From Anaerolineales bacterium (GTDB lineage: Bacteria > Chloroflexota > Anaerolineae > Anaerolineales > UBA11579): 64,000 nucleotides of DNA. The notes under the pieces were generated by a model. The model saw only the letters and a list, made by a program, of their open reading frames with translations. It made no database searches and was not told the origin of the DNA. The stretch covers positions 1-64,000 of the forward strand of contig JAHCIH010000005.1 of assembly GCA_026129335.1 (NCBI GenBank), in the 5' to 3' direction. Positions 1-64,000 of this stretch are shown piece by piece. The position numbers and the translations under genes were made by a program. Position 1 is the first letter of the stretch, and every line of letters starts with the position of its first letter.

Positions 1-390
1 GTCGCAGGCCGCCAGGCACATCACCGCTTCCACGCTCACCACGCCATCCTCAGTCGTCTCGCCGGGCTTGACACCCAGGTGATCACACACGCCATCCAAA
101 AATGCATCGGCACCGCGCAGCGCGCAGGGCAGATCGTTGCAGATCTGCAGGCGATATTTGCCGCCCGGCTTGTCGTGATACAGCGTATAGAACCCAACGA
201 TGGAAGAGACTTCCGTCGCCGAGATGGCCAGCAACTCGCCGATCTGGCCGAGGTGCTCGCGGGTAACGTAGCCGTGCTCGCGCTGGGCTACATACAGCAA
301 AGGCATCACCGCCGAGCGCTTTTGCTCCGGCGGGTACTTCGCCAGGATCTCATCGATCTCCTGGCCGTATCGCTCGCGTAGCGGATTCAC
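1..390 (-). CDS. nuoE: NADH-quinone oxidoreductase subunit E (partial, 3' end outside window)
   Basis: This is the thioredoxin-like [2Fe-2S] subunit of the peripheral arm of complex I, which passes electrons with NuoF from NADH towards ubiquinone or menaquinone. The 130 visible codons start at a GTG at 388-390 that overlaps the nuoD stop in a GTGA arrangement, showing translational coupling. Four cysteines fit the cluster ligands: Cys84 and Cys89 in CNDLPC and Cys125 and Cys129 in CLAAC. The reading frame runs off the left edge without a stop, so the C-terminus and any nuoF/nuoG genes lie outside. It is the last visible gene of the nuoABCDE operon. Confidence 0.93.
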   Translation of the reverse strand, partial: MNPLRERYGQEIDEILAKYPPEQKRSAVMPLLYVAQREHGYVTREHLGQIGELLAISATEVSSIVGFYTLYHDKPGGKYRLQICNDLPCALRGADAFLDGVCDHLGVKPGETTEDGVVSVEAVMCLAACD

Positions 391-1619
391 CGGTCGGTAT
401 CTCCCAACACAATATCGATGCTACCGATGATCGCCACCAGGTCGGCCACATAGCAGCCCTTGGAGATCTTCGGCAGAATTTGCAAATTGACGAACGAGGG
501 CGTGCGCCAGTGGCAGCGATACGGCTTGGGGCCGCCGTCGCCTTCCAGCAAAACGCCCAGCTCCCCACGCGGGGATTCCACCGGCAGGTACACCGAATTC
601 TTAGGGGCCGGGAAGCCTTCGGTCCACAACTTGAAGTGGTGGATCACGGCTTCCATGCTCTCGCCCAGCTCCGAGCGCGGCGGGGGCACGAACTTGCGGT
701 TGTTGCTGCGGAAGGGGCCGCCCGGCAGCGTATCCAGCGCCTGACGGATGATGCGCACCGACTGGTAGAGTTCCTTCATGCGCACCCAATAGCGGGCGTA
801 CACATCGCCCTCGCTGGCCAACGGCACATCGAAATCGTAGCGCTCGTAGCCGGAATACGGCTCGGCTTTGCGCAGGTCGTAATTTACGCCCGAGCCGCGC
901 AACGTGGAACCGGTGACGCCCCAGGCCAGCGCATCTTTGGCAGAGAGCACGCCGATGTTCTTGGTGCGGTCGAGGAAGATGGGGTTCTTGCTGATCAGCG
1001 CTTCGTACTTCTCGAAGTGACGCGGCAGATCGTCGATCAACTCACGCACGCCCTCTTCCCAGCCCGCGGGCACATCGCGCCACAGGCCGCCGGGGCGGAA
1101 ATAGGTGGTCATCATGCGCTGGCCGCCGGCCATCTCCATTAGGTCAAAGATGCGCTCGCGCTGGTTGAAAGCATAGAAGAAGACCGACATGGCGCCCAAG
1201 TCCAGCAGGTGGGTAGCCAGCCAGACGAAGTGCGAGGCAATGCGCTGCAGCTCGGCGAAGATGACCCGGATCGCCTGAGCGCGTTCGGGCACGTCCAGGT
1301 CCACCAGCTTTTCCACCGCCAGACAATAGGCCAGGTTGTTACCCATCGTGTTCAGGTAGTCCAGGCGGTCGGTCATCACCTCGACTTTTTCGTAGCTCTT
1401 GGCTTCCATATTCTTTTCAATGCCGGTGTGCAGGAAGCCAATGTCGGGGATGCAGTTGACTACGATCTCGCCATCCAGTTCCAGCAGCAAGCGCAGCACG
1501 CCGTGCGTGCTGGGGTGCTGCGGGCCCATGTTGAGCAGGATGGTCTCACCCTCAATGGCCCGCGACGAAACCAGGTGGCGCAGTTCCTCAGTGGTGATTT
1601 CGATCTGTTCGAGAGTCAT
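387..1619 (-). CDS. nuoD: NADH-quinone oxidoreductase subunit D
   Basis: NuoD is the 49-kDa subunit of complex I and forms the quinone pocket with NuoB. The 410-residue length is normal for the family. Residues 31-40 read MGPQHPSTHG, which carries the conserved histidine loop at the quinone head-group, and HTGIEKNMEAKSYEK follows as expected. Its 3' end overlaps the nuoE start by 4 nt and its start lies 6 nt after the nuoC stop. NuoC and NuoD are separate here, not fused as in enterobacteria. Confidence 0.97.
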   Translation of the reverse strand: MTLEQIEITTEELRHLVSSRAIEGETILLNMGPQHPSTHGVLRLLLELDGEIVVNCIPDIGFLHTGIEKNMEAKSYEKVEVMTDRLDYLNTMGNNLAYCLAVEKLVDLDVPERAQAIRVIFAELQRIASHFVWLATHLLDLGAMSVFFYAFNQRERIFDLMEMAGGQRMMTTYFRPGGLWRDVPAGWEEGVRELIDDLPRHFEKYEALISKNPIFLDRTKNIGVLSAKDALAWGVTGSTLRGSGVNYDLRKAEPYSGYERYDFDVPLASEGDVYARYWVRMKELYQSVRIIRQALDTLPGGPFRSNNRKFVPPPRSELGESMEAVIHHFKLWTEGFPAPKNSVYLPVESPRGELGVLLEGDGGPKPYRCHWRTPSFVNLQILPKISKGCYVADLVAIIGSIDIVLGDTDR

Positions 1620-1625
1620 CAGCCG

Positions 1626-2138
1626 CTAGTCCTTGGGGCGCGGTTTGCGCTGCTCGATTTCCTCGAAGTTGAAGCTGAACTGCACTTCTTCGTAGCCCAG
1701 CGGGTAATCCTTGCGCAGCGGGTGCCCGGTCCAGTCGGCGGGCATCAGGATACGGCGCAGGTCGGGATGGTTTTGGATGCGCAGGCCGAACATGTCCCAC
1801 AGCTCGCGCTCGTGCCAATCAGCGTTGGGGAATACGGAGGTGATGCTCTCCAGTTCCGGGTCGTCGCCATCCAGCGGCACGCGCACTTCCAGGCGCAGGT
1901 TTTTGGCCAGGCTCTTGAACTGGTAGACAGTGTGAAAGCGCGGCGCTCGCTGCGGCCAGTAGTCCACCGCGCTCAGCCCGGCCAGCATCTCAAAGCCGTG
2001 CCGGTCGCGCAGCGCTGTGGCCGCAGCCACGATGTGCTCGGGGCCAAGCAGCAGTTTGGCCTGGTCGCGGAATTCGCTGCGACTCGCGCCGAACTGTTTT
2101 TCCAGGTCGGCGAGGATGGGTTCCAGTGCGGGGTTCAT
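1626..2138 (-). CDS. nuoC: NADH-quinone oxidoreductase subunit C
   Basis: NuoC is the 30-kDa subunit that scaffolds the peripheral arm of complex I. The 170-residue protein contains the family hallmark WHERELWDMFGL at about residues 107-118, followed by HPDLRRILMPADW. It lies between nuoB (6 nt upstream) and nuoD (6 nt downstream) in the same operon. Nothing about it looks degraded. Confidence 0.96.
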   Translation of the reverse strand: MNPALEPILADLEKQFGASRSEFRDQAKLLLGPEHIVAAATALRDRHGFEMLAGLSAVDYWPQRAPRFHTVYQFKSLAKNLRLEVRVPLDGDDPELESITSVFPNADWHERELWDMFGLRIQNHPDLRRILMPADWTGHPLRKDYPLGYEEVQFSFNFEEIEQRKPRPKD

Positions 2139-2144
2139 CGCAGC

Positions 2145-2627
2145 CTAGGCCCAGTCCTTGAATTTTTCGCCCTTGACCTTTTCGTGCAGGGTCATGATGC
2201 CGTGGATCAGCGCTTCGGGGCGCGGCGGGCAGCCGGCCACGTATACATCCACAGGGACGATCTCGTCCACGCCCTGTACGATGGCGTAGTTGTTGAACAC
2301 GCCGCCGCAGGAGGCGCAGTCTCCCATCGAAACCACCCACTTGGGCGCGGGCATCTGGTCGTAGAGGCGGCGCAGCACAGGGGCCATCTTGCGGCTCAGC
2401 CGGCCGGCCACGATCATCAGGTCAGACTGACGGGGGCTGGCGCGCATCAACTCCATGCCGAAGCGGCTCATGTCGTAATCAGGCGCCTGGGAGGACATCA
2501 TCTCGATGGCGCAGCAGGCCAGGCCGAAAAGCATCGGCCACATGGCCCCGGTGCGCCCCCAATTGACCATCTTCTCCAGCGAAGTGGTCACGATACCCAG
2601 GTTGCCCAGTTTGGTCTCTAGTCCCAT
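2145..2627 (-). CDS. nuoB: NADH-quinone oxidoreductase subunit B
   Basis: NuoB carries the terminal [4Fe-4S] cluster N2, next to the quinone site. The 160-residue protein shows the adjacent-cysteine motif in LACCAIEMM, then CASCGG and VAGCPPRPE, which together provide the N2 ligands. Its ATG at 2625-2627 overlaps the last codons of nuoA by 10 nt, so the two genes are translationally coupled. Confidence 0.97.
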
Positions 2628-2974
2628 TCCAGCGCGCCTTTCTTCCAGGCATACACATAGCCGACCAGCAGGATGAGGATGAAGATGAACATCTCGATCA
2701 GGCCGAAGAGGCCCAGCTGGCGGAAGGTGACTGCCCAGGGCAGGAAGAAGATAACTTCGATGTCAAAGAGGATGAAGAGCACCGCGATGAGGTAAAAGCG
2801 CACCGGCAGGCGGCGGGTGCCGGGGCCAATCGGGCGCATACCCGATTCGTAGGGCGCCAGTTTGCGCTCCGTGGGCCGCTTGGGGCCGAACAGGTGGCCA
2901 AGGCCCACGATAAGGAAAGCCAACCCAGTGGAAAGGATCAGCAGAATGGCAATAGGCAGGTAGTCTTGCAGCAT
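2618..2974 (-). CDS. nuoA: NADH-quinone oxidoreductase subunit A (copy 1)
   Basis: NuoA is a small three-helix membrane subunit linking the arms of complex I. From the ATG at 2974 the protein has 118 residues with three hydrophobic segments and the family motif YESGM in the first loop. It ends with the usual [10 protein letters not shown]. An upstream in-frame ATG at 3073 lies inside the promoter -35 element and is rejected as the start. A second, clearly different NuoA is encoded at 63619-63975, so the genome has at least two paralogues. Confidence 0.93.
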
Positions 2975-3044
2975 AAGCCTTGGGCCTACAAGTGGATTAG
3001 AGCCAATAAGAGCGAAAAAGCCTAAGCTTTTGTAGGTTAAGCTG

Positions 3045-3073
3045 AGTCTATCATAGGGGGATTTAGGTGTCAA
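3045..3073 (-). promoter_or_regulatory. sigma70 promoter of nuoABCDE
   Basis: On the minus strand TTGACA (3068-3073) is followed after exactly 17 nt by TAGACT (3045-3050), with a TG extended -10 just in front. The predicted transcript starts near 3038 and leaves a leader of about 64 nt before the nuoA ATG at 2974. The promoter position also decides between the two possible nuoA starts. Confidence 0.8.
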
Positions 3074-3104
3074 ATTTCACAAACTGAGCCTTGCCATGCC
3101 TAAA

Positions 3105-3131
3105 GTATGGGCGAGGCATGCCTCGCCCTAC
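3105..3131. repeat. Palindrome, GTAGGGCG family, copy 1
   Basis: Positions 3109-3128 are a perfect 20-nt palindrome, GGGCGAGGCATGCCTCGCCC, framed by GTA and TAC. It sits between the nuo promoter and the end of the oxidoreductase gene. Related palindromes with the same GTAGGG...CCCTAC ends occur at 50142-50167 and 50340-50367. Confidence 0.75.
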
Positions 3132-3161
3132 CTTCCCGTTTGTGCTCTTTGTGGCTTGTGG

Positions 3162-5306
3162 TTAGTAGTCTGCCAGCAGTTGTGCGCTGCCCGTCTGCAG
3201 CGAGCGCAGCGCGGCAAAGGCGGCTCGCCCCCCGCCGAAGAGCTGGTCGTAGGGGATGGGCGGCGGCCCGCCGGCGCGCAGGCTGGCGGCGAAGGCCTGC
3301 CAGATCGCCCGGTGGCCCTTATCGCCGCGCCCCCCGGAGCGCAGGGTGCGCCCGCCGCGAGTCAGCTCCAGCGTCTGGAAATCGTCCAACACGGCTACAT
3401 CGCCGCCGCAGAATACCTCCAAGCGCTCTTTGGGCAGCGCCCGGTCGCCGTTGGACAAGTAGCTCAGCGTGCCTAGCGAACCGTCGGCGAAGCGCAGGGT
3501 GACTTGCACGTTGTCTTGCGCATCCCCGCCGGGCTCGCCCAGGGCGGCGGCGGAAACCGCCACCGGCGCCTGGCCGACGAGGAATATCAGAAAATCGATG
3601 AAATGGCAGCCTTCGCCCAGCAAGCGTCCGCCGCCCTGCGCCGGGTCGGCCAGCCAGTGCCCAGTGGGCAGCGGCCCGGCGTTGACCCGGAAGTGCGCCG
3701 CCAGCGGCGCACTTCGTCCGGCGAGGAAGCCAGCCATCTCGGTCGCCAGCGGCGCGAAACGACGGTTGAAACCAACAGTGAGCAGCGGCGCGTTGTTCTG
3801 CGCCAGGGCTCGCCCGATGCGGGTCAACTCGGCCTCGGTCAGCGCCAGCGGCTTCTCGCAGAAAACGTGTTTGCCCGCCTTCAGGCCTGCCAGCGCCTGG
3901 CCGGCGTGCAGGTGGTGGCGGGTGAGCACGACCAGCGCGTCCACCTGCTTGTCGGCCAGCACTTCGGCCGGGTCGCTGGTTGCGTAGCGGAAGCCGTGGC
4001 GGCGGGCCAGGTCGGCCGCCGCCCTCCCGCCGGGCGAAGCGATGCCGACCAGCTCCAGCCCACCGAGTCCCTTGATGGCGGGCAGCAGCGTCTGGCGAGC
4101 GAAGTTACCCGCCCCCAACACGCCCAGACCGATTTTGTCCTTGCTCAACGGCTTGGCCGAAATCTCCAGCTTCTTGCTCGGCCTGCGCTTGGGCGCTCCT
4201 GGGTAGGTCAGCAGCACGCCGAGGAAATCTTCCTCGCTGCGGATGAGTTCATAGGCCCCCACGGCGTTTTCAATATCGAAGCGGTGGCTGACCAAGCTCT
4301 GCACCTCCAGCGCACCCTTGCCGAGCAGGTCGGCGAAAGCTTGCAGGTTGCGGCCTTCCGTCCAGCGTACGTAGCCGATGGGGTAATCCAACCCGGCCTC
4401 TTCGTAGCCGGGGTCGTAGCGCCCCGGCCCATAAGAGCGCGAGACGATGAGGTTTAGCTCTTTGGCGTAATAGCTGCGCCGGGGCACGGCCAACCCTACC
4501 GCGCCGACGGCAACCACCGTGGCCCGGTCGCGGGCCAGCTCCCCGGCCAGTTCCACCGGGTCGTCGGATTGGGTATCGGCGCAAATCAGTACCGTGTCAT
4601 AGCCCCGGCCCGCCGTGCGGGCCATAACAGCTTTCTCCGCCCGCTCGCGCGGCACCGCATCCAGCCCGCGCCGCTTGGCCAGAGCCACGCGTCGGGGGTC
4701 GGTGTCGATGCCCAGCACCTCGCAGCCCGCCGCCGCGGCCAAGCTGGCGGCCAGCTGGCCCAGCAACCCCAGGCCGATGACGGCCACCCGCGCGCCCAGC
4801 TGAACCTCGGCCAAACGGAAGCCGTGCAGTGCGATGGCCCCCAGCGTAGCAAAGGCGCCTGAGTCGAAGTCGACTCCATCCGGCAGCGCGGCGACCAGGT
4901 TCTGCGGCACGCAGACGTACTCGGCGTGCACCGCGTAGCCCCCGCCAGCGCAAACCACGCGCTGGCCGGGGCGGAAGCCTAGCACGCCCTCGCCCACCTC
5001 GACCACCGTGCCTGCTGAGGAATAGCCCAGCGGCATGGCTTCGCCCAGGCGGCCAAAGGCGGCCTGGGCGGCATTGGTTAGGCCCTCACGGCGGGCCTTA
5101 TCCAGCACCTGGCGCAGCAGGTCAGGCCGCGCCCGGACCTTGCCCAGCAGCGAGCGCCCGGCGAACTCGACCAGGCCGCGCTCCGTGCCCGCCGAGACCA
5201 GCGAGGCGGCATTGCGCACCAGCAGCATGCCCGGGCCGGGTGTTGGCACGGGCACATCCGCCAAATGGGGGCGCTTGGCGCGCATATCTTGCAATAGTTG
5301 CTTCAT
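3162..5306 (-). CDS. Two-domain oxidoreductase: zinc-type alcohol dehydrogenase plus Gfo/Idh/MocA
   Basis: The 714-residue protein joins two NAD(P)-binding enzymes. Residues 1 to about 350 are a medium-chain dehydrogenase/reductase, with the nucleotide-binding AVIGLGLLGQ. From about residue 390 a Gfo/Idh/MocA domain begins with IGLGVLGAGNFARQ and contains the family motif CEKPLALTEAEL. The same architecture is known as bi-domain-containing oxidoreductase, often found in polysaccharide clusters; the substrate is not known. The gene follows a membrane glycosyltransferase-like gene on the same strand. TAGAAT at 5334-5339 could be its -10 box, giving a leader of about 20 nt. Confidence 0.85.
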   Translation of the reverse strand: MKQLLQDMRAKRPHLADVPVPTPGPGMLLVRNAASLVSAGTERGLVEFAGRSLLGKVRARPDLLRQVLDKARREGLTNAAQAAFGRLGEAMPLGYSSAGTVVEVGEGVLGFRPGQRVVCAGGGYAVHAEYVCVPQNLVAALPDGVDFDSGAFATLGAIALHGFRLAEVQLGARVAVIGLGLLGQLAASLAAAAGCEVLGIDTDPRRVALAKRRGLDAVPRERAEKAVMARTAGRGYDTVLICADTQSDDPVELAGELARDRATVVAVGAVGLAVPRRSYYAKELNLIVSRSYGPGRYDPGYEEAGLDYPIGYVRWTEGRNLQAFADLLGKGALEVQSLVSHRFDIENAVGAYELIRSEEDFLGVLLTYPGAPKRRPSKKLEISAKPLSKDKIGLGVLGAGNFARQTLLPAIKGLGGLELVGIASPGGRAAADLARRHGFRYATSDPAEVLADKQVDALVVLTRHHLHAGQALAGLKAGKHVFCEKPLALTEAELTRIGRALAQNNAPLLTVGFNRRFAPLATEMAGFLAGRSAPLAAHFRVNAGPLPTGHWLADPAQGGGRLLGEGCHFIDFLIFLVGQAPVAVSAAALGEPGGDAQDNVQVTLRFADGSLGTLSYLSNGDRALPKERLEVFCGGDVAVLDDFQTLELTRGGRTLRSGGRGDKGHRAIWQAFAASLRAGGPPPIPYDQLFGGGRAAFAALRSLQTGSAQLLADY

Positions 5307-5329
5307 GGGTTCTCTATGAACAAGCCTGA

Positions 5330-7087
5330 TCAGATTCTATCATTTATGCCCCCACGACTTCGCCACGCCATGGCGCTGCGTGTGATCAACCAATCCAAGA
5401 CTAGAAGCAGCGCGAGAAGCATGCCGAGTCGCAACAGTACATCGGCGGGTAGCAAATGGCGGGGTTTGTCCAAGCCGTCCCCATGCCACGAGAGAAATGC
5501 ATATGGATAGGAAAGTGCGGTGGCCACAAGGATTACCAGATTCGCCCCATGTAGCTGTCTGTAATACAACCAAGCCACAACTGCCAAAGCAAGAAACAGC
5601 CACAAAATCCCCGAAGCGTTCCATAAATTGAAGTAGAAGAACGTCTCAACCGGTCCTGGCAGGATAGGCTCGTAAACAAAGGGCCGCGAAAAGGCCAGTC
5701 CCAGGCGAACTGGGAAACCGGCTCCAGACGCATCAAAGGGCTGGATTAGAGATTCGGGAATATTGAAGAGCAGGTACCTGATCTGTGTGGTACGCGAACC
5801 GCTGAGCAGCCACTGCCTGAACGGCTCGAACTCTTCGGCGGTCAGGTATTCCCCATAGTCCGGAAAGGTCTCCGGCCAGGCGAGGATGCGTGGCGAGGCA
5901 GGCATGCCGTTGTCTATGTAGAACTGGGTGGCCTGCTCATTCGTCAGTACATCAAAGGTCAGGGCATGCATATAAGGCAGCAACCAGCGCCCCCAGGCAG
6001 TTGAGTTCACCGAACTCCAGTTCAACAGAAAAACGCCGAGCATCAAGACGCCCAAAACGCCCCACTTCCAACTGGGTCGCCAGAGGATGGTAATGGCCAA
6101 AAGCAGCAGACCAAGCAGGCACAGTAGCCATGCATTGATGTCACGCGTAAACGCCCAGATAAACGAAACCAGCAACAAGCCTATCGCTCGCGGCCAGGTC
6201 AATCTCTCCACCACAAGCAACCACAGGCCAACGAGGATCGCCATCAGGGAAAGTGAAAGCGATTCTGCCAAGATCGTCCAATCCCAAACCACGATATTGC
6301 GCCCCATGCTGAACGCGGTAAGGCCAAGCAATGCGATAGCCTGGGCAGCCAGCGAACCCAGTTTGCGGGAAAAAACAATTGCCAAGAACAACCAGGCAGC
6401 TATCGAAACGGCCGTTTGCACCCAAGCAAACAAGGTCGCATCCTGTTTCAGCAAGGTACCCAGCAGGGGCAAAACGAACGGGCGCGGACCTTGCCAGAAA
6501 ACCTCCGGGGAGAGCATCGCTCTCCAAGAAGATTCTCCGATGTATTGCCGGCTATCCAGTGTGGCGTAAGGGGCTTCCAGCTGCAGGCAATTAAAAATGC
6601 GGATAAGCGTGTAAGCCACCCCTACCACCAAGGTCAGCCCCCAAAACAACTTTTGCTTGCGCGGTGCGTCCAGCCAGGAGATGCCCAGCACCAATACCTG
6701 AAGATTGAGAAATGCGAGCAGGGCCAGCGTCGGACGCAGATATTCGATCAGCGCCTGAGTCTGTTGGGGCCACACCTTCAATGGGAAAGCGAACGGCACT
6801 AGCAGGCCGGTCAAGCCGATCGCCGCCAAGAGACCCAACAAGAGGCCGAGAGCTGGATACAGGGACAGGGCCAATCGCGCCTTGCGCAGGATATGGGCAT
6901 GGCGACTGAGCAGCCAGAACAGCCCAGCGAGGATTACCGATAACGCGATTAGAGCAATACGGCTTCTGGAGTAGCCGAATAGACCAGTAAGGTCATTGGG
7001 CTGCGACAACAGCCAGAGGCCATGCAAGCTGGTTGCCAGCAGTGCAAGAATCACGAAAATGGAATCGATCTGTCGTGGAAGTCTCAT
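5330..7087 (-). CDS. Multi-pass membrane protein, GT-C glycosyltransferase-like
   Basis: The 585-residue protein has roughly twelve hydrophobic segments, starting with an N-terminal helix. An early external loop with an acidic DSRQYIGESS segment, followed by many helices, resembles GT-C fold glycosyltransferases that use polyprenyl-phosphate sugars. No motif fixes the function and the family was not recognised. Base composition is lower in GC than its neighbours. A TACAAT box at 7102-7107 would give a leader of only about 7 nt. It lies upstream of the two-domain oxidoreductase on the same strand. Confidence 0.55.
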   Translation of the reverse strand: MRLPRQIDSIFVILALLATSLHGLWLLSQPNDLTGLFGYSRSRIALIALSVILAGLFWLLSRHAHILRKARLALSLYPALGLLLGLLAAIGLTGLLVPFAFPLKVWPQQTQALIEYLRPTLALLAFLNLQVLVLGISWLDAPRKQKLFWGLTLVVGVAYTLIRIFNCLQLEAPYATLDSRQYIGESSWRAMLSPEVFWQGPRPFVLPLLGTLLKQDATLFAWVQTAVSIAAWLFLAIVFSRKLGSLAAQAIALLGLTAFSMGRNIVVWDWTILAESLSLSLMAILVGLWLLVVERLTWPRAIGLLLVSFIWAFTRDINAWLLCLLGLLLLAITILWRPSWKWGVLGVLMLGVFLLNWSSVNSTAWGRWLLPYMHALTFDVLTNEQATQFYIDNGMPASPRILAWPETFPDYGEYLTAEEFEPFRQWLLSGSRTTQIRYLLFNIPESLIQPFDASGAGFPVRLGLAFSRPFVYEPILPGPVETFFYFNLWNASGILWLFLALAVVAWLYYRQLHGANLVILVATALSYPYAFLSWHGDGLDKPRHLLPADVLLRLGMLLALLLVLDWLITRSAMAWRSRGGINDRI

Positions 7088-7143
7088 TTCCCGCGTCTTT
7101 TATTGTAATTCGGGACCGGCGTAGGGCCGGACTTGCCCACTGC

Positions 7144-7149
7144 TATAAT
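7144..7149 (+). promoter_or_regulatory. Extended -10 box giving a probable leaderless transcript
   Basis: TATAAT at 7144-7149, preceded by TGC (extended -10 form), ends 7 nt before the ATG at 7157. RNA would start at or within a base or two of the ATG, and no Shine-Dalgarno sequence fits in between. This decides the start of the aminopeptidase gene. Confidence 0.7.
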
Positions 7150-7156
7150 CCCGTCC

Positions 7157-8260
7157 ATGACCGATCAACGCCTGCTCAATTTTGCCCGCATCCTGGTGGA
7201 CTACTCCACCAAAATCGTTCCCGGCGACCGCGTATTCGTCGAAGCCACCACCGAAGCCCTGCCGGCAGTACGCGAAGTGTACAAGCTGATCAGCGAGCGC
7301 GGCGGGCACGCTTACATCCAAATGGAATTTCCTGAACAACAGGAACTCTTCTTCGAGCACATCCCCGAGGCCGAAGCCGGGCACAAGAACCAGCTGAAGG
7401 CCTACGCTTACGACAACTTCGAGGCGCGCATCCGCTTATGGTCCGAGGCCAGGCTGGACGCGCTGCAAAACGCCGACCCCGGCAAGCAATCTGCGCATGC
7501 CGCAGCCAACGCCTCCATCCTCAAGGCACAGATGGACCGCGGGGCGCGAAACGAGTTCAAGTGGGTCACCACGCTCTTCCCCACCCAGGGCTACGCCGAC
7601 CAGGCGGGCATGAGCCTGGCGGAATATGAAGATTTCTATTACAAGGCTGTGCACGCCCTGGCCGACGACCCGGTGGCCCACTGGCTAGGCGTGAAAGCAG
7701 ACCAGCAGCGCTACATCGACGCCATCGAGGGCAACGACAAGGTGGAACTGCGTGGCCACAATGTGGACCTGAGCCTTTCGATCAAGGGTCGCACTTTCCG
7801 CAATTCGCACGGCCTGCACAACATGCCCGACGGCGAAATCTTCACCGGCCCAGTGGAGGACTCACTAAACGGCTGGGTGCGCTACACCTACCCCGCTATT
7901 TATATGGGCCATGTGGTCGAAGGGGCTGAGCTGCACTTCGAGAACGGCAAGGTGGTCAAGGCCACCGCGCGGACCGAGCAGGACTTCCTGCTGGCGCAGC
8001 TCAACGTGGACCCAGGGGCCAGCTATGTCGGCGAATTCGCCATCGGGCTGAACACGGACATCGACCGTTTCACCGGCCACATCCTGCTGGACGAGAAGAT
8101 TGGCGGCTCGTTCCACATGGCGCTTGGCGCCGGCTACCCGGAGACCGGCAGTCAGAACAAGAGCGCGGTGCACTGGGACATGATTTGCGATTTGCGTGAA
8201 GATTCGGAAATTCTTGTAGACGGGGAGCTGGTCTACAAGGATGGGAAGTTCATTATCTAA
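7157..8260 (+). CDS. Aminopeptidase, M29 family
   Basis: The 367-residue product matches the M29 (thermophilic aminopeptidase AmpS/PepS/T) family in length and in features. These include the N-terminal RLLNFARILVDYSTKIVPGD segment, GRTFRNSHGLHNMPDGEIFT in the middle, and the C-terminal SAVHWDMICDL, which provides metal ligands. M29 enzymes are cytoplasmic dimetal exopeptidases that release N-terminal amino acids. An upstream ATG at 7133 in the same frame falls before the -10 box and is rejected. No partner gene is adjacent. Confidence 0.9.
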   Translation: MTDQRLLNFARILVDYSTKIVPGDRVFVEATTEALPAVREVYKLISERGGHAYIQMEFPEQQELFFEHIPEAEAGHKNQLKAYAYDNFEARIRLWSEARLDALQNADPGKQSAHAAANASILKAQMDRGARNEFKWVTTLFPTQGYADQAGMSLAEYEDFYYKAVHALADDPVAHWLGVKADQQRYIDAIEGNDKVELRGHNVDLSLSIKGRTFRNSHGLHNMPDGEIFTGPVEDSLNGWVRYTYPAIYMGHVVEGAELHFENGKVVKATARTEQDFLLAQLNVDPGASYVGEFAIGLNTDIDRFTGHILLDEKIGGSFHMALGAGYPETGSQNKSAVHWDMICDLREDSEILVDGELVYKDGKFII

Positions 8261-8315
8261 GCCCCAACAATAAAATCTTGGCTCCCGCGTCACCCTAAGC
8301 AGGGCCATCTCTGCG

Positions 8316-8342
8316 AGGATCCTTCGCTTCGCTCAGGATGAG
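8316..8342. repeat. Dispersed repeat, GGATCCTTCGCTTCGCT family, copy 1
   Basis: The 126-nt gap 8261-8386 contains AGGATCCTTCGCTTCGCTC followed by AGGATGA. The same element is at 45163-45190, and shorter relatives (CCCTTCGCTGCGCTCAGG) are at about 49085-49103 and 50224-50242. All are intergenic. No gene or promoter was recognised in the rest of the gap. Confidence 0.6.
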
Positions 8343-8386
8343 GCGTTAATTGTTATTGCTTAGAGCTAATGGCCTACAGCTAATAG

Positions 8387-8923
8387 CTACTTCCGCTGAC
8401 GGCCCCAGAAACCGCGCCACAACGGGCGGATGTCCTCGGTGCTGATGAAGGCCGTATCGTCGACCTCTTTGGCAATTTGATGAATACGCTTGACGTTGCG
8501 CCGCGGTGCGCCGACTTCCAGCAGGCGCACCGCCCCACTGCGCCCGCGCGCCGAGATCTCGGTGACGCCGTAGCCCTCCTTGCGCAGCGCCTTGGCAATT
8601 GCCGCGCCGCGCTTGGGGCTGACGATGCGCACCTGCTGGTGGCCTACGGCCAGGCGTTCCTCCACCAGGATGCCCAGGGTGTTGCCGGTGGCGAAGCCCG
8701 CTGAATAAGCGATGATGTACAGAATGTTGTTCAGGTTGCTGAAAACCGCGCTCAGCGTGACCACGAAAATGACCGTCTCGGTGAAGCCCAATATCCAGGC
8801 GATCAGCTTGCGCCCGCGGATGGTCATCATGAAGCGCAGCGTATCGATGGTTTGATTGACCGTGCGCGCCAGGAAAATGCCCAGCGCCACCAACATGGAT
8901 TCGGGGGTGAGGATGAATTCCAT
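8387..8923 (-). CDS. UPF0316 membrane protein (DUF5698 plus DUF2179)
   Basis: The 178-residue protein has an N-terminal part with about three membrane helices and a C-terminal soluble DUF2179-like domain from about residue 100. This is the layout of the UPF0316 family, whose function is unknown. The start lies 2 nt after the phosphorylase stop on the same strand, so the two genes are probably co-transcribed. Whether they are functionally linked cannot be told. Confidence 0.82.
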   Translation of the reverse strand: MEFILTPESMLVALGIFLARTVNQTIDTLRFMMTIRGRKLIAWILGFTETVIFVVTLSAVFSNLNNILYIIAYSAGFATGNTLGILVEERLAVGHQQVRIVSPKRGAAIAKALRKEGYGVTEISARGRSGAVRLLEVGAPRRNVKRIHQIAKEVDDTAFISTEDIRPLWRGFWGRQRK

Positions 8924-8925
8924 AA

Positions 8926-11094
8926 TCAGCTTTCCAGCAGTCCCGCCGGGTTCTCCACCGCAGGCATGTACATATCGCGCACGTAGTCTTTCAGCATCCG
9001 CCGGGCGCTGAACTGCGGCGCCAGGGTGCGGATGGACTCTTTGACCACGGCCAGCCAGGCAGAAGGCGGCTCACTGGCCAGGCGGTCCTGGTAGTACAGT
9101 GGCACGATCTCGTTCTCCAGCACATCGTACAAACTGGCTGCGTCCTTGGCGTCTTGCTCGACCGGGTCAATGATATCTTCGTCCGGGCCGATCACCCAGC
9201 CGTTCTCTCCGTTGTAGCCCTCGCGCCACCAGCCATCGAGTACGGAGAAGTTGACCGCCCCGTTCAACGCGGCCTTCTGCCCCGAGGTGCCGGAAGCCTC
9301 CATCGGGCGGCGCGGCGTGTTCAACCACACGTCCACGCCCTGTACTAAATAGCGGGCCAGGTTCATATCGTAATCTTCCAGGAAGACCAGCCGCCCGCCC
9401 GTCTCGGCCTTTTTCACCGCCCGGTAAACCTCCTGGATGAGCAGCTTGCCCGCTTCGTCGGCGGGGTGCGCCTTACCGGCGAAAATAAACTGCACTGGGC
9501 GGTTGGGCCGGTTGAGCAACCGCAGCAGGCGGTCCAGGTCGCTGAGCACTAGGTCGGCGCGCTTATAGGTGGCGAAGCGCCGGGCGAAGCCAATGGTCAG
9601 CGCGTAGGGGTCGAGCATTACCCCGGCAGCGATGGCCTGCACCGGGTGGATGCCGTCGTGTATCCAGTGCTTGCGGGCGCGCTCGCGGATGAAGGCGACC
9701 ATGCGGCGCTTCATGTGCCGGCGCACGCGCCACAACTCGTCGTCTGGGATGTCGCTGACCGCGTGCCACAGCCCCGGGTCGTCCAAATGTTCACGCCAGT
9801 GCTTGCCCAAGTACTTGGTGTAGAGCATGCCCAGCCGCCGCGAGACCCAGGTGTCCGTATGCACGCCGTTGGTCACGTGGCGGATCTTCACCTGCTCTTC
9901 CTGCAACTCCGGCCAGAGGAAGTTCCACATCCGCCGCGCCACCCGGCCGTGCAGCTCCGAGACGCCGTTGTGCTGGGCGGAAAAGCGCAGCGCCAGAATG
10001 GGCATGCTGAAGATGGTCTGGTCGGCGGCGGCGCGCCCGGCCAGGTCCATGAAGCCTTGCTGGTCCAGGCCCAGGTCCGGCCAATAGTGCGAGAAATATT
10101 TGTCCACCAACCAGAGTGGGAATTCGTCGTTGCCCGCCGGCACGGGAGTGTGAGTGGTGAAGATATTGTGGGCGCGCACTTGCTGCTGGGCCTCTGCCAG
10201 CGGCATGCCGGCTTGCACCAGCTCGCGGGCCTGCTCCAGGCTGAGGAAGGCAGAGTGGCCTTCGTTCATATGCCAGACATTCGGCTGGTAGCCCAGTTTG
10301 CGCAGGGCGCGCACTCCGCCGATGCCCAGCACGATTTCCTGCGAGATGCGCGAGTCCAGGTCGCTGCTATACAGGCGGGCGGTCAGGTCGCGGTCGGCAT
10401 CGCTGTTGCTCTCTACGTTGCTGTCCAGCAGGTAGAGCGGCAAGCGGCCCACGCGCACCTGCCACACCCTCGCCCACAGGCTGCGCCCGGGCAGGTGCAC
10501 CTCGACGGTGAGCGGCACTCCATCGGCATCCACCATTGGCATCACCGGCATGTCCTCGAAGCGCAGCGCCACCCGGCGGGCTTCCTGCCAGCCGTCTTCG
10601 CTGATGTGCTGGAAGAAGTAACCTTGTGTATAGATGAAGCCCATCGCCACCAAGGGCAGCCCCAGGTCGCTGGCTTCCTTCAGGTGGTCGCCCGCCAGAA
10701 CGCCCAAGCCACCGGCGTACATCGGCAGCGTCTCGTGCAAACCGAATTCGGTCGAGAAGTATGCGATTTGCATCCCGTTGTGCTGCGGGTAGCTCTGCTC
10801 AAACCAGGTGTCCGTCGCTCGGACATAGGCGTCGAACTCGGCCAGGGTGGCGTCGTACAGGTCCACGTAATTCAAGTCTTGCGCGGCGGCCTCGAGCCGC
10901 TTGCGGGGCACGTTGCGCAGGAAGAGCACCGGGTTGTGGCCCACCTGCTCCCAAAGCACGTTGTCAATCCGGTCGAAGAGGTCGCGGGCGTTGTTGCTCC
11001 AGGTCCACCAAAGGTTGTAGGAAAGTTCCCCCAGGCGGTTGATACGTTCAGGGAGGTTAAAGTGGTTGGGTTGGCGAGCGTAAAATTCCGGCAT
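8926..11094 (-). CDS. glgP: Alpha-glucan (glycogen/maltodextrin) phosphorylase, GT35
   Basis: The enzyme releases glucose 1-phosphate from alpha-1,4-glucans using pyridoxal phosphate. From ATG 11094 it has 722 residues. An N-terminal DUF3417-like segment (RINRLGELSYNLWWTWSNN) precedes the phosphorylase core, as in the short bacterial alpha-glucan phosphorylases. The PLP-lysine region EASGTSGQKAALNGAVNFS lies near residue 595. An in-frame ATG at 11127 is less likely because homologous sequence begins at MPEFY. It is transcribed divergently from dnaG. Confidence 0.93.
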   Translation of the reverse strand: MPEFYARQPNHFNLPERINRLGELSYNLWWTWSNNARDLFDRIDNVLWEQVGHNPVLFLRNVPRKRLEAAAQDLNYVDLYDATLAEFDAYVRATDTWFEQSYPQHNGMQIAYFSTEFGLHETLPMYAGGLGVLAGDHLKEASDLGLPLVAMGFIYTQGYFFQHISEDGWQEARRVALRFEDMPVMPMVDADGVPLTVEVHLPGRSLWARVWQVRVGRLPLYLLDSNVESNSDADRDLTARLYSSDLDSRISQEIVLGIGGVRALRKLGYQPNVWHMNEGHSAFLSLEQARELVQAGMPLAEAQQQVRAHNIFTTHTPVPAGNDEFPLWLVDKYFSHYWPDLGLDQQGFMDLAGRAAADQTIFSMPILALRFSAQHNGVSELHGRVARRMWNFLWPELQEEQVKIRHVTNGVHTDTWVSRRLGMLYTKYLGKHWREHLDDPGLWHAVSDIPDDELWRVRRHMKRRMVAFIRERARKHWIHDGIHPVQAIAAGVMLDPYALTIGFARRFATYKRADLVLSDLDRLLRLLNRPNRPVQFIFAGKAHPADEAGKLLIQEVYRAVKKAETGGRLVFLEDYDMNLARYLVQGVDVWLNTPRRPMEASGTSGQKAALNGAVNFSVLDGWWREGYNGENGWVIGPDEDIIDPVEQDAKDAASLYDVLENEIVPLYYQDRLASEPPSAWLAVVKESIRTLAPQFSARRMLKDYVRDMYMPAVENPAGLLES

Positions 11095-11165
11095 TACTTG
11101 GCTTCTTTTGAATGAAATTGCAGCCAAATGTTACCATGCACATCAAAGCAGGATGGGGGCGCGGT

Positions 11166-11171
11166 TATAAT
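11166..11171 (+). promoter_or_regulatory. -10 box upstream of dnaG
   Basis: TATAAT at 11166-11171 is a perfect -10 hexamer in the divergent glgP-dnaG gap. No good -35 was found at 16-18 nt. RNA would start near 11178 and leave a leader of about 47 nt before the dnaG ATG. Confidence 0.5.
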
Positions 11172-11224
11172 CGCCCTCCGGCGCTTGGTCGCCACCCTCT
11201 AAACGCAAGCGCCCAGTGGAGTAT

Positions 11225-13135
11225 ATGAGCAGTATTGAGGAAATCAAGGCTCGCATAGACATCGCCGACCTGGTCTCCGAGACTGTGCAACTGCGCCGCG
11301 CGGGCAAAAATTACACCGGCTTCTGCCCCTTCCACAGCAACACGCGCACGCCCTCCTTCATTGTCTTCGCTGAAACCGGCACCTGGCGCTGCTTCGGCCA
11401 GTGCAACGAGGGCGGGGACATCTTCAAATTCGTGATGAAAAAAGAAGGCTGGGACTTCCCCGAGGCGCTGCGCCGCCTGGCCGAGCGCGCCGGGGTGCAG
11501 CTACGCCCCACCAGCCCGATGGAGCAGGCCGCCAAGGAGCAGCACACCCGCCTGCGCGAGTTGCTGGAGGCCACGGCGACCTTCTTCCGTCAGCAGCTGC
11601 TCGGCGAAGCCGGCAAGGCGGCTTTGGCCTATGTGCAGGGCCGGGGCCTGAGTGATGCGACCATCGAAACTTTTGGCCTGGGCTATGCCCCGGATTCGTT
11701 CAACGCCCTTAGTGATTACCTGGCGGAGCGGGGGTACAACCCCGAGGAAATGCTGGAAGCCGGGGTAACCAGCGAGCGCGACGGGCGGCACTACGACCGC
11801 TTCCGCAACCGGCTCATCTTCCCCATCCGAGACGGCGGGGGACGCATGGCCGGATTTGGCGCCCGCGCCCTGCGCGATGGCGATCAGCCGAAGTACCTCA
11901 ATTCGCCGCAGACGCCGCTGTTCGACAAGAGCGCCCTGCTCTACGGACTGGACCGGGCGCGCAAGGCCATCCGCGACCAGGATCAGGCGGTGCTGGTGGA
12001 AGGCTATATGGACGTCATCGGCCTGCACCAGGCCGGCTTCGCCAACGCCGTCTCGCCGATGGGCACCGCCATCAATGAGGGCCAGCTGCGCCTGCTCAAG
12101 CGGCTGAGCAAACGCATCGTGCTGGCGCTGGACGCAGACGCCGCCGGCAATCAGGCCACGCTGCGCGGCCTGCAGGTGGCCCGCCAAACGCTGGACCGCG
12201 AGACCGAGCTGGTCTTTGATGCCCGCGGTCTGCTGCGCCACGAGGGGCGCCTGCAGGCGGACATCCGTGTCACGGCTCTGCCCGCGGGTACGGACCCCGA
12301 TGAGATTGTGCAGCGCGACCCGGAGGAATGGCCTCGCCTATTGGAAGCGGCCCGCCCGATTGTGGAGCACGTCATGCTCAGCCTGGCCGCCGGGCAGGAT
12401 TTGGGCGACCCCAAGGTCAAGCGCGATTTGGCCGAACAGGTGCTGCCAATCATCGCAGATCTGCCCAGCCCCATCGAGCGCGACACCTATACGCAAAAAC
12501 TGGCCCGCCTGCTGCAGGTGGACGAGCGCAGCCTGCTCAGCGAGCGCCCTACCCGGCGGCCTGCGGGCAGGCCGCGGCCGCGCCGCTCGCTCGAGACGCC
12601 GGCGATCCCCAGCGCGGAAGCCACAACCAACAGCGACCCCAACTTCAAGCTGGAAAAACACATCCTCGGCATCATCATCCGCACCCCGGAACTACTCTAC
12701 CGGGTGAATCGTTCTCTGCAAGAGGCCGGGTTGGCGCGGCTGTCCTCCGGCGATTTCCAACACTCCGAAATGCAGGAGATGTTCCGCCTCTCGCTCGAAT
12801 CGCTGGACCAGGACCTGCTGGAGCCTTCCAGCTATGCGTTGCAAAACCTGCCCCTGCCGCTGTTGGACCGCGCCGACGAACTGCTGGTCGGCAGCCAGGA
12901 GGTGGACCCCAACGCCGAGCGCGTTTTTGAGGACCTGCTGCGCAGCATCCTGGTGCTGCGCCGGCGCAACTTGAACGCCAACAATGAGCAAATGCGTTAC
13001 CTGCAGGCGGCTGCACAGGAAGAAGGCGACCTGAAAGCCAGCGAGTACGCCCAAGTGATGGTACAAAACACTCTCACGTTGCAACGCTTAGACAAGGCCC
13101 TGGCCTCCGACCGCAGGCTGCCCTCCGCCCGCTAA
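11225..13135 (+). CDS. dnaG: DNA primase
   Basis: DnaG makes RNA primers at the replication fork. The 636-residue protein has the CHC2 zinc-ribbon with CPFH and the later WRCFGQC in the first 70 residues. The TOPRIM domain follows, with VEGYMDVI and the acidic LDADAAG. A C-terminal helical part likely contacts DnaB. ATG 11225 is preferred to the in-frame GTG 11216 because GTGGAG just upstream can serve as ribosome-binding site. rpoD follows 6 nt after the stop, giving the classic dnaG-rpoD pair. Confidence 0.96.
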   Translation: MSSIEEIKARIDIADLVSETVQLRRAGKNYTGFCPFHSNTRTPSFIVFAETGTWRCFGQCNEGGDIFKFVMKKEGWDFPEALRRLAERAGVQLRPTSPMEQAAKEQHTRLRELLEATATFFRQQLLGEAGKAALAYVQGRGLSDATIETFGLGYAPDSFNALSDYLAERGYNPEEMLEAGVTSERDGRHYDRFRNRLIFPIRDGGGRMAGFGARALRDGDQPKYLNSPQTPLFDKSALLYGLDRARKAIRDQDQAVLVEGYMDVIGLHQAGFANAVSPMGTAINEGQLRLLKRLSKRIVLALDADAAGNQATLRGLQVARQTLDRETELVFDARGLLRHEGRLQADIRVTALPAGTDPDEIVQRDPEEWPRLLEAARPIVEHVMLSLAAGQDLGDPKVKRDLAEQVLPIIADLPSPIERDTYTQKLARLLQVDERSLLSERPTRRPAGRPRPRRSLETPAIPSAEATTNSDPNFKLEKHILGIIIRTPELLYRVNRSLQEAGLARLSSGDFQHSEMQEMFRLSLESLDQDLLEPSSYALQNLPLPLLDRADELLVGSQEVDPNAERVFEDLLRSILVLRRRNLNANNEQMRYLQAAAQEEGDLKASEYAQVMVQNTLTLQRLDKALASDRRLPSAR

Positions 13136-13141
13136 AAGACG

Positions 13142-14730
<1,589 letters not shown>

Positions 14731-14731
<1 letters not shown>

Positions 14732-14762
14732 AAAAAGAGCCGGAGGTTCCGGCTCTTTTTTA
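14731..14762 (+). terminator. Terminator of dnaG-rpoD
   Basis: GAGCCGGA (14737-14744) pairs perfectly with TCCGGCTC (14748-14755) around a 3-nt loop, followed by six T. It begins right after the rpoD stop. The A-run on the other side makes it potentially active on both strands. Confidence 0.92.
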
Positions 14763-14765
14763 TTT

Positions 14766-14881
14766 CGTCATTGCGAGGAGGCCCGGCGTAGCCAGGGCCG
14801 ACGAAGCAATCTGTGCCCGTGGCTAGAGGCCTAGTTGTTTCGGTCGGCTGCATTGTCATGCAGCCTTCCCTCGCAATGACA
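14766..14881. repeat. Dispersed inverted repeat, GCAATGAC family, copy 1
   Basis: A 114-bp element has perfect 12-bp inverted ends, GTCATTGCGAGG (14767-14778) and CCTCGCAATGAC (14869-14880). Inside lie GACGAAGCAATCT (14800-14812) and a perfect hairpin GGCTGCAT/ATGCAGCC (14846-14865). The unit AGATTGCTTCGTC...CTCCTCGCAATGAC recurs in other gaps (28484-28529, 48312-48380, 49124-49174, 50260-50307). It has no ORF and resembles a MITE or other palindromic intergenic repeat. Confidence 0.75.
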
Positions 14882-14915
14882 AGTTAGCGTAAGGGCTTGC
14901 CTTCCGCTAACTTGT
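14879..14915. repeat. Inverted repeat after the LysW-like gene
   Basis: ACAAGTTAGCG (14879-14889) is the reverse complement of CGCTAACTTGT (14905-14915). It starts at the stop codon of the LysW-like gene and could stabilise or end that transcript. It lacks a clear U-run, so a terminator role is uncertain. Confidence 0.5.
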
Positions 14916-15115
14916 CAGTCTTCCCCATAGTAGCTGTCGAATTCATCGTCGTACTCGTCTTCGTAATCGTCCACCGGCCAGTCCAGCTCCAGCGGACTGA
15001 GCCAAACGACCTCGAGTTCCGCCTCACAGGACTGGCATTGCACGCGGGCGCCTATCTTGGGCGTGCCTTTGACGCTCACTTTGGCATTACAAGAGGGACA
15101 GAGGGTATCGCTCAT
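14915..15115 (-). CDS. lysW: LysW-like amino-group carrier protein
   Basis: The 66-residue protein has an N-terminal zinc-ribbon with CPSC and CQSC, then ELEVV and a strongly acidic tail, as in LysW/ArgW. LysW carries alpha-aminoadipate or glutamate on its C-terminal glutamate during lysine or arginine synthesis. Here the tail ends YYGED, not the canonical EDWGE, so use as that carrier is uncertain. The start at 15115 is supported by AAAGGAA upstream; the in-frame ATG at 15142 would place that site inside the gene. No other lysine genes are adjacent; it follows recN. Confidence 0.7.
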   Translation of the reverse strand: MSDTLCPSCNAKVSVKGTPKIGARVQCQSCEAELEVVWLSPLELDWPVDDYEDEYDDEFDSYYGED

Positions 15116-15163
15116 GCATTCAAAGTTCCTTTCGATGTTCACGCCGGTGGCGGCGGAATGATG

Positions 15164-16891
15164 TCAGTTCGCCGAGGTGGTGCTGTGCACCGCGCTGAGG
15201 ATCTCGTGGGCGGATTGCAGCGTGCCCTCGCTGACCTCGCCGAGCATATTGGCGAGTTCCAGCACGCGCCCCTCGCCCTCCAGCGGCAGCACCTGGGTGA
15301 GCGTGCGGCCGCCCTGCACCACCTTCTCGACCTTGAAGTGCTGGTCGCCAAAGGCGGCCAGCTGCGGCAGGTGCGTCACGCAGAGCACCTGGTGCCCGCG
15401 GGCGAGCCGCCACAGCTTCTCGCCCACCACGCTGCCCACCCGGCCGCCGATGCCCTGGTCGATCTCGTCGAATATGAGCGTCGGCGTCTGGTCGGCGCGG
15501 GCGAGCACGTTCTTCAACGCCAGCATCAGGCGGGCGGTCTCGCCGCCGGAGGCAATCTTGACCAGCGGCTTCAAGCCCTCGCCGGGGTTGGGCGCCACCA
15601 GGAACTCGACGCTTTCGTGGCCGTGCTGGTCAAACGCGTAGCGCTTGCCATCCAGCGGCAGCCCGGCAGGGTCTTCGCGGCTGGCGAAGTCCACGCCGAA
15701 GCGGGCCGCTTCCATCTTGAGGTCATCCAGCTCGGCCTCCACGGCTGCGCCCAAGGTCTCGGCGGCGGCGTGCCGCTTGGCGGCGAGCGCGGCGGCGGCC
15801 GCACTGAGCTGCTCCAACAGTTTCGCCTCGGCGGCCTCCAGCTCGGCCAGGCGTTCCTCGGCGTGGGAGATGTTGTCTAAGTCTTTGCGGGCGCGCTCGG
15901 CGAAAGCCAGGATGGCGGGGATGTCTTCGCCGTACTTGCGTTTCAGGTTTTGCAGCAACGCCAAACGTTCTTCGACTTCTTCCAGTCGTTTGGGGTTGAA
16001 CTCGATCTGCTCCAAATAGCTGCGCAGCTCGCGGGTCAGCTCGCTGAGTTCGTCGAAGACTCCCGCGGCGCGCCCCTCCAGGCCGGCCTGTGAGGGGTCC
16101 ACCTTGGCCAGCTGGCCCAGTGCCGCCAGCGCGGCACCCAGGCGGTCGTTGGCCGAGGGCGCTTCGCCCTCGCCTTCGTCCAGGGCGGCCAGCGCCAGGT
16201 TGGCGTTGGCCGCCAGCGCCTCGGCATTGGCCAGCCGGGTGCGTTCCTCCTTCAGGGTCTGCTCTTCGTCCGCTTGGAAACGGGCGGCCTCAATTTCCTG
16301 CACCTGGAAGCTGAGCAGCTCGATCCGCCGGGCGGCGTCTGCCTCGGCTTCGCGCAGGCTGCTCAGTTCGCGGCGGGTCTCCTGCAGGTCGGCGTACACG
16401 CCCTGGTAGGCAGCCAGTTCAGCCTCCACCCCGGCATAGCGATCCAGCAGACCCCGGTGAGCCGGCACGCGCAGCAGCGAGAGGTGCTCGGACTGGCCGT
16501 GCAGGTCGATGAGCAATTCGCCCAATTCCTTGACCAGCGCCACCGTGGCCGGGCGGCCGTTCACCCGGGCCACGTTGCGGCCCTCACGGCGGAACTCCCG
16601 CAAAATGCTCAGGTAGTCTTCGTCGTCCAGCAGTTCTTCGCGCTGCAGGATGGTGTGGATCTGCGTTTTGAGCGGCTCCGGGATCTTGAAGGTGCCTTCC
16701 ACACTGGCGCGGTCGGCGCCGGTGCGGATCAAGTTGGTATCCGCACGCACGCCCAGCAGCGTCTCGACCGCATCGATGACGATGGACTTGCCCGCGCCGG
16801 TCTCGCCGCTGAGCATGATCAGGCCCGGCCCCCATTCCAGGGTCAGGTCTTCGATGATGGCGACGTTGTGGATGCGCAGTTCGGTGAGCAT
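15164..16891 (-). CDS. recN: DNA repair protein RecN
   Basis: RecN is an SMC-like ATPase that acts at DNA double-strand breaks. The 575-residue protein has Walker A GETGAGKS near residue 34, long coiled coils, the ABC signature SGGETARLMLAL and Walker B LIFDEIDQGIGG. ATG 16891 begins the conserved MLTELRIHNVAII; an upstream in-frame ATG at 16930 would overlap the previous gene. It lies 10 nt after the B-box gene and downstream of nadK, an arrangement seen in many bacteria. Confidence 0.95.
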   Translation of the reverse strand: MLTELRIHNVAIIEDLTLEWGPGLIMLSGETGAGKSIVIDAVETLLGVRADTNLIRTGADRASVEGTFKIPEPLKTQIHTILQREELLDDEDYLSILREFRREGRNVARVNGRPATVALVKELGELLIDLHGQSEHLSLLRVPAHRGLLDRYAGVEAELAAYQGVYADLQETRRELSSLREAEADAARRIELLSFQVQEIEAARFQADEEQTLKEERTRLANAEALAANANLALAALDEGEGEAPSANDRLGAALAALGQLAKVDPSQAGLEGRAAGVFDELSELTRELRSYLEQIEFNPKRLEEVEERLALLQNLKRKYGEDIPAILAFAERARKDLDNISHAEERLAELEAAEAKLLEQLSAAAAALAAKRHAAAETLGAAVEAELDDLKMEAARFGVDFASREDPAGLPLDGKRYAFDQHGHESVEFLVAPNPGEGLKPLVKIASGGETARLMLALKNVLARADQTPTLIFDEIDQGIGGRVGSVVGEKLWRLARGHQVLCVTHLPQLAAFGDQHFKVEKVVQGGRTLTQVLPLEGEGRVLELANMLGEVSEGTLQSAHEILSAVHSTTSAN

Positions 16892-16901
16892 GGTGGATCT
16901 G

Positions 16902-17420
16902 TCAGCGGCGTCCCATCTGGATGCCGGCATGGCGGTAGTAGGCGGCGCTGGTGGCCAGCAGGGTGTACACCGCTGGCCAGAGCAGGCTCAATAAAAAGCT
17001 CGTGTTGCCGCCGGAGAGCAGAGAGAGCAGCACGGGCAGCGCGTACCACAAGCCGCCGATCGCCACGCCGGCAGCGGTGAGGCGGAAGAGTAGCGGTGAG
17101 CGCCGCCGCCCGGTTACCGCCCGCACCGCCTCGGCGATGATCGAGCCGGCCGCGGGGGCCAGCAGAATAACGAAGAAGCCCAGTCGGGTAGCGATGAGGC
17201 CGGCAATAAAAGAAAGCACCAGGGCGATGACGAAGCCCAGTACGTAGTCCAGCGGTTTGGCGGTCTCGAAGACCTTGCTGTGGCCGCGCACGCATTCCCG
17301 GCAGCGGTAGCCGGTGGGCGTGTGCACCGCGCACTTGGTGCAGATGTAGCGGTCGCAGTTGTTGCAGCGCAGGCTGGTTTCGGTTTGGGGATGGTTGTAG
17401 CAATAGGTGGCGGCGCTCAT
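16902..17420 (-). CDS. B-box zinc-finger membrane protein, unknown function
   Basis: The 172-residue protein begins with a B-box-like zinc finger: CYNHPQTETSLRCNNC, then CTKCAVHTPTGYRCREC within the first 45 residues. Four or so membrane helices follow. Proteins of this layout are common in Chloroflexota and others but have no established role. Its ATG overlaps the nadK stop by 4 nt (ATGA), and recN starts 10 nt after it, so it is part of that operon. Confidence 0.7.
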   Translation of the reverse strand: MSAATYCYNHPQTETSLRCNNCDRYICTKCAVHTPTGYRCRECVRGHSKVFETAKPLDYVLGFVIALVLSFIAGLIATRLGFFVILLAPAAGSIIAEAVRAVTGRRRSPLLFRLTAAGVAIGGLWYALPVLLSLLSGGNTSFLLSLLWPAVYTLLATSAAYYRHAGIQMGRR

Positions 17421-18304
17421 TGGCCCTCCGAGGCGGCCGCAGAGGCGGCGGGATGGTTGTCCATGATGTGCAGCAGGCGGGCGTAGAAGTCGCCCGGGTC
17501 ACGGAAGCGCAAAAAATTGAGGCTGTACGAGCTGGCGCGTAATTCCACCCAATCGCCCAGGCGCACTTCGATGGGCTGCTGGCCGTCGATCGTCAGCACC
17601 GGTTCCACACCGCGCACCATCTCCACGCGGATCACTGCGCCTTCGGCCAATACGATGGCGCGCTCCATGCTCAGGTGGGCGGCCACCGGCACCAGCACCA
17701 TGTTGCGCAGCTCCGGCGGCAGCACCGGGCCGCCGGCGGCCAGGGCATAGGCCGTGGAGCCGGTGGCGGTGGCGATAATCAAGCCGTCGGCCACGTAGGT
17801 GGTCAGGGGCTGGCCGTCCAGGCTGGCCGCCAGGTGCACCGGGCGGGCCAGACGGCCGCGGCCCAGCATGGCCTCATTCACCGCCTCCCAGGCGCCTATC
17901 TGCTGTCCGGCGCGCCACAACTCCACGTGGATGAGCATGCGCGGCTCAAGGCGATATTCGCCGCTGAGAAGCCGCGGCAGGTATTCGCGCCAGGTGGCGC
18001 GCTCCAGTTCAATCAGGAAGCCGAAACTGCCTTCGTTGATGCCCAGCAGCGGGATGCCCGCCGGGGCACACAGGTGGCCGGCGCGCAGCATGGTGCCGTC
18101 TCCGCCCACGGCGATGATCAGGTCGAATTCGCCGGCGGCCACCCGTTCCGGCGCCTCAGCGGCGTGCATGTACAGCGGGCTGGCCTGCACGCCCAGTCCG
18201 CTCAAAAAGGCGGCCACCTGGCGGGCCTGCTCCATGGGTTCGCCGTCCGCGGCGCGCGAGAGCACCGCGGCATGTTTGAAAGTGGGCTTGGCTGGCTTGG
18301 CCAT
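17417..18304 (-). CDS. nadK: NAD kinase
   Basis: NadK phosphorylates NAD to NADP. The 295-residue protein has the diagnostic GGDGTMLRAGHL near residue 85, then GINEGSFGFL, and TATGSTAYALAAGGPVLPPE for the second conserved block. It starts 30 nt after the Cas4-like gene and its stop overlaps the B-box gene. Length and motifs are normal. Confidence 0.95.
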   Translation of the reverse strand: MAKPAKPTFKHAAVLSRAADGEPMEQARQVAAFLSGLGVQASPLYMHAAEAPERVAAGEFDLIIAVGGDGTMLRAGHLCAPAGIPLLGINEGSFGFLIELERATWREYLPRLLSGEYRLEPRMLIHVELWRAGQQIGAWEAVNEAMLGRGRLARPVHLAASLDGQPLTTYVADGLIIATATGSTAYALAAGGPVLPPELRNMVLVPVAAHLSMERAIVLAEGAVIRVEMVRGVEPVLTIDGQQPIEVRLGDWVELRASSYSLNFLRFRDPGDFYARLLHIMDNHPAASAAASEGQ

Positions 18305-18333
18305 CGGGTTATCTTAACCGTTGCATTGGGATT

Positions 18334-18861
18334 CTACAGGCGTTCGGGGCACAGCTCCAGGTAGCCGCAGGCCCGGCAGCGCGCCGCGACCTGGTGGCTG
18401 CGGTGCTGTTCGCCGCCCGCCAACGCGGTGCGCATCTCGGCCAGCAGGGCCAGCAGTTGGGCTTCCAATTCGGCGGTGAAGGGCACGGTGAAGCTGCGCT
18501 GTGGGTAGCGGATGATGCCATAGGGCGGGCGCTGGTCGTAGTTGCGCTGCACCAGCGCACAATAGGCGGCCAGCTGCATGATGTGCGCTTCGAAGGGACG
18601 GTTTGGCGTGCGCCCGCTCTTGACCTCCACGGGAACCAAGCCCTCTTTGGCCTGCACCAGATAGTCGGGCTTGCCCAGCAAGCCCAAATCCTCGGCAAGC
18701 AGCACTTCTTCCACGCCGCGCTGCGCGCCGCTGTCTTCGTACAGCAAACGTCCGCCCGGCAGCCCCAGGCGACGCTGCTGGCGGGTGGCCAGCCAGAAGA
18801 GCAGCCCGGCGAGCAAAAGCAGCGCCAGGGCGAACAACGGCTGGTTCAGGGCAACCCCCAT
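18334..18861 (-). CDS. Cas4-like PD-(D/E)XK nuclease, C-terminal part of a split gene
   Basis: The 175-residue ORF from ATG 18861 starts with a membrane helix. It then shows GKPDYLV and VPVEVKSGRTP, the D...ExK core of RecB/Cas4 nucleases, QLAAYCALV as motif after the core, and a C-terminal CRACGYLELC that could hold an iron-sulfur cluster. The matching N-terminus is in the other frame at 18846-19082. A -1 shift on a run of five G (18855-18859 as C on the plus strand) would join them. Either a homopolymer error, a real mutation, programmed shifting or two coupled ORFs is possible. No CRISPR array or other cas gene is in the window. Confidence 0.65.
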   Translation of the reverse strand: MGVALNQPLFALALLLLAGLLFWLATRQQRRLGLPGGRLLYEDSGAQRGVEEVLLAEDLGLLGKPDYLVQAKEGLVPVEVKSGRTPNRPFEAHIMQLAAYCALVQRNYDQRPPYGIIRYPQRSFTVPFTAELEAQLLALLAEMRTALAGGEQHRSHQVAARCRACGYLELCPERL

Positions 18862-19082
18862 TGTGAGAGCAGCAACCAGCCGGCCACCAGCGCCAGGCCC
18901 AGGGCCAGCAGGCGCAACGCAGCGACCACCCGCAGGCCCCGGCCGTGGGCGGTGTGCGCCCGGCCGCCGGCCTGCATGGCGGCCAGGTTGGCGCTGGCCG
19001 CCCCTTGTAGCCGATACCACCAGGCGCGCCGGCAGTACAGGTATTCGCCGATCTCCGAGGCCTTGATCCACTGGCGTTCCAT
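18846..19082 (-). CDS. Cas4-like nuclease, N-terminal part of a split gene
   Basis: The 78-residue ORF opens with IKASEIGEYLYCRRAWW, the typical Cas4/Dna2-like N-terminus with its first cluster cysteine. AGGRAHTAHG supplies a histidine expected before the nuclease core. It ends in a membrane helix and stops 15 nt into the downstream ORF. Joined with 18334-18861 it would give a nuclease of about 250 residues with a two-helix membrane hairpin between the N-terminal cysteine region and the catalytic core. It starts 5 nt after the translin-like gene. Confidence 0.55.
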   Translation of the reverse strand: MERQWIKASEIGEYLYCRRAWWYRLQGAASANLAAMQAGGRAHTAHGRGLRVVAALRLLALGLALVAGWLLLSQWGLP

Positions 19083-19087
19083 GGCGG

Positions 19088-19729
19088 CTAGGCGTCCTCT
19101 TTGCCCAGGCGATCTTCCAGCCTGCGCAAGCTGGCCTCGAGGCCCTGCTGGCGCAAGCTGATGGTCATGTCGCCGCGGGTGCGCTCCACCAGGCTGCGGC
19201 AGATGTCAGTCAGGCGGCGCAGGCCGCGAGTCACCGCATCGGGGTAGTCCATGGTCACCAGCACGGCGTAGATGTCGTCCATCTGCTCCAGCAGGCGTTC
19301 GGCCTCGTCGGAATGGCCGTGGCGCAAAATGTCCAGGCAGCGACGGCGCAGTTCGCCGGCGGCTTCGGCGAGGCCTTGCATGTAAGTGGCCGGCTCCACC
19401 TGCAGCTCCTGCGGCGCGGGCAGCGGCTTGCCGGCGACCAGCGCATCCACGATGGTCGCCTCGGCATATTCCTTGAGCGCGTCTTGGGTATAGCCGGCGA
19501 AGTACAGGTCGGGGAAGCCGGCCAGCCCGGCGCGCAGTGCGGCGGCCAGTTCGCCGGCCGCCTTCAGTTCGGCCTGGGCGTTGTCCGCCTCGTCGCGATG
19601 GATGGCGCGGATGGCCTGGGCGCAGTGGCGGGTGAGCTGGCGGGTCTGCGCCAGGGCGGCGTCGCGCGCCGCGGTCTGCGCCTCAAAGCTGGCGTGCACC
19701 GCTTTGGCAATGTCGTCCAGCCGGCTCAT
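19088..19729 (-). CDS. Translin-family protein
   Basis: The 213-residue, all-helical protein resembles prokaryotic translin-like proteins, with YTQDALKEYAEATIVDALV and YMQGLAEAAGELRRRCLD in the positions seen in translin/TRAX. Eukaryotic translin binds single-stranded DNA and RNA, and TRAX is an RNase; the bacterial role is not settled. The start overlaps the DUF3467 stop by 4 nt, and ssb lies two genes upstream, which fits a nucleic-acid role. Confidence 0.7.
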   Translation of the reverse strand: MSRLDDIAKAVHASFEAQTAARDAALAQTRQLTRHCAQAIRAIHRDEADNAQAELKAAGELAAALRAGLAGFPDLYFAGYTQDALKEYAEATIVDALVAGKPLPAPQELQVEPATYMQGLAEAAGELRRRCLDILRHGHSDEAERLLEQMDDIYAVLVTMDYPDAVTRGLRRLTDICRSLVERTRGDMTISLRQQGLEASLRRLEDRLGKEDA

Positions 19730-20085
19730 TCGCCCTCCGATTTAGGCGGGTCCGGCATGCGGAAGAGATCATCGGCCAGGGATTTGCCCTGCGGGATGGT
19801 GATCTCACCGAAGGCGGTTTCGTACTTCGTCAGGCTGTCCGCCAGGGCGCGCTGCAGCAGCTTGGCGCTGAGCGGTGAGAGCACCACACGAGCCTTGATC
19901 AGCACGTCCAGTTCGCCGGGCAGCGAGTGGGCGAAGTCAAAGACCAGCTCGGAGGGCGAATGGGCGATGCGCACCACGTTGGCGTAGACGGCTTCGTTGC
20001 CGGGCCGCTGCACCAGCCGCGGGCGCAAAGGGCCGGCCGCGGCCGGCCCTTTGCCCTGTGCGGGGTTGGCTTTGGGATCAGCCAT
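19726..20085 (-). CDS. DUF3467 family protein
   Basis: The 119-residue protein has the DUF3467 core: YANVVRIAHSPSELVFDFAH followed by ARVVLSPLSAKLLQRALADSL. The function of this family is unknown. It starts 9 nt after the ssb stop and its stop overlaps the translin-like gene, so it belongs to the ssb operon. Confidence 0.8.
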   Translation of the reverse strand: MADPKANPAQGKGPAAAGPLRPRLVQRPGNEAVYANVVRIAHSPSELVFDFAHSLPGELDVLIKARVVLSPLSAKLLQRALADSLTKYETAFGEITIPQGKSLADDLFRMPDPPKSEGE

Positions 20086-20094
20086 GGCGCGCCC

Positions 20095-20532
20095 CTAGAA
20101 GGGGATGTCGTCTTCGAAGCCGCCGTCGTCCGGCGGGCCGCCCTGGAAGCTTTCGGGGTCTCCAGGCATGCCGCCGCCGTCGCCGCGGCTGCCCAGGAAG
20201 ACGACCCGCTCGGCGGTGATTTCAAACGATGAGGCGGGTGTACCGTCTTGGCGGGTCCAAATGCGCGGCCCGCCGGTGGCTTTGTCCGGGGTGACGCGCC
20301 CCTCCACCAGCACCGGGCTGCCCGTCTTGAGGAACTGGTTGACGGTTTCGGCCTGGCGCCCCCAGGCGGAGACGCGGAACCACACGGTTTCTTTGACCTT
20401 CTCGCCGGTGGAGCTGGTGTACTGGCGGTTGGAGGCCACCGAAAAATTGGTCACCGCCTGGCCGCTGGGGGTGTAGCGCATTTCCGGGTCGCGGCCCAGG
20501 TTTCCTACAATGGTGATTTTGTGATAGGACAT
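20095..20532 (-). CDS. ssb: Single-stranded DNA-binding protein
   Basis: SSB coats single-stranded DNA in replication and repair. The 145-residue protein has an OB fold (ITIVGNLGRDPEMRYTPSG, then WFRVSAWGRQAE), a glycine-rich linker and the acidic C-terminal tip DDIPF used to recruit partner proteins. ATG 20532 has a strong AAGGAG 8 nt upstream; the frame is open up to 20700 but that part is the mRNA leader. It is the first gene of a long minus-strand operon. Confidence 0.96.
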   Translation of the reverse strand: MSYHKITIVGNLGRDPEMRYTPSGQAVTNFSVASNRQYTSSTGEKVKETVWFRVSAWGRQAETVNQFLKTGSPVLVEGRVTPDKATGGPRIWTRQDGTPASSFEITAERVVFLGSRGDGGGMPGDPESFQGGPPDDGGFEDDIPF

Positions 20533-20834
20533 GTCAAACTCCTTAGGATGATAGATAGGCGCGGGGAAAGGCCTCGGTTTCGCCCAAGGCCAAAAGGGAA
20601 CTGGCACTGTATGCAGTTGAATGAGGAATGGGGCTCCTTTCGGGTGAGCGGCTTGGTTAAGTTCCGGGGCGTATTCGCCGCGGTCGGGTGTTGCTTTCAC
20701 TCACCGGCTACGACCCGAGTATAGACCAAATGTGCGAATAGAGTCAAGAGGTGTTCTGCAGAGCCAATACCTAACAAAAAAATTTAGTACACCCGCCTAC
20801 AGACACAGGTGGGGCTTTGAGTTAGGCTGAGTAC
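20533..20834. other. Divergent intergenic region between ssb and the surface protein gene
   Basis: The 302-nt gap holds the ssb leader of about 180 nt and the ssb promoter. The 87 nt to the right of the promoter are AT-richer and contain no recognisable consensus promoter for the plus-strand gene. AGGCTGAG just before ATG 20835 may serve as its ribosome-binding site. Confidence 0.6.
20718..20747 (-). promoter_or_regulatory. ssb: sigma70 promoter of the ssb operon
   Basis: On the minus strand TTGACT (20742-20747) and TATACT (20718-20723) are separated by 18 nt. RNA would begin near 20711, leaving a leader of about 180 nt before the ssb ATG. Confidence 0.75.
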
Positions 20835-23720
20835 ATGTACAGGGCTGGGTTTATTCGCCGGCAGTTGGCTTTGGCGCTGGCCGCCCTGCTGGCCCTGGCG
20901 CTGGCGGGGGTGGCTTTGGCGGCCTACCTGGGGCCGGACCGGGCCTATACCGTGACCGTAGTAGTCACCGAGACGGTACCCGACCCGAGCAAAGACCAAT
21001 GGACGCTCACCGGGCCGGAGGGCACCTGCCTAATCAACCACCCCTGCAGCCAGCACCCGGGCACGGTGAGCTATATCCCCGCCTGCGGCTGGACCGGCCC
21101 GGCAGACAATGCCCACTGCACCCCGGGCTTCAGCATCATCGAAACCACCGAACAGCAAACCCACTTCCATCCTGAAGCCCAGGTCGGCGGCGCGGTGCTC
21201 TGTGCGCAGAACGGGCTGAACGGCTGGTGCATCGGCGACGGCGCCCTGCAGTTGAGCGCCAGCGAGCCGCTGGCCGGCTACCAGATATTGGGCATCGAGG
21301 GTGATTTGGACGGCGTGCCCTTCTTCTGCACCGCGAGCAGCTGCAGCCTGCCGGGCAACCCCGGCGTGGCCACCTCCAGCTATTGGGCGCTCTCCAGCTA
21401 CGGTGACAGCTCGCAGATGGGCCACAGCACCCTGCGCATCGACAACGACCTGCCGGAGATCGTGGGCCTGGTGCAGGGCGTGCTCGGCGAGAACGGCTGG
21501 TTCATCAGCGATGTGGACCTGGCTGCGCTGGGCAGCGACGCCACCAGCGGGCTGGCCGCCCAGCAGGTGCAGGTGGACGGCGGCGGCTGGGTGAACAATG
21601 CGCAGACCCTGGCGGCCGACGGCGCGTTCAGCGTGGTCTTCCGCGCCGAAGATGTGGCCGGGCAGCACAGCCTGACTGTGCCGCAGGACATTGGCCGCGA
21701 CACGACCCCGCCGGACTTGTCGCTGGACGCGGTGGACGGGAAAGTCAGCGGCACGCTGGCCCTCAGCGGGCAGGCGAGCGATGCCACCAGCGGCCTGGCC
21801 GGGGTGCAGTTCGCTGTGAACGGTAGCGCCTTCAGCGGCACCGCCAGGCTATCCGGCGGCGACTGGCAGCTGGACTGGGACAGCACCGATGTACCCAACG
21901 GCTTCCACGAATTGAGCCTGCGCGCCTTGGACCAGGCCGGGCACCTGAGCACGGTGCACAGTATTGGCGTGGTGGTGGAAAACCAGCTGCCCTACATCAA
22001 CCTGCCGGCGGGCTGCCCGCCGATCTGGCAGGCGCTGAACCTGGACGCCGGCCCCGGCGCCTCGCCCATCGAGCTGGTGCGCCTGACGGTGAGCGACGAG
22101 CAGGGGCGCAGCCACACGGAGAGTTTTGCCGCGCCGCCGCAGGGCTGGACCTGGCACCGCTACTTCAGCGACGGCAGCACCGCCGAGGTGGGCGAATACC
22201 GCCTGGAGGTCAGCGTGGAAGACCGCGCCGGCAACCGCAACAGCCGGGCGGGCTGTATCAGCATCCCCGACCCCGGGGCGGCCTCCCTGGCGGCGGCTGG
22301 GGACGGGCTAGGCTCGCCAGCTGCGGCCAGCGGCGGCAGCGCCGGACCGCTTGCGCCGCTGGGCAGCCCGCTGCCCAGCCTGGGCATCATCACCGCCGTG
22401 CAGCCGCAGCCGGCGCTGGTGCAGCAGCTCTCGCTGGGCACCGCGGCCAACAGCGTGGTCTGGGGCGATGCGGCCGTGGCCCTGGCTGGCGTGGCCACCG
22501 CCTATGCCCTGGGGCAGAAGGCCAGGCGCGAGGAAGAAGAGCGGCGGAAGCAAGAAGCAGCGAGCGGTGGGCCGCATAAGAACAACCTGCTGGCCGCCCA
22601 TTTGAGTGATGCGGAAATCTGGGCGATGGTGCCGGACGCTCGAGCGGATATGGGCATTGATGAGGCGCGGCTGATTGTGCACAACACCTTGCAGAAAAAA
22701 GGCCTCTACAGCCCCACGGGCTGGGAGTTGAACCAGCAGGTCAAGGAAGCTGCCGGTCAAACCCAAGTGGGCGGGGGGAGCTACACCGTGCAGAAGGGTG
22801 ACAGTTGGTACAGCATTGCCGGGGAAGTGTATGGCAACCAGCGCATGGCGGGACAGTTGGCTGAGGCCAATGGGGGAGCCAGCCTATTGCATCCTGGGCA
22901 GGTGATCAAATTGCCGGTGGTGAGCAGCACCCAGGCAGCCAACCCGTTCTTTAGTGAGCAGACCTGGGCGCAGTTGTTGGCAGAGGAAATGAAGATGATT
23001 CAGGCGAGGGAGGAAGAAGAGAAAGAGAGGGACAATAAAGCAGAGGAGGAACGAGCGACTGCCATTGTTCCCGATGAGTCGAAGGCGTCGGGAGTTGCAG
23101 GGGCGGAATCAAGGCCAAACAGCAGAACGCAAGCGACAGGCGATGAAACGATAATGTCAAAGGATGAGCTTGTTGATTTTCTAGCCGGGCTCATTAAACT
23201 ATTAGATGATGTAGATGAGATTGCAAAGTTATCCCACATAAAATACACAGACTTAGGCAACGGATATTTTTCAGTCAGTGTGCCTGATATTCCCACTGGT
23301 CAAAAATTGGACTTCCGTACAGGCATGGGGATACCTGGCACACGGTACAGCAATCTGAATCAGTCTGCCTTGAACCGAAACGTCATTAGAGGAGGGTTGA
23401 AAGGTAGTCTTGCTTTGGGTGCCGTGCTTTCAATAGGCACGAACTTCTACAGCTATGGCTGGGGGGAAAACAGCGATGTGGGTATATTCAGCCCTCAATT
23501 TGCTGCTTCGACCGGTTGGGATATAGTTGAAACATCGGCAATTACCCTGGCTGCCGTTGGTGTAGGTATGGCGATAACTGCAGTTGTTGGCGCACCGGTG
23601 ATAGTTGTCGGTGGCATTGTAGCCTTAGCTGGACTTGGCATTTCTTACCTTATGGGGCCTACTCTAGAAACATGGAAGACAAACGCTATGAATAGTTGGT
23701 TCGGGGAATCAGGTGAGTAG
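20835..23720 (+). CDS. Surface modular protein with Ig-like and LysM domains and a toxin-like C-terminus
   Basis: The 961-residue protein starts with a signal peptide or anchor (about residues 10-32). Extracellular segments resembling bacterial Ig-like repeats follow at about 210-490. A hydrophobic helix lies near 535-555, followed by a charged KARREEEERRKQ stretch. A LysM domain is at about 648-695 (YTVQKGDSWYSIAGEVYGN). The last 230 residues come from AT-rich DNA and contain a long hydrophobic, glycine-rich pair of segments near 890-940, then a hydrophilic end. The layout, and two small membrane proteins directly downstream, resemble a pore-forming toxin with immunity genes. No toxin family was recognised, so that role is inference. 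Confidence 0.7.
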   Translation: MYRAGFIRRQLALALAALLALALAGVALAAYLGPDRAYTVTVVVTETVPDPSKDQWTLTGPEGTCLINHPCSQHPGTVSYIPACGWTGPADNAHCTPGFSIIETTEQQTHFHPEAQVGGAVLCAQNGLNGWCIGDGALQLSASEPLAGYQILGIEGDLDGVPFFCTASSCSLPGNPGVATSSYWALSSYGDSSQMGHSTLRIDNDLPEIVGLVQGVLGENGWFISDVDLAALGSDATSGLAAQQVQVDGGGWVNNAQTLAADGAFSVVFRAEDVAGQHSLTVPQDIGRDTTPPDLSLDAVDGKVSGTLALSGQASDATSGLAGVQFAVNGSAFSGTARLSGGDWQLDWDSTDVPNGFHELSLRALDQAGHLSTVHSIGVVVENQLPYINLPAGCPPIWQALNLDAGPGASPIELVRLTVSDEQGRSHTESFAAPPQGWTWHRYFSDGSTAEVGEYRLEVSVEDRAGNRNSRAGCISIPDPGAASLAAAGDGLGSPAAASGGSAGPLAPLGSPLPSLGIITAVQPQPALVQQLSLGTAANSVVWGDAAVALAGVATAYALGQKARREEEERRKQEAASGGPHKNNLLAAHLSDAEIWAMVPDARADMGIDEARLIVHNTLQKKGLYSPTGWELNQQVKEAAGQTQVGGGSYTVQKGDSWYSIAGEVYGNQRMAGQLAEANGGASLLHPGQVIKLPVVSSTQAANPFFSEQTWAQLLAEEMKMIQAREEEEKERDNKAEEERATAIVPDESKASGVAGAESRPNSRTQATGDETIMSKDELVDFLAGLIKLLDDVDEIAKLSHIKYTDLGNGYFSVSVPDIPTGQKLDFRTGMGIPGTRYSNLNQSALNRNVIRGGLKGSLALGAVLSIGTNFYSYGWGENSDVGIFSPQFAASTGWDIVETSAITLAAVGVGMAITAVVGAPVIVVGGIVALAGLGISYLMGPTLETWKTNAMNSWFGESGE

Positions 23721-24285
23721 AGTGATCTGGAAAGATAGAAGATTGCTAAACAATGTTGCTTGGTCCTTTGCGAGCCTTACTGTCGGTGTCCTTCTTGCTC
23801 TTTTAGTTGCTTATGTGCCTAAAGCCTCAAACTTATTTGTCCACCTTGGTATTGTTCTGGGGAGTTTATCAACCATCGCCCTGGTTCTCAACATTTGGAA
23901 ACCCAATCCTATAGCAACGCTTGTTGGTAGCCTTGCTATCTCGTTTGGACTCTTTGTTTTTTCCCTTAGACTGCTAGAGGAGCATGCACACACTAGTTCA
24001 TATATTTACTTTGCGCTGGTACTTTTTTTAGTCGCTTTTATTCTTCCATTGATGAACGAAGCTCTGGCGAGCCGCGTCTATGAGGAGTTGCGGCACCCGA
24101 GGACAAAGGGTTTTAAAATTTTGGCCGTATTGGGTGTTGCCTTACCGGGAACTGCTGTATTTGTCGCCAGACAAGCAAGAGGTGGGAATAACATTGCGGT
24201 TTTGTTTATGTGTGTTTACGGAATCATTGTGATGCTTTTATGGGTCATGGATAGCTCTTACCGGTTTTTTTACAACAAACCGTGA
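23713..24285 (+). CDS. AT-rich membrane protein, candidate immunity protein 1
   Basis: The 190-residue protein is almost all membrane helices (about five or six). The GTG start at 23713 overlaps the end of the large surface protein gene by 8 nt, with GGGGAA as ribosome-binding site, so it is translated with it. The DNA is strikingly AT-rich (line 24001-24060 has 19 G/C of 60). The family was not recognised. Multi-pass inner-membrane proteins directly after pore-forming colicin-type toxins are immunity proteins, and this is the basis for the suggestion. Confidence 0.6.
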   Translation: MSRVIWKDRRLLNNVAWSFASLTVGVLLALLVAYVPKASNLFVHLGIVLGSLSTIALVLNIWKPNPIATLVGSLAISFGLFVFSLRLLEEHAHTSSYIYFALVLFLVAFILPLMNEALASRVYEELRHPRTKGFKILAVLGVALPGTAVFVARQARGGNNIAVLFMCVYGIIVMLLWVMDSSYRFFYNKP

Positions 24286-24303
24286 ATAAGTGAGAGAGAT
24301 CAA

Positions 24304-24909
24304 ATGGACGGTGACACAATTCGGCTGTTTGTTGTTCTAGGGCTGGTTGGATCATTGATTGGTCGTGCCCTGTACAGACTGCGCTCTCGGGCCAAAACTG
24401 ACGAGGAGGTTAAGGAGGGTTTGAATAAAGCAAAACACAAAATCCTAGTGGCATTCCTCAGTGCACTCGCAATTAGTTTGGCCGTCTACATTGCCACGCT
24501 GCTCGGCGCGCCGGCGCCCAACCACGTCCTCGCCCGCCTGCTCGGCCTGGGTAACGCCTATGTCTTGGCCGCCATCCTCGGCGGGCTGATGGGCCTGTGG
24601 CTGGCCTGGGGCGGTAAGGCGCGCATTGCTCGGATATACGGCCTGCTGCTCGGCATCTTTGCCGGCTGGCTGGTTTGGCAATTCGGGCAGCCGCACGTCT
24701 GGCTGATCGAGCTGGTGCTGGCCAGCGCCTTTGGCCCGGAGGCAGCGGTGTACACCAGCTTCGTCACGCTGTTCATCCTGTTCTGGGTAGTACGCACCGC
24801 TGCGGAGTGGGGCAAGAAGGGCATGGAGTTGTTGACCGAATATTTCCTGCGCTGGGAGATTCGGCGCGAAATCGCGCGCTCACTGGCCACAGCAGAGCCT
24901 GCCGAATAA
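24304..24909 (+). CDS. Membrane protein with mosaic base composition, candidate immunity protein 2
   Basis: The 201-residue protein has about five membrane helices and a charged C-terminus. GAGAGA precedes ATG 24304. The first 57 codons are AT-rich like the genes before it, but from about 24480 the DNA turns GC-rich (41 G/C of 60 in 24541-24600), like the chromosome around it. This suggests a recombination junction inside the gene. No family was recognised; a link with the toxin-like protein is inferred from position only. Confidence 0.6.
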   Translation: MDGDTIRLFVVLGLVGSLIGRALYRLRSRAKTDEEVKEGLNKAKHKILVAFLSALAISLAVYIATLLGAPAPNHVLARLLGLGNAYVLAAILGGLMGLWLAWGGKARIARIYGLLLGIFAGWLVWQFGQPHVWLIELVLASAFGPEAAVYTSFVTLFILFWVVRTAAEWGKKGMELLTEYFLRWEIRREIARSLATAEPAE

Positions 24910-24934
24910 AAAAATAAGTATCCAGGTCGAGGGG

Positions 24935-24963
24935 TTGACTCTTCCAAAACGGCATGATAAAAG
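24935..24963 (+). promoter_or_regulatory. Candidate promoter of the sulfur oxidation operon
   Basis: TTGACT (24935-24940) is followed after 17 nt by TAAAAG (24958-24963), with TG one base before the hexamer as in extended -10 promoters. It would give a leader of about 77 nt before the sulfurtransferase ATG. Confidence 0.5.
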
Positions 24964-25046
24964 TTATGCAATCGGCGTAGTCGCCTTTTCTTTTTGGCCC
25001 GAAAATACGACTATTTCAATCGAGAATATGTCAAACGGAGGCTGCA

Positions 25047-25889
25047 ATGGGTACACCCGCAAACCCTGATGCACTGGTGGAAACCGAATGGCTCGCTGCG
25101 CATCTGGATGACGCGAACATCCGAGTGCTCGAATCCAGCGAAGACGTCACGCTCTACGACAAGGGCCACATCCCCGGCGCGCTGGCGATCAACTGGCACA
25201 CCGAACTCAACGACCAGGTGGTGCGCGATTATCTGAACGCCGAGCAGTTCGCCGCGCTTCTCGAAGCCAAGGGCATTTCCAACGACACCACCGTGATCCT
25301 CTACGGCGACAAAAACAACTGGTGGGCCGCCTACACCTTCTGGGTCTTCAAGCTCTTCGACCACAAAGACGTGCGCATCCTTGATGGTGGCCGCCAGAAA
25401 TGGGAAGCCGAAGGGCGCCCCTACTCCACCGAAATCCCCCCACATCCCAAAGGCAGTTACCAGGCTGCGCCGCGTGACGACAGCCGCATCCGCGCTTTCC
25501 GCGACCAGGTGCACGAGCACCAAGACAATGGCCTGCCGCTGGTGGATGTGCGCTCCGCGGCAGAATTCTCCGGCGAGAAGCTGCACATGCCCGAATATCC
25601 GCAAGAGGGCGCCCTGCGCGGCGGCCACATCCCCGGCGCCAAGAACATCCCCTGGGCCAGCGCAGTCAGCGAGGACGGCACTTTCAAGTCCACCGAGGAA
25701 TTGAAAGAGCTGTACGAGAGCAAGGGCTTCACCGCCGACAAAGACATCATCACTTACTGCCGCATCGGCGAGCGCTCCAGCCACACCTGGTTCGTGCTCA
25801 CCCAACTGCTCGGCTACCCGCAGGTGCGCAACTACGACGGCTCCTGGACGGAGTGGGGGAACTTGGTAAACTCCCCTATCGAAAAATAA
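25047..25889 (+). CDS. sseA: Thiosulfate/3-mercaptopyruvate sulfurtransferase (tandem rhodanese)
   Basis: The 280-residue protein has two rhodanese domains. The second carries the catalytic loop CRIGERS near residue 237; the first domain lacks a cysteine loop, as is usual. These enzymes move sulfane sulfur from thiosulfate or mercaptopyruvate to thiols or cyanide. GGAGG is placed well before ATG 25047. It is the first of five genes that together process persulfides and sulfite. Confidence 0.92.
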
Positions 25890-25960
25890 ATGGATGAGGG
25901 CGCGGACAGGCACAACAGCGGCGTTCGGCAAGCCGTTCCCTTCGTCACCGAGGTGAAAGC

Positions 25961-27379
25961 ATGAGCAAACTACTCGTCAGGCAGTTCGTCAACCGGGAAT
26001 TGGGCAACTCCTCGTATCTGATCGCCTCCGCGGCCACTGGCAAAGCGGCGGTCATCGACCCGGAACGAGACGTGGAGAAGTACATCGAAGCCGCCGAGGA
26101 ACGCGGCCTGCAAATTGTCTACGGGCTGGAAACGCACCTGCACGCCGATTTCATCTCGGGCGTGCACGAGCTGGCCCATGCCCTGGAGCAGAAGGGCCAG
26201 ACGGATTACCAAATCGGGGTCAGCGCGGCGGGCGGCTCGGAATTTGAGCACCTGCCGCTCTCCGAGGGCGACCGGCTCTCACTGGGCGATGTACAGCTGC
26301 AGGTCATCGCCACCCCGGGCCACAGCAAGGAGCACATCGGCTTCCTGGCCTACCTGGATGAGGGCGGCGAGACCAGCCTGCTGTTCAGCGGCGGCTCCCT
26401 CATCGTTGGCGGCACCGGCCGCACCGATCTGCACGGCGAGGCCAATACCAAACCGCTGGCCCACGAGCTGTTCAACACCATCCACCGCAAGCTGGCCGAC
26501 CTGCCCGACGATGTCGTCGTCTACCCCACCCACGGGGCCGGCTCCTTCTGCAACACCACCACCAGCAGCGAACGCGTCACCACGATTGGCAAGGAGCGCC
26601 AGAGCAACCCGTTCTTCCAATACGACCAGGAAGACCTGTTCGTCACCGAGGCGCTGGCGCACCTTTCCAGCTTCCCCAGCCATTACCAGCGCCTGCCGGC
26701 CGTCAACCGTGCCAGCGCGCGGGTGCTGGGCGGTGTGCCGGAACTCACGCCGCTCAGCGCCCAGCAGGTGGCCGAGGCGATGGAAGCCGGTGCCCTGCTG
26801 GTGGACGTGCGCGACAGCGAAAGCTACCTGGCAGCACACATCCCCAATTCCTATGGCATCCCCGTTTTCACCCCGCTGAGCGCCTGGGCGGGTTGGGTGC
26901 TGCCGCCGGAAGCGCAGCTCATCCTCCTCGGCGAAGCGCCGCTGGAGCGCCACGAGGCGGTGCTGCAGCTCATTCGCATCGGCTACGACAACTTCGCCGG
27001 TTACTTGGAAAACGGGATGACCGCCTGGCAAGCCGCCGGTTACCCGGTGGCGCAAGTGGAGAACATCCCCGCCGAGCGGCTCAAGGACTGGATGGAAGCA
27101 GACAGCCCGCCGGACATTCTGGACGTACGTTTCGACTACGAGTTCCGCGCCAACCGGCTGCCCGGCGCCAGGCACCTGGAAGCTGGCATGCTGCCGCATG
27201 CCAGCCCAGAGCAGCTGCCCGATGCGGACCAGCCGCTGGTGGTGCACTGCCGCGCCGGCACACGCTCCACCGTGGCCGTGTCGCTGCTGGAACGCCAGGG
27301 GTACAACAACCTCTACATGCTGCGCGACGGCATTCAGGCCTGGATGATGGCGGGATACGACACGGTCAAGGGCAGCTAA
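25961..27379 (+). CDS. CstB-like persulfide dioxygenase-rhodanese fusion
   Basis: The 472-residue protein joins a metallo-beta-lactamase-fold domain (residues 1-240) to two rhodanese domains. The metal site shows His59 and His61 in ETHLHADFISG; the usual DH pair is DF, which fits mononuclear iron persulfide dioxygenases that need only His-His-Asp. The first rhodanese domain (about 265-360) has no catalytic cysteine and the last has HCRAGTRS. This is the domain order of Staphylococcus aureus CstB, which turns persulfides into sulfite and thiosulfate. GAGGTGAAA precedes the ATG. Confidence 0.85.
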   Translation: MSKLLVRQFVNRELGNSSYLIASAATGKAAVIDPERDVEKYIEAAEERGLQIVYGLETHLHADFISGVHELAHALEQKGQTDYQIGVSAAGGSEFEHLPLSEGDRLSLGDVQLQVIATPGHSKEHIGFLAYLDEGGETSLLFSGGSLIVGGTGRTDLHGEANTKPLAHELFNTIHRKLADLPDDVVVYPTHGAGSFCNTTTSSERVTTIGKERQSNPFFQYDQEDLFVTEALAHLSSFPSHYQRLPAVNRASARVLGGVPELTPLSAQQVAEAMEAGALLVDVRDSESYLAAHIPNSYGIPVFTPLSAWAGWVLPPEAQLILLGEAPLERHEAVLQLIRIGYDNFAGYLENGMTAWQAAGYPVAQVENIPAERLKDWMEADSPPDILDVRFDYEFRANRLPGARHLEAGMLPHASPEQLPDADQPLVVHCRAGTRSTVAVSLLERQGYNNLYMLRDGIQAWMMAGYDTVKGS

Positions 27380-27381
27380 GC

Positions 27382-28485
27382 ATGGCGGACAAGCCTTTTG
27401 GCAAACACCCCGACTTCATCGTCCGCGAAATGTCGCCCTTCAATGGCGGCCCGCCGCTGAACCTGCTGGTCGAGAACCAGCTGACCCCCACCGAGCTGTT
27501 CTTCTCGCGCAACCACGGCGACATCCCCGAGGTGGACGCGGCCAGCTACCGGCTGGAAGTCAGCGGCCTGGTAGAGCAGCCGTTGACCTTCAGCCTGGCA
27601 GAGCTGACCAGCCGCTTCCCCTCCGTGGATGCGGCCGCCACGTTGCAGTGCGCCGGCAACCGCCGCCAGGAACTGATCGACCGCAAGCCGATCCCCAATG
27701 AACTGCCCTGGGGCGCCGAGGCGATCAGCCACGCGGCGTGGCGCGGCCTGCGCCTGAGCGATGTGCTGGCCGCTGCCGGTTTGGCGCAAGGCGCCGCCCA
27801 CGTGGAATTTATCGGCCTCGATGAAACCGAGCGCCACGGCGAACGCTTCAATTTCGGCGGCTCCATTCCGCTCAAAGACGCGCTGAGCGGCGAGGTGCTC
27901 CTGGCCTATGAGATGAACGCCGCACCGCTGGAGCCCGTGCACGGCTTTCCGCTGCGCGTGGTGGCCCCGGGCATCATCGGGGCGCGCAGCGTCAAATGGC
28001 TCAAGGAAATCCGCGTGCAACCCGAGCCCTCACACAACTATTTTCAGCGCGTTGCTTATCGCCTGTTCCCCCCGGATGTGGACAGCCAGAACGTGGTCTG
28101 GGAGCAGGGCATGATGCTCAACGAGAACTCGCTGACCTCGGTGATTTGCACGCCGGCCGAAAGCGAGAACCCGCCCGCGGGAGCTGTTACCGTGCGCGGT
28201 TACGCCCTGGCGGGCGGTGAGCGCTCCATCGCCCGTGTAGAACTCTCGGCAGACGGCGGGCGCAGCTGGACGCAGTGCGAACTGCTCGGCGAGGACGCCC
28301 CCGGCATCTGGCGGCTCTGGCAGGCCCAACTGGATTTGGCACTCGGCGAGCACGAGTTGGTAGTGCGCGCCGTGGATAGCGCGGCCAACGCTCAGCCGCC
28401 GGACGTGGAGCAAATTTGGAACTTCAAAGGCTACATGAACAGCGCCTGGCACCGCCAAAAGATCGAAATCAAACAGAGTGATTAG
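27382..28485 (+). CDS. Molybdopterin-dependent sulfite oxidase family protein
   Basis: The 367-residue protein has the sulfite oxidase molybdopterin domain with the metal-ligand Cys90 in LQCAGNRR, the family segment FSRNHGDIP near residue 41, and a C-terminal Mo-co dimerisation domain with VELSADGGRSW. No signal peptide is visible, so it may be cytoplasmic. It starts 2 nt after the CstB-like gene and would oxidise the sulfite made by it to sulfate. The frame is open further upstream but that part overlaps the previous gene. Confidence 0.88.
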   Translation: MADKPFGKHPDFIVREMSPFNGGPPLNLLVENQLTPTELFFSRNHGDIPEVDAASYRLEVSGLVEQPLTFSLAELTSRFPSVDAAATLQCAGNRRQELIDRKPIPNELPWGAEAISHAAWRGLRLSDVLAAAGLAQGAAHVEFIGLDETERHGERFNFGGSIPLKDALSGEVLLAYEMNAAPLEPVHGFPLRVVAPGIIGARSVKWLKEIRVQPEPSHNYFQRVAYRLFPPDVDSQNVVWEQGMMLNENSLTSVICTPAESENPPAGAVTVRGYALAGGERSIARVELSADGGRSWTQCELLGEDAPGIWRLWQAQLDLALGEHELVVRAVDSAANAQPPDVEQIWNFKGYMNSAWHRQKIEIKQSD

Positions 28486-28529
28486 ATTACTTCTTCGGCC
28501 CTGGCTATGCTGGGCCTTATCGCAATGAC
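28484..28529. repeat. Dispersed repeat, GCAATGAC family, copy 2
   Basis: The 58-nt gap after the sulfite oxidase gene holds AGATTACTTCTTCGG, then a GGCCCTGGC/GCTGGGCC hairpin, then TTATCGCAATGAC. It matches the element at 14766-14881 and lies just before the ribosome-binding site AAGGAG of the next gene. Confidence 0.6.
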
Positions 28530-28543
28530 TAAGGAGATACGCC

Positions 28544-29026
28544 ATGGCGAACAAGCTTCAAAAAGTAGACCATGCCGCGCTCAAAGCCAACCAGCTGACC
28601 ATCATCACGCTCAGCATCCTGGCTTTCGTGCTCAACCAACCCTGGCTGGCGGCCTTCGTGGCAGCGGTGATGGGCATCGGCAGTCTGCTCAAAGTGCCTG
28701 GCTTCCTGCCCTTCTATCAGCAGGTGCTTAAACCCACGGGGTTGCTCAAGCCCGATGTGCTGGACGACAACCCGGAACCACACCGCTTCGCCCAGATCAT
28801 CGGCTTTGTCGTGCTGGGCGCAGGCGCATGGCTGTTGTTCGGCGGCGTAGCCAGCGCCGGTTGGGCCCTGGTCTGGCTGGTCATCGGCCTGGCCGCGTTG
28901 AACGCCTTCGGCGGCTTCTGTGTGGGCTGCGCGATGTATTACTGGCTGGTGCGTCTGAAGATACCCGGCTTCAGCAAGCAGCCGCCCGCCGGCGTGCTGC
29001 CCGGCATGAAGCCCAAGGCAAGCTGA
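28544..29026 (+). CDS. DUF4395 membrane protein
   Basis: The 160-residue protein has about four membrane helices and the DUF4395 features: the N-terminal DHAALKANQL segment, then LDDNPEPHRFAQ, and FCVGCAMYY near the end. The family is often found with thioredoxins and sulfur genes, as here, and the CxxC pair suggests a redox role; neither is proven. AAGGAG lies before the ATG. Confidence 0.85.
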   Translation: MANKLQKVDHAALKANQLTIITLSILAFVLNQPWLAAFVAAVMGIGSLLKVPGFLPFYQQVLKPTGLLKPDVLDDNPEPHRFAQIIGFVVLGAGAWLLFGGVASAGWALVWLVIGLAALNAFGGFCVGCAMYYWLVRLKIPGFSKQPPAGVLPGMKPKAS

Positions 29027-29028
29027 GC

Positions 29029-29433
29029 ATGGAAGATGTGCTGCTGCGCGCCGCCCTGGCTGCGGCCATCGCCGTCGCCGGTTGGGCAGCCGTGCACCTG
29101 CTTAGTAGGCGGGCGGCTCGTCGCGGCGAAGCCCGCCTGGCGGAGTTGCAACCATCGGGAACAGCGTCCAAAGTGCTGGTGTACTTCACCACGCCCAGCT
29201 GCGTCCCCTGTCACACCATCCAACGCCCGGCCATCGAACAGGCCAGACGGGCGCTGGGCGCTGCGCTGGAGGTGATCGAAATCAACGCCGAAGCGCAGCC
29301 CCAATTGGCCGGCCGTTGGGGTGTACTCAGTGTGCCGACTACTTACCTATTCAACCGCCGGGGGGAAATGAAGCGCGCCAACTACGGCGTGGTCCGCGCT
29401 GAAAAGCTCCTCGAACAGTTGCAGCAGTTGTAA
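29029..29433 (+). CDS. Membrane-anchored thioredoxin
   Basis: The 134-residue protein has one N-terminal membrane helix and a thioredoxin fold. The active site is CVPC at residues 61-64 and the cis-proline is in SVPTTYLF. It starts 2 nt after the DUF4395 stop. It may reduce persulfides or disulfides in the sulfur pathway, an inference from context. Confidence 0.85.
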   Translation: MEDVLLRAALAAAIAVAGWAAVHLLSRRAARRGEARLAELQPSGTASKVLVYFTTPSCVPCHTIQRPAIEQARRALGAALEVIEINAEAQPQLAGRWGVLSVPTTYLFNRRGEMKRANYGVVRAEKLLEQLQQL

Positions 29434-29440
29434 GGGCAGA

Positions 29441-29842
29441 TCAGACCACATCGGCCAGCGATGTAGTCTCCATCTTTTGGGACGTATAGTCGCGGATGTC
29501 TTTAAAGACTCGCAATAGGCCTTTTTCTTTTTCTACCGGCGTCGTTTCATAGAAATTCTCACTGACCGATTCGGTCGGAGCCAGCGCGCCGTCGAATACG
29601 CGGATCACATCGGCCAGAAAAATCTCCGCTGGTTGGCGGGCCAGGCTGTAGCCGCCGCGCTGGCCTTTGACGCTCTTGACTACATGGGCGCGCTTAAGCG
29701 AAAGCAGGATCTGTTCCAGGAAACGAGGGGGGATACCCTGGGCTCGGGCAATGGTCTCCACTGTGATGTGCGAGATATCGCTGTTGCGAGCCAAGTAGAC
29801 CAAGGCCAGCAAAGCATATTCACTGCGTGCGGTCAGTTTCAT
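29441..29842 (-). CDS. Rrf2-family transcriptional regulator
   Basis: The 133-residue protein has the Rrf2 winged helix (MKLTARSEYALLALVYLA, then IPPRFLEQILLSLKRAHVVKSVKGQRGGYSLAR). It has no cysteines in the usual iron-sulfur region, so it is not an IscR-type sensor; CymR-like thiol or metabolite sensing is possible. It converges on the sulfur operon. A control of that operon is likely from position but not shown by a shared operator. Confidence 0.88.
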   Translation of the reverse strand: MKLTARSEYALLALVYLARNSDISHITVETIARAQGIPPRFLEQILLSLKRAHVVKSVKGQRGGYSLARQPAEIFLADVIRVFDGALAPTESVSENFYETTPVEKEKGLLRVFKDIRDYTSQKMETTSLADVV

Positions 29843-29855
29843 AACTAAGTTGATT

Positions 29856-29869
29856 ACTCCGATAGGAGT
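29856..29869 (-). promoter_or_regulatory. Inverted repeat upstream of the Rrf2 gene, candidate operator
   Basis: ACTCC and GGAGT form a perfect 5-bp inverted repeat around a 4-nt spacer, 14-27 nt upstream of the regulator ATG. Rrf2 proteins bind short inverted repeats of this kind and often control their own gene. No second copy was seen before 25047. Confidence 0.45.
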
Positions 29870-29935
29870 TTAGCCAAAACAATTAGGAAGTCAAGGCCAT
29901 TGTCCGGAAAGGGGAGTTTCCGGGGAAGGCGTACG

Positions 29936-29968
29936 GAAAAAGAGAGCGGAGGGTTTCTCCGCTCTCTT
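29936..29968 (-). terminator. Terminator of the RNA helicase gene
   Basis: An 11-bp perfect stem (29941-29951 with 29957-29967) closes a 5-nt loop. Read on the minus strand it is followed by a run of T. It lies 12 nt after the helicase stop. Confidence 0.85.
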
Positions 29969-29979
29969 TGATTTCAAGG

Positions 29980-31209
29980 CTAACGATACGAAGCCAAGCG
30001 CTTGGCGTAGCCCTCGCCACGACGGTTGCGCTGCGAGCGCCGTGGGCTGCGCTGGTAATCGGCCGGGTGCGGCTGAACCTGCGGGGTTGCAGAATAGGCA
30101 AAGCCCGCCAGCCTACGACGCTCGATGGGCTTGCCCATCACGCGCTCCAGGCTACGCAAGGCAGACTCATCGTCTGAGGTGACCAGCGTGTAGGCATCGC
30201 CATTACGCTGCGCCCGGCCGGTGCGGCCGATGCGGTGGATGTAAGCATCCGTCGTGTCTGGCATATCGTAGTTAATCACATGCGAAATGCCCTCCACGTC
30301 CAGTCCGCGGGCGGCAATGTCTGTAGCCACCATCACCTGGAACTGGCCGTTGCGGAAACCCTTCAGCGCGGCTTGCCGCTGGCTTTGGCTGCGGTTGCCG
30401 TGCAGGCTGGTTACGCGATAGCCTGCCTGCTCCACCTGGCGGGCCACTTTTTGGGCGCGGTGCTTGGTGCGGGTGAAGACCAGTACGGTATTGTCACCGG
30501 CCTGACCCAGCAGCTCCAGCAGCATGCGGCTCTTGTCGGCATTGGCCACCGGGTAAAGCGCATGGCTCACCGTGTGGGCCGGGGCGCTGATGCCCACTGC
30601 CACCCGCTGTGGGTTACGCAGGGCCTGCTCCGCCAGAGCCTGCACTTCTTCCGGGAAAGTGGCGGAGAACAACAGCGTCTGGCGCTCTTTGGGCAGCAAG
30701 TTGAGGATGCGGCGCACATCGGGCAGGAAGCCCATGTCGAACATGCGGTCAGCCTCGTCGAGGACGAGGATTTCGACCTTGTCCAGCCGCGCCGCGCGCT
30801 GGCCGGCGAGGTCCAGCAGGCGGCCGGGGCAGGCCACCACGATTTCGGCCCCGGCGCGCAGCGCCTGGGCCTGCGGATGAGCGCCCACGCCGCCGTAAAC
30901 GGTGACAGAGCGCAGGCCGGTGCCTGCGCCCAGCAGTTTGACCGTCTCGCGAATCTGGTCAGCCAGTTCGCGGGTCGGGGTGACGATGAGCGCGCGAGTC
31001 TGGCGCCGCGGCCCTTGCAGCAGCTTGTGCAGCAAGGGCAGCACGAAGGCGGCGGTCTTGCCGGTGCCAGTTTGGGCGGTGCCAACGATGTCTTCGCCAG
31101 CCAGGGCCACGGGGATGGCCTGGGTCTGGATGGGCGTGGGCTGGCTGAAACCCGCGCGTTGGATGCCCGCCTGCAGGCGTGCATCAAGGTTGAATTCAGT
31201 GAACTTCAT
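29980..31209 (-). CDS. DEAD-box ATP-dependent RNA helicase
   Basis: The 409-residue protein has the complete motif set: Q motif near residue 20, AQTGTGKT, PTRELA, LDEADRMF, SAT and HRIGRTGR. It is a compact helicase with a short basic tail ending in RRSQRNRRGEG, like RhlE/CshA-type enzymes that remodel RNA in ribosome assembly and decay. AAGGAATAT precedes the ATG. The leader of about 106 nt is long, as often in cold-inducible helicase genes. Confidence 0.93.
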   Translation of the reverse strand: MKFTEFNLDARLQAGIQRAGFSQPTPIQTQAIPVALAGEDIVGTAQTGTGKTAAFVLPLLHKLLQGPRRQTRALIVTPTRELADQIRETVKLLGAGTGLRSVTVYGGVGAHPQAQALRAGAEIVVACPGRLLDLAGQRAARLDKVEILVLDEADRMFDMGFLPDVRRILNLLPKERQTLLFSATFPEEVQALAEQALRNPQRVAVGISAPAHTVSHALYPVANADKSRMLLELLGQAGDNTVLVFTRTKHRAQKVARQVEQAGYRVTSLHGNRSQSQRQAALKGFRNGQFQVMVATDIAARGLDVEGISHVINYDMPDTTDAYIHRIGRTGRAQRNGDAYTLVTSDDESALRSLERVMGKPIERRRLAGFAYSATPQVQPHPADYQRSPRRSQRNRRGEGYAKRLASYR

Positions 31210-31321
31210 ATATTCCTTATGTGGTTATTCAGAAGTCAAGCGGGTGTTGGGGAATGAACAGCAAAAAGTTCAGACAATAACAGCGGCGACTGCCGAATAA
31301 TATAGTGGTTAAGACCCGGCA

Positions 31322-31350
31322 AGCATACAGGGTATGACCGGCAAAGTCAA
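31322..31350 (-). promoter_or_regulatory. sigma70 promoter of the RNA helicase gene
   Basis: On the minus strand TTGACT (31345-31350) and TATGCT (31322-31327) are exactly 17 nt apart. Transcription would begin near 31315 and give a leader of roughly 106 nt. Confidence 0.72.
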
Positions 31351-31386
31351 GCGCAACGGCTTAACAGTCCATCAGAATCCCCAAAC

Positions 31387-32139
31387 CTACTCCACTCCCC
31401 ACACCTTCAGATCCGAGAAGCTCACCGAGACATCGCCATCCCCGGCGGTGTGCACGAATACGCCCAAGGTACCCTCAAACAGCTGAGTATCGGTGATGCT
31501 GAAGAAGTACATGTCGTTGACGAAGAAGTGCATCTGGCTACCGCGCGCCCACACGCCCAGCCGAGCGCTGCTGGGCGCCAGGCTGGGAATGATGCGGTTG
31601 CTCACCCAGCCGGCCTGGCGGCTGAGGCTGCCGTTTAAGTAGCGGTCCACCTTGGCGCGGCCGTCGCAGCTAAGTGCGAAGCGGTAGTGGTCGCCGCTTT
31701 GGGCGCGCAGCAGCAGGCCGTATTCGTCCTCGCCGCGGCACAGACTGGGCGCGGCGGTGATCTCTGCATAGAAATTGCCGAAGACCGGCGAGGTACGCGT
31801 GCTGAACAGGTAATTGCGCCGGATCTTCAGCGTGAGGTGCACTGTGTGGTTGGATACCACGGCCACAGCGTCGCCCCCATTGCCCGCGGTCCAAGGTGCG
31901 GAATCACTGAAGTCTTCTTCCAGAAGCAGTTCGCCAATGCCGGGACGCATGTCGAGCGTCGGCTCCAGGCGGGGCGTCGGGAACGGGCTGGGCTCGGGCG
32001 TGGGCGGGAACCACACCGGTGTCGGCGTGGGGCTTGGCGCTGGTGTGGGCACCTCGGTGGGCTCCGGCGGGGCGAAGGTCACCCGGCAGGCGGTGAGCAG
32101 CAGGGCCAGCAGGCAGAGCGCGAACAGGCGGGGTTTCAC
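31387..32139 (-). CDS. Lipoprotein with a LamG-like domain
   Basis: From GTG 32139 the 250-residue protein starts with a lipoprotein signal ending in the lipobox LLTAC. A proline/threonine-rich linker of about 40 residues follows, then a beta-rich domain of about 170 residues resembling concanavalin/LamG folds (EEDFSD at its start, LGVWARGSQMHFFVND and ITDTQLFEGTLGVF). It is exported and lipid-anchored and may bind a carbohydrate; the ligand is unknown. GTG is preferred over TTG 32148 because TATAAT ends 8 nt before it. Confidence 0.72.
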   Translation of the reverse strand: MKPRLFALCLLALLLTACRVTFAPPEPTEVPTPAPSPTPTPVWFPPTPEPSPFPTPRLEPTLDMRPGIGELLLEEDFSDSAPWTAGNGGDAVAVVSNHTVHLTLKIRRNYLFSTRTSPVFGNFYAEITAAPSLCRGEDEYGLLLRAQSGDHYRFALSCDGRAKVDRYLNGSLSRQAGWVSNRIIPSLAPSSARLGVWARGSQMHFFVNDMYFFSITDTQLFEGTLGVFVHTAGDGDVSVSFSDLKVWGVE

Positions 32140-32147
32140 AAGCCGCA

Positions 32148-32153
32148 ATTATA
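32148..32153 (-). promoter_or_regulatory. -10 box of the lipoprotein gene, probable leaderless start
   Basis: TATAAT on the minus strand ends 8 nt before GTG 32139, following the spacing rule seen at other genes of this window. It overlaps the alternative TTG start, which argues against that start. Confidence 0.6.
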
Positions 32154-32248
32154 GCGATCCGGCTGCACGGCGCTATGCAGACTCATCCCGCGCCCATGTA
32201 GCCTTCCGCCTGCCCTGCGAGTAGAATAGCGCTCCGAGGAAAACAACG

Positions 32249-32590
32249 ATGAGAATTCTGGCGCGCTCCAAGATACACAAAGCGATCGTCACCGATGCGG
32301 ACGTGAACTACATCGGCAGCATTACGATTGACGAAGACCTGATCGAAAAGGCCGGACTGTGGCCCGGCGAGAAGGTGCTGGTAGTTAGCAACACCACCGG
32401 GGAGCGCCTGGAAACTTATGTCATCGTGGGCGAGCGCGGCAGCGGGATGATCGCCATGAACGGGGCCGCGGCGCACATCATCAAGACCGGCGAAGAGATC
32501 ATTGTGATCGCTTTCGAGATCACAGACAAACCCGTGGAGACGAAGTTCATCCTAGTCGATAAGGACAATAGGTTCGTGGAGTATCTGTAG
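32249..32590 (+). CDS. panD: Aspartate 1-decarboxylase
   Basis: PanD makes beta-alanine for pantothenate and CoA synthesis and matures by self-cleavage between Gly and Ser. The 113-residue proenzyme has the cleavage site at Gly23-Ser24 in YIGSITID, and NGAAAHI and GEEIIVIAF further on. TAGAAT at 32222-32227 and GAGGA at 32236-32240 give a normal promoter -10 and ribosome-binding site. No other pantothenate gene is adjacent. Confidence 0.94.
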   Translation: MRILARSKIHKAIVTDADVNYIGSITIDEDLIEKAGLWPGEKVLVVSNTTGERLETYVIVGERGSGMIAMNGAAAHIIKTGEEIIVIAFEITDKPVETKFILVDKDNRFVEYL

Positions 32591-32599
32591 TCCAGTATT

Positions 32600-33226
32600 T
32601 TACTCTGCAAAACAGCATAAATGATGTTTTGCTTTAGCCATCTTTGATTCACTCCGCCATATAGCCAATGGTAGGCTTAAGATAATCACAATTGCTGTTA
32701 TCTGCAGGTACGCAAGGTTCGGTACTTGGAATAAGACGTAAGGCAGTGCCCCGCTTGCAGAACACAGCATCGCAATTAAAGTGTCATTGCCCTTATCATA
32801 AGCCCAGGGATAGCTTGAAAATTGATCCCGGGCAAACAAGCCTGTTGCCCCATTCCTAAAAACTTCTTTAAATTCAGGTTGTCTTTCCATTACCAGAGAA
32901 CGTAACCTTTTAAAAATAAAGTAATTGTGCCAAAAATGAGCTGTCCATCTTTCGGATCTCGAAATCGAAAATAGCCCTGAAATAAATATAAAAAGACCGA
33001 TAAACCATGCAACATAAGCCTTCATGAGAAACTCTATGTTGCTATTGGTGGCCATGGTTATTAATCCAGCCACAGAAGCCGTATACAAAGTTATATAGAA
33101 GTTCACATACATTGCCCGCATTCTCTGGCAATGCCTCGCTTGTTCCATGGCTTCCTGCGCCCACTTAAACAAATCCTCTCTCAGTGGTTGTTCAAGTACA
33201 TTACCCGTTTTTATTGGAGTACCCAT
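32600..33226 (-). CDS. AT-rich membrane protein of unknown function
   Basis: The 208-residue protein has about four membrane helices arranged as two pairs, with a basic/aromatic middle segment (SRSERWTAHFWHNYFIFKRLR). TAGGAGC is 5 nt before ATG 33226. The frame is open further upstream but that part overlaps the SDR gene. The DNA is AT-rich (22 G/C of 60 in 32941-33000) against about two thirds GC around it, which suggests recent transfer. The two-helix-pair layout recalls SLATT-type effector proteins, but no family was recognised. Confidence 0.6.
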   Translation of the reverse strand: MGTPIKTGNVLEQPLREDLFKWAQEAMEQARHCQRMRAMYVNFYITLYTASVAGLITMATNSNIEFLMKAYVAWFIGLFIFISGLFSISRSERWTAHFWHNYFIFKRLRSLVMERQPEFKEVFRNGATGLFARDQFSSYPWAYDKGNDTLIAMLCSASGALPYVLFQVPNLAYLQITAIVIILSLPLAIWRSESKMAKAKHHLCCFAE

Positions 33227-33233
33227 AAAGCTC

Positions 33234-34244
33234 CTACTGCTTCTGGTACCGCTCCCGAATGTGTGGAACCAAATACTCGTCGAAGCTGCGCGCCAAATCG
33301 TATTCCGGCGCCCAGCCCCAGTCGGTGCGGGCGGCGCTATCGTCCACATCCACCGGCCAGGTATCCACAATGCCCTGGCGCCGCGGGTTGGGTGCGTAGC
33401 TGATTTCCGCGCCGGGGAACGCGGCCAGCACCTGCCCGCGGAATGCCTCCGCAGACAGGCTGAAACTGCCCACATTGTAGGCCCGCCGGCTGAGCGCGGC
33501 GGCCGGCGCGGCAGCCAACCCCAGCAGGGCGCGCACCGCATCGGGCATGGCCATAAAGGGGATGGTGGTATCCGGGCGCACAAAGCAGGCATAGGCCTGC
33601 CCCTGGGCAGCGGCGTGCAACATCTCCGGCCCGTAGTCGCTGGTGCCGCCGGTGGGCGCGGTATGGGCGCTGATCAGCCCCGGGAAGCGCAGTGAGCGAA
33701 AGTCGGGCCGGACGGGCGCCTCAGGCTGCAATTGCTCGTAGTGCGCGGAGTAGTACGCGCCCAACTTCTCCACCGCCAGCTTGTTGCAGCCGTACATCGT
33801 GGTGGGGTCGTTGAAATCGGCTTCATGCACCCGAGGGTGGGCGGCCTTGGTCTCCAGGTCAGGCAGGCCGTAGACAGCGATCGAACTGGGGAAAATGAAC
33901 TGCACTGGGCCGCCGCGCGCGGCCGACTGGCGGGCGGCCAGCTCAAGCAGCAGCAGGCTGGCGTCCACGTTCACCTCGTGGGCCAGCGCCGGCTTGCGCT
34001 CGGCGCTGGTGGAGAGCAGCGCGGCCAGGTGGAAGATCTGCTCGAACTCGTAGTCCGCCTCCAGGCGGGCCAGCAGCGCGCCATCGGCCACGCTGCCCTG
34101 CACGTGCGTCCCCGGCGTCTCCGCCGGCATCTCTTGCAAATCCAGGGTCACCAACGGGCCTTTGCCCGCCGCGGCCAACTGCGCCAACAGGGCCTGACCA
34201 ATTTCTCCGGCGGCGCCTGTGATCAGAATGGCGTCTTTTTGCAT
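33234..34244 (-). CDS. SDR-type L-threonine 3-dehydrogenase (UDP-galactose epimerase-like)
   Basis: The 336-residue protein has an N-terminal Rossmann motif ITGAAGEIGQ, the catalytic YGCNK and the segments IFPSSIAVYG, SLRFPGLIS and GGTSDYGPEM. These are characteristic of the short-chain threonine dehydrogenases, which oxidise L-threonine with NAD. A general NAD-dependent epimerase cannot be excluded. AGGAG is 5 nt before ATG 34244. It is divergent from lexA. Confidence 0.8.
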   Translation of the reverse strand: MQKDAILITGAAGEIGQALLAQLAAAGKGPLVTLDLQEMPAETPGTHVQGSVADGALLARLEADYEFEQIFHLAALLSTSAERKPALAHEVNVDASLLLLELAARQSAARGGPVQFIFPSSIAVYGLPDLETKAAHPRVHEADFNDPTTMYGCNKLAVEKLGAYYSAHYEQLQPEAPVRPDFRSLRFPGLISAHTAPTGGTSDYGPEMLHAAAQGQAYACFVRPDTTIPFMAMPDAVRALLGLAAAPAAALSRRAYNVGSFSLSAEAFRGQVLAAFPGAEISYAPNPRRQGIVDTWPVDVDDSAARTDWGWAPEYDLARSFDEYLVPHIRERYQKQ

Positions 34245-34329
34245 TTCGCTCCTGAAGGTAGGGACTGCGCCCAACGGCGCGGGGGTATTATTGCACAGCT
34301 TGCCGGAATGGAGTAGGCGCTGAATCGAC

Positions 34330-34358
34330 TTGACGTAGAACGGACGTTCGTGTATAGT
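34330..34358 (+). promoter_or_regulatory. lexA: sigma70 promoter of lexA
   Basis: TTGACG (34330-34335) and TATAGT (34353-34358) are 17 nt apart, which places the RNA start near 34365 and leaves a leader of about 36 nt before ATG 34401. Confidence 0.85.
34338..34349 (+). promoter_or_regulatory. LexA box (SOS operator) inside the lexA promoter
   Basis: GAACGGACGTTC is a perfect GAAC-N4-GTTC site, and with AGAAC...GTTCG it fits the Bacillus-type SOS box GAACRNRYGTTC. It lies between the -35 and -10 boxes of lexA, where bound LexA would block RNA polymerase. This points to autoregulation. Confidence 0.85.
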
Positions 34359-34400
34359 TTTAGCACAAATGAACGAATTAAGGCAGCGAGGAGAGCTGAC

Positions 34401-35117
34401 ATGATGATGGCCAAACGGCGCAAGGGGTTGAGCGAACGGCACAAAAAGATATTGGAGGTGCTGGAGAAATACCAGACCGAAACCGGCTACCCACCCTCCA
34501 TCCGCGAGATCGGCAAACAGACCGGCATCTCCTCGACCTCGGTGGTCAATTACTATTTAAACCAGCTGGAAGAAGAAGGTTACATTGAGCGCGATCGTAA
34601 GATCTCGCGCGGTGTGCGCCTGGTCAAGGGCCTCAGCGGACAATTGGAAGAGGCGGCCGAAAAGGTGCGCAGTGCCATCGAGGATCTGATCCGTGTGCCG
34701 GTGATCGGCCGCATTGTAGCCGGCGAACCCATGCCGGTGCCTAGCTCTGACTTCGCCTACTACGACCCTGAGAGCGGCGTGGAGATCGCCCGCAGCCTGC
34801 TCGGCCCCGGCGACAAAGAAGAAGACCTCTTCGCCCTGGAAGTGCAGGGCGACTCGATGATCGACGCCATGGTCAACGACGGCGATATTGTGGTGATGAA
34901 GCGCTCGCAGGATGCGCGCAACGGCGAAATGGTCGCCGTGTGGCTGAGCGACCGCGACGAAACCACGCTGAAGTATTTCTACAAAGAGAACGGCGGCATC
35001 CGCCTGCAGCCGGCCAACCCCACCATGCAGCCCATCTTCGTGGACAACCCCGGCGCGGTACAGGTGCAGGGCAAGGTGGTCATGGTCATCCGCCAGATGG
35101 ACGCCAGCCCAAACTAA
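34401..35117 (+). CDS. lexA: LexA repressor
   Basis: LexA represses SOS genes and cuts itself when RecA is active. The 238-residue protein has a winged helix (LSERHKKILEVLEKYQTETGYPPSIREIGKQTGISSTSVV). The Ala-Gly cleavage bond is in IVAGEPMPV, the catalytic serine in QGDSMIDAM and the lysine in ETTLKYFYK. GAGGAGAG (34388-34395) lies 5 nt before ATG 34401; the frame is open to 34350 but that part is the promoter. Confidence 0.96.
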   Translation: MMMAKRRKGLSERHKKILEVLEKYQTETGYPPSIREIGKQTGISSTSVVNYYLNQLEEEGYIERDRKISRGVRLVKGLSGQLEEAAEKVRSAIEDLIRVPVIGRIVAGEPMPVPSSDFAYYDPESGVEIARSLLGPGDKEEDLFALEVQGDSMIDAMVNDGDIVVMKRSQDARNGEMVAVWLSDRDETTLKYFYKENGGIRLQPANPTMQPIFVDNPGAVQVQGKVVMVIRQMDASPN

Positions 35118-35139
35118 GTTTCTCCTCCGTTGCAGCAGG

Positions 35140-35167
35140 AAAAGCCCGCAAAATTGCGGGCTTTTCT
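35140..35167 (+). terminator. Terminator of lexA
   Basis: AAAAGCCCGCAA (35140-35151) pairs with TTGCGGGCTTTT (35154-35165) around a tiny loop. It is 22 nt after the lexA stop, and likely works on both strands. Confidence 0.88.
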
Positions 35168-35182
35168 ATTGCGAACTGCCAT

Positions 35183-35188
35183 TACAAT
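35183..35188 (+). promoter_or_regulatory. -10 box of the ATP-grasp gene, probable leaderless start
   Basis: TACAAT ends 7 nt before the ATG at 35196. It lies just after the lexA terminator, so the ATP-grasp gene should have its own transcript. Confidence 0.62.
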
Positions 35189-35195
35189 CTGCGCC

Positions 35196-36155
35196 ATGAT
35201 GCTGCCCAACAACGAACGCGTTTTGGTGGAACTGGTCAAAGAGATCGCCGCCGAGCAAGGCTATGCCCTGAACAGTTTCTCGCAAGACTGGGTGCTGCGG
35301 CTGGAAAAGAACGGCCTCAGCCGGCATGTCTTCGGTTACAAGTTCGAGATCAATTCCGCCTCGGCGGAATTGATGGCTGGCGACAAGGCGGCCCTGGCCG
35401 ATCTGATGGGCCACTTGGGCATCCCCCATGTGCCGCACAAGCTGTTCCACCACCCCAGGCTGAGCGGCTACGTCTCCAGCCAGGGCAACTGGCCGGGCAT
35501 GCTGGCCTACGCCGCAGAGGTGGGCTACCCGCTGGTGTGCAAACCCAACGCCGGCACGGGCGGCGCCGGAGTCACCCTGGTGCACGGACCCGGCGAACTG
35601 GAAGAAGCCGTGCTCACTTTGTTCCAAAAGTACCGCGGCGTTTGCCTCTCCCCCCTCCTTACGATCGCCCAGGAGTTCCGCGCCATCATGCTCGACGGCG
35701 AGTGCGAACTGCTTTACGTGAAGCGCCGCCCCCAAGTGATCGGCGATGGGCAGGCCAGCCTCATGCAGCTCATCCAGGCCGCCCAGGCAGCCGGGCAGCT
35801 CTCGCTCGAGATGGCCGGGGAAGCCATGCAGCGCCATCACGAAGGACTGAACTTGGTGCCCGCCGCCGGTGAAGAGATCATCGTCGGCTGGAAGCACAAC
35901 CTCAGCGCAGGCTCCGCCCCGCAGGTACTGGAAGACGGGCCGTTGAGCGAGCAGCTGATCGAAATGGCCCGCCAGGCCCAACGGGCGATCAATATCCGCT
36001 TCGCCTCGGTGGACATCATGGAAAGCGACGGCCAGCTGCGTGTGCTCGAGATCAACTCCGGGGTGATGATGGAGCACTTCGTGCGCAGCCAACCCGAAAA
36101 CCGCGAGAAGGCCAAAGCCATCTATACCCGCGCCATCCAGCGCATGTTTGCCTGA
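35196..36155 (+). CDS. ATP-grasp family ligase
   Basis: The 319-residue protein has ATP-grasp features: CKPNAGTGGAGV as the ATP-binding loop, SPLLTIAQEFRAIML, and the metal-binding end VDIMESDGQLRVLEINSGVMMEH. It resembles the ATP-grasp part of cyanophycin synthetase and RimK-like enzymes that join a carboxylate to an amine through an acyl-phosphate. The substrate is unknown. It precedes the PglC-like gene by 35 nt, and whether it serves the same pathway is not clear. Confidence 0.75.
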   Translation: MMLPNNERVLVELVKEIAAEQGYALNSFSQDWVLRLEKNGLSRHVFGYKFEINSASAELMAGDKAALADLMGHLGIPHVPHKLFHHPRLSGYVSSQGNWPGMLAYAAEVGYPLVCKPNAGTGGAGVTLVHGPGELEEAVLTLFQKYRGVCLSPLLTIAQEFRAIMLDGECELLYVKRRPQVIGDGQASLMQLIQAAQAAGQLSLEMAGEAMQRHHEGLNLVPAAGEEIIVGWKHNLSAGSAPQVLEDGPLSEQLIEMARQAQRAINIRFASVDIMESDGQLRVLEINSGVMMEHFVRSQPENREKAKAIYTRAIQRMFA

Positions 36156-36177
36156 GCGCCCCACAACCACCCGCTGA

Positions 36178-36183
36178 TAGAAT
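36178..36183 (+). promoter_or_regulatory. Extended -10 box of the sugar transferase gene
   Basis: TAGAAT, with TG one base before, ends 7 nt before GTG 36191. No ribosome-binding site fits in the gap TTAGTTT, so the mRNA is probably leaderless. Confidence 0.6.
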
Positions 36184-36190
36184 TTAGTTT

Positions 36191-36838
36191 GTGCCCCGCA
36201 AAGACCCGCTTGCCGGCGTGCCGCGTAGCAAGCGCATCCTGGATATCGGCCTGACCCTGCTGGCCGCCCCGCTTGTGTTGCCACTGATCGCCCTGGTGGC
36301 GCTGCTGGTGCGCCTCTTCCTGGGGCGGCCGGTGCTCTTCCGCCAGCAGCGGCCGGGCTACCGCGGCCTGCCCTTCACCCTGTACAAATTCCGCACCATG
36401 AAAGACCTGCACAGCCCGGATGGCGAGCTGCTGCCCGACGCCGAGCGGCTCACATCGCTGGGTCGATTGCTGCGCGCCTTCAGCCTCGACGAACTGCCAG
36501 AACTGTACAACGTGCTGCGCGGCGAAATGAGCCTGGTAGGCCCCCGCCCGCTGCTGATGCAGTACCTCGACCGCTACACCGCCGAGCAGGCCCGGCGCAT
36601 GCTGGCTTTGCCGGGGCTCACCGGTTGGGCGCAGATCAACGGGCGCAACAACGTCTCCTGGGAGGACAAGTTCGCCCTGGACGTTTGGTACGTGGACAAC
36701 TGGTCACTGTGGCTGGATATCAAAATCCTGCTGCTGACCCCGTTCAAGGTGCTGCGCCGCGAGGGCATCAATCAGCCCGGCAATGCCACCGCCATGGAAT
36801 TCATGGGCAGCCAGGGCGCCAAGGGGCGGCGAGTATAA
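36191..36838 (+). CDS. Sugar transferase, small PglC-like phosphoglycosyltransferase
   Basis: The 215-residue protein belongs to the bacterial sugar transferase family (PF02397). It moves a sugar 1-phosphate from a UDP-sugar to undecaprenyl phosphate, the first step of surface glycan synthesis. It has one N-terminal hydrophobic segment (LTLLAAPLVLPLIALVALLV), YKFRTM, FSLDELPELYNVLRGEMSLV and VGPRPLL. The short length fits PglC rather than the longer WcaJ type. It stands directly before the E1 alpha gene; PglC and PglD are partners in Campylobacter, and a PglD-like domain is encoded two genes downstream. Confidence 0.9.
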   Translation: MPRKDPLAGVPRSKRILDIGLTLLAAPLVLPLIALVALLVRLFLGRPVLFRQQRPGYRGLPFTLYKFRTMKDLHSPDGELLPDAERLTSLGRLLRAFSLDELPELYNVLRGEMSLVGPRPLLMQYLDRYTAEQARRMLALPGLTGWAQINGRNNVSWEDKFALDVWYVDNWSLWLDIKILLLTPFKVLRREGINQPGNATAMEFMGSQGAKGRRV

Positions 36839-36839
36839 T
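36834..36839 (+). promoter_or_regulatory. -10 box of the E1 alpha gene, overlapping the preceding stop
   Basis: TATAAT overlaps the TAA stop of the sugar transferase gene and ends 7 nt before ATG 36847. The overlap with a stop codon makes chance more likely for this copy, but the spacing is the same as at 7144, 35183 and 36178. Confidence 0.5.
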
Positions 36840-36846
36840 GCCGCCC

Positions 36847-37740
36847 ATGCCAGACCAGGCCGGGCTCTACCGGCAGATGTACCGCATCCGCCGGTTCGAG
36901 CAAACCGTGCTGGATGCGTTCCCTAAAGGCGTATTCTACGGAACCACCCATACTTATATCGGCCAGGAGGCCAACGCCACCGGCGTGCTGGCCCACCTGG
37001 GCGCGGACGACATCGTCTTCAGCAACCATCGCTGCCATGGGCACTTCATCGCCTATGGCGGCGACCTGCGCGCCCTGTTCGCCGAGCTGATGGGCAAGGC
37101 CACCGGCGTGTGCGGCGGACTGGGCGGCTCGCAACACCTGCACTGGCGCAACTTCTACTCCAACGGCGTGCTGGGCAGCACCGCCCCGGTGGCGGTGGGC
37201 AGCGCCCTGGCCGAAAAGGCCAAAGATAGCCAGGCGCTGGCTGTCATATTTTTAGGCGACGGCGCGCTGGGCGAGGGCGTGGTCTACGAGAGTCTGAACA
37301 TCGCCGCTCTGTGGGGTGCGCCAGTGCTCTTCGTGGTGGAAAACAACCACATCGCCCAGACCACGCCCATCGAATTGGCCTTGGCCGGCGACATCCCCGC
37401 CCGCTTCGCCGCCTTTGGCATCCCCTGCAGCCGGCTGGACAGCAGCGACGCTCTGGAAATCCACGCCGCCGCCGAAGCGGAGTTCGCCGCCCTGCGGGCG
37501 ACACCCGGCCCGCGGGCGCTGGTGCTGGACACGCAGCGCTTCGGCCCGCATTCCAAAGGCGACGACACCCGCGACGAAGCGCTGATGGCGCGCATTCGCC
37601 AGCAGCGCGACCCGCTGCGCCTGCTGGCCCCCAGGCTGGCGGACACACAGCGGGAGACCATTGAGGCCGAGGTGGAAGCCGAAGTGGCCGCAGCATTCGC
37701 CCAGGCCGAGGCCGATCCGTTCCCGGAGGCTGCCGCGTGA
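36847..37740 (+). CDS. 2-oxoacid dehydrogenase E1 alpha-like, thiamine diphosphate-dependent
   Basis: E1 alpha and beta decarboxylate a 2-oxoacid and place the acyl group on the lipoyl arm of E2. The 297-residue protein starts with LYRQMYRIRRFEQ, and carries the substrate-side RCHGHFIAYGG and the thiamine diphosphate motif GDGALGEG...VENN. It is shorter than pyruvate dehydrogenase E1 alpha, closer to acetoin-type enzymes. The stop overlaps the E1 beta start (GTGA). ATG 36838 is a possible alternative start. The 2-oxoacid used is not known. Confidence 0.88.
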   Translation: MPDQAGLYRQMYRIRRFEQTVLDAFPKGVFYGTTHTYIGQEANATGVLAHLGADDIVFSNHRCHGHFIAYGGDLRALFAELMGKATGVCGGLGGSQHLHWRNFYSNGVLGSTAPVAVGSALAEKAKDSQALAVIFLGDGALGEGVVYESLNIAALWGAPVLFVVENNHIAQTTPIELALAGDIPARFAAFGIPCSRLDSSDALEIHAAAEAEFAALRATPGPRALVLDTQRFGPHSKGDDTRDEALMARIRQQRDPLRLLAPRLADTQRETIEAEVEAEVAAAFAQAEADPFPEAAA

Positions 37741-38753
37741 GCACGGTGCTGGCGGCGCTGAACCGCGGCCTGCACGCCGCTTTCGAGCAGGACCAGCGCG
37801 TCTACCTGATCGGCGAAGACCTGCTCGACCCTTACGGCGGTGCCTTCAAGGTCAGCCAGGGGCTTTCGACGAAATACCCCGACCGCGTCTGGACCAGCCC
37901 CGTCTCCGAGGCGGCGCTGGCCGGCGTGGCCGCCGGCATGGCGCTGCGCGGCCTGCGCCCGGTAGTGGAAATCATGTTCGGCGACTTCAGTACGCTGATC
38001 GCCGACCAGCTGATCAACAGCATCGCCAAATTCGGGGCGATGTACGGCGGCGATGTCGCCGTGCCATTGGTGGTGCGCACGCCGATGGGCGGGCGGCGCG
38101 GCTACGGGCCGACCCACAGCCAGACGTTGGAGAAGCTGTATTTGGGCGTGCCCGGCCTGCGGGTACTGGCCGCCCACGCGCTCAGCGACCCCGGCGAACT
38201 GCTGCGCCGGGCTATATTGGAAGATGACGGCCCGGTGTTCTTCGTGGAGAACAAGCTGCTCTACCTGCGCCCGCTGGCCGCCGAGTTGCAAGACTTCGAG
38301 ATCGAGCAGCATACGCCACCCGGCGCATACGCCGCAACGCACACCCTGCGGCTGAAGGGAGCGCCCTCTGCGGCGCTGACCCTGACCGCCTACGGTTACA
38401 TGGCCGAGCTGGCCCGCGAAGCGCAGCTGCGCCTGGCCTTCGAGCACGAGATCTTCTGCGAACTGGTGGTGCCTGGCCAGCTGGCTCCTCTGCTGCCGGG
38501 CGGCGAACTCGACGGCGCCCTGGCCGCCTCGCTGGAGAAAAGCCGCCGCCTGCTGGCCGTTGAGGAGGGCAGCTATACGCTAGGCTGGGGTGCCGAAGTG
38601 CTGGCCCGCGCCGCCCAGGCCTTCCCCGGCGGTCTCAAGGCAGCCAGCCGTTTGGCCGCCCCCGACGCGCCCATCCCCGCCTCACGCCCGTTGGAAGAAG
38701 CCGCACTGCCCGGCGTCGAGCACATCCTGGCTGCCGTGCAAAAAATGGTATAA
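37737..38753 (+). CDS. 2-oxoacid dehydrogenase E1 beta-like
   Basis: The 338-residue protein is the transketolase-like beta chain: YLIGEDLLDPYGGAFKVSQGL, VWTSPVSEAALAGVAAGMALRG, then TPMGGRRGYGPTHSQ near the active site. A C-terminal transketolase domain follows from about residue 200. The GTG start overlaps the E1 alpha stop by 4 nt. Its natural partner would be an E2, and the next gene encodes a lipoyl protein with an acyltransferase of another fold. Confidence 0.9.
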   Translation: MSTVLAALNRGLHAAFEQDQRVYLIGEDLLDPYGGAFKVSQGLSTKYPDRVWTSPVSEAALAGVAAGMALRGLRPVVEIMFGDFSTLIADQLINSIAKFGAMYGGDVAVPLVVRTPMGGRRGYGPTHSQTLEKLYLGVPGLRVLAAHALSDPGELLRRAILEDDGPVFFVENKLLYLRPLAAELQDFEIEQHTPPGAYAATHTLRLKGAPSAALTLTAYGYMAELAREAQLRLAFEHEIFCELVVPGQLAPLLPGGELDGALAASLEKSRRLLAVEEGSYTLGWGAEVLARAAQAFPGGLKAASRLAAPDAPIPASRPLEEAALPGVEHILAAVQKMV

Positions 38754-38760
38754 CCGCGCC

Positions 38761-39864
38761 ATGAGCGCAGCTCTGGCGGTCACCGTCCCGCTGATCAACC
38801 CCAACGAGAATGAAGCCCGCCTGGCCGCTCTGCATGTCAAAGAGGGGCAAAAGGTGAAGGCTGGCGCGCCGCTGGCCACGCTGGAGACCACCAAATCCAC
38901 GTTTGAACTGAACGCCGAGACCGCAGGCTATGTGGCGGGCTTGCAAGCCGCCGAAGGCGACGTGCTGCGCGCCGGGGCGCTGCTGTGCTACCTGGCCCCC
39001 ACCAAAAGCTGGAAAGCCCCCAAAGTCGAGACTAAAGCCGCATCTGCGGTCTCCACAGGGATACCCGAGGGGCTGCGCATCACCCAACCCGCCCTGCTGC
39101 TGGCCCAGCAGGAGGGGCTGGACCTGGCCGCCCTGCCGATCGGCCCGATCATTACCGAGGCGCAAGTGCGGGCGGCGCTGCAAGGGGCAGCGATGGCCGC
39201 CCAGCTGGAAATTCCGCCAGGCATCGCCGCCGACAACGCCGTGCTGGTCTACGGCGGCGGCGGGCACGGCAAGGCGGTCATTGAGCTGATCCGCGCCACC
39301 GGGGCCTACGAGCCCATCGGCGTGCTGGACGACGGGCGCGCGCCCGGCGAGAGCGTGCTGGGCGCGCCCGTGCTGGGCGGTGGGGCGGCGCTGGCGGCGC
39401 TACGCGCCGCAGGCTGCCGCCTGGCCGCCAACGCAGTGGGCGGCATCGGCGCGATGAGCAGCCGCCTGCACGTCTTCGAACGGCTCAATGCCGCCGGCTT
39501 CGTGTTCCCCAGCCTGCTTCACCCCAGCGCGGTGGTCGAGCCCAGCGCCCGGCTGGGCGCTGGCGTGCAGGTCTTCCCCCACGCCTACATCGGCTCCGAC
39601 GCCGAAATCGGCTTTGGCTGCATCGTCAACACCGGCGCCATCGTCTCGCATGATTGCGTGCTCGCCGAGGCGGTCAACCTGGCCCCCGGGGCCATCCTGG
39701 CCGGCGGAGTGCACGTGGGCGAAGGCACGCTGGTGGGCATGGGCGTCACCGTCAACCTGAACGTACAGATTGGCGCGGGGGCGCGCATCGGCAACAGCGC
39801 GGTGGTCAAAGCCGACGTGCCGGATGGTGGCGTGGTGCGCGCCGGCGCCGTCTGGCCGAGTTAG
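38761..39864 (+). CDS. Lipoyl / E3-binding domain fused to NeuD/PglD-type acyltransferase
   Basis: The 367-residue protein has three parts. Residues 1-80 are a lipoyl domain with Lys45 in LETTKSTFEL. Residues 106-141 (RITQPALLLAQQEGLDLAAL) look like the peripheral E1/E3-binding domain of E2. From residue 160 a NeuD/PglD sugar acyltransferase follows, with VLVYGGGGHGKAV, a left-handed beta-helix and the probable catalytic His297 in NTGAIVSHDC. The normal E2 catalytic domain is absent. It follows E1 alpha and beta. The direct inference is acyl transfer from lipoyl-lysine to an amino- or hydroxy-sugar; the acyl group and acceptor are unknown. Confidence 0.82.
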   Translation: MSAALAVTVPLINPNENEARLAALHVKEGQKVKAGAPLATLETTKSTFELNAETAGYVAGLQAAEGDVLRAGALLCYLAPTKSWKAPKVETKAASAVSTGIPEGLRITQPALLLAQQEGLDLAALPIGPIITEAQVRAALQGAAMAAQLEIPPGIAADNAVLVYGGGGHGKAVIELIRATGAYEPIGVLDDGRAPGESVLGAPVLGGGAALAALRAAGCRLAANAVGGIGAMSSRLHVFERLNAAGFVFPSLLHPSAVVEPSARLGAGVQVFPHAYIGSDAEIGFGCIVNTGAIVSHDCVLAEAVNLAPGAILAGGVHVGEGTLVGMGVTVNLNVQIGAGARIGNSAVVKADVPDGGVVRAGAVWPS

Positions 39865-39895
39865 CCCTCAGCTTGCCGCGCCGCGCGCTTTGGGT

Positions 39896-39901
39896 TACAG
39901 T
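39896..39901 (+). promoter_or_regulatory. -10 box of the methyltransferase gene, probable leaderless start
   Basis: TACAGT ends 6 nt before GTG 39908. It lies in the 43-nt gap after the acyltransferase gene and supports that GTG as start. Confidence 0.5.
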
Positions 39902-39907
39902 GAGAGC

Positions 39908-40798
39908 GTGGCCGCGAAAAAGACAGACCGCAAAGGCACACGCAGTTCCGCCTTTGGCGCTGCCGGGCGGGTGAACCACGACGCCAGCGCCTTTTACAGC
40001 AGCGCCCTCTACGCAGAACAAGCCGAAACCTCACGTGGCGACCTGGCCCAGAACCCGCTGCCCACGTCGGCCCGCGACCGCATCTTCGCCCACAGCAGTG
40101 AAGAAATGCCCGAGCTGCCAGACGGCAGCGTGCACCTGATGGTCACCTCACCTCCGTACAACGCGGGCAAGGAATACGACCAGGACCTCAACCTGGAGGA
40201 ATACCTTGGCCTGCTGCGCCGCGTCTGGGCCGAGACTTACCGCGTCCTCGCCCCCGGCGGGCGGGCCTGCATCAACGTGGCCAACCTGGGCCGCAAGCCC
40301 TACATCCCACTGCACGCCTACATCATCCAGGACATGCTGGAACTGGGCTACCTGATGCGCGGCGAGATCATTTGGGACAAGGGCGCCAGCTCCAGCGCAT
40401 CCACCGCCTGGGGCTCCTGGCTTTCGGCCAGCAACCCCACGCTGCGCGACGTGCACGAATACATACTGGTCTTCAGCAAAGGCGCCTTTGGCCGCCCGCG
40501 GCCCGAAGGCGGTGAAGACACGATCAGCAAAGAGGACTTTTTGCAGAACAGCAAGAGCGTGTGGAGCTTCCCGGCGGTCTCCGCCCGCCGGGTGGGCCAT
40601 CCGGCGCCGTTCCCCGAGGAACTGCCGGCACGGCTGATCCAGCTGTACAGCTTTTCCGGCGACGTGGTGCTGGACCCGTTCATGGGCAGCGGCACCAGCG
40701 CCCTGGCCGCGGTCGCCGCCGGGCGGCATTACGTTGGCTACGAGACCAATCATGATTACATCCAACTGGCCGAAAAACGCCTGAGCGAGAGAAGGTAA
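39908..40798 (+). CDS. DNA methyltransferase (site-specific, TSPPY type), no restriction partner
   Basis: The 296-residue protein has the catalytic motif TSPPYN (about residue 80) before the AdoMet motif DPFMGSGTSAL, the beta-class order, and SPPY suggests N4-cytosine or N6-adenine methylation. The target sequence cannot be read. No restriction endonuclease gene is adjacent, so it is probably a solitary regulatory methyltransferase. The open frame extends upstream to 39770 inside the previous gene; GTG 39908 begins a basic VAAKKTDRKG segment. Confidence 0.85.
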   Translation: MAAKKTDRKGTRSSAFGAAGRVNHDASAFYSSALYAEQAETSRGDLAQNPLPTSARDRIFAHSSEEMPELPDGSVHLMVTSPPYNAGKEYDQDLNLEEYLGLLRRVWAETYRVLAPGGRACINVANLGRKPYIPLHAYIIQDMLELGYLMRGEIIWDKGASSSASTAWGSWLSASNPTLRDVHEYILVFSKGAFGRPRPEGGEDTISKEDFLQNSKSVWSFPAVSARRVGHPAPFPEELPARLIQLYSFSGDVVLDPFMGSGTSALAAVAAGRHYVGYETNHDYIQLAEKRLSERR

Positions 40799-40800
40799 CC

Positions 40801-41451
40801 ATGGAAAACACCTGGCAAGATGTGGACAAGTTCCTCGAGGGCCTCCTGGCCCCGGACGATCCGGTACTGAGCGCCGCGGTGGCCGCCGCCGAAAAAGCCG
40901 GGCTGCCCAGCATCCAGGTCTCGGCGATGCACGGGCAGCTGCTGCACATTTTGGCCCGCGCCATCGGTGCGCGGCGCATCCTGGAAGTCGGCACGCTGGG
41001 CGGCTTCAGCGGCATCTGGCTGGCGCGGGCGCTGCCCGCCGACGGCCTGCTGGTCACGCTGGAGGCCGAGCCGAAGCATGCCGAAGTGGCCGCGGCCAAC
41101 TTCGCCGCCGCGGGGCTCAGCCAGCGCGTGGACCTGCGCATTGGTGCGGCACTGGACACCCTGCCTGCTCTGCTGCCCGAGTACGCCGCCGGCTTCGACC
41201 TGTGCTTTTTGGACGCCGACAAGGCCAGTCTGCCGGCCTATTACGATTGGGCGCGCCGGCTGACCCGCAAGGGCGGCCTGATCATCAGCGACAATGTGGT
41301 GCGCCGCGGCGGCGTGGTCAGCGAGACGGACGAGACCAATGCCGGCGCCCGCCGCCTGCTGGAAACGCTGGGCAGCGATGGCAACAGCACCGTGGTCCAG
41401 ACAGTGGGCAGCAAGGGCTACGACGGCTTCTCGCTGACCATCGTGGAGTAG
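40801..41451 (+). CDS. O-methyltransferase, class I (catechol OMT-like)
   Basis: The 216-residue protein has the AdoMet motif LEVGTLGGFSGIWLARAL, the acidic TLEAEPKHAEVAAANF and the metal-site FLDADKASLPAYYDW of cation-dependent O-methyltransferases. The acceptor may be a phenolic or catecholic compound. It starts 2 nt after the DNA methyltransferase stop. Family is clear, substrate is not. Confidence 0.88.
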   Translation: MENTWQDVDKFLEGLLAPDDPVLSAAVAAAEKAGLPSIQVSAMHGQLLHILARAIGARRILEVGTLGGFSGIWLARALPADGLLVTLEAEPKHAEVAAANFAAAGLSQRVDLRIGAALDTLPALLPEYAAGFDLCFLDADKASLPAYYDWARRLTRKGGLIISDNVVRRGGVVSETDETNAGARRLLETLGSDGNSTVVQTVGSKGYDGFSLTIVE

Positions 41452-41460
41452 CTTGGCAGC

Positions 41461-42249
41461 ATGCCCACGATTGAACTCGGCCGCCTCAAGCAAGAGGCGG
41501 CCCAACTTTCCGAACATTTCGGCAACCCGCCGCGCTACCTGCGCGGGCTGGAACGCCTCTTGGAAGCGTACTCGGTGCCGGTGCACCGCCAGGGTCAGGT
41601 GCGCGGCCTGCGGCCGGTACTGAAGACCTACGAGGTGCCCACGCCGCTGCTGCGCCAACTGCAGCTGGAGATGAGCCAGCAGGCCGCCGCAGACCCGGTG
41701 ACCGCCTTGCAGATCGCCGACGGGCTGTGGGAACGGCGCAGCATCGAGACCCGCCAGCTGGCCGCCCGCCTGCTGGGCGCCACGCCCGCCGAGCCGGAGG
41801 AGATCACCCGGCGGCTGGCGGCCTGGGCGCAGGAGAACCAGGAGCCCTGGCTGGCTCCGGAGCTTTCCGAAGAAGGCACGCAAGGCCTGCAAGCGAACCA
41901 CCCGGAAGAGCTGATCGCCTTTGCCGGCCGCCTGCTGGAGGGCAGTGAAACCCGCCAGCATATTTTGGCCCTGGTCGCCCTGCTGGCGCTGCTGCGCGGC
42001 CCAGGCTATGCCAACCTGCCGGTCATCTATGCCCTGCTGGAAGCGCCGGTGGGCGCCGCGGACCGCAAGCTGCGCCCCGACCTGGCCGGCCTGCTCAGCG
42101 AATTGGGCCGCCAGAGCCCCAAAGAGACCGAATACTTCCTGCAGCAGGCGCTGGCCGGCGAGCCGGACCCGGGCTGCCAGTGGATCGCTCGCCAGGTGTA
42201 CAAGGTGCTGCCGGCGGACAGCCAGGCGCGCCTGCGGCCCCTGCTCTAG
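41461..42249 (+). CDS. HEAT-repeat-like protein, weakly AlkD-like
   Basis: The 262-residue protein is all-helical with about five helical pairs. The segment LWERRSIETRQLAARLLG recalls the second repeat of AlkD-type DNA alkylation repair proteins, but the catalytic tryptophan/aspartate pattern was not identified. The function is therefore open. It lies 9 nt after the O-methyltransferase and before rpsO. Confidence 0.55.
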   Translation: MPTIELGRLKQEAAQLSEHFGNPPRYLRGLERLLEAYSVPVHRQGQVRGLRPVLKTYEVPTPLLRQLQLEMSQQAAADPVTALQIADGLWERRSIETRQLAARLLGATPAEPEEITRRLAAWAQENQEPWLAPELSEEGTQGLQANHPEELIAFAGRLLEGSETRQHILALVALLALLRGPGYANLPVIYALLEAPVGAADRKLRPDLAGLLSELGRQSPKETEYFLQQALAGEPDPGCQWIARQVYKVLPADSQARLRPLL

Positions 42250-42265
42250 CATTCCGCAGCCGCTT

Positions 42266-42277
42266 GCAGTATACTGC
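42266..42277 (+). promoter_or_regulatory. Palindrome with -10-like box before rpsO
   Basis: GCAGTATACTGC is a perfect 12-nt palindrome containing TATACT (42270-42275). It is 71 nt upstream of the rpsO ATG and may mark its promoter; no good -35 was found. Confidence 0.4.
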
Positions 42278-42348
42278 GGCGTTGACTCGACCGGCAGGCT
42301 GGCGTTAGCTGGCCGCCCGGAGACCTGCAAAAAGGAGTGCAGACCGTC

Positions 42349-42624
42349 ATGTCGTTACCCAAAGAACAGAAGCAAGCCATCATCGGCGAATACAAGCGCG
42401 CCGAGGGCGACACCGGCTCGCCGGAAGTCCAGATCGCCCTGCTAACCAGCCGCATCCAGCAGCTCACCGCCCATTTGCAGACCCACACCAAGGACCATTC
42501 CACGCGTCGAGGGCTGCTCAAGCTGGTCGGCCAGCGCCGCCGTCTGCTGGAGTACGTGCGCAGGCACGACTACGAGCAGTACGTCGCCCTGGCGGACAAG
42601 CTCAAGATTCGTCGCAAGGCGTAG
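42349..42624 (+). CDS. rpsO: 30S ribosomal protein S15
   Basis: S15 binds 16S rRNA early in small subunit assembly. The 91-residue protein has the family features [47 protein letters not shown] 42349 is chosen over GTG 42337 by homology; AAGGAG lies 12 nt upstream, a somewhat long spacing. rpsO-pnp order is widely conserved, but here a terminator separates the two. Confidence 0.97.
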
Positions 42625-42631
42625 TTCAGTC

Positions 42632-42669
42632 GAGAGGCGGCCCGGTATTGTGCCGGCCGCCTCTTTTTT
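42632..42669 (+). terminator. Terminator of rpsO
   Basis: GAGGCGGCC (42634-42642) pairs with GGCCGCCTC (42655-42663), followed by six T. It is 8 nt after the rpsO stop. Confidence 0.9.
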
Positions 42670-42706
42670 CGCCCCACCAGAGGAGGACAACAACCCCAAG
42701 AATCAC

Positions 42707-42712
42707 TATAAT
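42707..42712 (+). promoter_or_regulatory. -10 box of pnp
   Basis: TATAAT at 42707-42712 would start RNA near 42719 and leave a leader of about 137 nt. No convincing -35 is present. Confidence 0.5.
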
Positions 42713-42733
42713 TAACCCCAACAATCAAACCAT

Positions 42734-42843
42734 GCGCCCGTTAGCCAGGGCATTGGAAATTGTTCATAAGCACGCTTGTGGCCAACTTCCAGTTCCTGGG
42801 CTGACGGGCCTATACGGACTGTTCGCAGACTGCTCACAGTCCG
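42734..42843 (+). promoter_or_regulatory. Structured 5' leader of pnp with two hairpins
   Basis: GCCCGTTAGCCAGG (from 42732) can pair with CCTGGGCTGACGGGC (to 42809) to form a long stem. CGGACTGT (42815-42822) pairs with ACAGTCCG (42836-42843) just before the ribosome-binding site AGGAG. In E. coli the pnp leader hairpin is cut by RNase III and used by PNPase for autoregulation; a similar control is possible here. Confidence 0.5.
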
Positions 42844-42855
42844 CTTAGGAGAAAA

Positions 42856-45087
42856 ATGAAACCCGAGTCCAAAGAGTTTACTGCCCAAGTGGGCAACCAA
42901 ACCCTCACCTTTTCCACCGGCAAAGTGGCCGGCCTGGCCGGCGGCGCCGTCACGGCCCGCCTGGGCGATACGCTGATCCTGGCCACCGCCACCATGTCGG
43001 CCAACCCGCGCGCCGGTATCGACTTCTTCCCGCTCAGCGTGGACTACGAAGAGCGCATGTACGCCGGCGGCAAGATCCCCGGCTCGTTCTTCCGCCGCGA
43101 GGGTCGCCCCAGCGAGGGCGCCATCCTCACCGCCCGGCTCACCGACCGCCCGCTGCGCCCGCTGTTCCCCAAGGACCTGCGCAACGACGTGCAGGTGATC
43201 ATGTACGCACTCTCCGCCGACGAAGAGAACGTCATTGACATCATCGCGGTCAACGCCGCCTCCGCGGCATTGACCATCTCCGATGCCCCCTGGAACGGCC
43301 CGGTGGGTGCGGTGCGCGTGGGCCGGGTGGACGGCCAGCTGGTGATCAACCCGACCTACTCGGAACTCAAAGAGTCCGACCTGGACCTGCGCGTGGCCGG
43401 CACTCGCGACGCCATCCTGATGGTGGAATGCGGCGCCAGCGAGGTGGATGAAGACACCATGGTGGCCGCGCTGGAAGCCGGCCACAAGGCGATCCAGCCG
43501 CTGATCGATATGCAGCTGGAAATGGCCCAGACGGTCGGCAAGCCGAAGCGCGAGTACCAGAGCTTCAAAGTGGCCGATGAGTTGAAGAGCAAGGTGCTGG
43601 AACGCACCCAGGCCGAGTTGGAGCAGATCTTCAGCCAATCGCTGGGCAAGGCCGAGCAATACGCCGCCATCGACGCGCTGCGCGATACGGTGGTGGCCGA
43701 GTTGGCCGGCGACGACGCCGAGCTAGCCGGCCAGGTCAAAGAGGCATACGGCTCCGCCGAAAAGGCAGTAGTGCGCGGGCGCATCCTCAACCAGGGCATC
43801 CGCCCTGATGGGCGCAAGCCCACCGAGATCCGCCCGATCTGGTGCGAGGTGGACTACAGCCCCCGGGCGCACGGCTCCGGCCTGTTCACCCGCGGCGAAA
43901 CGCAGGTGCTCACCCTGGCCACGCTGGGCACGCCCCGCGAGGCGCAGGAGTTGGATACCCTGACGCCGATCAAAGAAAAGCGCTACATGCACCACTACAA
44001 CTTCCCGCCGTTCTCCACCGGCGAGGCACGGCCGCTGCGCGGCTCCTCGCGGCGCGAGATCGGCCACGGCGCGCTGGCCGAGCGCGCCTTGGTGGCGGTG
44101 CTCCCGACTGAGAAAGAGTTCCCCTACACCCTGCGTCTGGTTTCCGAGTGCCTGTCCTCGAACGGCTCCACTTCGATGGGCTCGGTGTGCGCCTCCACCC
44201 TGGCGCTCATGGACACCGGCGTGCCGATCAAGGCGCCCGTCTCCGGCATCGCCATGGGCCTGATCACCGACGGCGACAAGTACCAGATCCTCAGCGATAT
44301 CCAGGGCATCGAAGACCATTTGGGCGACATGGACTTCAAGGTCGCCGGTACCGACAAGGGTATCACCGCCCTGCAGATGGACATCAAGATCTCCGGCCTG
44401 ACCACACAGATGATGGCCGAGGCGCTGCAGCAGGCCAAGGCCGGGCGCAAGCACATCCTCGACAAGATGCTGGAAGTGCTGCCCGTCCCGCGGCCGGACC
44501 TGAAACCGCACGCCCCGCGGATCACCACGGTGATGGTGCCGGTGGAGAAGATCGGCGCGGTGATTGGCCCCGGCGGCAAGATGATCCGGGCCATCCAGGA
44601 AGAGAGCGGCGCCAAGATCGACATCGACGACGACGGCACCGTGTTCATCGCCTCGGACAACGCCGAAGCGGCGCAGATCGCCCGTGAGCGCATCGAGGCG
44701 CTGACCGAGACGCCCGAGATCGGGCGCATCTACACTGGCAAGGTGGTGCGCATCACCGACTTTGGCGCCTTCATCGAGATCATGCCCGGCACGGATGGCC
44801 TGGTGCATATCTCGCAGCTGGACAGCGGCCACGTGGAAAGCGTGGAAAGTGTGGTGCAGATGGGCGACGAAGTGAGTGTGATGATCACCGATATCGACCC
44901 CAGCGGCAAGATCCGGCTCAGCCGCCAGGCGGTGCTGGAAGGCTGGACGGCCGAGGAAGCCCGCGAGAAGGACAAGGGCGGGCGGCCCGGCGGAGGCGGC
45001 GGAGGTGGCCGCGGCGGCGACCGGCGCGGCGGTGGGGGTGGCCGCGATCGGGGCGATCGCGGCGGTGGTTTCCGCGGCCGGCGCTAG
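42856..45087 (+). CDS. pnp: Polyribonucleotide nucleotidyltransferase (PNPase)
   Basis: PNPase degrades RNA 3' to 5' with phosphate. The 743-residue protein has two RNase PH-like cores ([20 protein letters not shown] in the first, [14 protein letters not shown] in the second), a KH domain ([20 protein letters not shown]) and an S1 domain ([20 protein letters not shown]). The last 35 residues are rich in glycine and arginine, which likely adds RNA affinity. TAGGAG precedes the ATG. Confidence 0.97.
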
Positions 45088-45108
45088 GCTATCCAAGATT
45101 CCAAAAAG

Positions 45109-45142
45109 ACAAAGGACGGGCAGACTGCCCGTCCTTTTTTTG
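45109..45142 (+). terminator. Terminator of pnp
   Basis: GGACGGGC and GCCCGTCC (45114-45121 with 45127-45134) form a strong stem followed by seven T, 22 nt after the pnp stop. Confidence 0.92.
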
Positions 45143-45162
45143 TGCGCAAAGGTATAGACCTA

Positions 45163-45190
45163 AAGGATCCTTCGCTTCGCTAAGGATGAA
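45163..45190. repeat. Dispersed repeat, GGATCCTTCGCTTCGCT family, copy 2
   Basis: AAGGATCCTTCGCTTCGCT followed by AAGGATGAA repeats the element seen at 8316-8342. It lies in the 150-nt gap between pnp and the regulator gene, after the terminator; nothing else was recognised in that gap. Confidence 0.6.
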
Positions 45191-45237
45191 GAAGGCTTCT
45201 AGCGGGCTCAAGTTGCCGATGCGGGGATGAGCGGGCT

Positions 45238-45843
45238 TCAGAAGCAGACCGCGCGGGTTTGTGCTGGTTGAAAGTTTGTGGGGCGGGCACTTTTTGTGGC
45301 GTTTGTGCTGCTTGACAGTTCAGGCGAATGTTCAAGATGCTGGGTGCCGGTTCCGTGCTCAGCCTGATGCATCAACTCTTCCAAAAACATGTCAATGGCG
45401 TGGCAGTCTTGAGGAGACAAGGGAGCCTCCACAGAAAAATAGTGCTGGCCGCGGGGAAGCAAAAGTTTGATGACCAGCCCTTTGGCGATGAGTTCGGACA
45501 AGGTATGGTGCAGGTTGCCGCGGTCGCGAGCAAGGAGTTGAGCCAACCTAGTAAGTGAAAGAACGCCATGTGCGCGCAGGGTCCATAGAGCTTCTCGCTG
45601 GCGAGGTGAGAGGCCGGGAATTTGTGAGACGTGATAAGCGATGTGAAAGTGAGTTCGCAAAGTTTGAAGTTCGTCCGATGGCAGTTTGGCGAAGACGGCA
45701 CGCAAGGCTTGTTCCGGATCCGAAGCGACCACCGATTGAAACGAGAGAAAGCCCGCCAGCCGCGGCCAAGGGTTAGGCAGATGGCGCAGGTGCTGGCTGG
45801 GAAAGCCTTGAAAAATGGCGTAGAGCAGTTGGCTGGAGATCAT
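45238..45843 (-). CDS. Winged-helix (MarR-like) DNA-binding protein
   Basis: The 201-residue protein has a helix-turn-helix domain at about residues 85-160 (SPRQREALWTLRAHGVLSLTRLAQLLARDRGNLHHTLSELIAKGLV), resembling MarR-like or generic winged-helix regulators. The N-terminal 70 residues and the serine/threonine-rich tail have no clear match. TATAGT ends 6 nt before ATG 45843, suggesting a leaderless mRNA. It is divergent from the glycosidase lipoprotein gene and might regulate it. Confidence 0.6.
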   Translation of the reverse strand: MISSQLLYAIFQGFPSQHLRHLPNPWPRLAGFLSFQSVVASDPEQALRAVFAKLPSDELQTLRTHFHIAYHVSQIPGLSPRQREALWTLRAHGVLSLTRLAQLLARDRGNLHHTLSELIAKGLVIKLLLPRGQHYFSVEAPLSPQDCHAIDMFLEELMHQAEHGTGTQHLEHSPELSSSTNATKSARPTNFQPAQTRAVCF

Positions 45844-45932
45844 GGCGACACTATACAGGCGATCAGACGCGTGGTGTGGAACTGGTGGATCGCGTCAAGT
45901 GGGTGGCTGCAAGGTTAGCAGCGGGTGGGTAC

Positions 45933-45938
45933 TATATA
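45933..45938 (+). promoter_or_regulatory. -10 box of the glycosidase lipoprotein gene
   Basis: TATACT would start RNA near 45945, about 20 nt before ATG 45965. The -35 is not clear. Confidence 0.4.
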
Positions 45939-45964
45939 CTTAAGTCAGGCGGTAGAAGTATCTA

Positions 45965-48256
45965 ATGCGATCTTTATACGGTTTTGGTCTTTGTCTTTTG
46001 GCGCTGGTATTGGCTGCCTGTTCGCCGGGCGGGGCAGATAACCAGCCTGGTACGCAAACCGCTGGGGCTGACGCCATAGCCAGGCAACCTTTGGATGTGC
46101 CCCAGATAGAGATACGGGTGGTGGAGGGGCACGGGGAATTCTACAACTCACGCAGCGGCGAGACTTTTGTGCCGCGCGGGGTCAACTATGTCGACTTCTA
46201 CCGGGCCGAGCACGGCGGCTACGAAGACCGCGTTATGGCCACCAATATCTACGACCCGCACAGGGTACGTACAGCTTTCGCACACCTGGCGCAGCACGGC
46301 TACAACACAGTACGCATATTTTTCGACACCTGCGGCAGCGGGCCTTTTTGCATCGGTAACCCTGCAGGCAGCGGCTTGAATCCAGCGTATCTCGATAATA
46401 TGGTCGACCTGATGCATATTGCGGGCGAAGAAGGCATTTACATTATTTTCACCGCCAACTCGGTGCCGGAGAATGGCGGCTACTGGGCTTATTTTGACCA
46501 GCAAATTTATTCGGCAGACCAGCGCTTCGGGTTTGAAGACTATCGCAATGCGGATTGGCTGCACCCGGCGGGCCTCGAGATCAAGCGCCGCTTCTGGCAG
46601 GATCTGATGGCAGGGATGGCGGAACGCGACGCGCCCTTCGAAGTGATGCTGGGCTGGCAGTTGACCAATGAGCTTTGGCTCTGGAAGGACGTGCCGCCGC
46701 TTTCATTGGCTGAAGGCCATGTCACGATTTCCAACGGGAACAGCTACGACATGGCCGACGAGGTACAAAAGCGCCAGATGGTGGTGGATGGCGTGCTCTT
46801 CTATATCGACGAGGTGGCCGCGATCATCAAGAACCACGACCCCGACGGGTTGGTGACCGTGGGTTTCTTCGCCCCGCAGTTCCCCAACCCCACCGGTATT
46901 GGCGGTGACTGGTACGTGGACACGGCCCCGCTGATCGAAAGCGAGGCGGTGGACTTTTGGGATTTCCATGCCTATTACGACACCGACCTGAGCGTGGAAC
47001 AGCAGGCCGAGAATTTCGGCATGCTGGGTTATGAAAAGAAACCGGTGATCATGGGCGAGACCGGTTCCGGCCATGCCATCTTTCCCTCGGCCTTTACGGC
47101 GCTGAGCATCGGGCTGCAGTACATCGCCGATTCCTGCGCAGTGGGCTTTGACGGCTGGCTGCACTGGGGCTACTACCCCTGGCCGGACGATCTGGATGGC
47201 AAGCCCTGGACAGTGCTTGAAGAAGATCAGCTGATGCTGAAGGCCATGTCGCCTGCCGAGCAACCGGACCCCTGCGTGGTGCCGCCGCAGGAGCAGGCCA
47301 ACGTGGCCCTGGGGCGGGCTGTGCAATCCTCCAGCCAATTGGCGGAGAACCCGGCCCGCGCAGCCGTTGACGGCGGAAGCACCCCGTGGAACGCCGGCAA
47401 TTATCCGCCGCAATGGATCGAGGTGACGCTGGATGAAGCGACCACCATCCAGCAGGTAGGCATGAGCATCGAGCAGTGGCCGCCTGGCAATACGCGCCAC
47501 CAGGTCTGGGCCAGGCTGGAAAGCGGCGCGCAAGTGCTGGTAGCCGAGTTCTATGGGTTCACCAGTATTGATGGGCGGCTGGTCTACCGGCTGCCCATCC
47601 CGCTGGCGGGAGTGAGCGCGGTGCGCATCCTGACGCTGGAAAGCCCGGCCTGGGTCGCTTGGCGGGAGATCGAAGTAGTCTCCGCGCCTGCGCCAGAGGC
47701 AGGCGCCTGCATAGGCCGCGCCCAGGGTACGGTCGCACTCCACCGCTGGCCAGGAGGTGAGCAGCCAAGGGTCTCGCAGCTGAGCGCAGGGCAGTTGGCC
47801 TATTTGGATGGGCGTTTCAGTGCGGCGGACGGCAGCCAGTGGCTGCGTGCCGGCGCCGGTTTGTGGGTCGCGGCTGAAGACGTGGGGCTTTCGGGTGATT
47901 GCGAGTCGAGCTTGCTTAGCGGCCAGCCGCTGCCGCGGATGGCAGCGGTGACCTTTGAAGTGCAGGCGCCAGCCGGTTCCGGTCCGGAAATTTTCATGGG
48001 CGGAGATCTGCAGCACCCCGGTATCCCGACATGGACGCCGTGGAGTGTGCTGCTGCAGCCCAGCGGCAGCGTCTACCGGGTGACGGTGGACCTGCCGGTT
48101 GGGCAGGAGATACGCTATGCCTACAATCTGGGCAGCTGGGACCGCGTTGAGCGCGGCGTGAATTGCGCCGAGACAGACGCACGCACTTTGCTGATCGAAG
48201 ACGGCCCCATGCTGGTTGAAGATGCGGTGCAGAGCTGGCTGGGGCCAGACTGCTAG
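45965..48256 (+). CDS. Lipoprotein glycoside hydrolase (GH5-like) with discoidin, SH3-like and starch-binding-like domains
   Basis: The 763-residue protein begins with a lipoprotein signal ending LAAC (Cys19). Residues about 55-420 form a (beta/alpha)8 glycosidase: YNTVRIFFDTCG, the acid/base glutamate in WQLTNELWLW (about residue 236) and a probable nucleophile in IMGETGSG (about 364). A discoidin/F5-8C-like domain follows at about 440-570, then an SH3-like part and a C-terminal domain resembling CBM20 (residues 660-763). The enzyme is cell-surface bound and acts on a beta-glucan or mannan; the exact substrate is unknown. Confidence 0.75.
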   Translation: MRSLYGFGLCLLALVLAACSPGGADNQPGTQTAGADAIARQPLDVPQIEIRVVEGHGEFYNSRSGETFVPRGVNYVDFYRAEHGGYEDRVMATNIYDPHRVRTAFAHLAQHGYNTVRIFFDTCGSGPFCIGNPAGSGLNPAYLDNMVDLMHIAGEEGIYIIFTANSVPENGGYWAYFDQQIYSADQRFGFEDYRNADWLHPAGLEIKRRFWQDLMAGMAERDAPFEVMLGWQLTNELWLWKDVPPLSLAEGHVTISNGNSYDMADEVQKRQMVVDGVLFYIDEVAAIIKNHDPDGLVTVGFFAPQFPNPTGIGGDWYVDTAPLIESEAVDFWDFHAYYDTDLSVEQQAENFGMLGYEKKPVIMGETGSGHAIFPSAFTALSIGLQYIADSCAVGFDGWLHWGYYPWPDDLDGKPWTVLEEDQLMLKAMSPAEQPDPCVVPPQEQANVALGRAVQSSSQLAENPARAAVDGGSTPWNAGNYPPQWIEVTLDEATTIQQVGMSIEQWPPGNTRHQVWARLESGAQVLVAEFYGFTSIDGRLVYRLPIPLAGVSAVRILTLESPAWVAWREIEVVSAPAPEAGACIGRAQGTVALHRWPGGEQPRVSQLSAGQLAYLDGRFSAADGSQWLRAGAGLWVAAEDVGLSGDCESSLLSGQPLPRMAAVTFEVQAPAGSGPEIFMGGDLQHPGIPTWTPWSVLLQPSGSVYRVTVDLPVGQEIRYAYNLGSWDRVERGVNCAETDARTLLIEDGPMLVEDAVQSWLGPDC

Positions 48257-48311
48257 CCAGGCAAGCTGCGACTGGGAGACCGCGGCGGAACAGCGCTTTG
48301 CAAGCTTGCGC

Positions 48312-48380
48312 GGAGATTGCTTCGTCCGCTATGCTGCAAGGTATTTCATGCCTTGCAGCGTGTGCTCCTCGCAATGACGG
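48312..48380. repeat. Dispersed repeat, GCAATGAC family, copy 3
   Basis: GGAGATTGCTTCGTC (48312-48326), a perfect hairpin GCTGCAAGG/CCTTGCAGC (48333-48359) and CTCCTCGCAATGACGG (48365-48380) fill the gap between the glycosidase and DHFR-like genes. It is the best preserved copy of the unit. Confidence 0.7.
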
Positions 48381-48395
48381 ATTACCGCTGAGGAA

Positions 48396-48938
48396 TCACT
48401 TCTGGTAATGAAGCGCAACCACCCCGGAACGGAAGGTTTTTGTTTCAATAAGCTTCAGCAAATGTTCCCCGCCTGCTTCGAACAAGCGCGGGCCTTTCCC
48501 GGCGATGACGGGATGTACCACAAAGCGATACTCATCGATCAGGTCCCATCCCGCAACTTGCGATGCAATGTTCAGCCCGCCAATGGAGATGCTTTTCCCG
48601 GGCTGCTGTTTTAGCTTCAAGATTTCCTCACGCATGTTTGAGCGCAGAAGAGTGGTGTTGTTCCATTCAGCGTTTTGCAGCGTTGTGGAAAAGACGATTT
48701 TGGGCATCGCATCGTAGGTGCGTGCAAATTCATTCTCTGTTTTGCTTCCCGATTGATTCACGGCGACATCGTGCCAATAGGGGTACATCAGGTCATAGGT
48801 GTTGCGGCCAAAAATTGCAACATCTGCTTCTCGCAGGTATCCGGTGAAGTACTCATGGGTTTCGTCGTCAGGGATGCCCGACTCATGGCCGCAGTAGCCA
48901 TCTATGGTGATGTTGATTGCAAAGACTACTTTTCTCAT
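48396..48938 (-). CDS. Dihydrofolate reductase family protein (RibD C-terminal-like)
   Basis: The 180-residue protein has the DHFR/RibD fold pattern: MRKVVFAINITIDGYCG at the start, READVAIFGRNTYDLM and SISIGGLNIASQV for the nucleotide-binding loop. It is not a canonical folate enzyme and the substrate is unknown. AGGAG precedes ATG 48938, which is preferred to ATG 48974. Its GC content is lower than most neighbours. Confidence 0.85.
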   Translation of the reverse strand: MRKVVFAINITIDGYCGHESGIPDDETHEYFTGYLREADVAIFGRNTYDLMYPYWHDVAVNQSGSKTENEFARTYDAMPKIVFSTTLQNAEWNNTTLLRSNMREEILKLKQQPGKSISIGGLNIASQVAGWDLIDEYRFVVHPVIAGKGPRLFEAGGEHLLKLIETKTFRSGVVALHYQK

Positions 48939-49046
48939 TTGTTGTTCTCCTGACACCGTTAGGTGGGGTTCCAACCGTCAGAAGGATTTTAGCATTATCG
49001 TTACGGGGAATCCTTTGCTCGACAAGGCTAAGCCCCTATGCGCTTG

Positions 49047-49195
49047 TCTGCACGGTGCTGCCTGTTGAACAGGCGTATTGAAAGCCCTTCGCTGCGCTCA
49101 GGCGACACGGGATTTGCATTATTGGAGATTGCTTAGCCGGGGCCAAGGTTTGCCAGGCACTCCTCGCAATGACGAGGGTTTGCACAATGACGAAA
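49047..49195. repeat. Composite direct repeat, left copy, flanking the PGN_0703-like gene
   Basis: In order it holds GTCTGCACG, a TTGAAAGCCCTTCGCTGCG element, ACACGG, GGAGATTGCTT (49124-49134), TGCCAGGCACTCCTCGCAA (49151-49169) and GAGGGTTTGCACAATGACG. The same order and much the same sequence recur at 50178-50325. Together with the rest of the 296-nt gap 48939-49234, no gene is seen here. Confidence 0.7.
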
Positions 49196-49234
49196 GTCTC
49201 CAGTCAGTATTCTAGTGGTAGAGTATTCGCGCGG

Positions 49235-50095
49235 CTACATATAGCGCCCGGTCAGATAGGCGACATAGTCTGGATGAGAAGAGACCAATTCGGCCGCCAG
49301 CCGCGAGATGAGTTGCTGGTAAGTGATGGCGCAGAAGAGGACGCCATCCGCTCGGGCGATCTCGGCGAAGGCGGCGGCCTCCTCGGCGTGGGTTAGACCT
49401 TCGGCGCCCTGCCCTTCGTAGTAGAGGTAGGCGAGGCAGAAGTTGCCGCCGTATGCCGCTCGCAGGCCAAGGATGTGCTTGACCAGTTGGGCGGCATGCA
49501 AGAACTGGAACTGCTCATCATCCGGTGACAAGGCCAGCGCCAGGCGGTGCAGGTTGGGCAGTTCAGGCCACAGTTCCGCCCTGCTGAGGTACTTGGCTTT
49601 CAGGCCTTTGCTCTCGTTGACGCGATACGCTTCGGAGAATTTGCACTCCACGGCGATTACTGGCCGTTCAAGGTCGCTCGGTTTGACGACTACATCCACA
49701 TTGGGGGCGATGCCGAAGCCTCGGCCAACTGGGTACTTCTCCTCGAAGACCACTGCGCCCGGCGCGTAGCCTTGCGGCTGCAAACCGCTTGCGGAGGCCA
49801 GCAGGTCCACCCGCCCAATTTGCCCCAAGTACTGAAACAGGTTAACGGCCAGCGCCGAGGTGGAGTGCACCGCGCGCATCTTCGCCGGCTTGTGGGGATA
49901 GTCGCCTATTTCTTTGCCGTCGCCGTTGCGGAAGCATTCCAGGGTCTCAGCGGTCAGCGGCTGAAACAGGTTGTCGGTGATGGTTGGGAAATATGCGGGC
50001 CGGCCGCGGTCTCCGCCGCGGCTGTCCACCAGCGGCAGGCCACGCCCCTGTGCCCAGGCGATTTGCCTGGCGATGATGTGCTGGTAGGTGCTCAT
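49235..50095 (-). CDS. PGN_0703-type putative restriction endonuclease (PD-(D/E)XK)
   Basis: The 286-residue protein has a PD-(D/E)XK-like core: PNVDVVV, then RPVIAVECKFSEAY, where Asp, Glu and Lys are spaced as in restriction endonucleases. HSTSALAVNLFQYL and the C-terminal half fit the family annotated as PGN_0703 putative restriction endonuclease, but no activity is known. TATAGT ends 7 nt before ATG 50095 (leaderless). It is bracketed by composite direct repeats, and no methyltransferase is next to it. Confidence 0.7.
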   Translation of the reverse strand: MSTYQHIIARQIAWAQGRGLPLVDSRGGDRGRPAYFPTITDNLFQPLTAETLECFRNGDGKEIGDYPHKPAKMRAVHSTSALAVNLFQYLGQIGRVDLLASASGLQPQGYAPGAVVFEEKYPVGRGFGIAPNVDVVVKPSDLERPVIAVECKFSEAYRVNESKGLKAKYLSRAELWPELPNLHRLALALSPDDEQFQFLHAAQLVKHILGLRAAYGGNFCLAYLYYEGQGAEGLTHAEEAAAFAEIARADGVLFCAITYQQLISRLAAELVSSHPDYVAYLTGRYM

Positions 50096-50102
50096 CGGGG
50101 TA

Positions 50103-50108
50103 ACTATA
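50103..50108 (-). promoter_or_regulatory. -10 box of the PGN_0703-like gene, probable leaderless start
   Basis: TATAGT on the minus strand ends exactly 7 nt before ATG 50095, the same spacing as at four plus-strand genes. Confidence 0.58.
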
Positions 50109-50141
50109 CTGGCTATTTTGGATCACGAAGAGAGTACAAAT

Positions 50142-50167
50142 GTAGGGCGTTGAATGCAACGCCCTAC
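50142..50167. repeat. Palindrome, GTAGGGCG family, copy 2
   Basis: GTAGGGCGTTG and CAACGCCCTAC form a perfect 11-bp inverted repeat with loop AATG. On the plus strand seven T follow after GCG, so it could also act as a terminator. Confidence 0.75.
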
Positions 50168-50177
50168 GCGTTTTTTT

Positions 50178-50325
50178 GTCTGCACGATGTCAGCGAGTGT
50201 TTGCTGAACAAGCACATTGAAAGCCCTTCGCTGCGCTCAGGGCGACACGGTTAGAGCTCAGATTGATTCGACGGCCTGGCCTCTGCCAGGTGCTCCTAGC
50301 AATTACGAGGGTTTCCGCAATGAGG
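50178..50325. repeat. Composite direct repeat, right copy, flanking the PGN_0703-like gene
   Basis: It repeats the left copy at 49047-49195 in the same orientation: GTCTGCACG, TTGAAAGCCCTTCGCTGCG, ACACGG, AGATTGATTCG (50260), TGCCAGGTGCTCCTAGCAA and GAGGGTTTCCGCAATGA. The 281-nt gap 50096-50376 contains this copy and two GTAGGG palindromes, but no gene. Confidence 0.7.
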
Positions 50326-50339
50326 GTTGCGCCTTGTTG

Positions 50340-50367
50340 GTAGGGGCGGCTTGCAAGCCGCCCCTAC
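50340..50367. repeat. Palindrome, GTAGGGCG family, copy 3
   Basis: A perfect 28-nt palindrome with outer arms GTAGGGGCGGC/GCCGCCCCTAC lies 10 nt from the murE stop. It may end the murE transcript by forming a strong stem, although no U-run is present on the minus strand. Confidence 0.75.
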
Positions 50368-50376
50368 GCGGAATGG

Positions 50377-51915
50377 TCAGCCACTCGTTGGCAGGCGGGG
50401 CATTTCCGGGCCGGGGACGCCGAGCAACTCAGCCAGCGCGGCGCGCATGGCCACGCGGTCGTCCCAGGGATACTCGGTCTCGCCGAAGCACATCGACTGC
50501 TCGTGGCCTTTGCCCAGCACCATCACCAGGTCGCCGGGCTTGGCCTGCAGCAGGGCGAAGGAGATCGCCGCGCCGCGGTCGGGCACGCGGAAGAAGCTTT
50601 TGCCTTCCACGCCGCCCTTGTGCCGCGCGCCGGCGGCCATCTCCTCGAGGATATCGTCGAGCGACTCGGTGCGCGGGTCCTCGGCGGTGAGCACACTGAT
50701 GTCGGCCAGCTCGGCGGAGGACTCGGCCATCATGCGTCGCTTGGCCTTGTCGCGCAGACCGGCCGAGCCAAAGACGGCGATGACTTTGCCGCTGGTCAGC
50801 TGGCGGCCCGCCTGCAGGGCGGCGATCAGAGCGAACGGCGTGTGGGCGAAGTCCACGATGGCAGTGAAATCCTGGCCCATCTCGATGCGCTCCATGCGGC
50901 CGGGCACACCCTGCAGGGCGGCGATGCCCTCCTGGGCTGCTTCGGGCGACACGCCCAGGCCGATTACGGTGCTGCCGATGGCGGCCAGGGCGTTGGACAC
51001 GTTGTAGGCGCCGAACATGCGCGTGCGCACCGGGAAGCGCAGGCCGCCCGGCCCTTCGGCGGTGAAGCGCAGGTCGTCCGGCTGGTTGACCACGTCCACC
51101 GCGCGCAGCTGCGCCTCGGGGTGCAGGCCATAAGAGAGCTGGGCCGCCTGCACGCGAGCGGCGAGACCCTCATACGAGCGGTCGTCACGGTTGAGCACCG
51201 CCAGGCGCCCCACCGGGCGGGCTTTGTCCGCCGGCTGGTTCAGGCCCTCAAACAATAGCGCCTTGGCGTCGAAATAGGCCTCGTAGGTGCCGTGGTCGTT
51301 GAGGTGCTCGTGGGTGATGTTGGTGACCGCGGCGATGTCGAACTCCTCGGGCCGGGCGCCGCGGCGCTGGGCGAGGCCAATGGAGGTCATCTCGAGCACG
51401 GCATGGCTCAGGCCGGCATCGGCCATCTGGCGCAGGTAGCGCTGGGTGTCGAAGGCCTCCGGCGTGGTTACGTGGAAGCCGGTATCCAGCACCTGCTCTC
51501 CGATCTGGGCGTTGACCGTGGAGATCATGCCCGTGGCAAAGCCAGCGGCCTGCAGGATGTGATAGATGAAATTGGCCGTGGTCGTCTTGCCGTCGGAGCC
51601 GGTGACGCCGATCATGGTCAGCTCGCGGGCCGGGTATCCGTAGAAGGCGGCGGATGCCGCCGCCAGGGCTGCGCGGGCGTCGCGCACCTGGATGTGCGGG
51701 ATGTCCAGCACCACGCCGGGGCGCTCGCCCACCACGGCGAGCGCCCCGCGGGCGATGACCTCGTCGAGGAACTGGTAGCGGTCCACGCCCTGCACCACGG
51801 CGAAGAACAGGTCGCCGGGCTGCACCAGGCGCGAGTCGATGGCCAGGCCGCGCACCTCCAGCTCAGGCAGGGTTTGCGCGCTGAGACCGTCCAGCAATTG
51901 CGGCAAAGAAGGCAT
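50377..51915 (-). CDS. murE: UDP-N-acetylmuramoyl-tripeptide synthetase, MurE type
   Basis: MurE adds the third residue to the peptidoglycan stem peptide. The 512-residue protein has GVTGSDGKTTTANF as P-loop, THEHLNDHGTYEAYFDAK and a C-terminal Mur ligase domain with GKGHEQ. The residue-3 selectivity motif is EDPRTE, not the mDAP-type DNPR, so a different diamino acid such as ornithine cannot be excluded. The start lies 3 nt after the cupin stop, and the rest of the mur cluster is not here. Confidence 0.9.
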   Translation of the reverse strand: MPSLPQLLDGLSAQTLPELEVRGLAIDSRLVQPGDLFFAVVQGVDRYQFLDEVIARGALAVVGERPGVVLDIPHIQVRDARAALAAASAAFYGYPARELTMIGVTGSDGKTTTANFIYHILQAAGFATGMISTVNAQIGEQVLDTGFHVTTPEAFDTQRYLRQMADAGLSHAVLEMTSIGLAQRRGARPEEFDIAAVTNITHEHLNDHGTYEAYFDAKALLFEGLNQPADKARPVGRLAVLNRDDRSYEGLAARVQAAQLSYGLHPEAQLRAVDVVNQPDDLRFTAEGPGGLRFPVRTRMFGAYNVSNALAAIGSTVIGLGVSPEAAQEGIAALQGVPGRMERIEMGQDFTAIVDFAHTPFALIAALQAGRQLTSGKVIAVFGSAGLRDKAKRRMMAESSAELADISVLTAEDPRTESLDDILEEMAAGARHKGGVEGKSFFRVPDRGAAISFALLQAKPGDLVMVLGKGHEQSMCFGETEYPWDDRVAMRAALAELLGVPGPEMPRLPTSG

Positions 51916-51918
51916 CGG

Positions 51919-52284
51919 CTAAATCCACTCCGGCTGCTGCACGGTGCGTTCGCCGCCAGCATCGCCGGTGTTCAGCGTGCCGGCCAGCTCCACCATCAGG
52001 ATGGCGCATTCGTTCTCTGCGTACGGTTTGTGCTCCACACCTTTGGGCACCACACACATCTCGCCGGGCCGCAGGGTCAGCGCGCCGTCGCGCAGGTCGA
52101 TGTGCAGTTCCCCCTCAACGACGAGGAGGAGTTCATCGGTCTCCGGGTGGCTGTGCCAAACGAAGTCGCCCTGTAGCTTGACCAGTTTGACATAGTAATC
52201 GTTCAGCTGGGCGATGATACGCGGTGACCAGTGTTCGGAGAACAGGCCCAGTTGATCGTTCAGGTTGATTGCAGCCAGCGTCAT
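51919..52284 (-). CDS. Cupin-domain protein
   Basis: The 121-residue protein is a single cupin barrel with the metal motif [20 protein letters not shown] and the second motif [18 protein letters not shown]. Metal and ligand are unknown; small cupins of this type are isomerases, dioxygenases or sensors. AAAGGAG precedes the ATG, and murE follows after 3 nt. Confidence 0.88.
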
Positions 52285-52347
52285 GGGGGATAGCTCCTTT
52301 GTTGCAGCCAGTCCAGCGTATCAGAAAGGGCGGGCAGCGTCCATAAC

Positions 52348-52376
52348 AAAAGACGCCCGGCTATCGGGCGTCTTTT
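52348..52376 (-). terminator. Terminator at the end of the F0 operon
   Basis: AAAAGACGCCCG (52348-52359) pairs with CGGGCGTCTTTT (52365-52376). It lies 19 nt after the stop of the b-delta fusion and separates the operon from the cupin gene, showing that no F1 genes follow. Confidence 0.9.
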
Positions 52377-52394
52377 AGTTCTCTGAAGCTGTGT

Positions 52395-53132
52395 TTAGCG
52401 CAGGGTCTGGCGCAGGGCGCTCAACTGGCCGGAGACGGAACCGTCCAGCACTTTGTCGCCCACGCGCACCACCAGGCCGCCCAGAATGTTCGGGTCCACC
52501 TTGAAGTCCACAGTGCCCTTGCCACCCAGGGTGGAAAGCACCTGCTTCTGCACGGCTTCCTGCTCAGTCTTGCTCAGCGGCAGGGCGCTGGTGACCACGG
52601 CCGCCTGGCCGCTGACCTCGGCGCCTTCGAGCACGGTGACCTTGCCGGCTTTGACGCCGGAGAAGAACTCGTCGATGAGGGCCTTCTGGCGCTTCTCGTC
52701 CATCGCGTCGCCGATCAGCTTCTGGGCTGCGGCGATGGCCAACGCACCCACCTGGCCGCGCACATCGCTGAGGATGCGGGCGCGCTCGGTGTCCACTTCG
52801 GCGAGGGCTTCCTCGCGGGCCTTGCCAGCAGTGGCCTCGGCAGCGGCGCGGATTTCCTTGGCCTGCTGCTCGGCGCGCTGGGTGACTTCGCGGGCTTCCT
52901 GAGCCGCTTTGGTGCGGGCCTCGTTGAGCAGCTTCTCAGCTTCCTTCTCAGCGTTCTCGCGAGCTTCCGCGGCGATGCGGGCATCTTCGAGGCCCTTGCT
53001 GATGCGTTCGCGGCGCTCTTCGAGCACGCGGCCGATGGGCTTGAACACCCAGGCGCGCAGCACCACGAAGAGGATCAGAAAGTTGAAAATCTGGACGAGC
53101 AGAAAACCCAGATTAATACCTAAGGCTTCCAA
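52395..53132 (-). CDS. atpF: ATP synthase b subunit fused to the C-terminal domain of delta
   Basis: The 245-residue protein has a b-subunit N-terminus: a membrane helix at residues 8-28, ending AWVFKPIGRVLEERRERI, and a long charged coiled coil to about residue 160. Residues 165-245 match the C-terminal domain of delta/OSCP, with VDPNILGGLVVRVGDKVLDGS. The helical N-terminal domain of delta that binds the alpha subunits is missing. Mycobacteria have a longer b-delta fusion that keeps it. The gene stands where atpF and atpH are expected and is followed by a terminator. Confidence 0.88.
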   Translation of the reverse strand: MEALGINLGFLLVQIFNFLILFVVLRAWVFKPIGRVLEERRERISKGLEDARIAAEARENAEKEAEKLLNEARTKAAQEAREVTQRAEQQAKEIRAAAEATAGKAREEALAEVDTERARILSDVRGQVGALAIAAAQKLIGDAMDEKRQKALIDEFFSGVKAGKVTVLEGAEVSGQAAVVTSALPLSKTEQEAVQKQVLSTLGGKGTVDFKVDPNILGGLVVRVGDKVLDGSVSGQLSALRQTLR

Positions 53133-53167
53133 TGTAATGGCTCCTTTCTATCGTGTCCCTGTCCGCT

Positions 53168-53395
53168 TTAGAAAACGAACAGAATGAGCATGGCCACCAC
53201 CAGACAGTAAATGGCGATGGCTTCGGTGAACACGATACCCAGGATCATGTTGGTCTGGATGGCGCCAGCGGCATCCGGGTTGCGGGCGATGCCCTGCACG
53301 CCGCCGAAAGCGGCCATGCCTACGCCGAGGCCGGCGCCCATCGCGCCGATCATGGCAATCCCAGCACCAATCAGTTTTGCAGCTTCAGCTTCCAT
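53168..53395 (-). CDS. atpE: ATP synthase c subunit
   Basis: The 75-residue hairpin forms the proton-driven c-ring of F0. The polar loop is ARNP at residues 37-40 and the ion-binding carboxylate is Glu58 in VFTEAIAIY. The Gln and Ser/Thr ligands typical for sodium-binding c subunits are absent, so it is of the proton type. It lies between atpB and the b-delta gene. Confidence 0.96.
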   Translation of the reverse strand: MEAEAAKLIGAGIAMIGAMGAGLGVGMAAFGGVQGIARNPDAAGAIQTNMILGIVFTEAIAIYCLVVAMLILFVF

Positions 53396-53429
53396 GTTCT
53401 TCTACCTCCATCAAGCGATGAGTCAAATT

Positions 53430-54461
53430 TTAGTGGTGTTCTTCGTCGCCGTGATGCGACTGGGTTGCCTGGGCCATGAAGATCATGGTGAGCATGCCGA
53501 ACACCAGGGCCTGGATCAGGCCGACAGCAAACTCCAGCATCAACACACCGGTCTGGGCTGCAACCGGAATGAGCGTACCGATAACGAACAGCAGAACCAT
53601 GCCGGCAAAGATGTTGCCGAACAAACGGAAAGAGAACGAGATGATCTTGGAGAACTCCGAGATGATCTCGAAAAGGCCGACCACAAAGTCGATGATGCCC
53701 ATGCCCGGCTTGGCGAAGAGGGCACGGAAATTGAAGAATTTCTCGAAGTAGCCCAGGCCCTGGGCGCGGATGCCGATGGCCTGAATGGAGACGAACGAGA
53801 TGATCGCCAGGGCGATGGTGAAGTTCAGGTCAGTGGCGGCGGCGCGCACGAAGGGCACCACCGCGGCGGCGCAGGCGGTGGGGCCGCCCACGGCGACCAC
53901 CGGCATGCTGCCGATGGTGAACAGCGTATCCAGGCTGCAGTCACGCTCGGCGTCCACGGCCGGGTCCACATCATGGACGTGGTGCAGGCTGTGGTCGTTG
54001 ATGATGCCGATGCTATCCACGCCGGGGATCAGTTCCATCCAGTTGGCCACCAGCACCAGCAGGGTGATGGCACCGAACAAGGGGAAGATCGCCTTGGTCC
54101 ACTTGCCGGCGGTGTTCTCGGTCAGGTTGTGGATCACCTCGACCAGCGCCTCGATCACGCCAACTACGCCCTTGAAGACCAGTTGGCCGGAGCGCAGCGC
54201 CGGGCGGATGAAGAGAAACGCCAGCAGAAGCAGGAACACGTCGGCGATCAGCGTGGCCACCAGGGTGTTGGTGATGAAGAAATCGGTGCCCAGGCCGGGG
54301 AACTGGAACAGCGTTTCGGTGAGGGCTTCAGCGGGGAGCTGGATGTAAGGACGCACCGGGGGAATCCGCCCGGAGACGATCACGCTGACGATAATAATCG
54401 CCAGAATGATCCAGCGATTGACACCGTATTTCCATTTGCGGGTAGCTTCTTCTTTAGCCAC
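53430..54461 (-). CDS. atpB: ATP synthase a subunit
   Basis: Subunit a forms the proton half-channels. The 343-residue protein has the essential arginine in FSFRLFGNIFAGM and the usual C-terminal helices. It is longer than the E. coli a subunit, mainly due to an external loop of about 60 residues with HSLHHVHDVDPAVDAERD. GTG 54461 is chosen because GAGGAGG lies about 9 nt upstream; it overlaps the atpI/Z stop by 8 nt. ATG 54470 is an alternative. Confidence 0.93.
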   Translation of the reverse strand: MAKEEATRKWKYGVNRWIILAIIIVSVIVSGRIPPVRPYIQLPAEALTETLFQFPGLGTDFFITNTLVATLIADVFLLLLAFLFIRPALRSGQLVFKGVVGVIEALVEVIHNLTENTAGKWTKAIFPLFGAITLLVLVANWMELIPGVDSIGIINDHSLHHVHDVDPAVDAERDCSLDTLFTIGSMPVVAVGGPTACAAAVVPFVRAAATDLNFTIALAIISFVSIQAIGIRAQGLGYFEKFFNFRALFAKPGMGIIDFVVGLFEIISEFSKIISFSFRLFGNIFAGMVLLFVIGTLIPVAAQTGVLMLEFAVGLIQALVFGMLTMIFMAQATQSHHGDEEHH

Positions 54462-54759
54462 TGGCCGCATCCTCCTCATCCTTCGATGAATTCGCCGGCA
54501 GCAAGCGCGCGGTTGTGAAACGCACAACCCAGAGCATTGCCACCAATGTAAACGGCACACTCACACATAGCAGAGCGATGGTGTAAATGTGGTTTTCGCT
54601 TGTAAAGTAGTCGTCCAGCCACAACCCGGCGAACAGGGCCAGCATGAGGATGGCGATGGTAAGGAAACCTGCTAACGTGGCTACTCCGACCAGCTTGAGC
54701 GAAAAGGTCATCGCCTCCTGGCGAGGGTCCTTAGACCCGGAGTTCTGGGAGCGGGCCAT
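54454..54759 (-). CDS. atpI: AtpI/AtpZ-like small membrane protein
   Basis: The 101-residue protein has two membrane helices separated by a short loop (AGLWLDDYFTSENH), as in AtpZ/AtpI proteins encoded first in atp operons and involved in c-ring assembly or ion uptake. The stop overlaps the atpB start. The promoter ends 9 nt before its ATG, so the operon mRNA begins nearly at this start codon. Confidence 0.82.
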   Translation of the reverse strand: MARSQNSGSKDPRQEAMTFSLKLVGVATLAGFLTIAILMLALFAGLWLDDYFTSENHIYTIALLCVSVPFTLVAMLWVVRFTTARLLPANSSKDEEDAASG

Positions 54760-54768
54760 CGTTCGAGA

Positions 54769-54796
54769 ATTGTATCACAATCGAAATGGCTGTCAA
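54769..54796 (-). promoter_or_regulatory. sigma70 promoter of the F0 operon
   Basis: On the minus strand a perfect TTGACA (54791-54796) is followed after 16 nt by TACAAT (54769-54774), with TG as extended -10. RNA would start about 2-3 nt before ATG 54759. It is the strongest evidence in the window for a (nearly) leaderless transcript. Confidence 0.85.
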
Positions 54797-54811
54797 TGAA
54801 ACCGCCGGCGG

Positions 54812-56260
54812 CTAGAAAAGCCCGGCGGCGCCAGAGGCGGCCCAGTTGTACCAGGGGGCCAGCACCACGCCCAGAATCAGCATCAGCAGCACGGAGACCA
54901 GCAGCGTGGCCGCCTGCGGACGGGTAGCCGGCACCGGCTTGTCGCTCTTAGGCTCATCCAGGTAGGCCACCTTGAGCACAACCAGGTAATAGTACAGGCC
55001 CACGATCGAGTTGAGCACGGCGACCACCACGAGCCAGACCAGCCCGGCTTCCACCGCGGCGGCGAAGGCGAGTATCTTGGCGATGAAGCCACCCAGCGGC
55101 GGGATGCCCGCCAGCGAAAGGAACGAGAGCAGCAGCGCCAGGGCCAGCATCGGCGAGCGGCGGTGCAGGCCGGCATAATCGGCGATCTCATCCGAACCGG
55201 TGGTGTGCCAGACAACGATGACCACGCCAAAAGCGGCGATCTGCGTCACGGTGTAGACCAGCAGGTAGTAGACCAGGCTGACCACGCCCAACTCCGAAGC
55301 GGCGGCCACCGCCAGCAGCGAATAGCCGGCATGCGCCACGGAGGAGTAAGCCAGCAGGCGTTTGATGTTGCGCTGCGACAGGGCGATCAGGTTGCCGACT
55401 GTCATGGTCAGCGCGGCGCCGGCGGCGATGATCGTCTGCCATTCGACCAGGATGGCGGGGAAGGCGGCCAGCATCACGCGCAGCAGCACGACGAAGCCGG
55501 CGGCCTTGGAGGCCGTGGAGAGGAAAGCGGTGATCGGCGTGGGCGCGCCCTCGTACACATCAGGCGCCCAGAAGTGCAGCGGGGCCATGGAGACCTTGAA
55601 GCCAAAGCCGACCAGCACCAGCAGCAGCGTACCGATGAGCACCGGAGCTGGGATGGCCGCCGAGGCGATGCCCGCGGCGATGGCATACAGGCTGGTGCTG
55701 CCGGCGAAGCCGTAGAGCAGGCTGAAGCCGTAAAGCATCACGCCGGTGGTCACCGCGCCGAAGAGCAGATACTTGAAGCCGGCTTCGGTGGATTTGTCGT
55801 CTCGCACCACGAAACCCGCCAGCACGTACAGCGGAATGGAGGTGGTCTCGATGGCCAGGAAGAGCATCAACAGGTCCGCCGAGGCGCCCATCAGGGTCAT
55901 GCCCATGGTGGAGACCAGCAGCAGCACATAGTACTCGCCCTTGAGCCAAACCTTCTGCCAGCCCACGGTCAGCAGAGTAACCAGCAAGGCGGCGGTGAGG
56001 AAGATGATCTTGAAGATGAAAGCCAGCCAGTCGTGGCGCAGCATGCCGCCCCACACCAACTGGGGCTGCGCGCCCGGCTGGGCGAAGAGGCCGGTGAGCA
56101 GCAGAGTCAGGCCCAGGCCGCCCACGGCCAGCCAGGCCGGCAGCGAGCTGCGCTTGCCGTGCAGGATCAGGTCGGCGGTGAAGACCACCGCCATGACCAC
56201 CAGCAGCGAAATCTCTGGGAGGATGGCCAGCAGCATCTCAGGGGTAATCGAAGCAAACAT
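54812..56260 (-). CDS. nuoN: NADH-quinone oxidoreductase subunit N
   Basis: NuoN is one of the three antiporter-like proton pumps of complex I. The 482-residue protein has about fourteen helices, the charged ATETTSIPLYVLAGF-like segment (FLAIETTSIPLYVLAGF), FKVSMAPLHFWAPDVYEGAPTPI and RLLAYSSVAHAGY. It is the last gene of the nuo cluster and lies 1 nt from the second nuoM gene. It is followed by the atp promoter. Confidence 0.95.
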   Translation of the reverse strand: MFASITPEMLLAILPEISLLVVMAVVFTADLILHGKRSSLPAWLAVGGLGLTLLLTGLFAQPGAQPQLVWGGMLRHDWLAFIFKIIFLTAALLVTLLTVGWQKVWLKGEYYVLLLVSTMGMTLMGASADLLMLFLAIETTSIPLYVLAGFVVRDDKSTEAGFKYLLFGAVTTGVMLYGFSLLYGFAGSTSLYAIAAGIASAAIPAPVLIGTLLLVLVGFGFKVSMAPLHFWAPDVYEGAPTPITAFLSTASKAAGFVVLLRVMLAAFPAILVEWQTIIAAGAALTMTVGNLIALSQRNIKRLLAYSSVAHAGYSLLAVAAASELGVVSLVYYLLVYTVTQIAAFGVVIVVWHTTGSDEIADYAGLHRRSPMLALALLLSFLSLAGIPPLGGFIAKILAFAAAVEAGLVWLVVVAVLNSIVGLYYYLVVLKVAYLDEPKSDKPVPATRPQAATLLVSVLLMLILGVVLAPWYNWAASGAAGLF

Positions 56261-57742
56261 CTATGCGCCTCCCAGCAGGGCCAGCACGGCGTCCACGCCG
56301 TGCTGCACCATGGGCATAATCACGTTGGGGTAAACACCGATGGCGATCATAATGAAACACAGGATGGCGATGGCCAGCTTCTCCGAAGGCTTCACGTCGT
56401 GCATATGGCCCTCGAGCTCGGCAGGCAACTCGCCGAAGAATACGCGGCCCACCGCCCGCAGGATATAGGCCGCGGTGACCGCAATGGACACTACGCTGAT
56501 GATGGCGATCCAAGGGTAGTCCGCCGCCCATAGGCCCATGAAGATGGGGAACTCGGCGATGAAGCCGGAGAAGCCCGGCATGCCCATGGAGACCAGACCG
56601 CCAATGATAAAGCCCACGCCGGCGAACGGCATGATCTTCATCAGCCCGCCCAGCTCAGGGATCTGGCGGGTGTGCGCCTGGTCGTAGATCATGCCGACTA
56701 CGGCGAAGAAGAGCGCCGTCATCACGCCGTGCGAAACCATCTGCACACTGGCGCCTACCAAGCCGTTGTAGTCCAGGGTGGCGAAGCCCATGGCCACCAG
56801 GCCCATGTGTGACACCGAGGAGTAGCCGATCATGTACTTGAAGTCGGTCTGGGTCATGGCGATGAACGCACCGTAGACCACGTTGACCAGGGTGAGCAGG
56901 ATGATCCAGGGCATATGCGTCTGCGCGCCGATGGGCATCAGCATGATGCCCACGCGCAGGGCGGCGAAAGCGCCCAGCTTCATCAGCACGCCGGCGTGGA
57001 ACATGGACACCGCCGTGGGGGCGGCCACATGGCCCACCGGGCTCCAATTGTGGAACGGGAAGATGCCGCCCAGCACCGCGAAGCCGAAGAAGACGAAGGG
57101 GAACCACAAGTTCTGGAAGGCCGGCGAGAAGTTGGCGCTCTCCAGGGCGATCATGTCAAAAGTGCCCAGGCCGGAGCTGAAGTACATGGCCAGGGCGCCG
57201 ACCAGGGCGATCACCGAGCCGACGAACAGATACAAGGTCAGCTTCATCGCGGCGTATTCGCGGGTCTGCTTCCAGCCCCACAGGGCGATAAGCAGGTACA
57301 TGGGGAACACGGCGATTTCGTAGAAAAAGAACAAGGCGAACAGGTCCAGCGCCACGAAGACGCCGAACACGCCGCTGGCCAGGATGAACAGGAAGGCGAA
57401 GAACTCGCGCACGCGGTCTTCGATGCGCTGCGAGATGATCACACCGGTGAAGATGACCACACCGGTGAGCAGCACCAGCGGAGCGCTGATGCCATCCACG
57501 CCGACGTGGAAAGAGATGCCCAGGGCGGGCAGCCAGTCATACTTCTCCACGAACTGGAAGCGCGGCCCGGCGGTGTCGAAGCCCAGGTAGACCACCAGCG
57601 TGAGCAGGAAGGTGACGAAGGCGGCGCCCAGCGCGAAGCGATAGATCAAATCGCGGTTCTTGGGCGGGAGGAAGAGCATCACCGCGCCGGCCACGATGGG
57701 CAGCAGAACGATGGCGCTGAGGATGTAGGGGATTTGCATCAA
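56261..57742 (-). CDS. nuoM: NADH-quinone oxidoreductase subunit M, divergent second copy
   Basis: The 493-residue protein has the antiporter-like fold of NuoM, with FFFYEIAVFPMYLLIALWGW carrying the helix-5 glutamate. The lysine helix region reads NWSPVGHVAAPTAVSMFHAG followed by VLMKLGA, clearly different from the typical WLPDAHTEAPTAGS of the other copy at 57759-59315. It is therefore an old paralogue, not a recent duplication. AAGGTGA precedes ATG 57742. Two NuoM subunits in one cluster fit the 2M type of complex I. Confidence 0.9.
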   Translation of the reverse strand: MMQIPYILSAIVLLPIVAGAVMLFLPPKNRDLIYRFALGAAFVTFLLTLVVYLGFDTAGPRFQFVEKYDWLPALGISFHVGVDGISAPLVLLTGVVIFTGVIISQRIEDRVREFFAFLFILASGVFGVFVALDLFALFFFYEIAVFPMYLLIALWGWKQTREYAAMKLTLYLFVGSVIALVGALAMYFSSGLGTFDMIALESANFSPAFQNLWFPFVFFGFAVLGGIFPFHNWSPVGHVAAPTAVSMFHAGVLMKLGAFAALRVGIMLMPIGAQTHMPWIILLTLVNVVYGAFIAMTQTDFKYMIGYSSVSHMGLVAMGFATLDYNGLVGASVQMVSHGVMTALFFAVVGMIYDQAHTRQIPELGGLMKIMPFAGVGFIIGGLVSMGMPGFSGFIAEFPIFMGLWAADYPWIAIISVVSIAVTAAYILRAVGRVFFGELPAELEGHMHDVKPSEKLAIAILCFIMIAIGVYPNVIMPMVQHGVDAVLALLGGA

Positions 57743-57758
57743 TTCACCTTATGTCCAA

Positions 57759-59315
57759 CTAGCCGAAAATTTTCAACACGGCCTGATTAATCACATCCAA
57801 CAGCCAGGCGGGCCAAATGCCCAGCCAGAGCATCAGCACCACCAGCGGGGAAAGCACCAGCAGCTCGCGGCGGGTCACATCAGCAAAGTGGCCTTTCCAT
57901 TTCTCGTTCAGCGGGCCGTGCAGGGTCTTGGAGATCCCTTTGAGGATGTAGGCGCCGGTGAAGAGCAGGCCGAGCATGCTCAGCGCGGTGTATTGGGTGA
58001 AGATGGGCCAGGCGCCGCGCACCACCAGGAATTCGGAGACAAAGCCGTTCAGGCCCGGCAGGCCCAAAGAAGCCATCGAGCTGAGGATGAGCAGCGCGCC
58101 GAACAGCGGCACGATGGCGAACAAGCCACCCCAGGCATTGAGGTCACGGGTGTGGGTGCGCTCGTAGATGATGCCGACCATGAAGAACATCGCCGCCGCC
58201 GAAATGCCATGGTTGAACATTTGCAGCACGGCGCCGTTCACCGCGATGACCGCGCTCTCGGTGCCGGCGGCGAAGGCCGCCGCGGCGATGCCCAGCACCA
58301 CGAAGCCCATGTGGTTCACCGAGGAATAAGCCACCAGGCGTTTGAAGTCGTTTTGGGCGAAGGCGGAGAAGGCGCCGAAGATGATCGCCGCGGTAGCCAG
58401 CAGCGCGAGCACCGGCGCGTACTGCTGCGCCTGCTCGGGATACAGCGGCAGCACCAGGCGCAGAAAGCCATAGGCGCCCAGCTTGAGCAGCACGCCGGCC
58501 AGGATCATCGAGCCGGCGGTGGGCGCCTCGGTGTGCGCATCCGGCAGCCAGGTGTGGAAGGGCCAGATAGGCACTTTGACGGCAAAGGCGATGGCGAAGG
58601 CCCAGAAGGCGACCGCCTTGATCGTGCCCATCTCATAACCAAAGAGCGTGCCGCTCAGCGCCGGCCAGCTCTCGTAGAGCGCCAGCAGGTCGAAGCTGCC
58701 GGCGACCACGCCGAGCAGCTGCACGGCCAACAGCAGGCCCAGCGAGCCGACCATGGTGTAGACCATGAACTTGAAGGCGGCGTAGCGCCGCGAGGGGATC
58801 TTGATGCCGTTCCACAGCTCGCGCTCGCCGCCCTTGCTGCCCCACTGGTCGATGAGGAAATACATCGGCACCAGGCCGATCTCCCAAAAGAGGAAGAAGA
58901 GCAGCAGGTCGAGGGAGAGAAAGACGCCGAGCATGCCGGTTTCCAGCGCCAGGAACAGGGCCATGTAGGGCTTCACCCGCTCCTCGACGCTGAACGAAGC
59001 CAGCAAGGCCAGAGGGGTGAGCAGCGTGGTCAGCAGCACCATGCTCAGCGAGAGGCCGTCCACGCCCAAGTGGTAGCTGGAGTTGATCGCCGGGTACCAG
59101 ACGTGCTGCTCCTGCATGCGGAAGCCGTCCACCTCCGGCGCGGCGCCGAAGCCGAACCAGGCAACCAGCGTGAGGGCGAAGGGCAGCAGGCTGAGCGCAA
59201 ATGCAACCCGGCGAACCAGGTCTTTGTTCTCCCCGGGCAGCAGCATAACAACCAGCGCCGCCAGCATGGGGCTGAACAAAATCAGGGAGAGGATGTTGTT
59301 GTGAATAAAGTCCAT
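57759..59315 (-). CDS. nuoM: NADH-quinone oxidoreductase subunit M
   Basis: The 518-residue protein is a standard NuoM proton pump, with FFLFWEIGLVPMYFLIDQWG carrying the helix-5 glutamate and WPFHTWLPDAHTEAPTAGS carrying the half-channel residues, then KLGAYGFLRL. It starts 6 nt after the nuoL stop and ends 17 nt before the second nuoM. Confidence 0.95.
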   Translation of the reverse strand: MDFIHNNILSLILFSPMLAALVVMLLPGENKDLVRRVAFALSLLPFALTLVAWFGFGAAPEVDGFRMQEQHVWYPAINSSYHLGVDGLSLSMVLLTTLLTPLALLASFSVEERVKPYMALFLALETGMLGVFLSLDLLLFFLFWEIGLVPMYFLIDQWGSKGGERELWNGIKIPSRRYAAFKFMVYTMVGSLGLLLAVQLLGVVAGSFDLLALYESWPALSGTLFGYEMGTIKAVAFWAFAIAFAVKVPIWPFHTWLPDAHTEAPTAGSMILAGVLLKLGAYGFLRLVLPLYPEQAQQYAPVLALLATAAIIFGAFSAFAQNDFKRLVAYSSVNHMGFVVLGIAAAAFAAGTESAVIAVNGAVLQMFNHGISAAAMFFMVGIIYERTHTRDLNAWGGLFAIVPLFGALLILSSMASLGLPGLNGFVSEFLVVRGAWPIFTQYTALSMLGLLFTGAYILKGISKTLHGPLNEKWKGHFADVTRRELLVLSPLVVLMLWLGIWPAWLLDVINQAVLKIFG

Positions 59316-59321
59316 GGTCGC

Positions 59322-61496
59322 CTATTGCAAGATGTTGAGCAGGTAGTAGAAGAAGCCGCCGAAGACCACCAGGGCGACCAGCAGCAGGTACTGCTGCACC
59401 TGGCCAGTCTGGATGTGGCGCAGGACGCGGCCCACGGTCTGGGTGATATCGGCGGTCTTGTCGGCCACCCCGTCGATCACGGGGATTTCGAACTTGTCGC
59501 GGAACAAGCCGCCCAGGGCCATGGCGCCGCGTGCGGCGCGGTGCAGCAGGCCGTCGATCACCTGGCCGTCCAGGAAGCGGTAGCTGAAGGCTTCGGAGAA
59601 GGCCTGCGAAGGCTTCACGAAAAGGCGCTCGTACAGTTCGTCGAAGTAGTATTTGTTCTCGAGCAAGTTGTAGATCGGGCCGAGCGCCTTGCGCAGCGGG
59701 TCGGTCTGGCCGGCGTTGCGGTAGACCAGGTAACCCAGGCCCAGGCCGCCCAGGGCAACCAGCACCGAGACCAGCAGCGGGACAATGTTGAAGTCCACCG
59801 CCGAAGGGTGCTCCAGCAGCGTGCTGCCCACGAAGTGGTGGAACCAGTTGGGCAGCAGGCCGCCGATGGCGGGGAAGTGCTCGGGGATGCCCACCCAGCC
59901 GGCAGCGATGGCGAACACGGAGAGGATCACCAGCGGCACAGTCATGGTGCGCACGTTTTCGCTAGCGTGCTCGGCGGCCTTGGTGCGCGGCTTGCCGAGG
60001 AAGGTCAGCGTGATCTGGCGGGCGGTGTAGAAAGCGGTGAGCAGCGCGGCCAGCGCCAACACGATGAAGACGCTCATGTGGCCGTGGGCGAAGGCGTCGG
60101 CGAGGATCTCGTCCTTGGACCAGAAGCCGGAAGTGAGCAGCGGGAAACCGGAAAGCGCCAGGCCGCCGATGAGGAAGGTCCAGAAAGTGACCGGCATTTT
60201 GTCCTTCAGGCCGCCCATGTTGAACATGTCCTGCGGGTCGGTGTCGTGGTCGCCGGTGTGCAGCACGCCGTGCTCCACGCCGTGGATCACCGAACCGGAG
60301 CCGAGGAAGAGCAGCGCCTTGAAGAAGGCGTGGGTCACCAGGTGGAAGGCGGCGGCCACGTAAGCGCCAATGCCCAAGGCAGCGATCATGTAGCCCAGCT
60401 GCGAAATGGTCGAGTAGGCCAGCACGCGCTTGATGTCGCGCTGGGCCACGGCGATGGTGGCGGCGAACAGCGCGGTGAAGGCGCCGATGAAGGCCATGAT
60501 GGTCATGGCCGCGGTCAGTTCGCCGTGGTGCCAGCCCGCCGAGAGCAGCGGGAACATGCGCAGCACCATGTACACGCCGGCCGAGACCATCGTGGCGGCG
60601 TGGATCATGGCGGAGACCGGCGTGGGGCCTTCCATCGCATCCGGCAGCCAGACGTGCAGCGGCCACTGGGCCGATTTGCCCACCGTGCCGATGAAGAGCA
60701 GGATGCCGATCAGCCCGGCCAGCGAGAGGCCGGCGATCAGGCTGGGCGTGTTGGCCAGCGTCTCCAGCACCGCGGCGTTGTAGAGGATCTCACGGAAGTT
60801 GAGCGTGCCAGTGGCCGAATACAGGGCCACGATGCCCAGCAGCATGAACACATCGCCGATGCGGGTGGTCATGAAAGCCTTCTTGGCCGCATCGCGGGCG
60901 GAGGGCTTGGCGTACCAGAAGCCGATCAGCAGGTAGGAACACAGGCCCATGATCTCCCAGCCGACGAAGAGGGTCAGCAGGTTGTCCGACACCACCAGGG
61001 TGTACATGCCGAAAGCAAACAAGGCGATGAAGGCGAAGAAGCGGGCGTACATCGGCTCGATGGAAGGCACCGTATGCCCGTGGTCCTTCGCCCCGTGCGG
61101 CGGCAGGCCGGGGTGGTCGTGGTCTCCCTTGGGTTGGCCGAAGTTGTGGTAGCCGATGCTATAGATGAAGATCATCAGCACCGTCCAGGCCACGAAGAAC
61201 AGCGTGACCGCGGACAGCGGGTCGATCAGCACGCCGATGGAGAAGAAGCCCTCGCCCAACGGCAGCCAGTTGACCGTCGAGGCGATGACGTGTTCGCCAA
61301 AGTGATCCACGCCCAGGGCGGTGAGGAAAACCAGGTTGCCCAGCAGCCAGGAGATGGCCACGGCGACCACACCCACTGTGTGGCTCAGCGCGTTGTTGCG
61401 GCGGGTGAAGAGCAGGATCAGGAAGAACGCCAGCAAAGGCGGGAGTGGGACAAGCCAGACGAGGCTCGCAGTGGGCATGCCGAAGGTTTCAATCAT
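59322..61496 (-). CDS. nuoL: NADH-quinone oxidoreductase subunit L
   Basis: NuoL is the distal proton pump with a long lateral helix. The 724-residue protein has VGWEIMGLCSYLLIGFW and WPLHVWLPDAMEGPTPVSA, then the C-terminal ENKYYFDELYERLFVKP segment preceding the lateral helix and last membrane helix. It is about 110 residues longer than E. coli NuoL. Part of the excess is a histidine-rich loop at about residues 118-141. It lies 9 nt after nuoK. Confidence 0.95.
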   Translation of the reverse strand: MIETFGMPTASLVWLVPLPPLLAFFLILLFTRRNNALSHTVGVVAVAISWLLGNLVFLTALGVDHFGEHVIASTVNWLPLGEGFFSIGVLIDPLSAVTLFFVAWTVLMIFIYSIGYHNFGQPKGDHDHPGLPPHGAKDHGHTVPSIEPMYARFFAFIALFAFGMYTLVVSDNLLTLFVGWEIMGLCSYLLIGFWYAKPSARDAAKKAFMTTRIGDVFMLLGIVALYSATGTLNFREILYNAAVLETLANTPSLIAGLSLAGLIGILLFIGTVGKSAQWPLHVWLPDAMEGPTPVSAMIHAATMVSAGVYMVLRMFPLLSAGWHHGELTAAMTIMAFIGAFTALFAATIAVAQRDIKRVLAYSTISQLGYMIAALGIGAYVAAAFHLVTHAFFKALLFLGSGSVIHGVEHGVLHTGDHDTDPQDMFNMGGLKDKMPVTFWTFLIGGLALSGFPLLTSGFWSKDEILADAFAHGHMSVFIVLALAALLTAFYTARQITLTFLGKPRTKAAEHASENVRTMTVPLVILSVFAIAAGWVGIPEHFPAIGGLLPNWFHHFVGSTLLEHPSAVDFNIVPLLVSVLVALGGLGLGYLVYRNAGQTDPLRKALGPIYNLLENKYYFDELYERLFVKPSQAFSEAFSYRFLDGQVIDGLLHRAARGAMALGGLFRDKFEIPVIDGVADKTADITQTVGRVLRHIQTGQVQQYLLLVALVVFGGFFYYLLNILQ

Positions 61497-61505
61497 TACA
61501 AGCGC

Positions 61506-61814
61506 CTACCACTTCATCAAATTGATTTCGTCGGCCGCAACCGTCTTGCGGCCGCGGTAAATGGAGATGATCAGCGCCAGGCCCACCGCCACCTCGGCGG
61601 CGGCCACGGCGAAAACCATGATGGCGAAGACCTGGCCGCCGATCTCAGCAGGGGCCAGGTAGCGCCAGAAGGCCACCAGGTTGATATTCACCGCGTTGAG
61701 CATCAGCTCCACGCTCATCAGGATGGCCACGGCGTTGCGGCGCGCCACGGCGCCGAAGAGGCCTAGAGCAAACAGGCCGGCGGCCAGATACAAGTACCAG
61801 GAAAGCGGGATCAT
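61506..61814 (-). CDS. nuoK: NADH-quinone oxidoreductase subunit K
   Basis: The 102-residue protein has three membrane helices with the two key glutamates, in SVELMLNAVNIN and in AAAEVAVGLALI. These belong to the proton path near the quinone arm. It is normally coupled with nuoJ, which ends 7 nt before it. Confidence 0.95.
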   Translation of the reverse strand: MIPLSWYLYLAAGLFALGLFGAVARRNAVAILMSVELMLNAVNINLVAFWRYLAPAEIGGQVFAIMVFAVAAAEVAVGLALIISIYRGRKTVAADEINLMKW

Positions 61815-61821
61815 AAAACGC

Positions 61822-62340
61822 CTACTCGTCCTTCTGCGGCGGGCGGGCCACTACGATCGCGCCGATCAGCGCGGCCAGCAGCAATACCGAAGCCACTTCA
61901 AAGGGGATCACATACCCTTGCGGCGAAACCAGGGCCACGCCCAACTCGGAGACCTCGTTCCAGTTGGCCGGCAGGGCGGGCGCGAGAGCGGCCGCCCCCG
62001 GCCACTGGCCCAGCATAATAATGAGGGCGAAGCCAAAGAGCGAGCAGAGCAGCAGGCCCCAGCCGAACACGCTGTTCATGCTGATCGCCTCGCCGGTCAC
62101 GTTGCCGCGGGTGAGCATCACCGCGAAGATCATCAGGATGGCGATGGCGCCGATGTACACGATGATCTGCACCACGGCCAGGAAGCCGGCATCCAGCAGC
62201 ACGAAGAGCACCGCCACCCCGAACAGCACCAGCACCAGGTAGAGCGCGGCGTGGATCAGGTTGGAGCGCGTCACCATCATGAATGCCGAAAAGAGGATGA
62301 CGAAGCCGATAAAAAGAAAAATGCCTTGTTCAACAGTCAT
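61822..62340 (-). CDS. nuoJ: NADH-quinone oxidoreductase subunit J
   Basis: The 172-residue protein has five membrane helices and the conserved VQIIVYIGAIAILMIFAVML with the pi-bulge region of NuoJ. It stands directly after nuoH; the expected nuoI between them is missing from this cluster. Confidence 0.94.
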   Translation of the reverse strand: MTVEQGIFLFIGFVILFSAFMMVTRSNLIHAALYLVLVLFGVAVLFVLLDAGFLAVVQIIVYIGAIAILMIFAVMLTRGNVTGEAISMNSVFGWGLLLCSLFGFALIIMLGQWPGAAALAPALPANWNEVSELGVALVSPQGYVIPFEVASVLLLAALIGAIVVARPPQKDE

Positions 62341-62367
62341 AAACCAAATTGCTCCTGGGGCGGCCGC

Positions 62368-63555
62368 CTAAGCCGGCTTGGCCACCGGGCGTTTCTTGAA
62401 CTTGGTGCGCTCTTTGGCCTGGCGGCGGGACATCAGCGTGCTGATCCAGTAGCCCAGGGCCAGCACCACCAGGTTGGCGCCCAGCAGCGCGGGCAGACGC
62501 AGCGCCGTGCCGGCAAAGATCTTGTCGAGCAGCGCGGTGAGGATCAACAGCGCCAGCGCCACCGGGGTGAGGAACTTCCAGTTGAAGGCCATCATGTGGT
62601 CGATGCGGATGCGAGGCAGCGTGCTGCGCACCCACATGACCACGAAGTAGCCCAGGAAGCCCTTGATCATCAGGTAGAACATACCCAGGATGGGGATTTC
62701 CTCGGCGCCCGGGCCGCGCCAGCCGCCCAGGAAGAGGATGGCGAAGAGCACGCCCACGGTGAAGGCATGCAGGAACTCAGCGGCGAAGAACATGCCGAAC
62801 TTCATGCCGGTGTATTCGGTGTGGTAGCCGGCGACCAGTTCCGATTCGGCCTCCAGCAGGTCGAAGGGCGTGCGCCCGATCTCAGCAATCGAAGAGACCA
62901 GGAAGATGATGCCGGCGGCAGGGGCCAGGAAGATGAACCAGGTATCCTGCACGGTGACCATCTGCACCATGCCCATGCCGCGGGCCAGCAGCACCGGGAT
63001 CATCATGGTCAGCAACATGGGCACCTCGTAGGAGATCAGCTGCGCCACGGCGCGGAAAGCGCCCAGCAGGGCGTATTTGTTGTTGGAGGACCAGCCGGCC
63101 ATCAGCACCGAGAGGATGCCGAACGAGCCGACCGCGGCGATGTAGAGCACACCCACGTTCAGGTCGGTGCCGATCCAGCCGGGGGCGAAGGGCACCACCG
63201 CCCAGATGAGCAGCACGGCGATCAGCGAGAGGATCGGAGCCAGATTGAAGATCAGCTTGTCGGCCTTCTCCGGCACCACGTCTTCTTTGGTGACCAGCTT
63301 GACCATGTCGGCGAAGGTCTGCAGCAGGCCGAAGGGGCCGGCGCGGTTGGGGCCGACGCGGTCCTGGAAGCGGGCGGCCACCTTGCGTTCCAGCCAGATC
63401 AGGAAGATGACCAGCAGCAGGCCGAAGGAGGCCACCGCCACCACGCTGATCAGCGTATAAATGAAGACAATCCAGCCCTCAGGCAGGTTGAGGCTGTGCA
63501 ACAGGTCCAAAATCAATTGGCCTATGACTGCGATCGGGTCTTGCCAAAACGACAT
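62368..63555 (-). CDS. nuoH: NADH-quinone oxidoreductase subunit H
   Basis: NuoH forms the membrane side of the quinone channel. The 395-residue protein has ERKVAARFQDRVGPNRAGPFG, EIGRTPFDLLEAESELVAGYHTEY and RIRIDHMMAFNWKFLTPVAL, all diagnostic. GGAGCTGACAG lies before the ATG. A terminator-like hairpin separates it from nuoA, see 63576-63615. Confidence 0.97.
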   Translation of the reverse strand: MSFWQDPIAVIGQLILDLLHSLNLPEGWIVFIYTLISVVAVASFGLLLVIFLIWLERKVAARFQDRVGPNRAGPFGLLQTFADMVKLVTKEDVVPEKADKLIFNLAPILSLIAVLLIWAVVPFAPGWIGTDLNVGVLYIAAVGSFGILSVLMAGWSSNNKYALLGAFRAVAQLISYEVPMLLTMMIPVLLARGMGMVQMVTVQDTWFIFLAPAAGIIFLVSSIAEIGRTPFDLLEAESELVAGYHTEYTGMKFGMFFAAEFLHAFTVGVLFAILFLGGWRGPGAEEIPILGMFYLMIKGFLGYFVVMWVRSTLPRIRIDHMMAFNWKFLTPVALALLILTALLDKIFAGTALRLPALLGANLVVLALGYWISTLMSRRQAKERTKFKKRPVAKPA

Positions 63556-63575
63556 TCTGTCAGCTCCTCGACAAC

Positions 63576-63615
63576 AAAAAAGAAGGCCGGGAGAACAGCT
63601 CCAGCCTTCTTTTTT
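63576..63615 (-). terminator. Strong hairpin between nuoA copy 2 and nuoH
   Basis: A 12-bp stem (63576-63587 with 63604-63615) with A-run and T-run ends, and an inner GGAG/CTCC stem, lies 4 nt after the nuoA stop and 20 nt before nuoH. On either strand it looks like a factor-independent terminator. No promoter fits between it and nuoH, so read-through or attenuation is needed for nuoH-N. Confidence 0.85.
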
Positions 63616-63618
63616 GAA

Positions 63619-63975
63619 TTAAGACCATTCCAAGGCGCCCTTGCGCCAGGCGTACAACAGCCCCCCACCCAGGATCAGGATAAAGATAATGCCTTCCACC
63701 ACGGCGAAGAGCGGCAGCATGTCGAAAGCCACCGCCCAGGGGAAGAGAAAAGCCACTTCGAGGTCGAAGATCAGGAACACCAGGGCGTAGATGTAGTACT
63801 GGACCTTGAACTGCACCCAGGTGTCGCCCACGGTTTCCATGCCGCACTCGTAGGTGTCCAGCTTGATCGTGTTGGGCTTGCTGGGGGCCAGGAAGCGGGC
63901 GGCCACAATCGGCAGCAAGGGGAAGACCCCGGCAATGGCTGCAAAAATCCCGACAAAAATCCAAGTGTTTTGCAT
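63619..63975 (-). CDS. nuoA: NADH-quinone oxidoreductase subunit A (copy 2)
   Basis: The 118-residue protein has three membrane helices, the motif YECGM in the first loop and ends in AWRKGALEWS. It is only moderately similar to the NuoA encoded at 2618-2974 apart from these motifs. CAGGGAAA precedes ATG 63975, 25 nt from the window edge, so further nuo genes may lie to the right. Confidence 0.95.
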   Translation of the reverse strand: MQNTWIFVGIFAAIAGVFPLLPIVAARFLAPSKPNTIKLDTYECGMETVGDTWVQFKVQYYIYALVFLIFDLEVAFLFPWAVAFDMLPLFAVVEGIIFILILGGGLLYAWRKGALEWS

Positions 63976-64000
63976 GATTTCCCTGTCAGCTACAAAAGTT

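What the first reader, a model, noticed from the sequence alone, without database searches (positions are those of the whole stretch)
52395..53132. b-delta fusion of ATP synthase lacking the delta N-terminal domain
Residues 1-160 are subunit b and 165-245 the C-terminal domain of delta. The helical domain of delta that caps F1 is missing and no separate atpH is adjacent. The peripheral stalk top would need another way to contact the alpha subunits.
Basis: partly seen in the sequence, partly recalled or inferred. Interest (0 to 1): 0.6.

Follow-up and report, generated by a model that had tools for sequence, protein, structure and literature searches.

The report
ATP synthase stator without delta cap
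A whole lineage of Chloroflexota bacteria makes its main ATP synthase without the protein domain that normally caps the enzyme's head, having fused the rest of that subunit to the stator stalk, which may let the enzyme carry more than one stalk and make ATP on a weaker proton gradient.

Summary
Confirmed. Window 52395-53132(-) encodes subunit b (residues 1-162) joined by a short linker to the C-terminal domain (CTD) of delta (176-245); the delta N-terminal domain (NTD) is absent. The MAG has one alpha/beta pair, one b gene and no other delta. Across the order, 57 of 61 genomes have a delta match, essentially all CTD-type. A delta-NTD profile rings in 6/6 control genomes and 0/13 genomes of the fused lineage, including single-contig ones. 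Within the class, 68 of 150 genomes keep a full delta and 75 have only CTD-type matches. An alpha+beta tree puts the fused clade inside ordinary Chloroflexota F-type enzymes, not with N-ATPases, which share the b+delta-CTD design. Most likely the b-deltaCTD dimer holds F1 through the normal deltaCTD-alpha contact and leaves the F1 axis open. Published engineering shows the delta NTD is what limits F-ATP synthases to one stalk. The PDB Chloroflexus aurantiacus enzyme (short delta; nearest solved relative of the window's a and b) holds a2 b4 delta2 c10 alpha3 beta3 by chain count, i.e. two stalks. A multi-stalk enzyme here is plausible but unproven. New variant of a known kind.

The parts
52395..53132 (-). 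atpF-delta fusion: 245-aa stator protein, subunit b joined to the delta CTD
   Evidence: ORF; PF00430 + C-terminal PF00213; conserved in relatives
52647..53132 (-). b part, residues 1-162: N-terminal membrane helix and coiled-coil helix
   Evidence: PF00430 at 11-140; predicted helices 8-144 and 146-162
52608..52646 (-). linker, residues 163-175, where a delta NTD of ~105 residues would stand in an ordinary delta
   Evidence: pLDDT under 50 at 162-173; OSCP profile positions 1-102 not matched
52398..52607 (-). delta C-terminal domain, residues 176-245
   Evidence: PF00213 profile 103-172; superposes on solved delta CTDs, Z about 10.5
53168..53395 (-). atpE, subunit c (75 aa)
   Evidence: PF00137 6e-16. 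Proton type by the absence of the Na+-binding Gln and Ser/Thr ligands: read by eye
53430..54560 (-). atpB, subunit a (376 aa as listed, start uncertain), with a ~60-residue insert before the DLNFT motif
   Evidence: PF00119; best PDB match by far is C. aurantiacus subunit a, 155 vs 61 bits for the next
54454..54759 (-). atpI-like small membrane protein
   Evidence: PF09527 1e-3, below the cut-off; position in the operon

Best explanation
This gene encodes the peripheral stalk of the organism's only detected F-type ATP synthase. SHOWN: the protein is subunit b joined directly to the delta CTD; no delta NTD is detectable in the genome or in complete relatives; only one b gene is found; the alpha N-terminal helix that delta normally grips is retained. 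INFERRED: two copies pair through the b coiled coil, giving a b2 stalk with two delta CTDs, and at least one CTD binds an alpha N-terminal helix as in ordinary enzymes. The NTD, which normally sits on the F1 axis and binds the other two alpha subunits, is gone, so the axis is open and a second (or third) stalk with its own a subunit is sterically possible, as in C. aurantiacus. The lineage lost the NTD from an ancestor with a full delta; shortened free deltas in Chloroflexia-like families and some Anaerolineae look like parallel or intermediate stages.
For: CTD-only delta in the own genome, the order and half of the class. A delta-NTD profile is positive in 6/6 full-delta controls and negative in 13/13 genomes of the fused lineage, four of them single-contig. 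One b gene and one alpha/beta pair. AlphaFold model and superposition on solved delta CTDs. Alpha N-terminal helix kept. delta CTD binds one alpha and the NTD limits stalks to one in Bacillus PS3 (PMC12229609). C. aurantiacus enzyme with reduced delta NTD has alpha3 beta3 delta2 b4 a2 c10 by chain counts (named), and the window's a and b are closest to it in the PDB. Fused clade nested among full-delta relatives.
Against: No complex has been predicted or measured; stoichiometry is inferred. The fusion forces two CTDs per b2 stalk, unlike the b2-delta1 stalk of C. aurantiacus, so the analogy is not exact. Single-chain AlphaFold confidence is moderate (pLDDT 75, pTM 0.35). The own genome is 72% complete. 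Basal branches within the class have only moderate support (88-94).
Confidence: 0.75

Rival explanations
1. One stalk only: the two delta CTDs of a single b-deltaCTD homodimer bind two different alpha N-terminal helices, the second CTD doing the work of the lost NTD, like FliH2 on FliI or the E subunit of A/V-ATPases. This is a sub-case of the main reading that excludes multiple stalks.
For: One b gene implies a homodimer with two CTDs. The model superposes on V-ATPase subunit E and on FliH of the FliH-FliI complex, Z 8.5-8.8.
Against: The nearest solved relative has two stalks by chain count. Z under about 13 for long helices may only show a common arrangement (note). Nothing shows that both CTDs bind.
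Confidence: 0.4
2. Another protein, an NTD too diverged to detect or an unrelated cap, replaces the delta NTD on top of F1.
For: The alpha N-terminal helix is conserved in all three alphas, so a partner for each would be expected; profile searches miss extreme divergence.
Against: No candidate beside the F0 genes or the F1 genes; the NTD profile finds nothing in 13 genomes while working in all controls; NTD-less delta is functional in the engineered PS3 enzyme when fused to alpha.
Confidence: 0.08
3. The enzyme is an N-type ATPase (secondary ion pump) rather than the main ATP synthase.
For: N-ATPases lack delta and have a longer b (PMC5706428); TIGR03321 aligns along nearly the whole window protein; N-ATPase b subunits have the same b+deltaCTD domains.
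Against: TIGR03321 score 92.6, far under its cut-off 224.7. Gene order differs (F0 genes after nuo, F1 genes elsewhere). It is the only alpha/beta pair. The alpha+beta tree excludes it from N-ATPases, p-AU 0.03, though an alpha-only tree did not (p-AU 0.43).
Confidence: 0.03
4. Assembly or gene-calling artefact of a metagenome-assembled genome.
For: The genome is a 72%-complete MAG and its gamma gene has an apparent one-base frameshift.
Against: The same fusion of nearly the same length occurs in independent assemblies, including chromosome CP075367.1 and other single-contig genomes.
Confidence: 0.01

Closest known systems
Chloroflexus aurantiacus ATP synthase (PDB 9itj, 9itk and related entries)
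   Same: Same phylum; closest solved relative of the window's a and b; delta with reduced NTD; delta CTD 36% identical, Z 10.5.
   Different: delta is a separate 157-aa protein with an NTD remnant; two stalks are observed by chain count there, only inferred here.
N-ATPase (alternate F1F0) subunit b, TIGR03321
   Same: b plus delta-CTD domains in one chain and no separate delta.
   Different: N-ATPases are a separate clade, in one 'D C ... B E F A G' operon and reported always in addition to a main enzyme (PMC5706428); the window's is the only F-type enzyme detected and lies in the Chloroflexota F-type clade.
Mycobacterial b-delta (PRK13428; PDB 7njk, 7jg5)
   Same: b and delta in one chain; best structural match, Z 13.9.
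   Different: The mycobacterial protein keeps the delta NTD (about 445 aa) and pairs with a second, separate b subunit.
deltaDeltaN-alpha enzymes (engineered Bacillus PS3; Acidaminococcus fermentans by sequence; PMC12229609)
   Same: delta NTD removed, CTD kept and fused to a stator-side partner.
   Different: There the CTD is joined to the alpha N-terminus; here to the b C-terminus.
FliH and A/V-ATPase subunit E
   Same: Long helix followed by a small alpha/beta domain; Z 8.5-8.8.
   Different: No b-type membrane anchor and only remote similarity; the tree indicates that the window's design is derived, not a relic.

Membership tests
F-type ATP synthase subunit b | ATP-synt_B domain over the family cut-off | tested here: met
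   PF00430 90.5 bits (cut-off 28), TIGR01144 98 bits (cut-off 65.5)
F-type ATP synthase subunit b | in an atpI-B-E-F gene cluster | tested here: met
   window order and seven relatives
F-type delta / OSCP | C-terminal domain | tested here: met
   PF00213 103-172, 68 bits; fold Z about 10.5
F-type delta / OSCP | N-terminal helical domain | tested here: not met
   no match in the protein, genome or relatives (with positive controls)
N-ATPase | b+deltaCTD, no separate delta | tested here: met
N-ATPase | TIGR03321 cut-off | tested here: not met
   92.6 vs 224.7 bits. Weak test: two Chloroflexota N-like b proteins also miss the cut-off
N-ATPase | single operon beta-epsilon-Q-R-a-c-b-alpha-gamma | tested here: not met
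   F0 genes by nuo, F1 genes on another contig; N-type order seen in L220, L221
N-ATPase | present in addition to a main ATPase | tested here: not met
   only one alpha/beta pair in the own MAG and in near-complete relatives
N-ATPase | branches with N-ATPases | tested here: not met
   alpha+beta tree, p-AU 0.03 against; alpha alone undecided
Mycobacterial b-delta | full delta fused to b, plus a second b gene | tested here: not met
   no NTD; one b gene; PRK13428 85 bits vs cut-off 328
Two-stalk F-ATP synthase (C. aurantiacus-like) | reduced or absent delta NTD | tested here: met
Two-stalk F-ATP synthase (C. aurantiacus-like) | a and b subunits closest to the C. aurantiacus ones among solved structures | tested here: met
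Two-stalk F-ATP synthase (C. aurantiacus-like) | two stalks and two a subunits per F1 | not testable with these tools
   needs the complex; no multimer prediction or biochemistry available
deltaDeltaN-alpha fusion enzymes | delta CTD joined to the alpha N-terminus | tested here: not met
   alpha starts at its ordinary N-terminal helix

The most novel reading that the evidence does not exclude
A large part of class Anaerolineae naturally runs ATP synthases with two or three peripheral stalks and as many a subunits on one c-ring, each stalk a b-deltaCTD homodimer. This would raise H+/ATP well above the usual values (20/3 for the C. aurantiacus counts, if proton use is additive per a subunit as in PMC12229609) and let slow, anaerobic cells make ATP at low proton motive force.
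Probability: 0.45. Interest if true: 0.8.

Novelty: new variant of a known kind. Interest (0 to 1): 0.64.

Why it matters
The delta NTD is generally taken as the cap that holds the stator on F1. Here it has been removed from the main, and as far as found only, ATP synthase across an order and much of a class. Because the NTD has been shown experimentally to be what restricts F-ATP synthases to one stalk, these organisms make the question 'do natural multi-stalk, high H+/ATP enzymes exist beyond Chloroflexus?' directly testable. The series full delta, shortened free delta, bare CTD, b-fused CTD within one phylum is a natural experiment in stator evolution. It also shows that the b+deltaCTD design of N-ATPases can arise by loss, which weakens its use as evidence for a primitive state.

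Tried and rejected
A full-length delta elsewhere: none. A small NTD gene beside the F1 genes: none. N-ATPase membership: rejected on gene order, sole-enzyme status and the alpha+beta tree; the alpha-only tree was inconclusive (p-AU 0.43). Assembly artefact: rejected by independent assemblies. The ~50-aa alpha insertion as a compensating contact: not adopted; it occurs in most fused genomes but not in G053 or G295, and by fold reasoning (no coordinates read) it sits on the side of the nucleotide domain, not on top. The a-subunit insert as a marker of multi-stalk enzymes: not adopted, since full-delta Anaerolineae (L109, L112) have it too. Papers on the C. aurantiacus structure: not found in the held library. 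Dibrova et al. 2010 on N-ATPases is not held, so N-ATPase facts rest on PMC5706428. One paper search failed on a short term.

Full report
OBSERVATION. The ORF at 52395-53132 on the minus strand is 245 aa long. Pfam finds ATP-synt_B at residues 11-140 and OSCP (delta) at 176-244; the latter covers only profile positions 103-172 of 172, the C-terminal domain. AlphaFold2 with eight sequences gives helices 8-144 and 146-162, a low-confidence linker, then beta-alpha-beta-beta-beta-alpha (mean pLDDT 75, pTM 0.35). The last 70 residues superpose on delta CTDs of Pseudomonas, E. coli, bovine and Chloroflexus enzymes (Z 10-11, rmsd about 2) and, with the helix end, on mycobacterial b-delta (Z 13.9), where the alignment skips the roughly 200 residues that hold the delta NTD.

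IS DELTA ELSEWHERE? In the own MAG (72% complete, 2.02 Mb) the only OSCP match at E<=10 is this gene. The F1 genes alpha-gamma-beta-epsilon lie on contig C2 between ruvA/DnaJ-like and mreB-like genes (identified by eye), with no atpH. The genome has one alpha/beta pair plus one more distant ATPase of Rho/FliI size, not identified, and one b gene. The same holds in near-complete and single-contig relatives, except that G068 and some others carry an additional N-type enzyme. A profile of the delta NTD alone, built from 27 Chloroflexota deltas, finds the NTD in 6 of 6 full-delta control genomes (E<=2e-12) and in 0 of 13 genomes of the fused lineage (best E 0.07, in unrelated frames), including single-contig G012, G015, G041 and G267. 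Genomes with free shortened deltas gave no full NTD either; two of the Chloroflexia-like ones show a weak remnant of the second half of the NTD inside their delta gene.

HOW WIDE. In the order, 57 of 61 genomes have an OSCP match over the cut-off; nearly all begin after profile position 90 in frames of about 240-270 aa, and the few earlier starts lie in frames of fused length. In the phylum sample most genomes have a full delta at E 1e-30 to 1e-53. In the class, 150 genomes split sharply: 68 with a full delta (E<=2e-26), 75 with weaker, CTD-type matches (E>=1e-20), 7 with none (counted by hand from the listing). The ORFs read show that most CTD-type ones are b-deltaCTD fusions, while a minority are short free deltas: 83 aa (L127), 118 aa (L125, L122), 120 aa (L114), 158-173 aa (L119, L116, L113). 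[quoted passage not shown]

DIRECTION OF CHANGE. A tree of concatenated alpha and beta (45 rows, 965 columns) puts all fused genomes in one clade (SH-aLRT 94) inside the class, beside full-delta G243 and G150; N-ATPases lie far outside (99). Forcing fused genomes and N-ATPases together costs 43 log units, p-AU 0.03. An alpha-only tree could not decide this (p-AU 0.43). So the fusion is most simply a loss of the NTD from a full delta, independent of N-ATPases, although N-ATPase b subunits have the same b+deltaCTD domains and are described as lacking delta with a longer, E-like b (PMC5706428).

MECHANISM. In Bacillus PS3 the delta CTD binds one alpha N-terminus and the NTD, lying on the three-fold axis, binds the other two; removing the NTD and fusing the CTD to alpha gave up to three stalks, each with its own a subunit, and H+/ATP 5.8 (PMC12229609). 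That paper predicted natural multi-stalk enzymes from a deltaCTD-alpha fusion in Acidaminococcus. The PDB already holds what looks like a natural case: for the C. aurantiacus ATP synthase (9itj, 9itk; named) identical-chain counts are alpha 18 in 6 entries, beta 18 in 6, delta 12 in 6, b 72 in 18, a 36 in 18, c 180 in 18, i.e. two stalks and two a subunits on one c10 ring; its delta has a reduced NTD. I read these stoichiometries from chain counts, not from a paper. The window's a and b are closest in the PDB to this enzyme by a clear margin. In the window's lineage the NTD is gone altogether, the alpha N-terminal helix is kept, and the CTD is on b. A homodimeric stalk then carries two CTDs. 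Whether they serve two alphas from one stalk (FliH/E-like; Z 8.5-8.8) or one alpha each in several stalks cannot be told from sequence. I hold the core (NTD-free stator held by the CTD) at 0.75 and the multi-stalk reading at 0.45.

CONTEXT. The F0 genes follow nuoL-nuoM-nuoM-nuoN in the window and in the seven relatives whose contig covers that side, L007-L013. The doubled nuoM matches the '2M' complex I reported for Anaerolinea, whose extra NuoM is said to translocate an extra proton (PMC7117926). A high-pumping complex I next to a stator that may allow a high-H+/ATP synthase would fit energy-limited anaerobes; this is inference.

VERDICT. Observation confirmed; interpretation partly supported and extended. 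New variant of a known kind; interest 0.64, rising to 0.8 if the multi-stalk reading is true.

Noticed in passing
window 54812-61496 (-): nuoL-nuoM-nuoM-nuoN directly upstream of the F0 genes: two NuoM-type subunits, both over the NuoM cut-off, i.e. the '2M' complex I gene order known from Anaerolinea (PMC7117926); the nuo-atp-murE neighbourhood is conserved in seven relatives.
   Followed up: partly
L017 6170-7831 (alpha, residues ~310-360): Insertion of about 50 residues in alpha between the LHSRLLERA helix and the SLTALP strand; present in most fused genomes, absent in full-delta and short-delta Chloroflexota and in fused G053 and G295. Function unknown; may face the peripheral stalk.
   Followed up: partly
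window 53430-54560 (-): Subunit a has a ~60-residue insert between its LIPG and DLNFT motifs, variable in sequence and often acidic/His-rich in relatives; shared with C. aurantiacus and with full-delta Anaerolineae.
   Followed up: partly
L127, L125, L122, L114 (delta genes near position 1500): Free-standing delta proteins of 83-120 aa with little or no NTD, encoded between b and alpha, in several families of the phylum: other candidates for multi-stalk enzymes.
   Followed up: partly
L017 7858-7920: The gamma subunit gene of the window's genome has an apparent one-base frameshift near codon 19; relatives G037 and G051 are intact. Probably an assembly error.
   Followed up: partly
L202 (G068:C1:2146500-2156500): Some members of the order carry an N-type ATPase besides the fused main enzyme, so two independent b+deltaCTD stators coexist in one genome.
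   Followed up: partly
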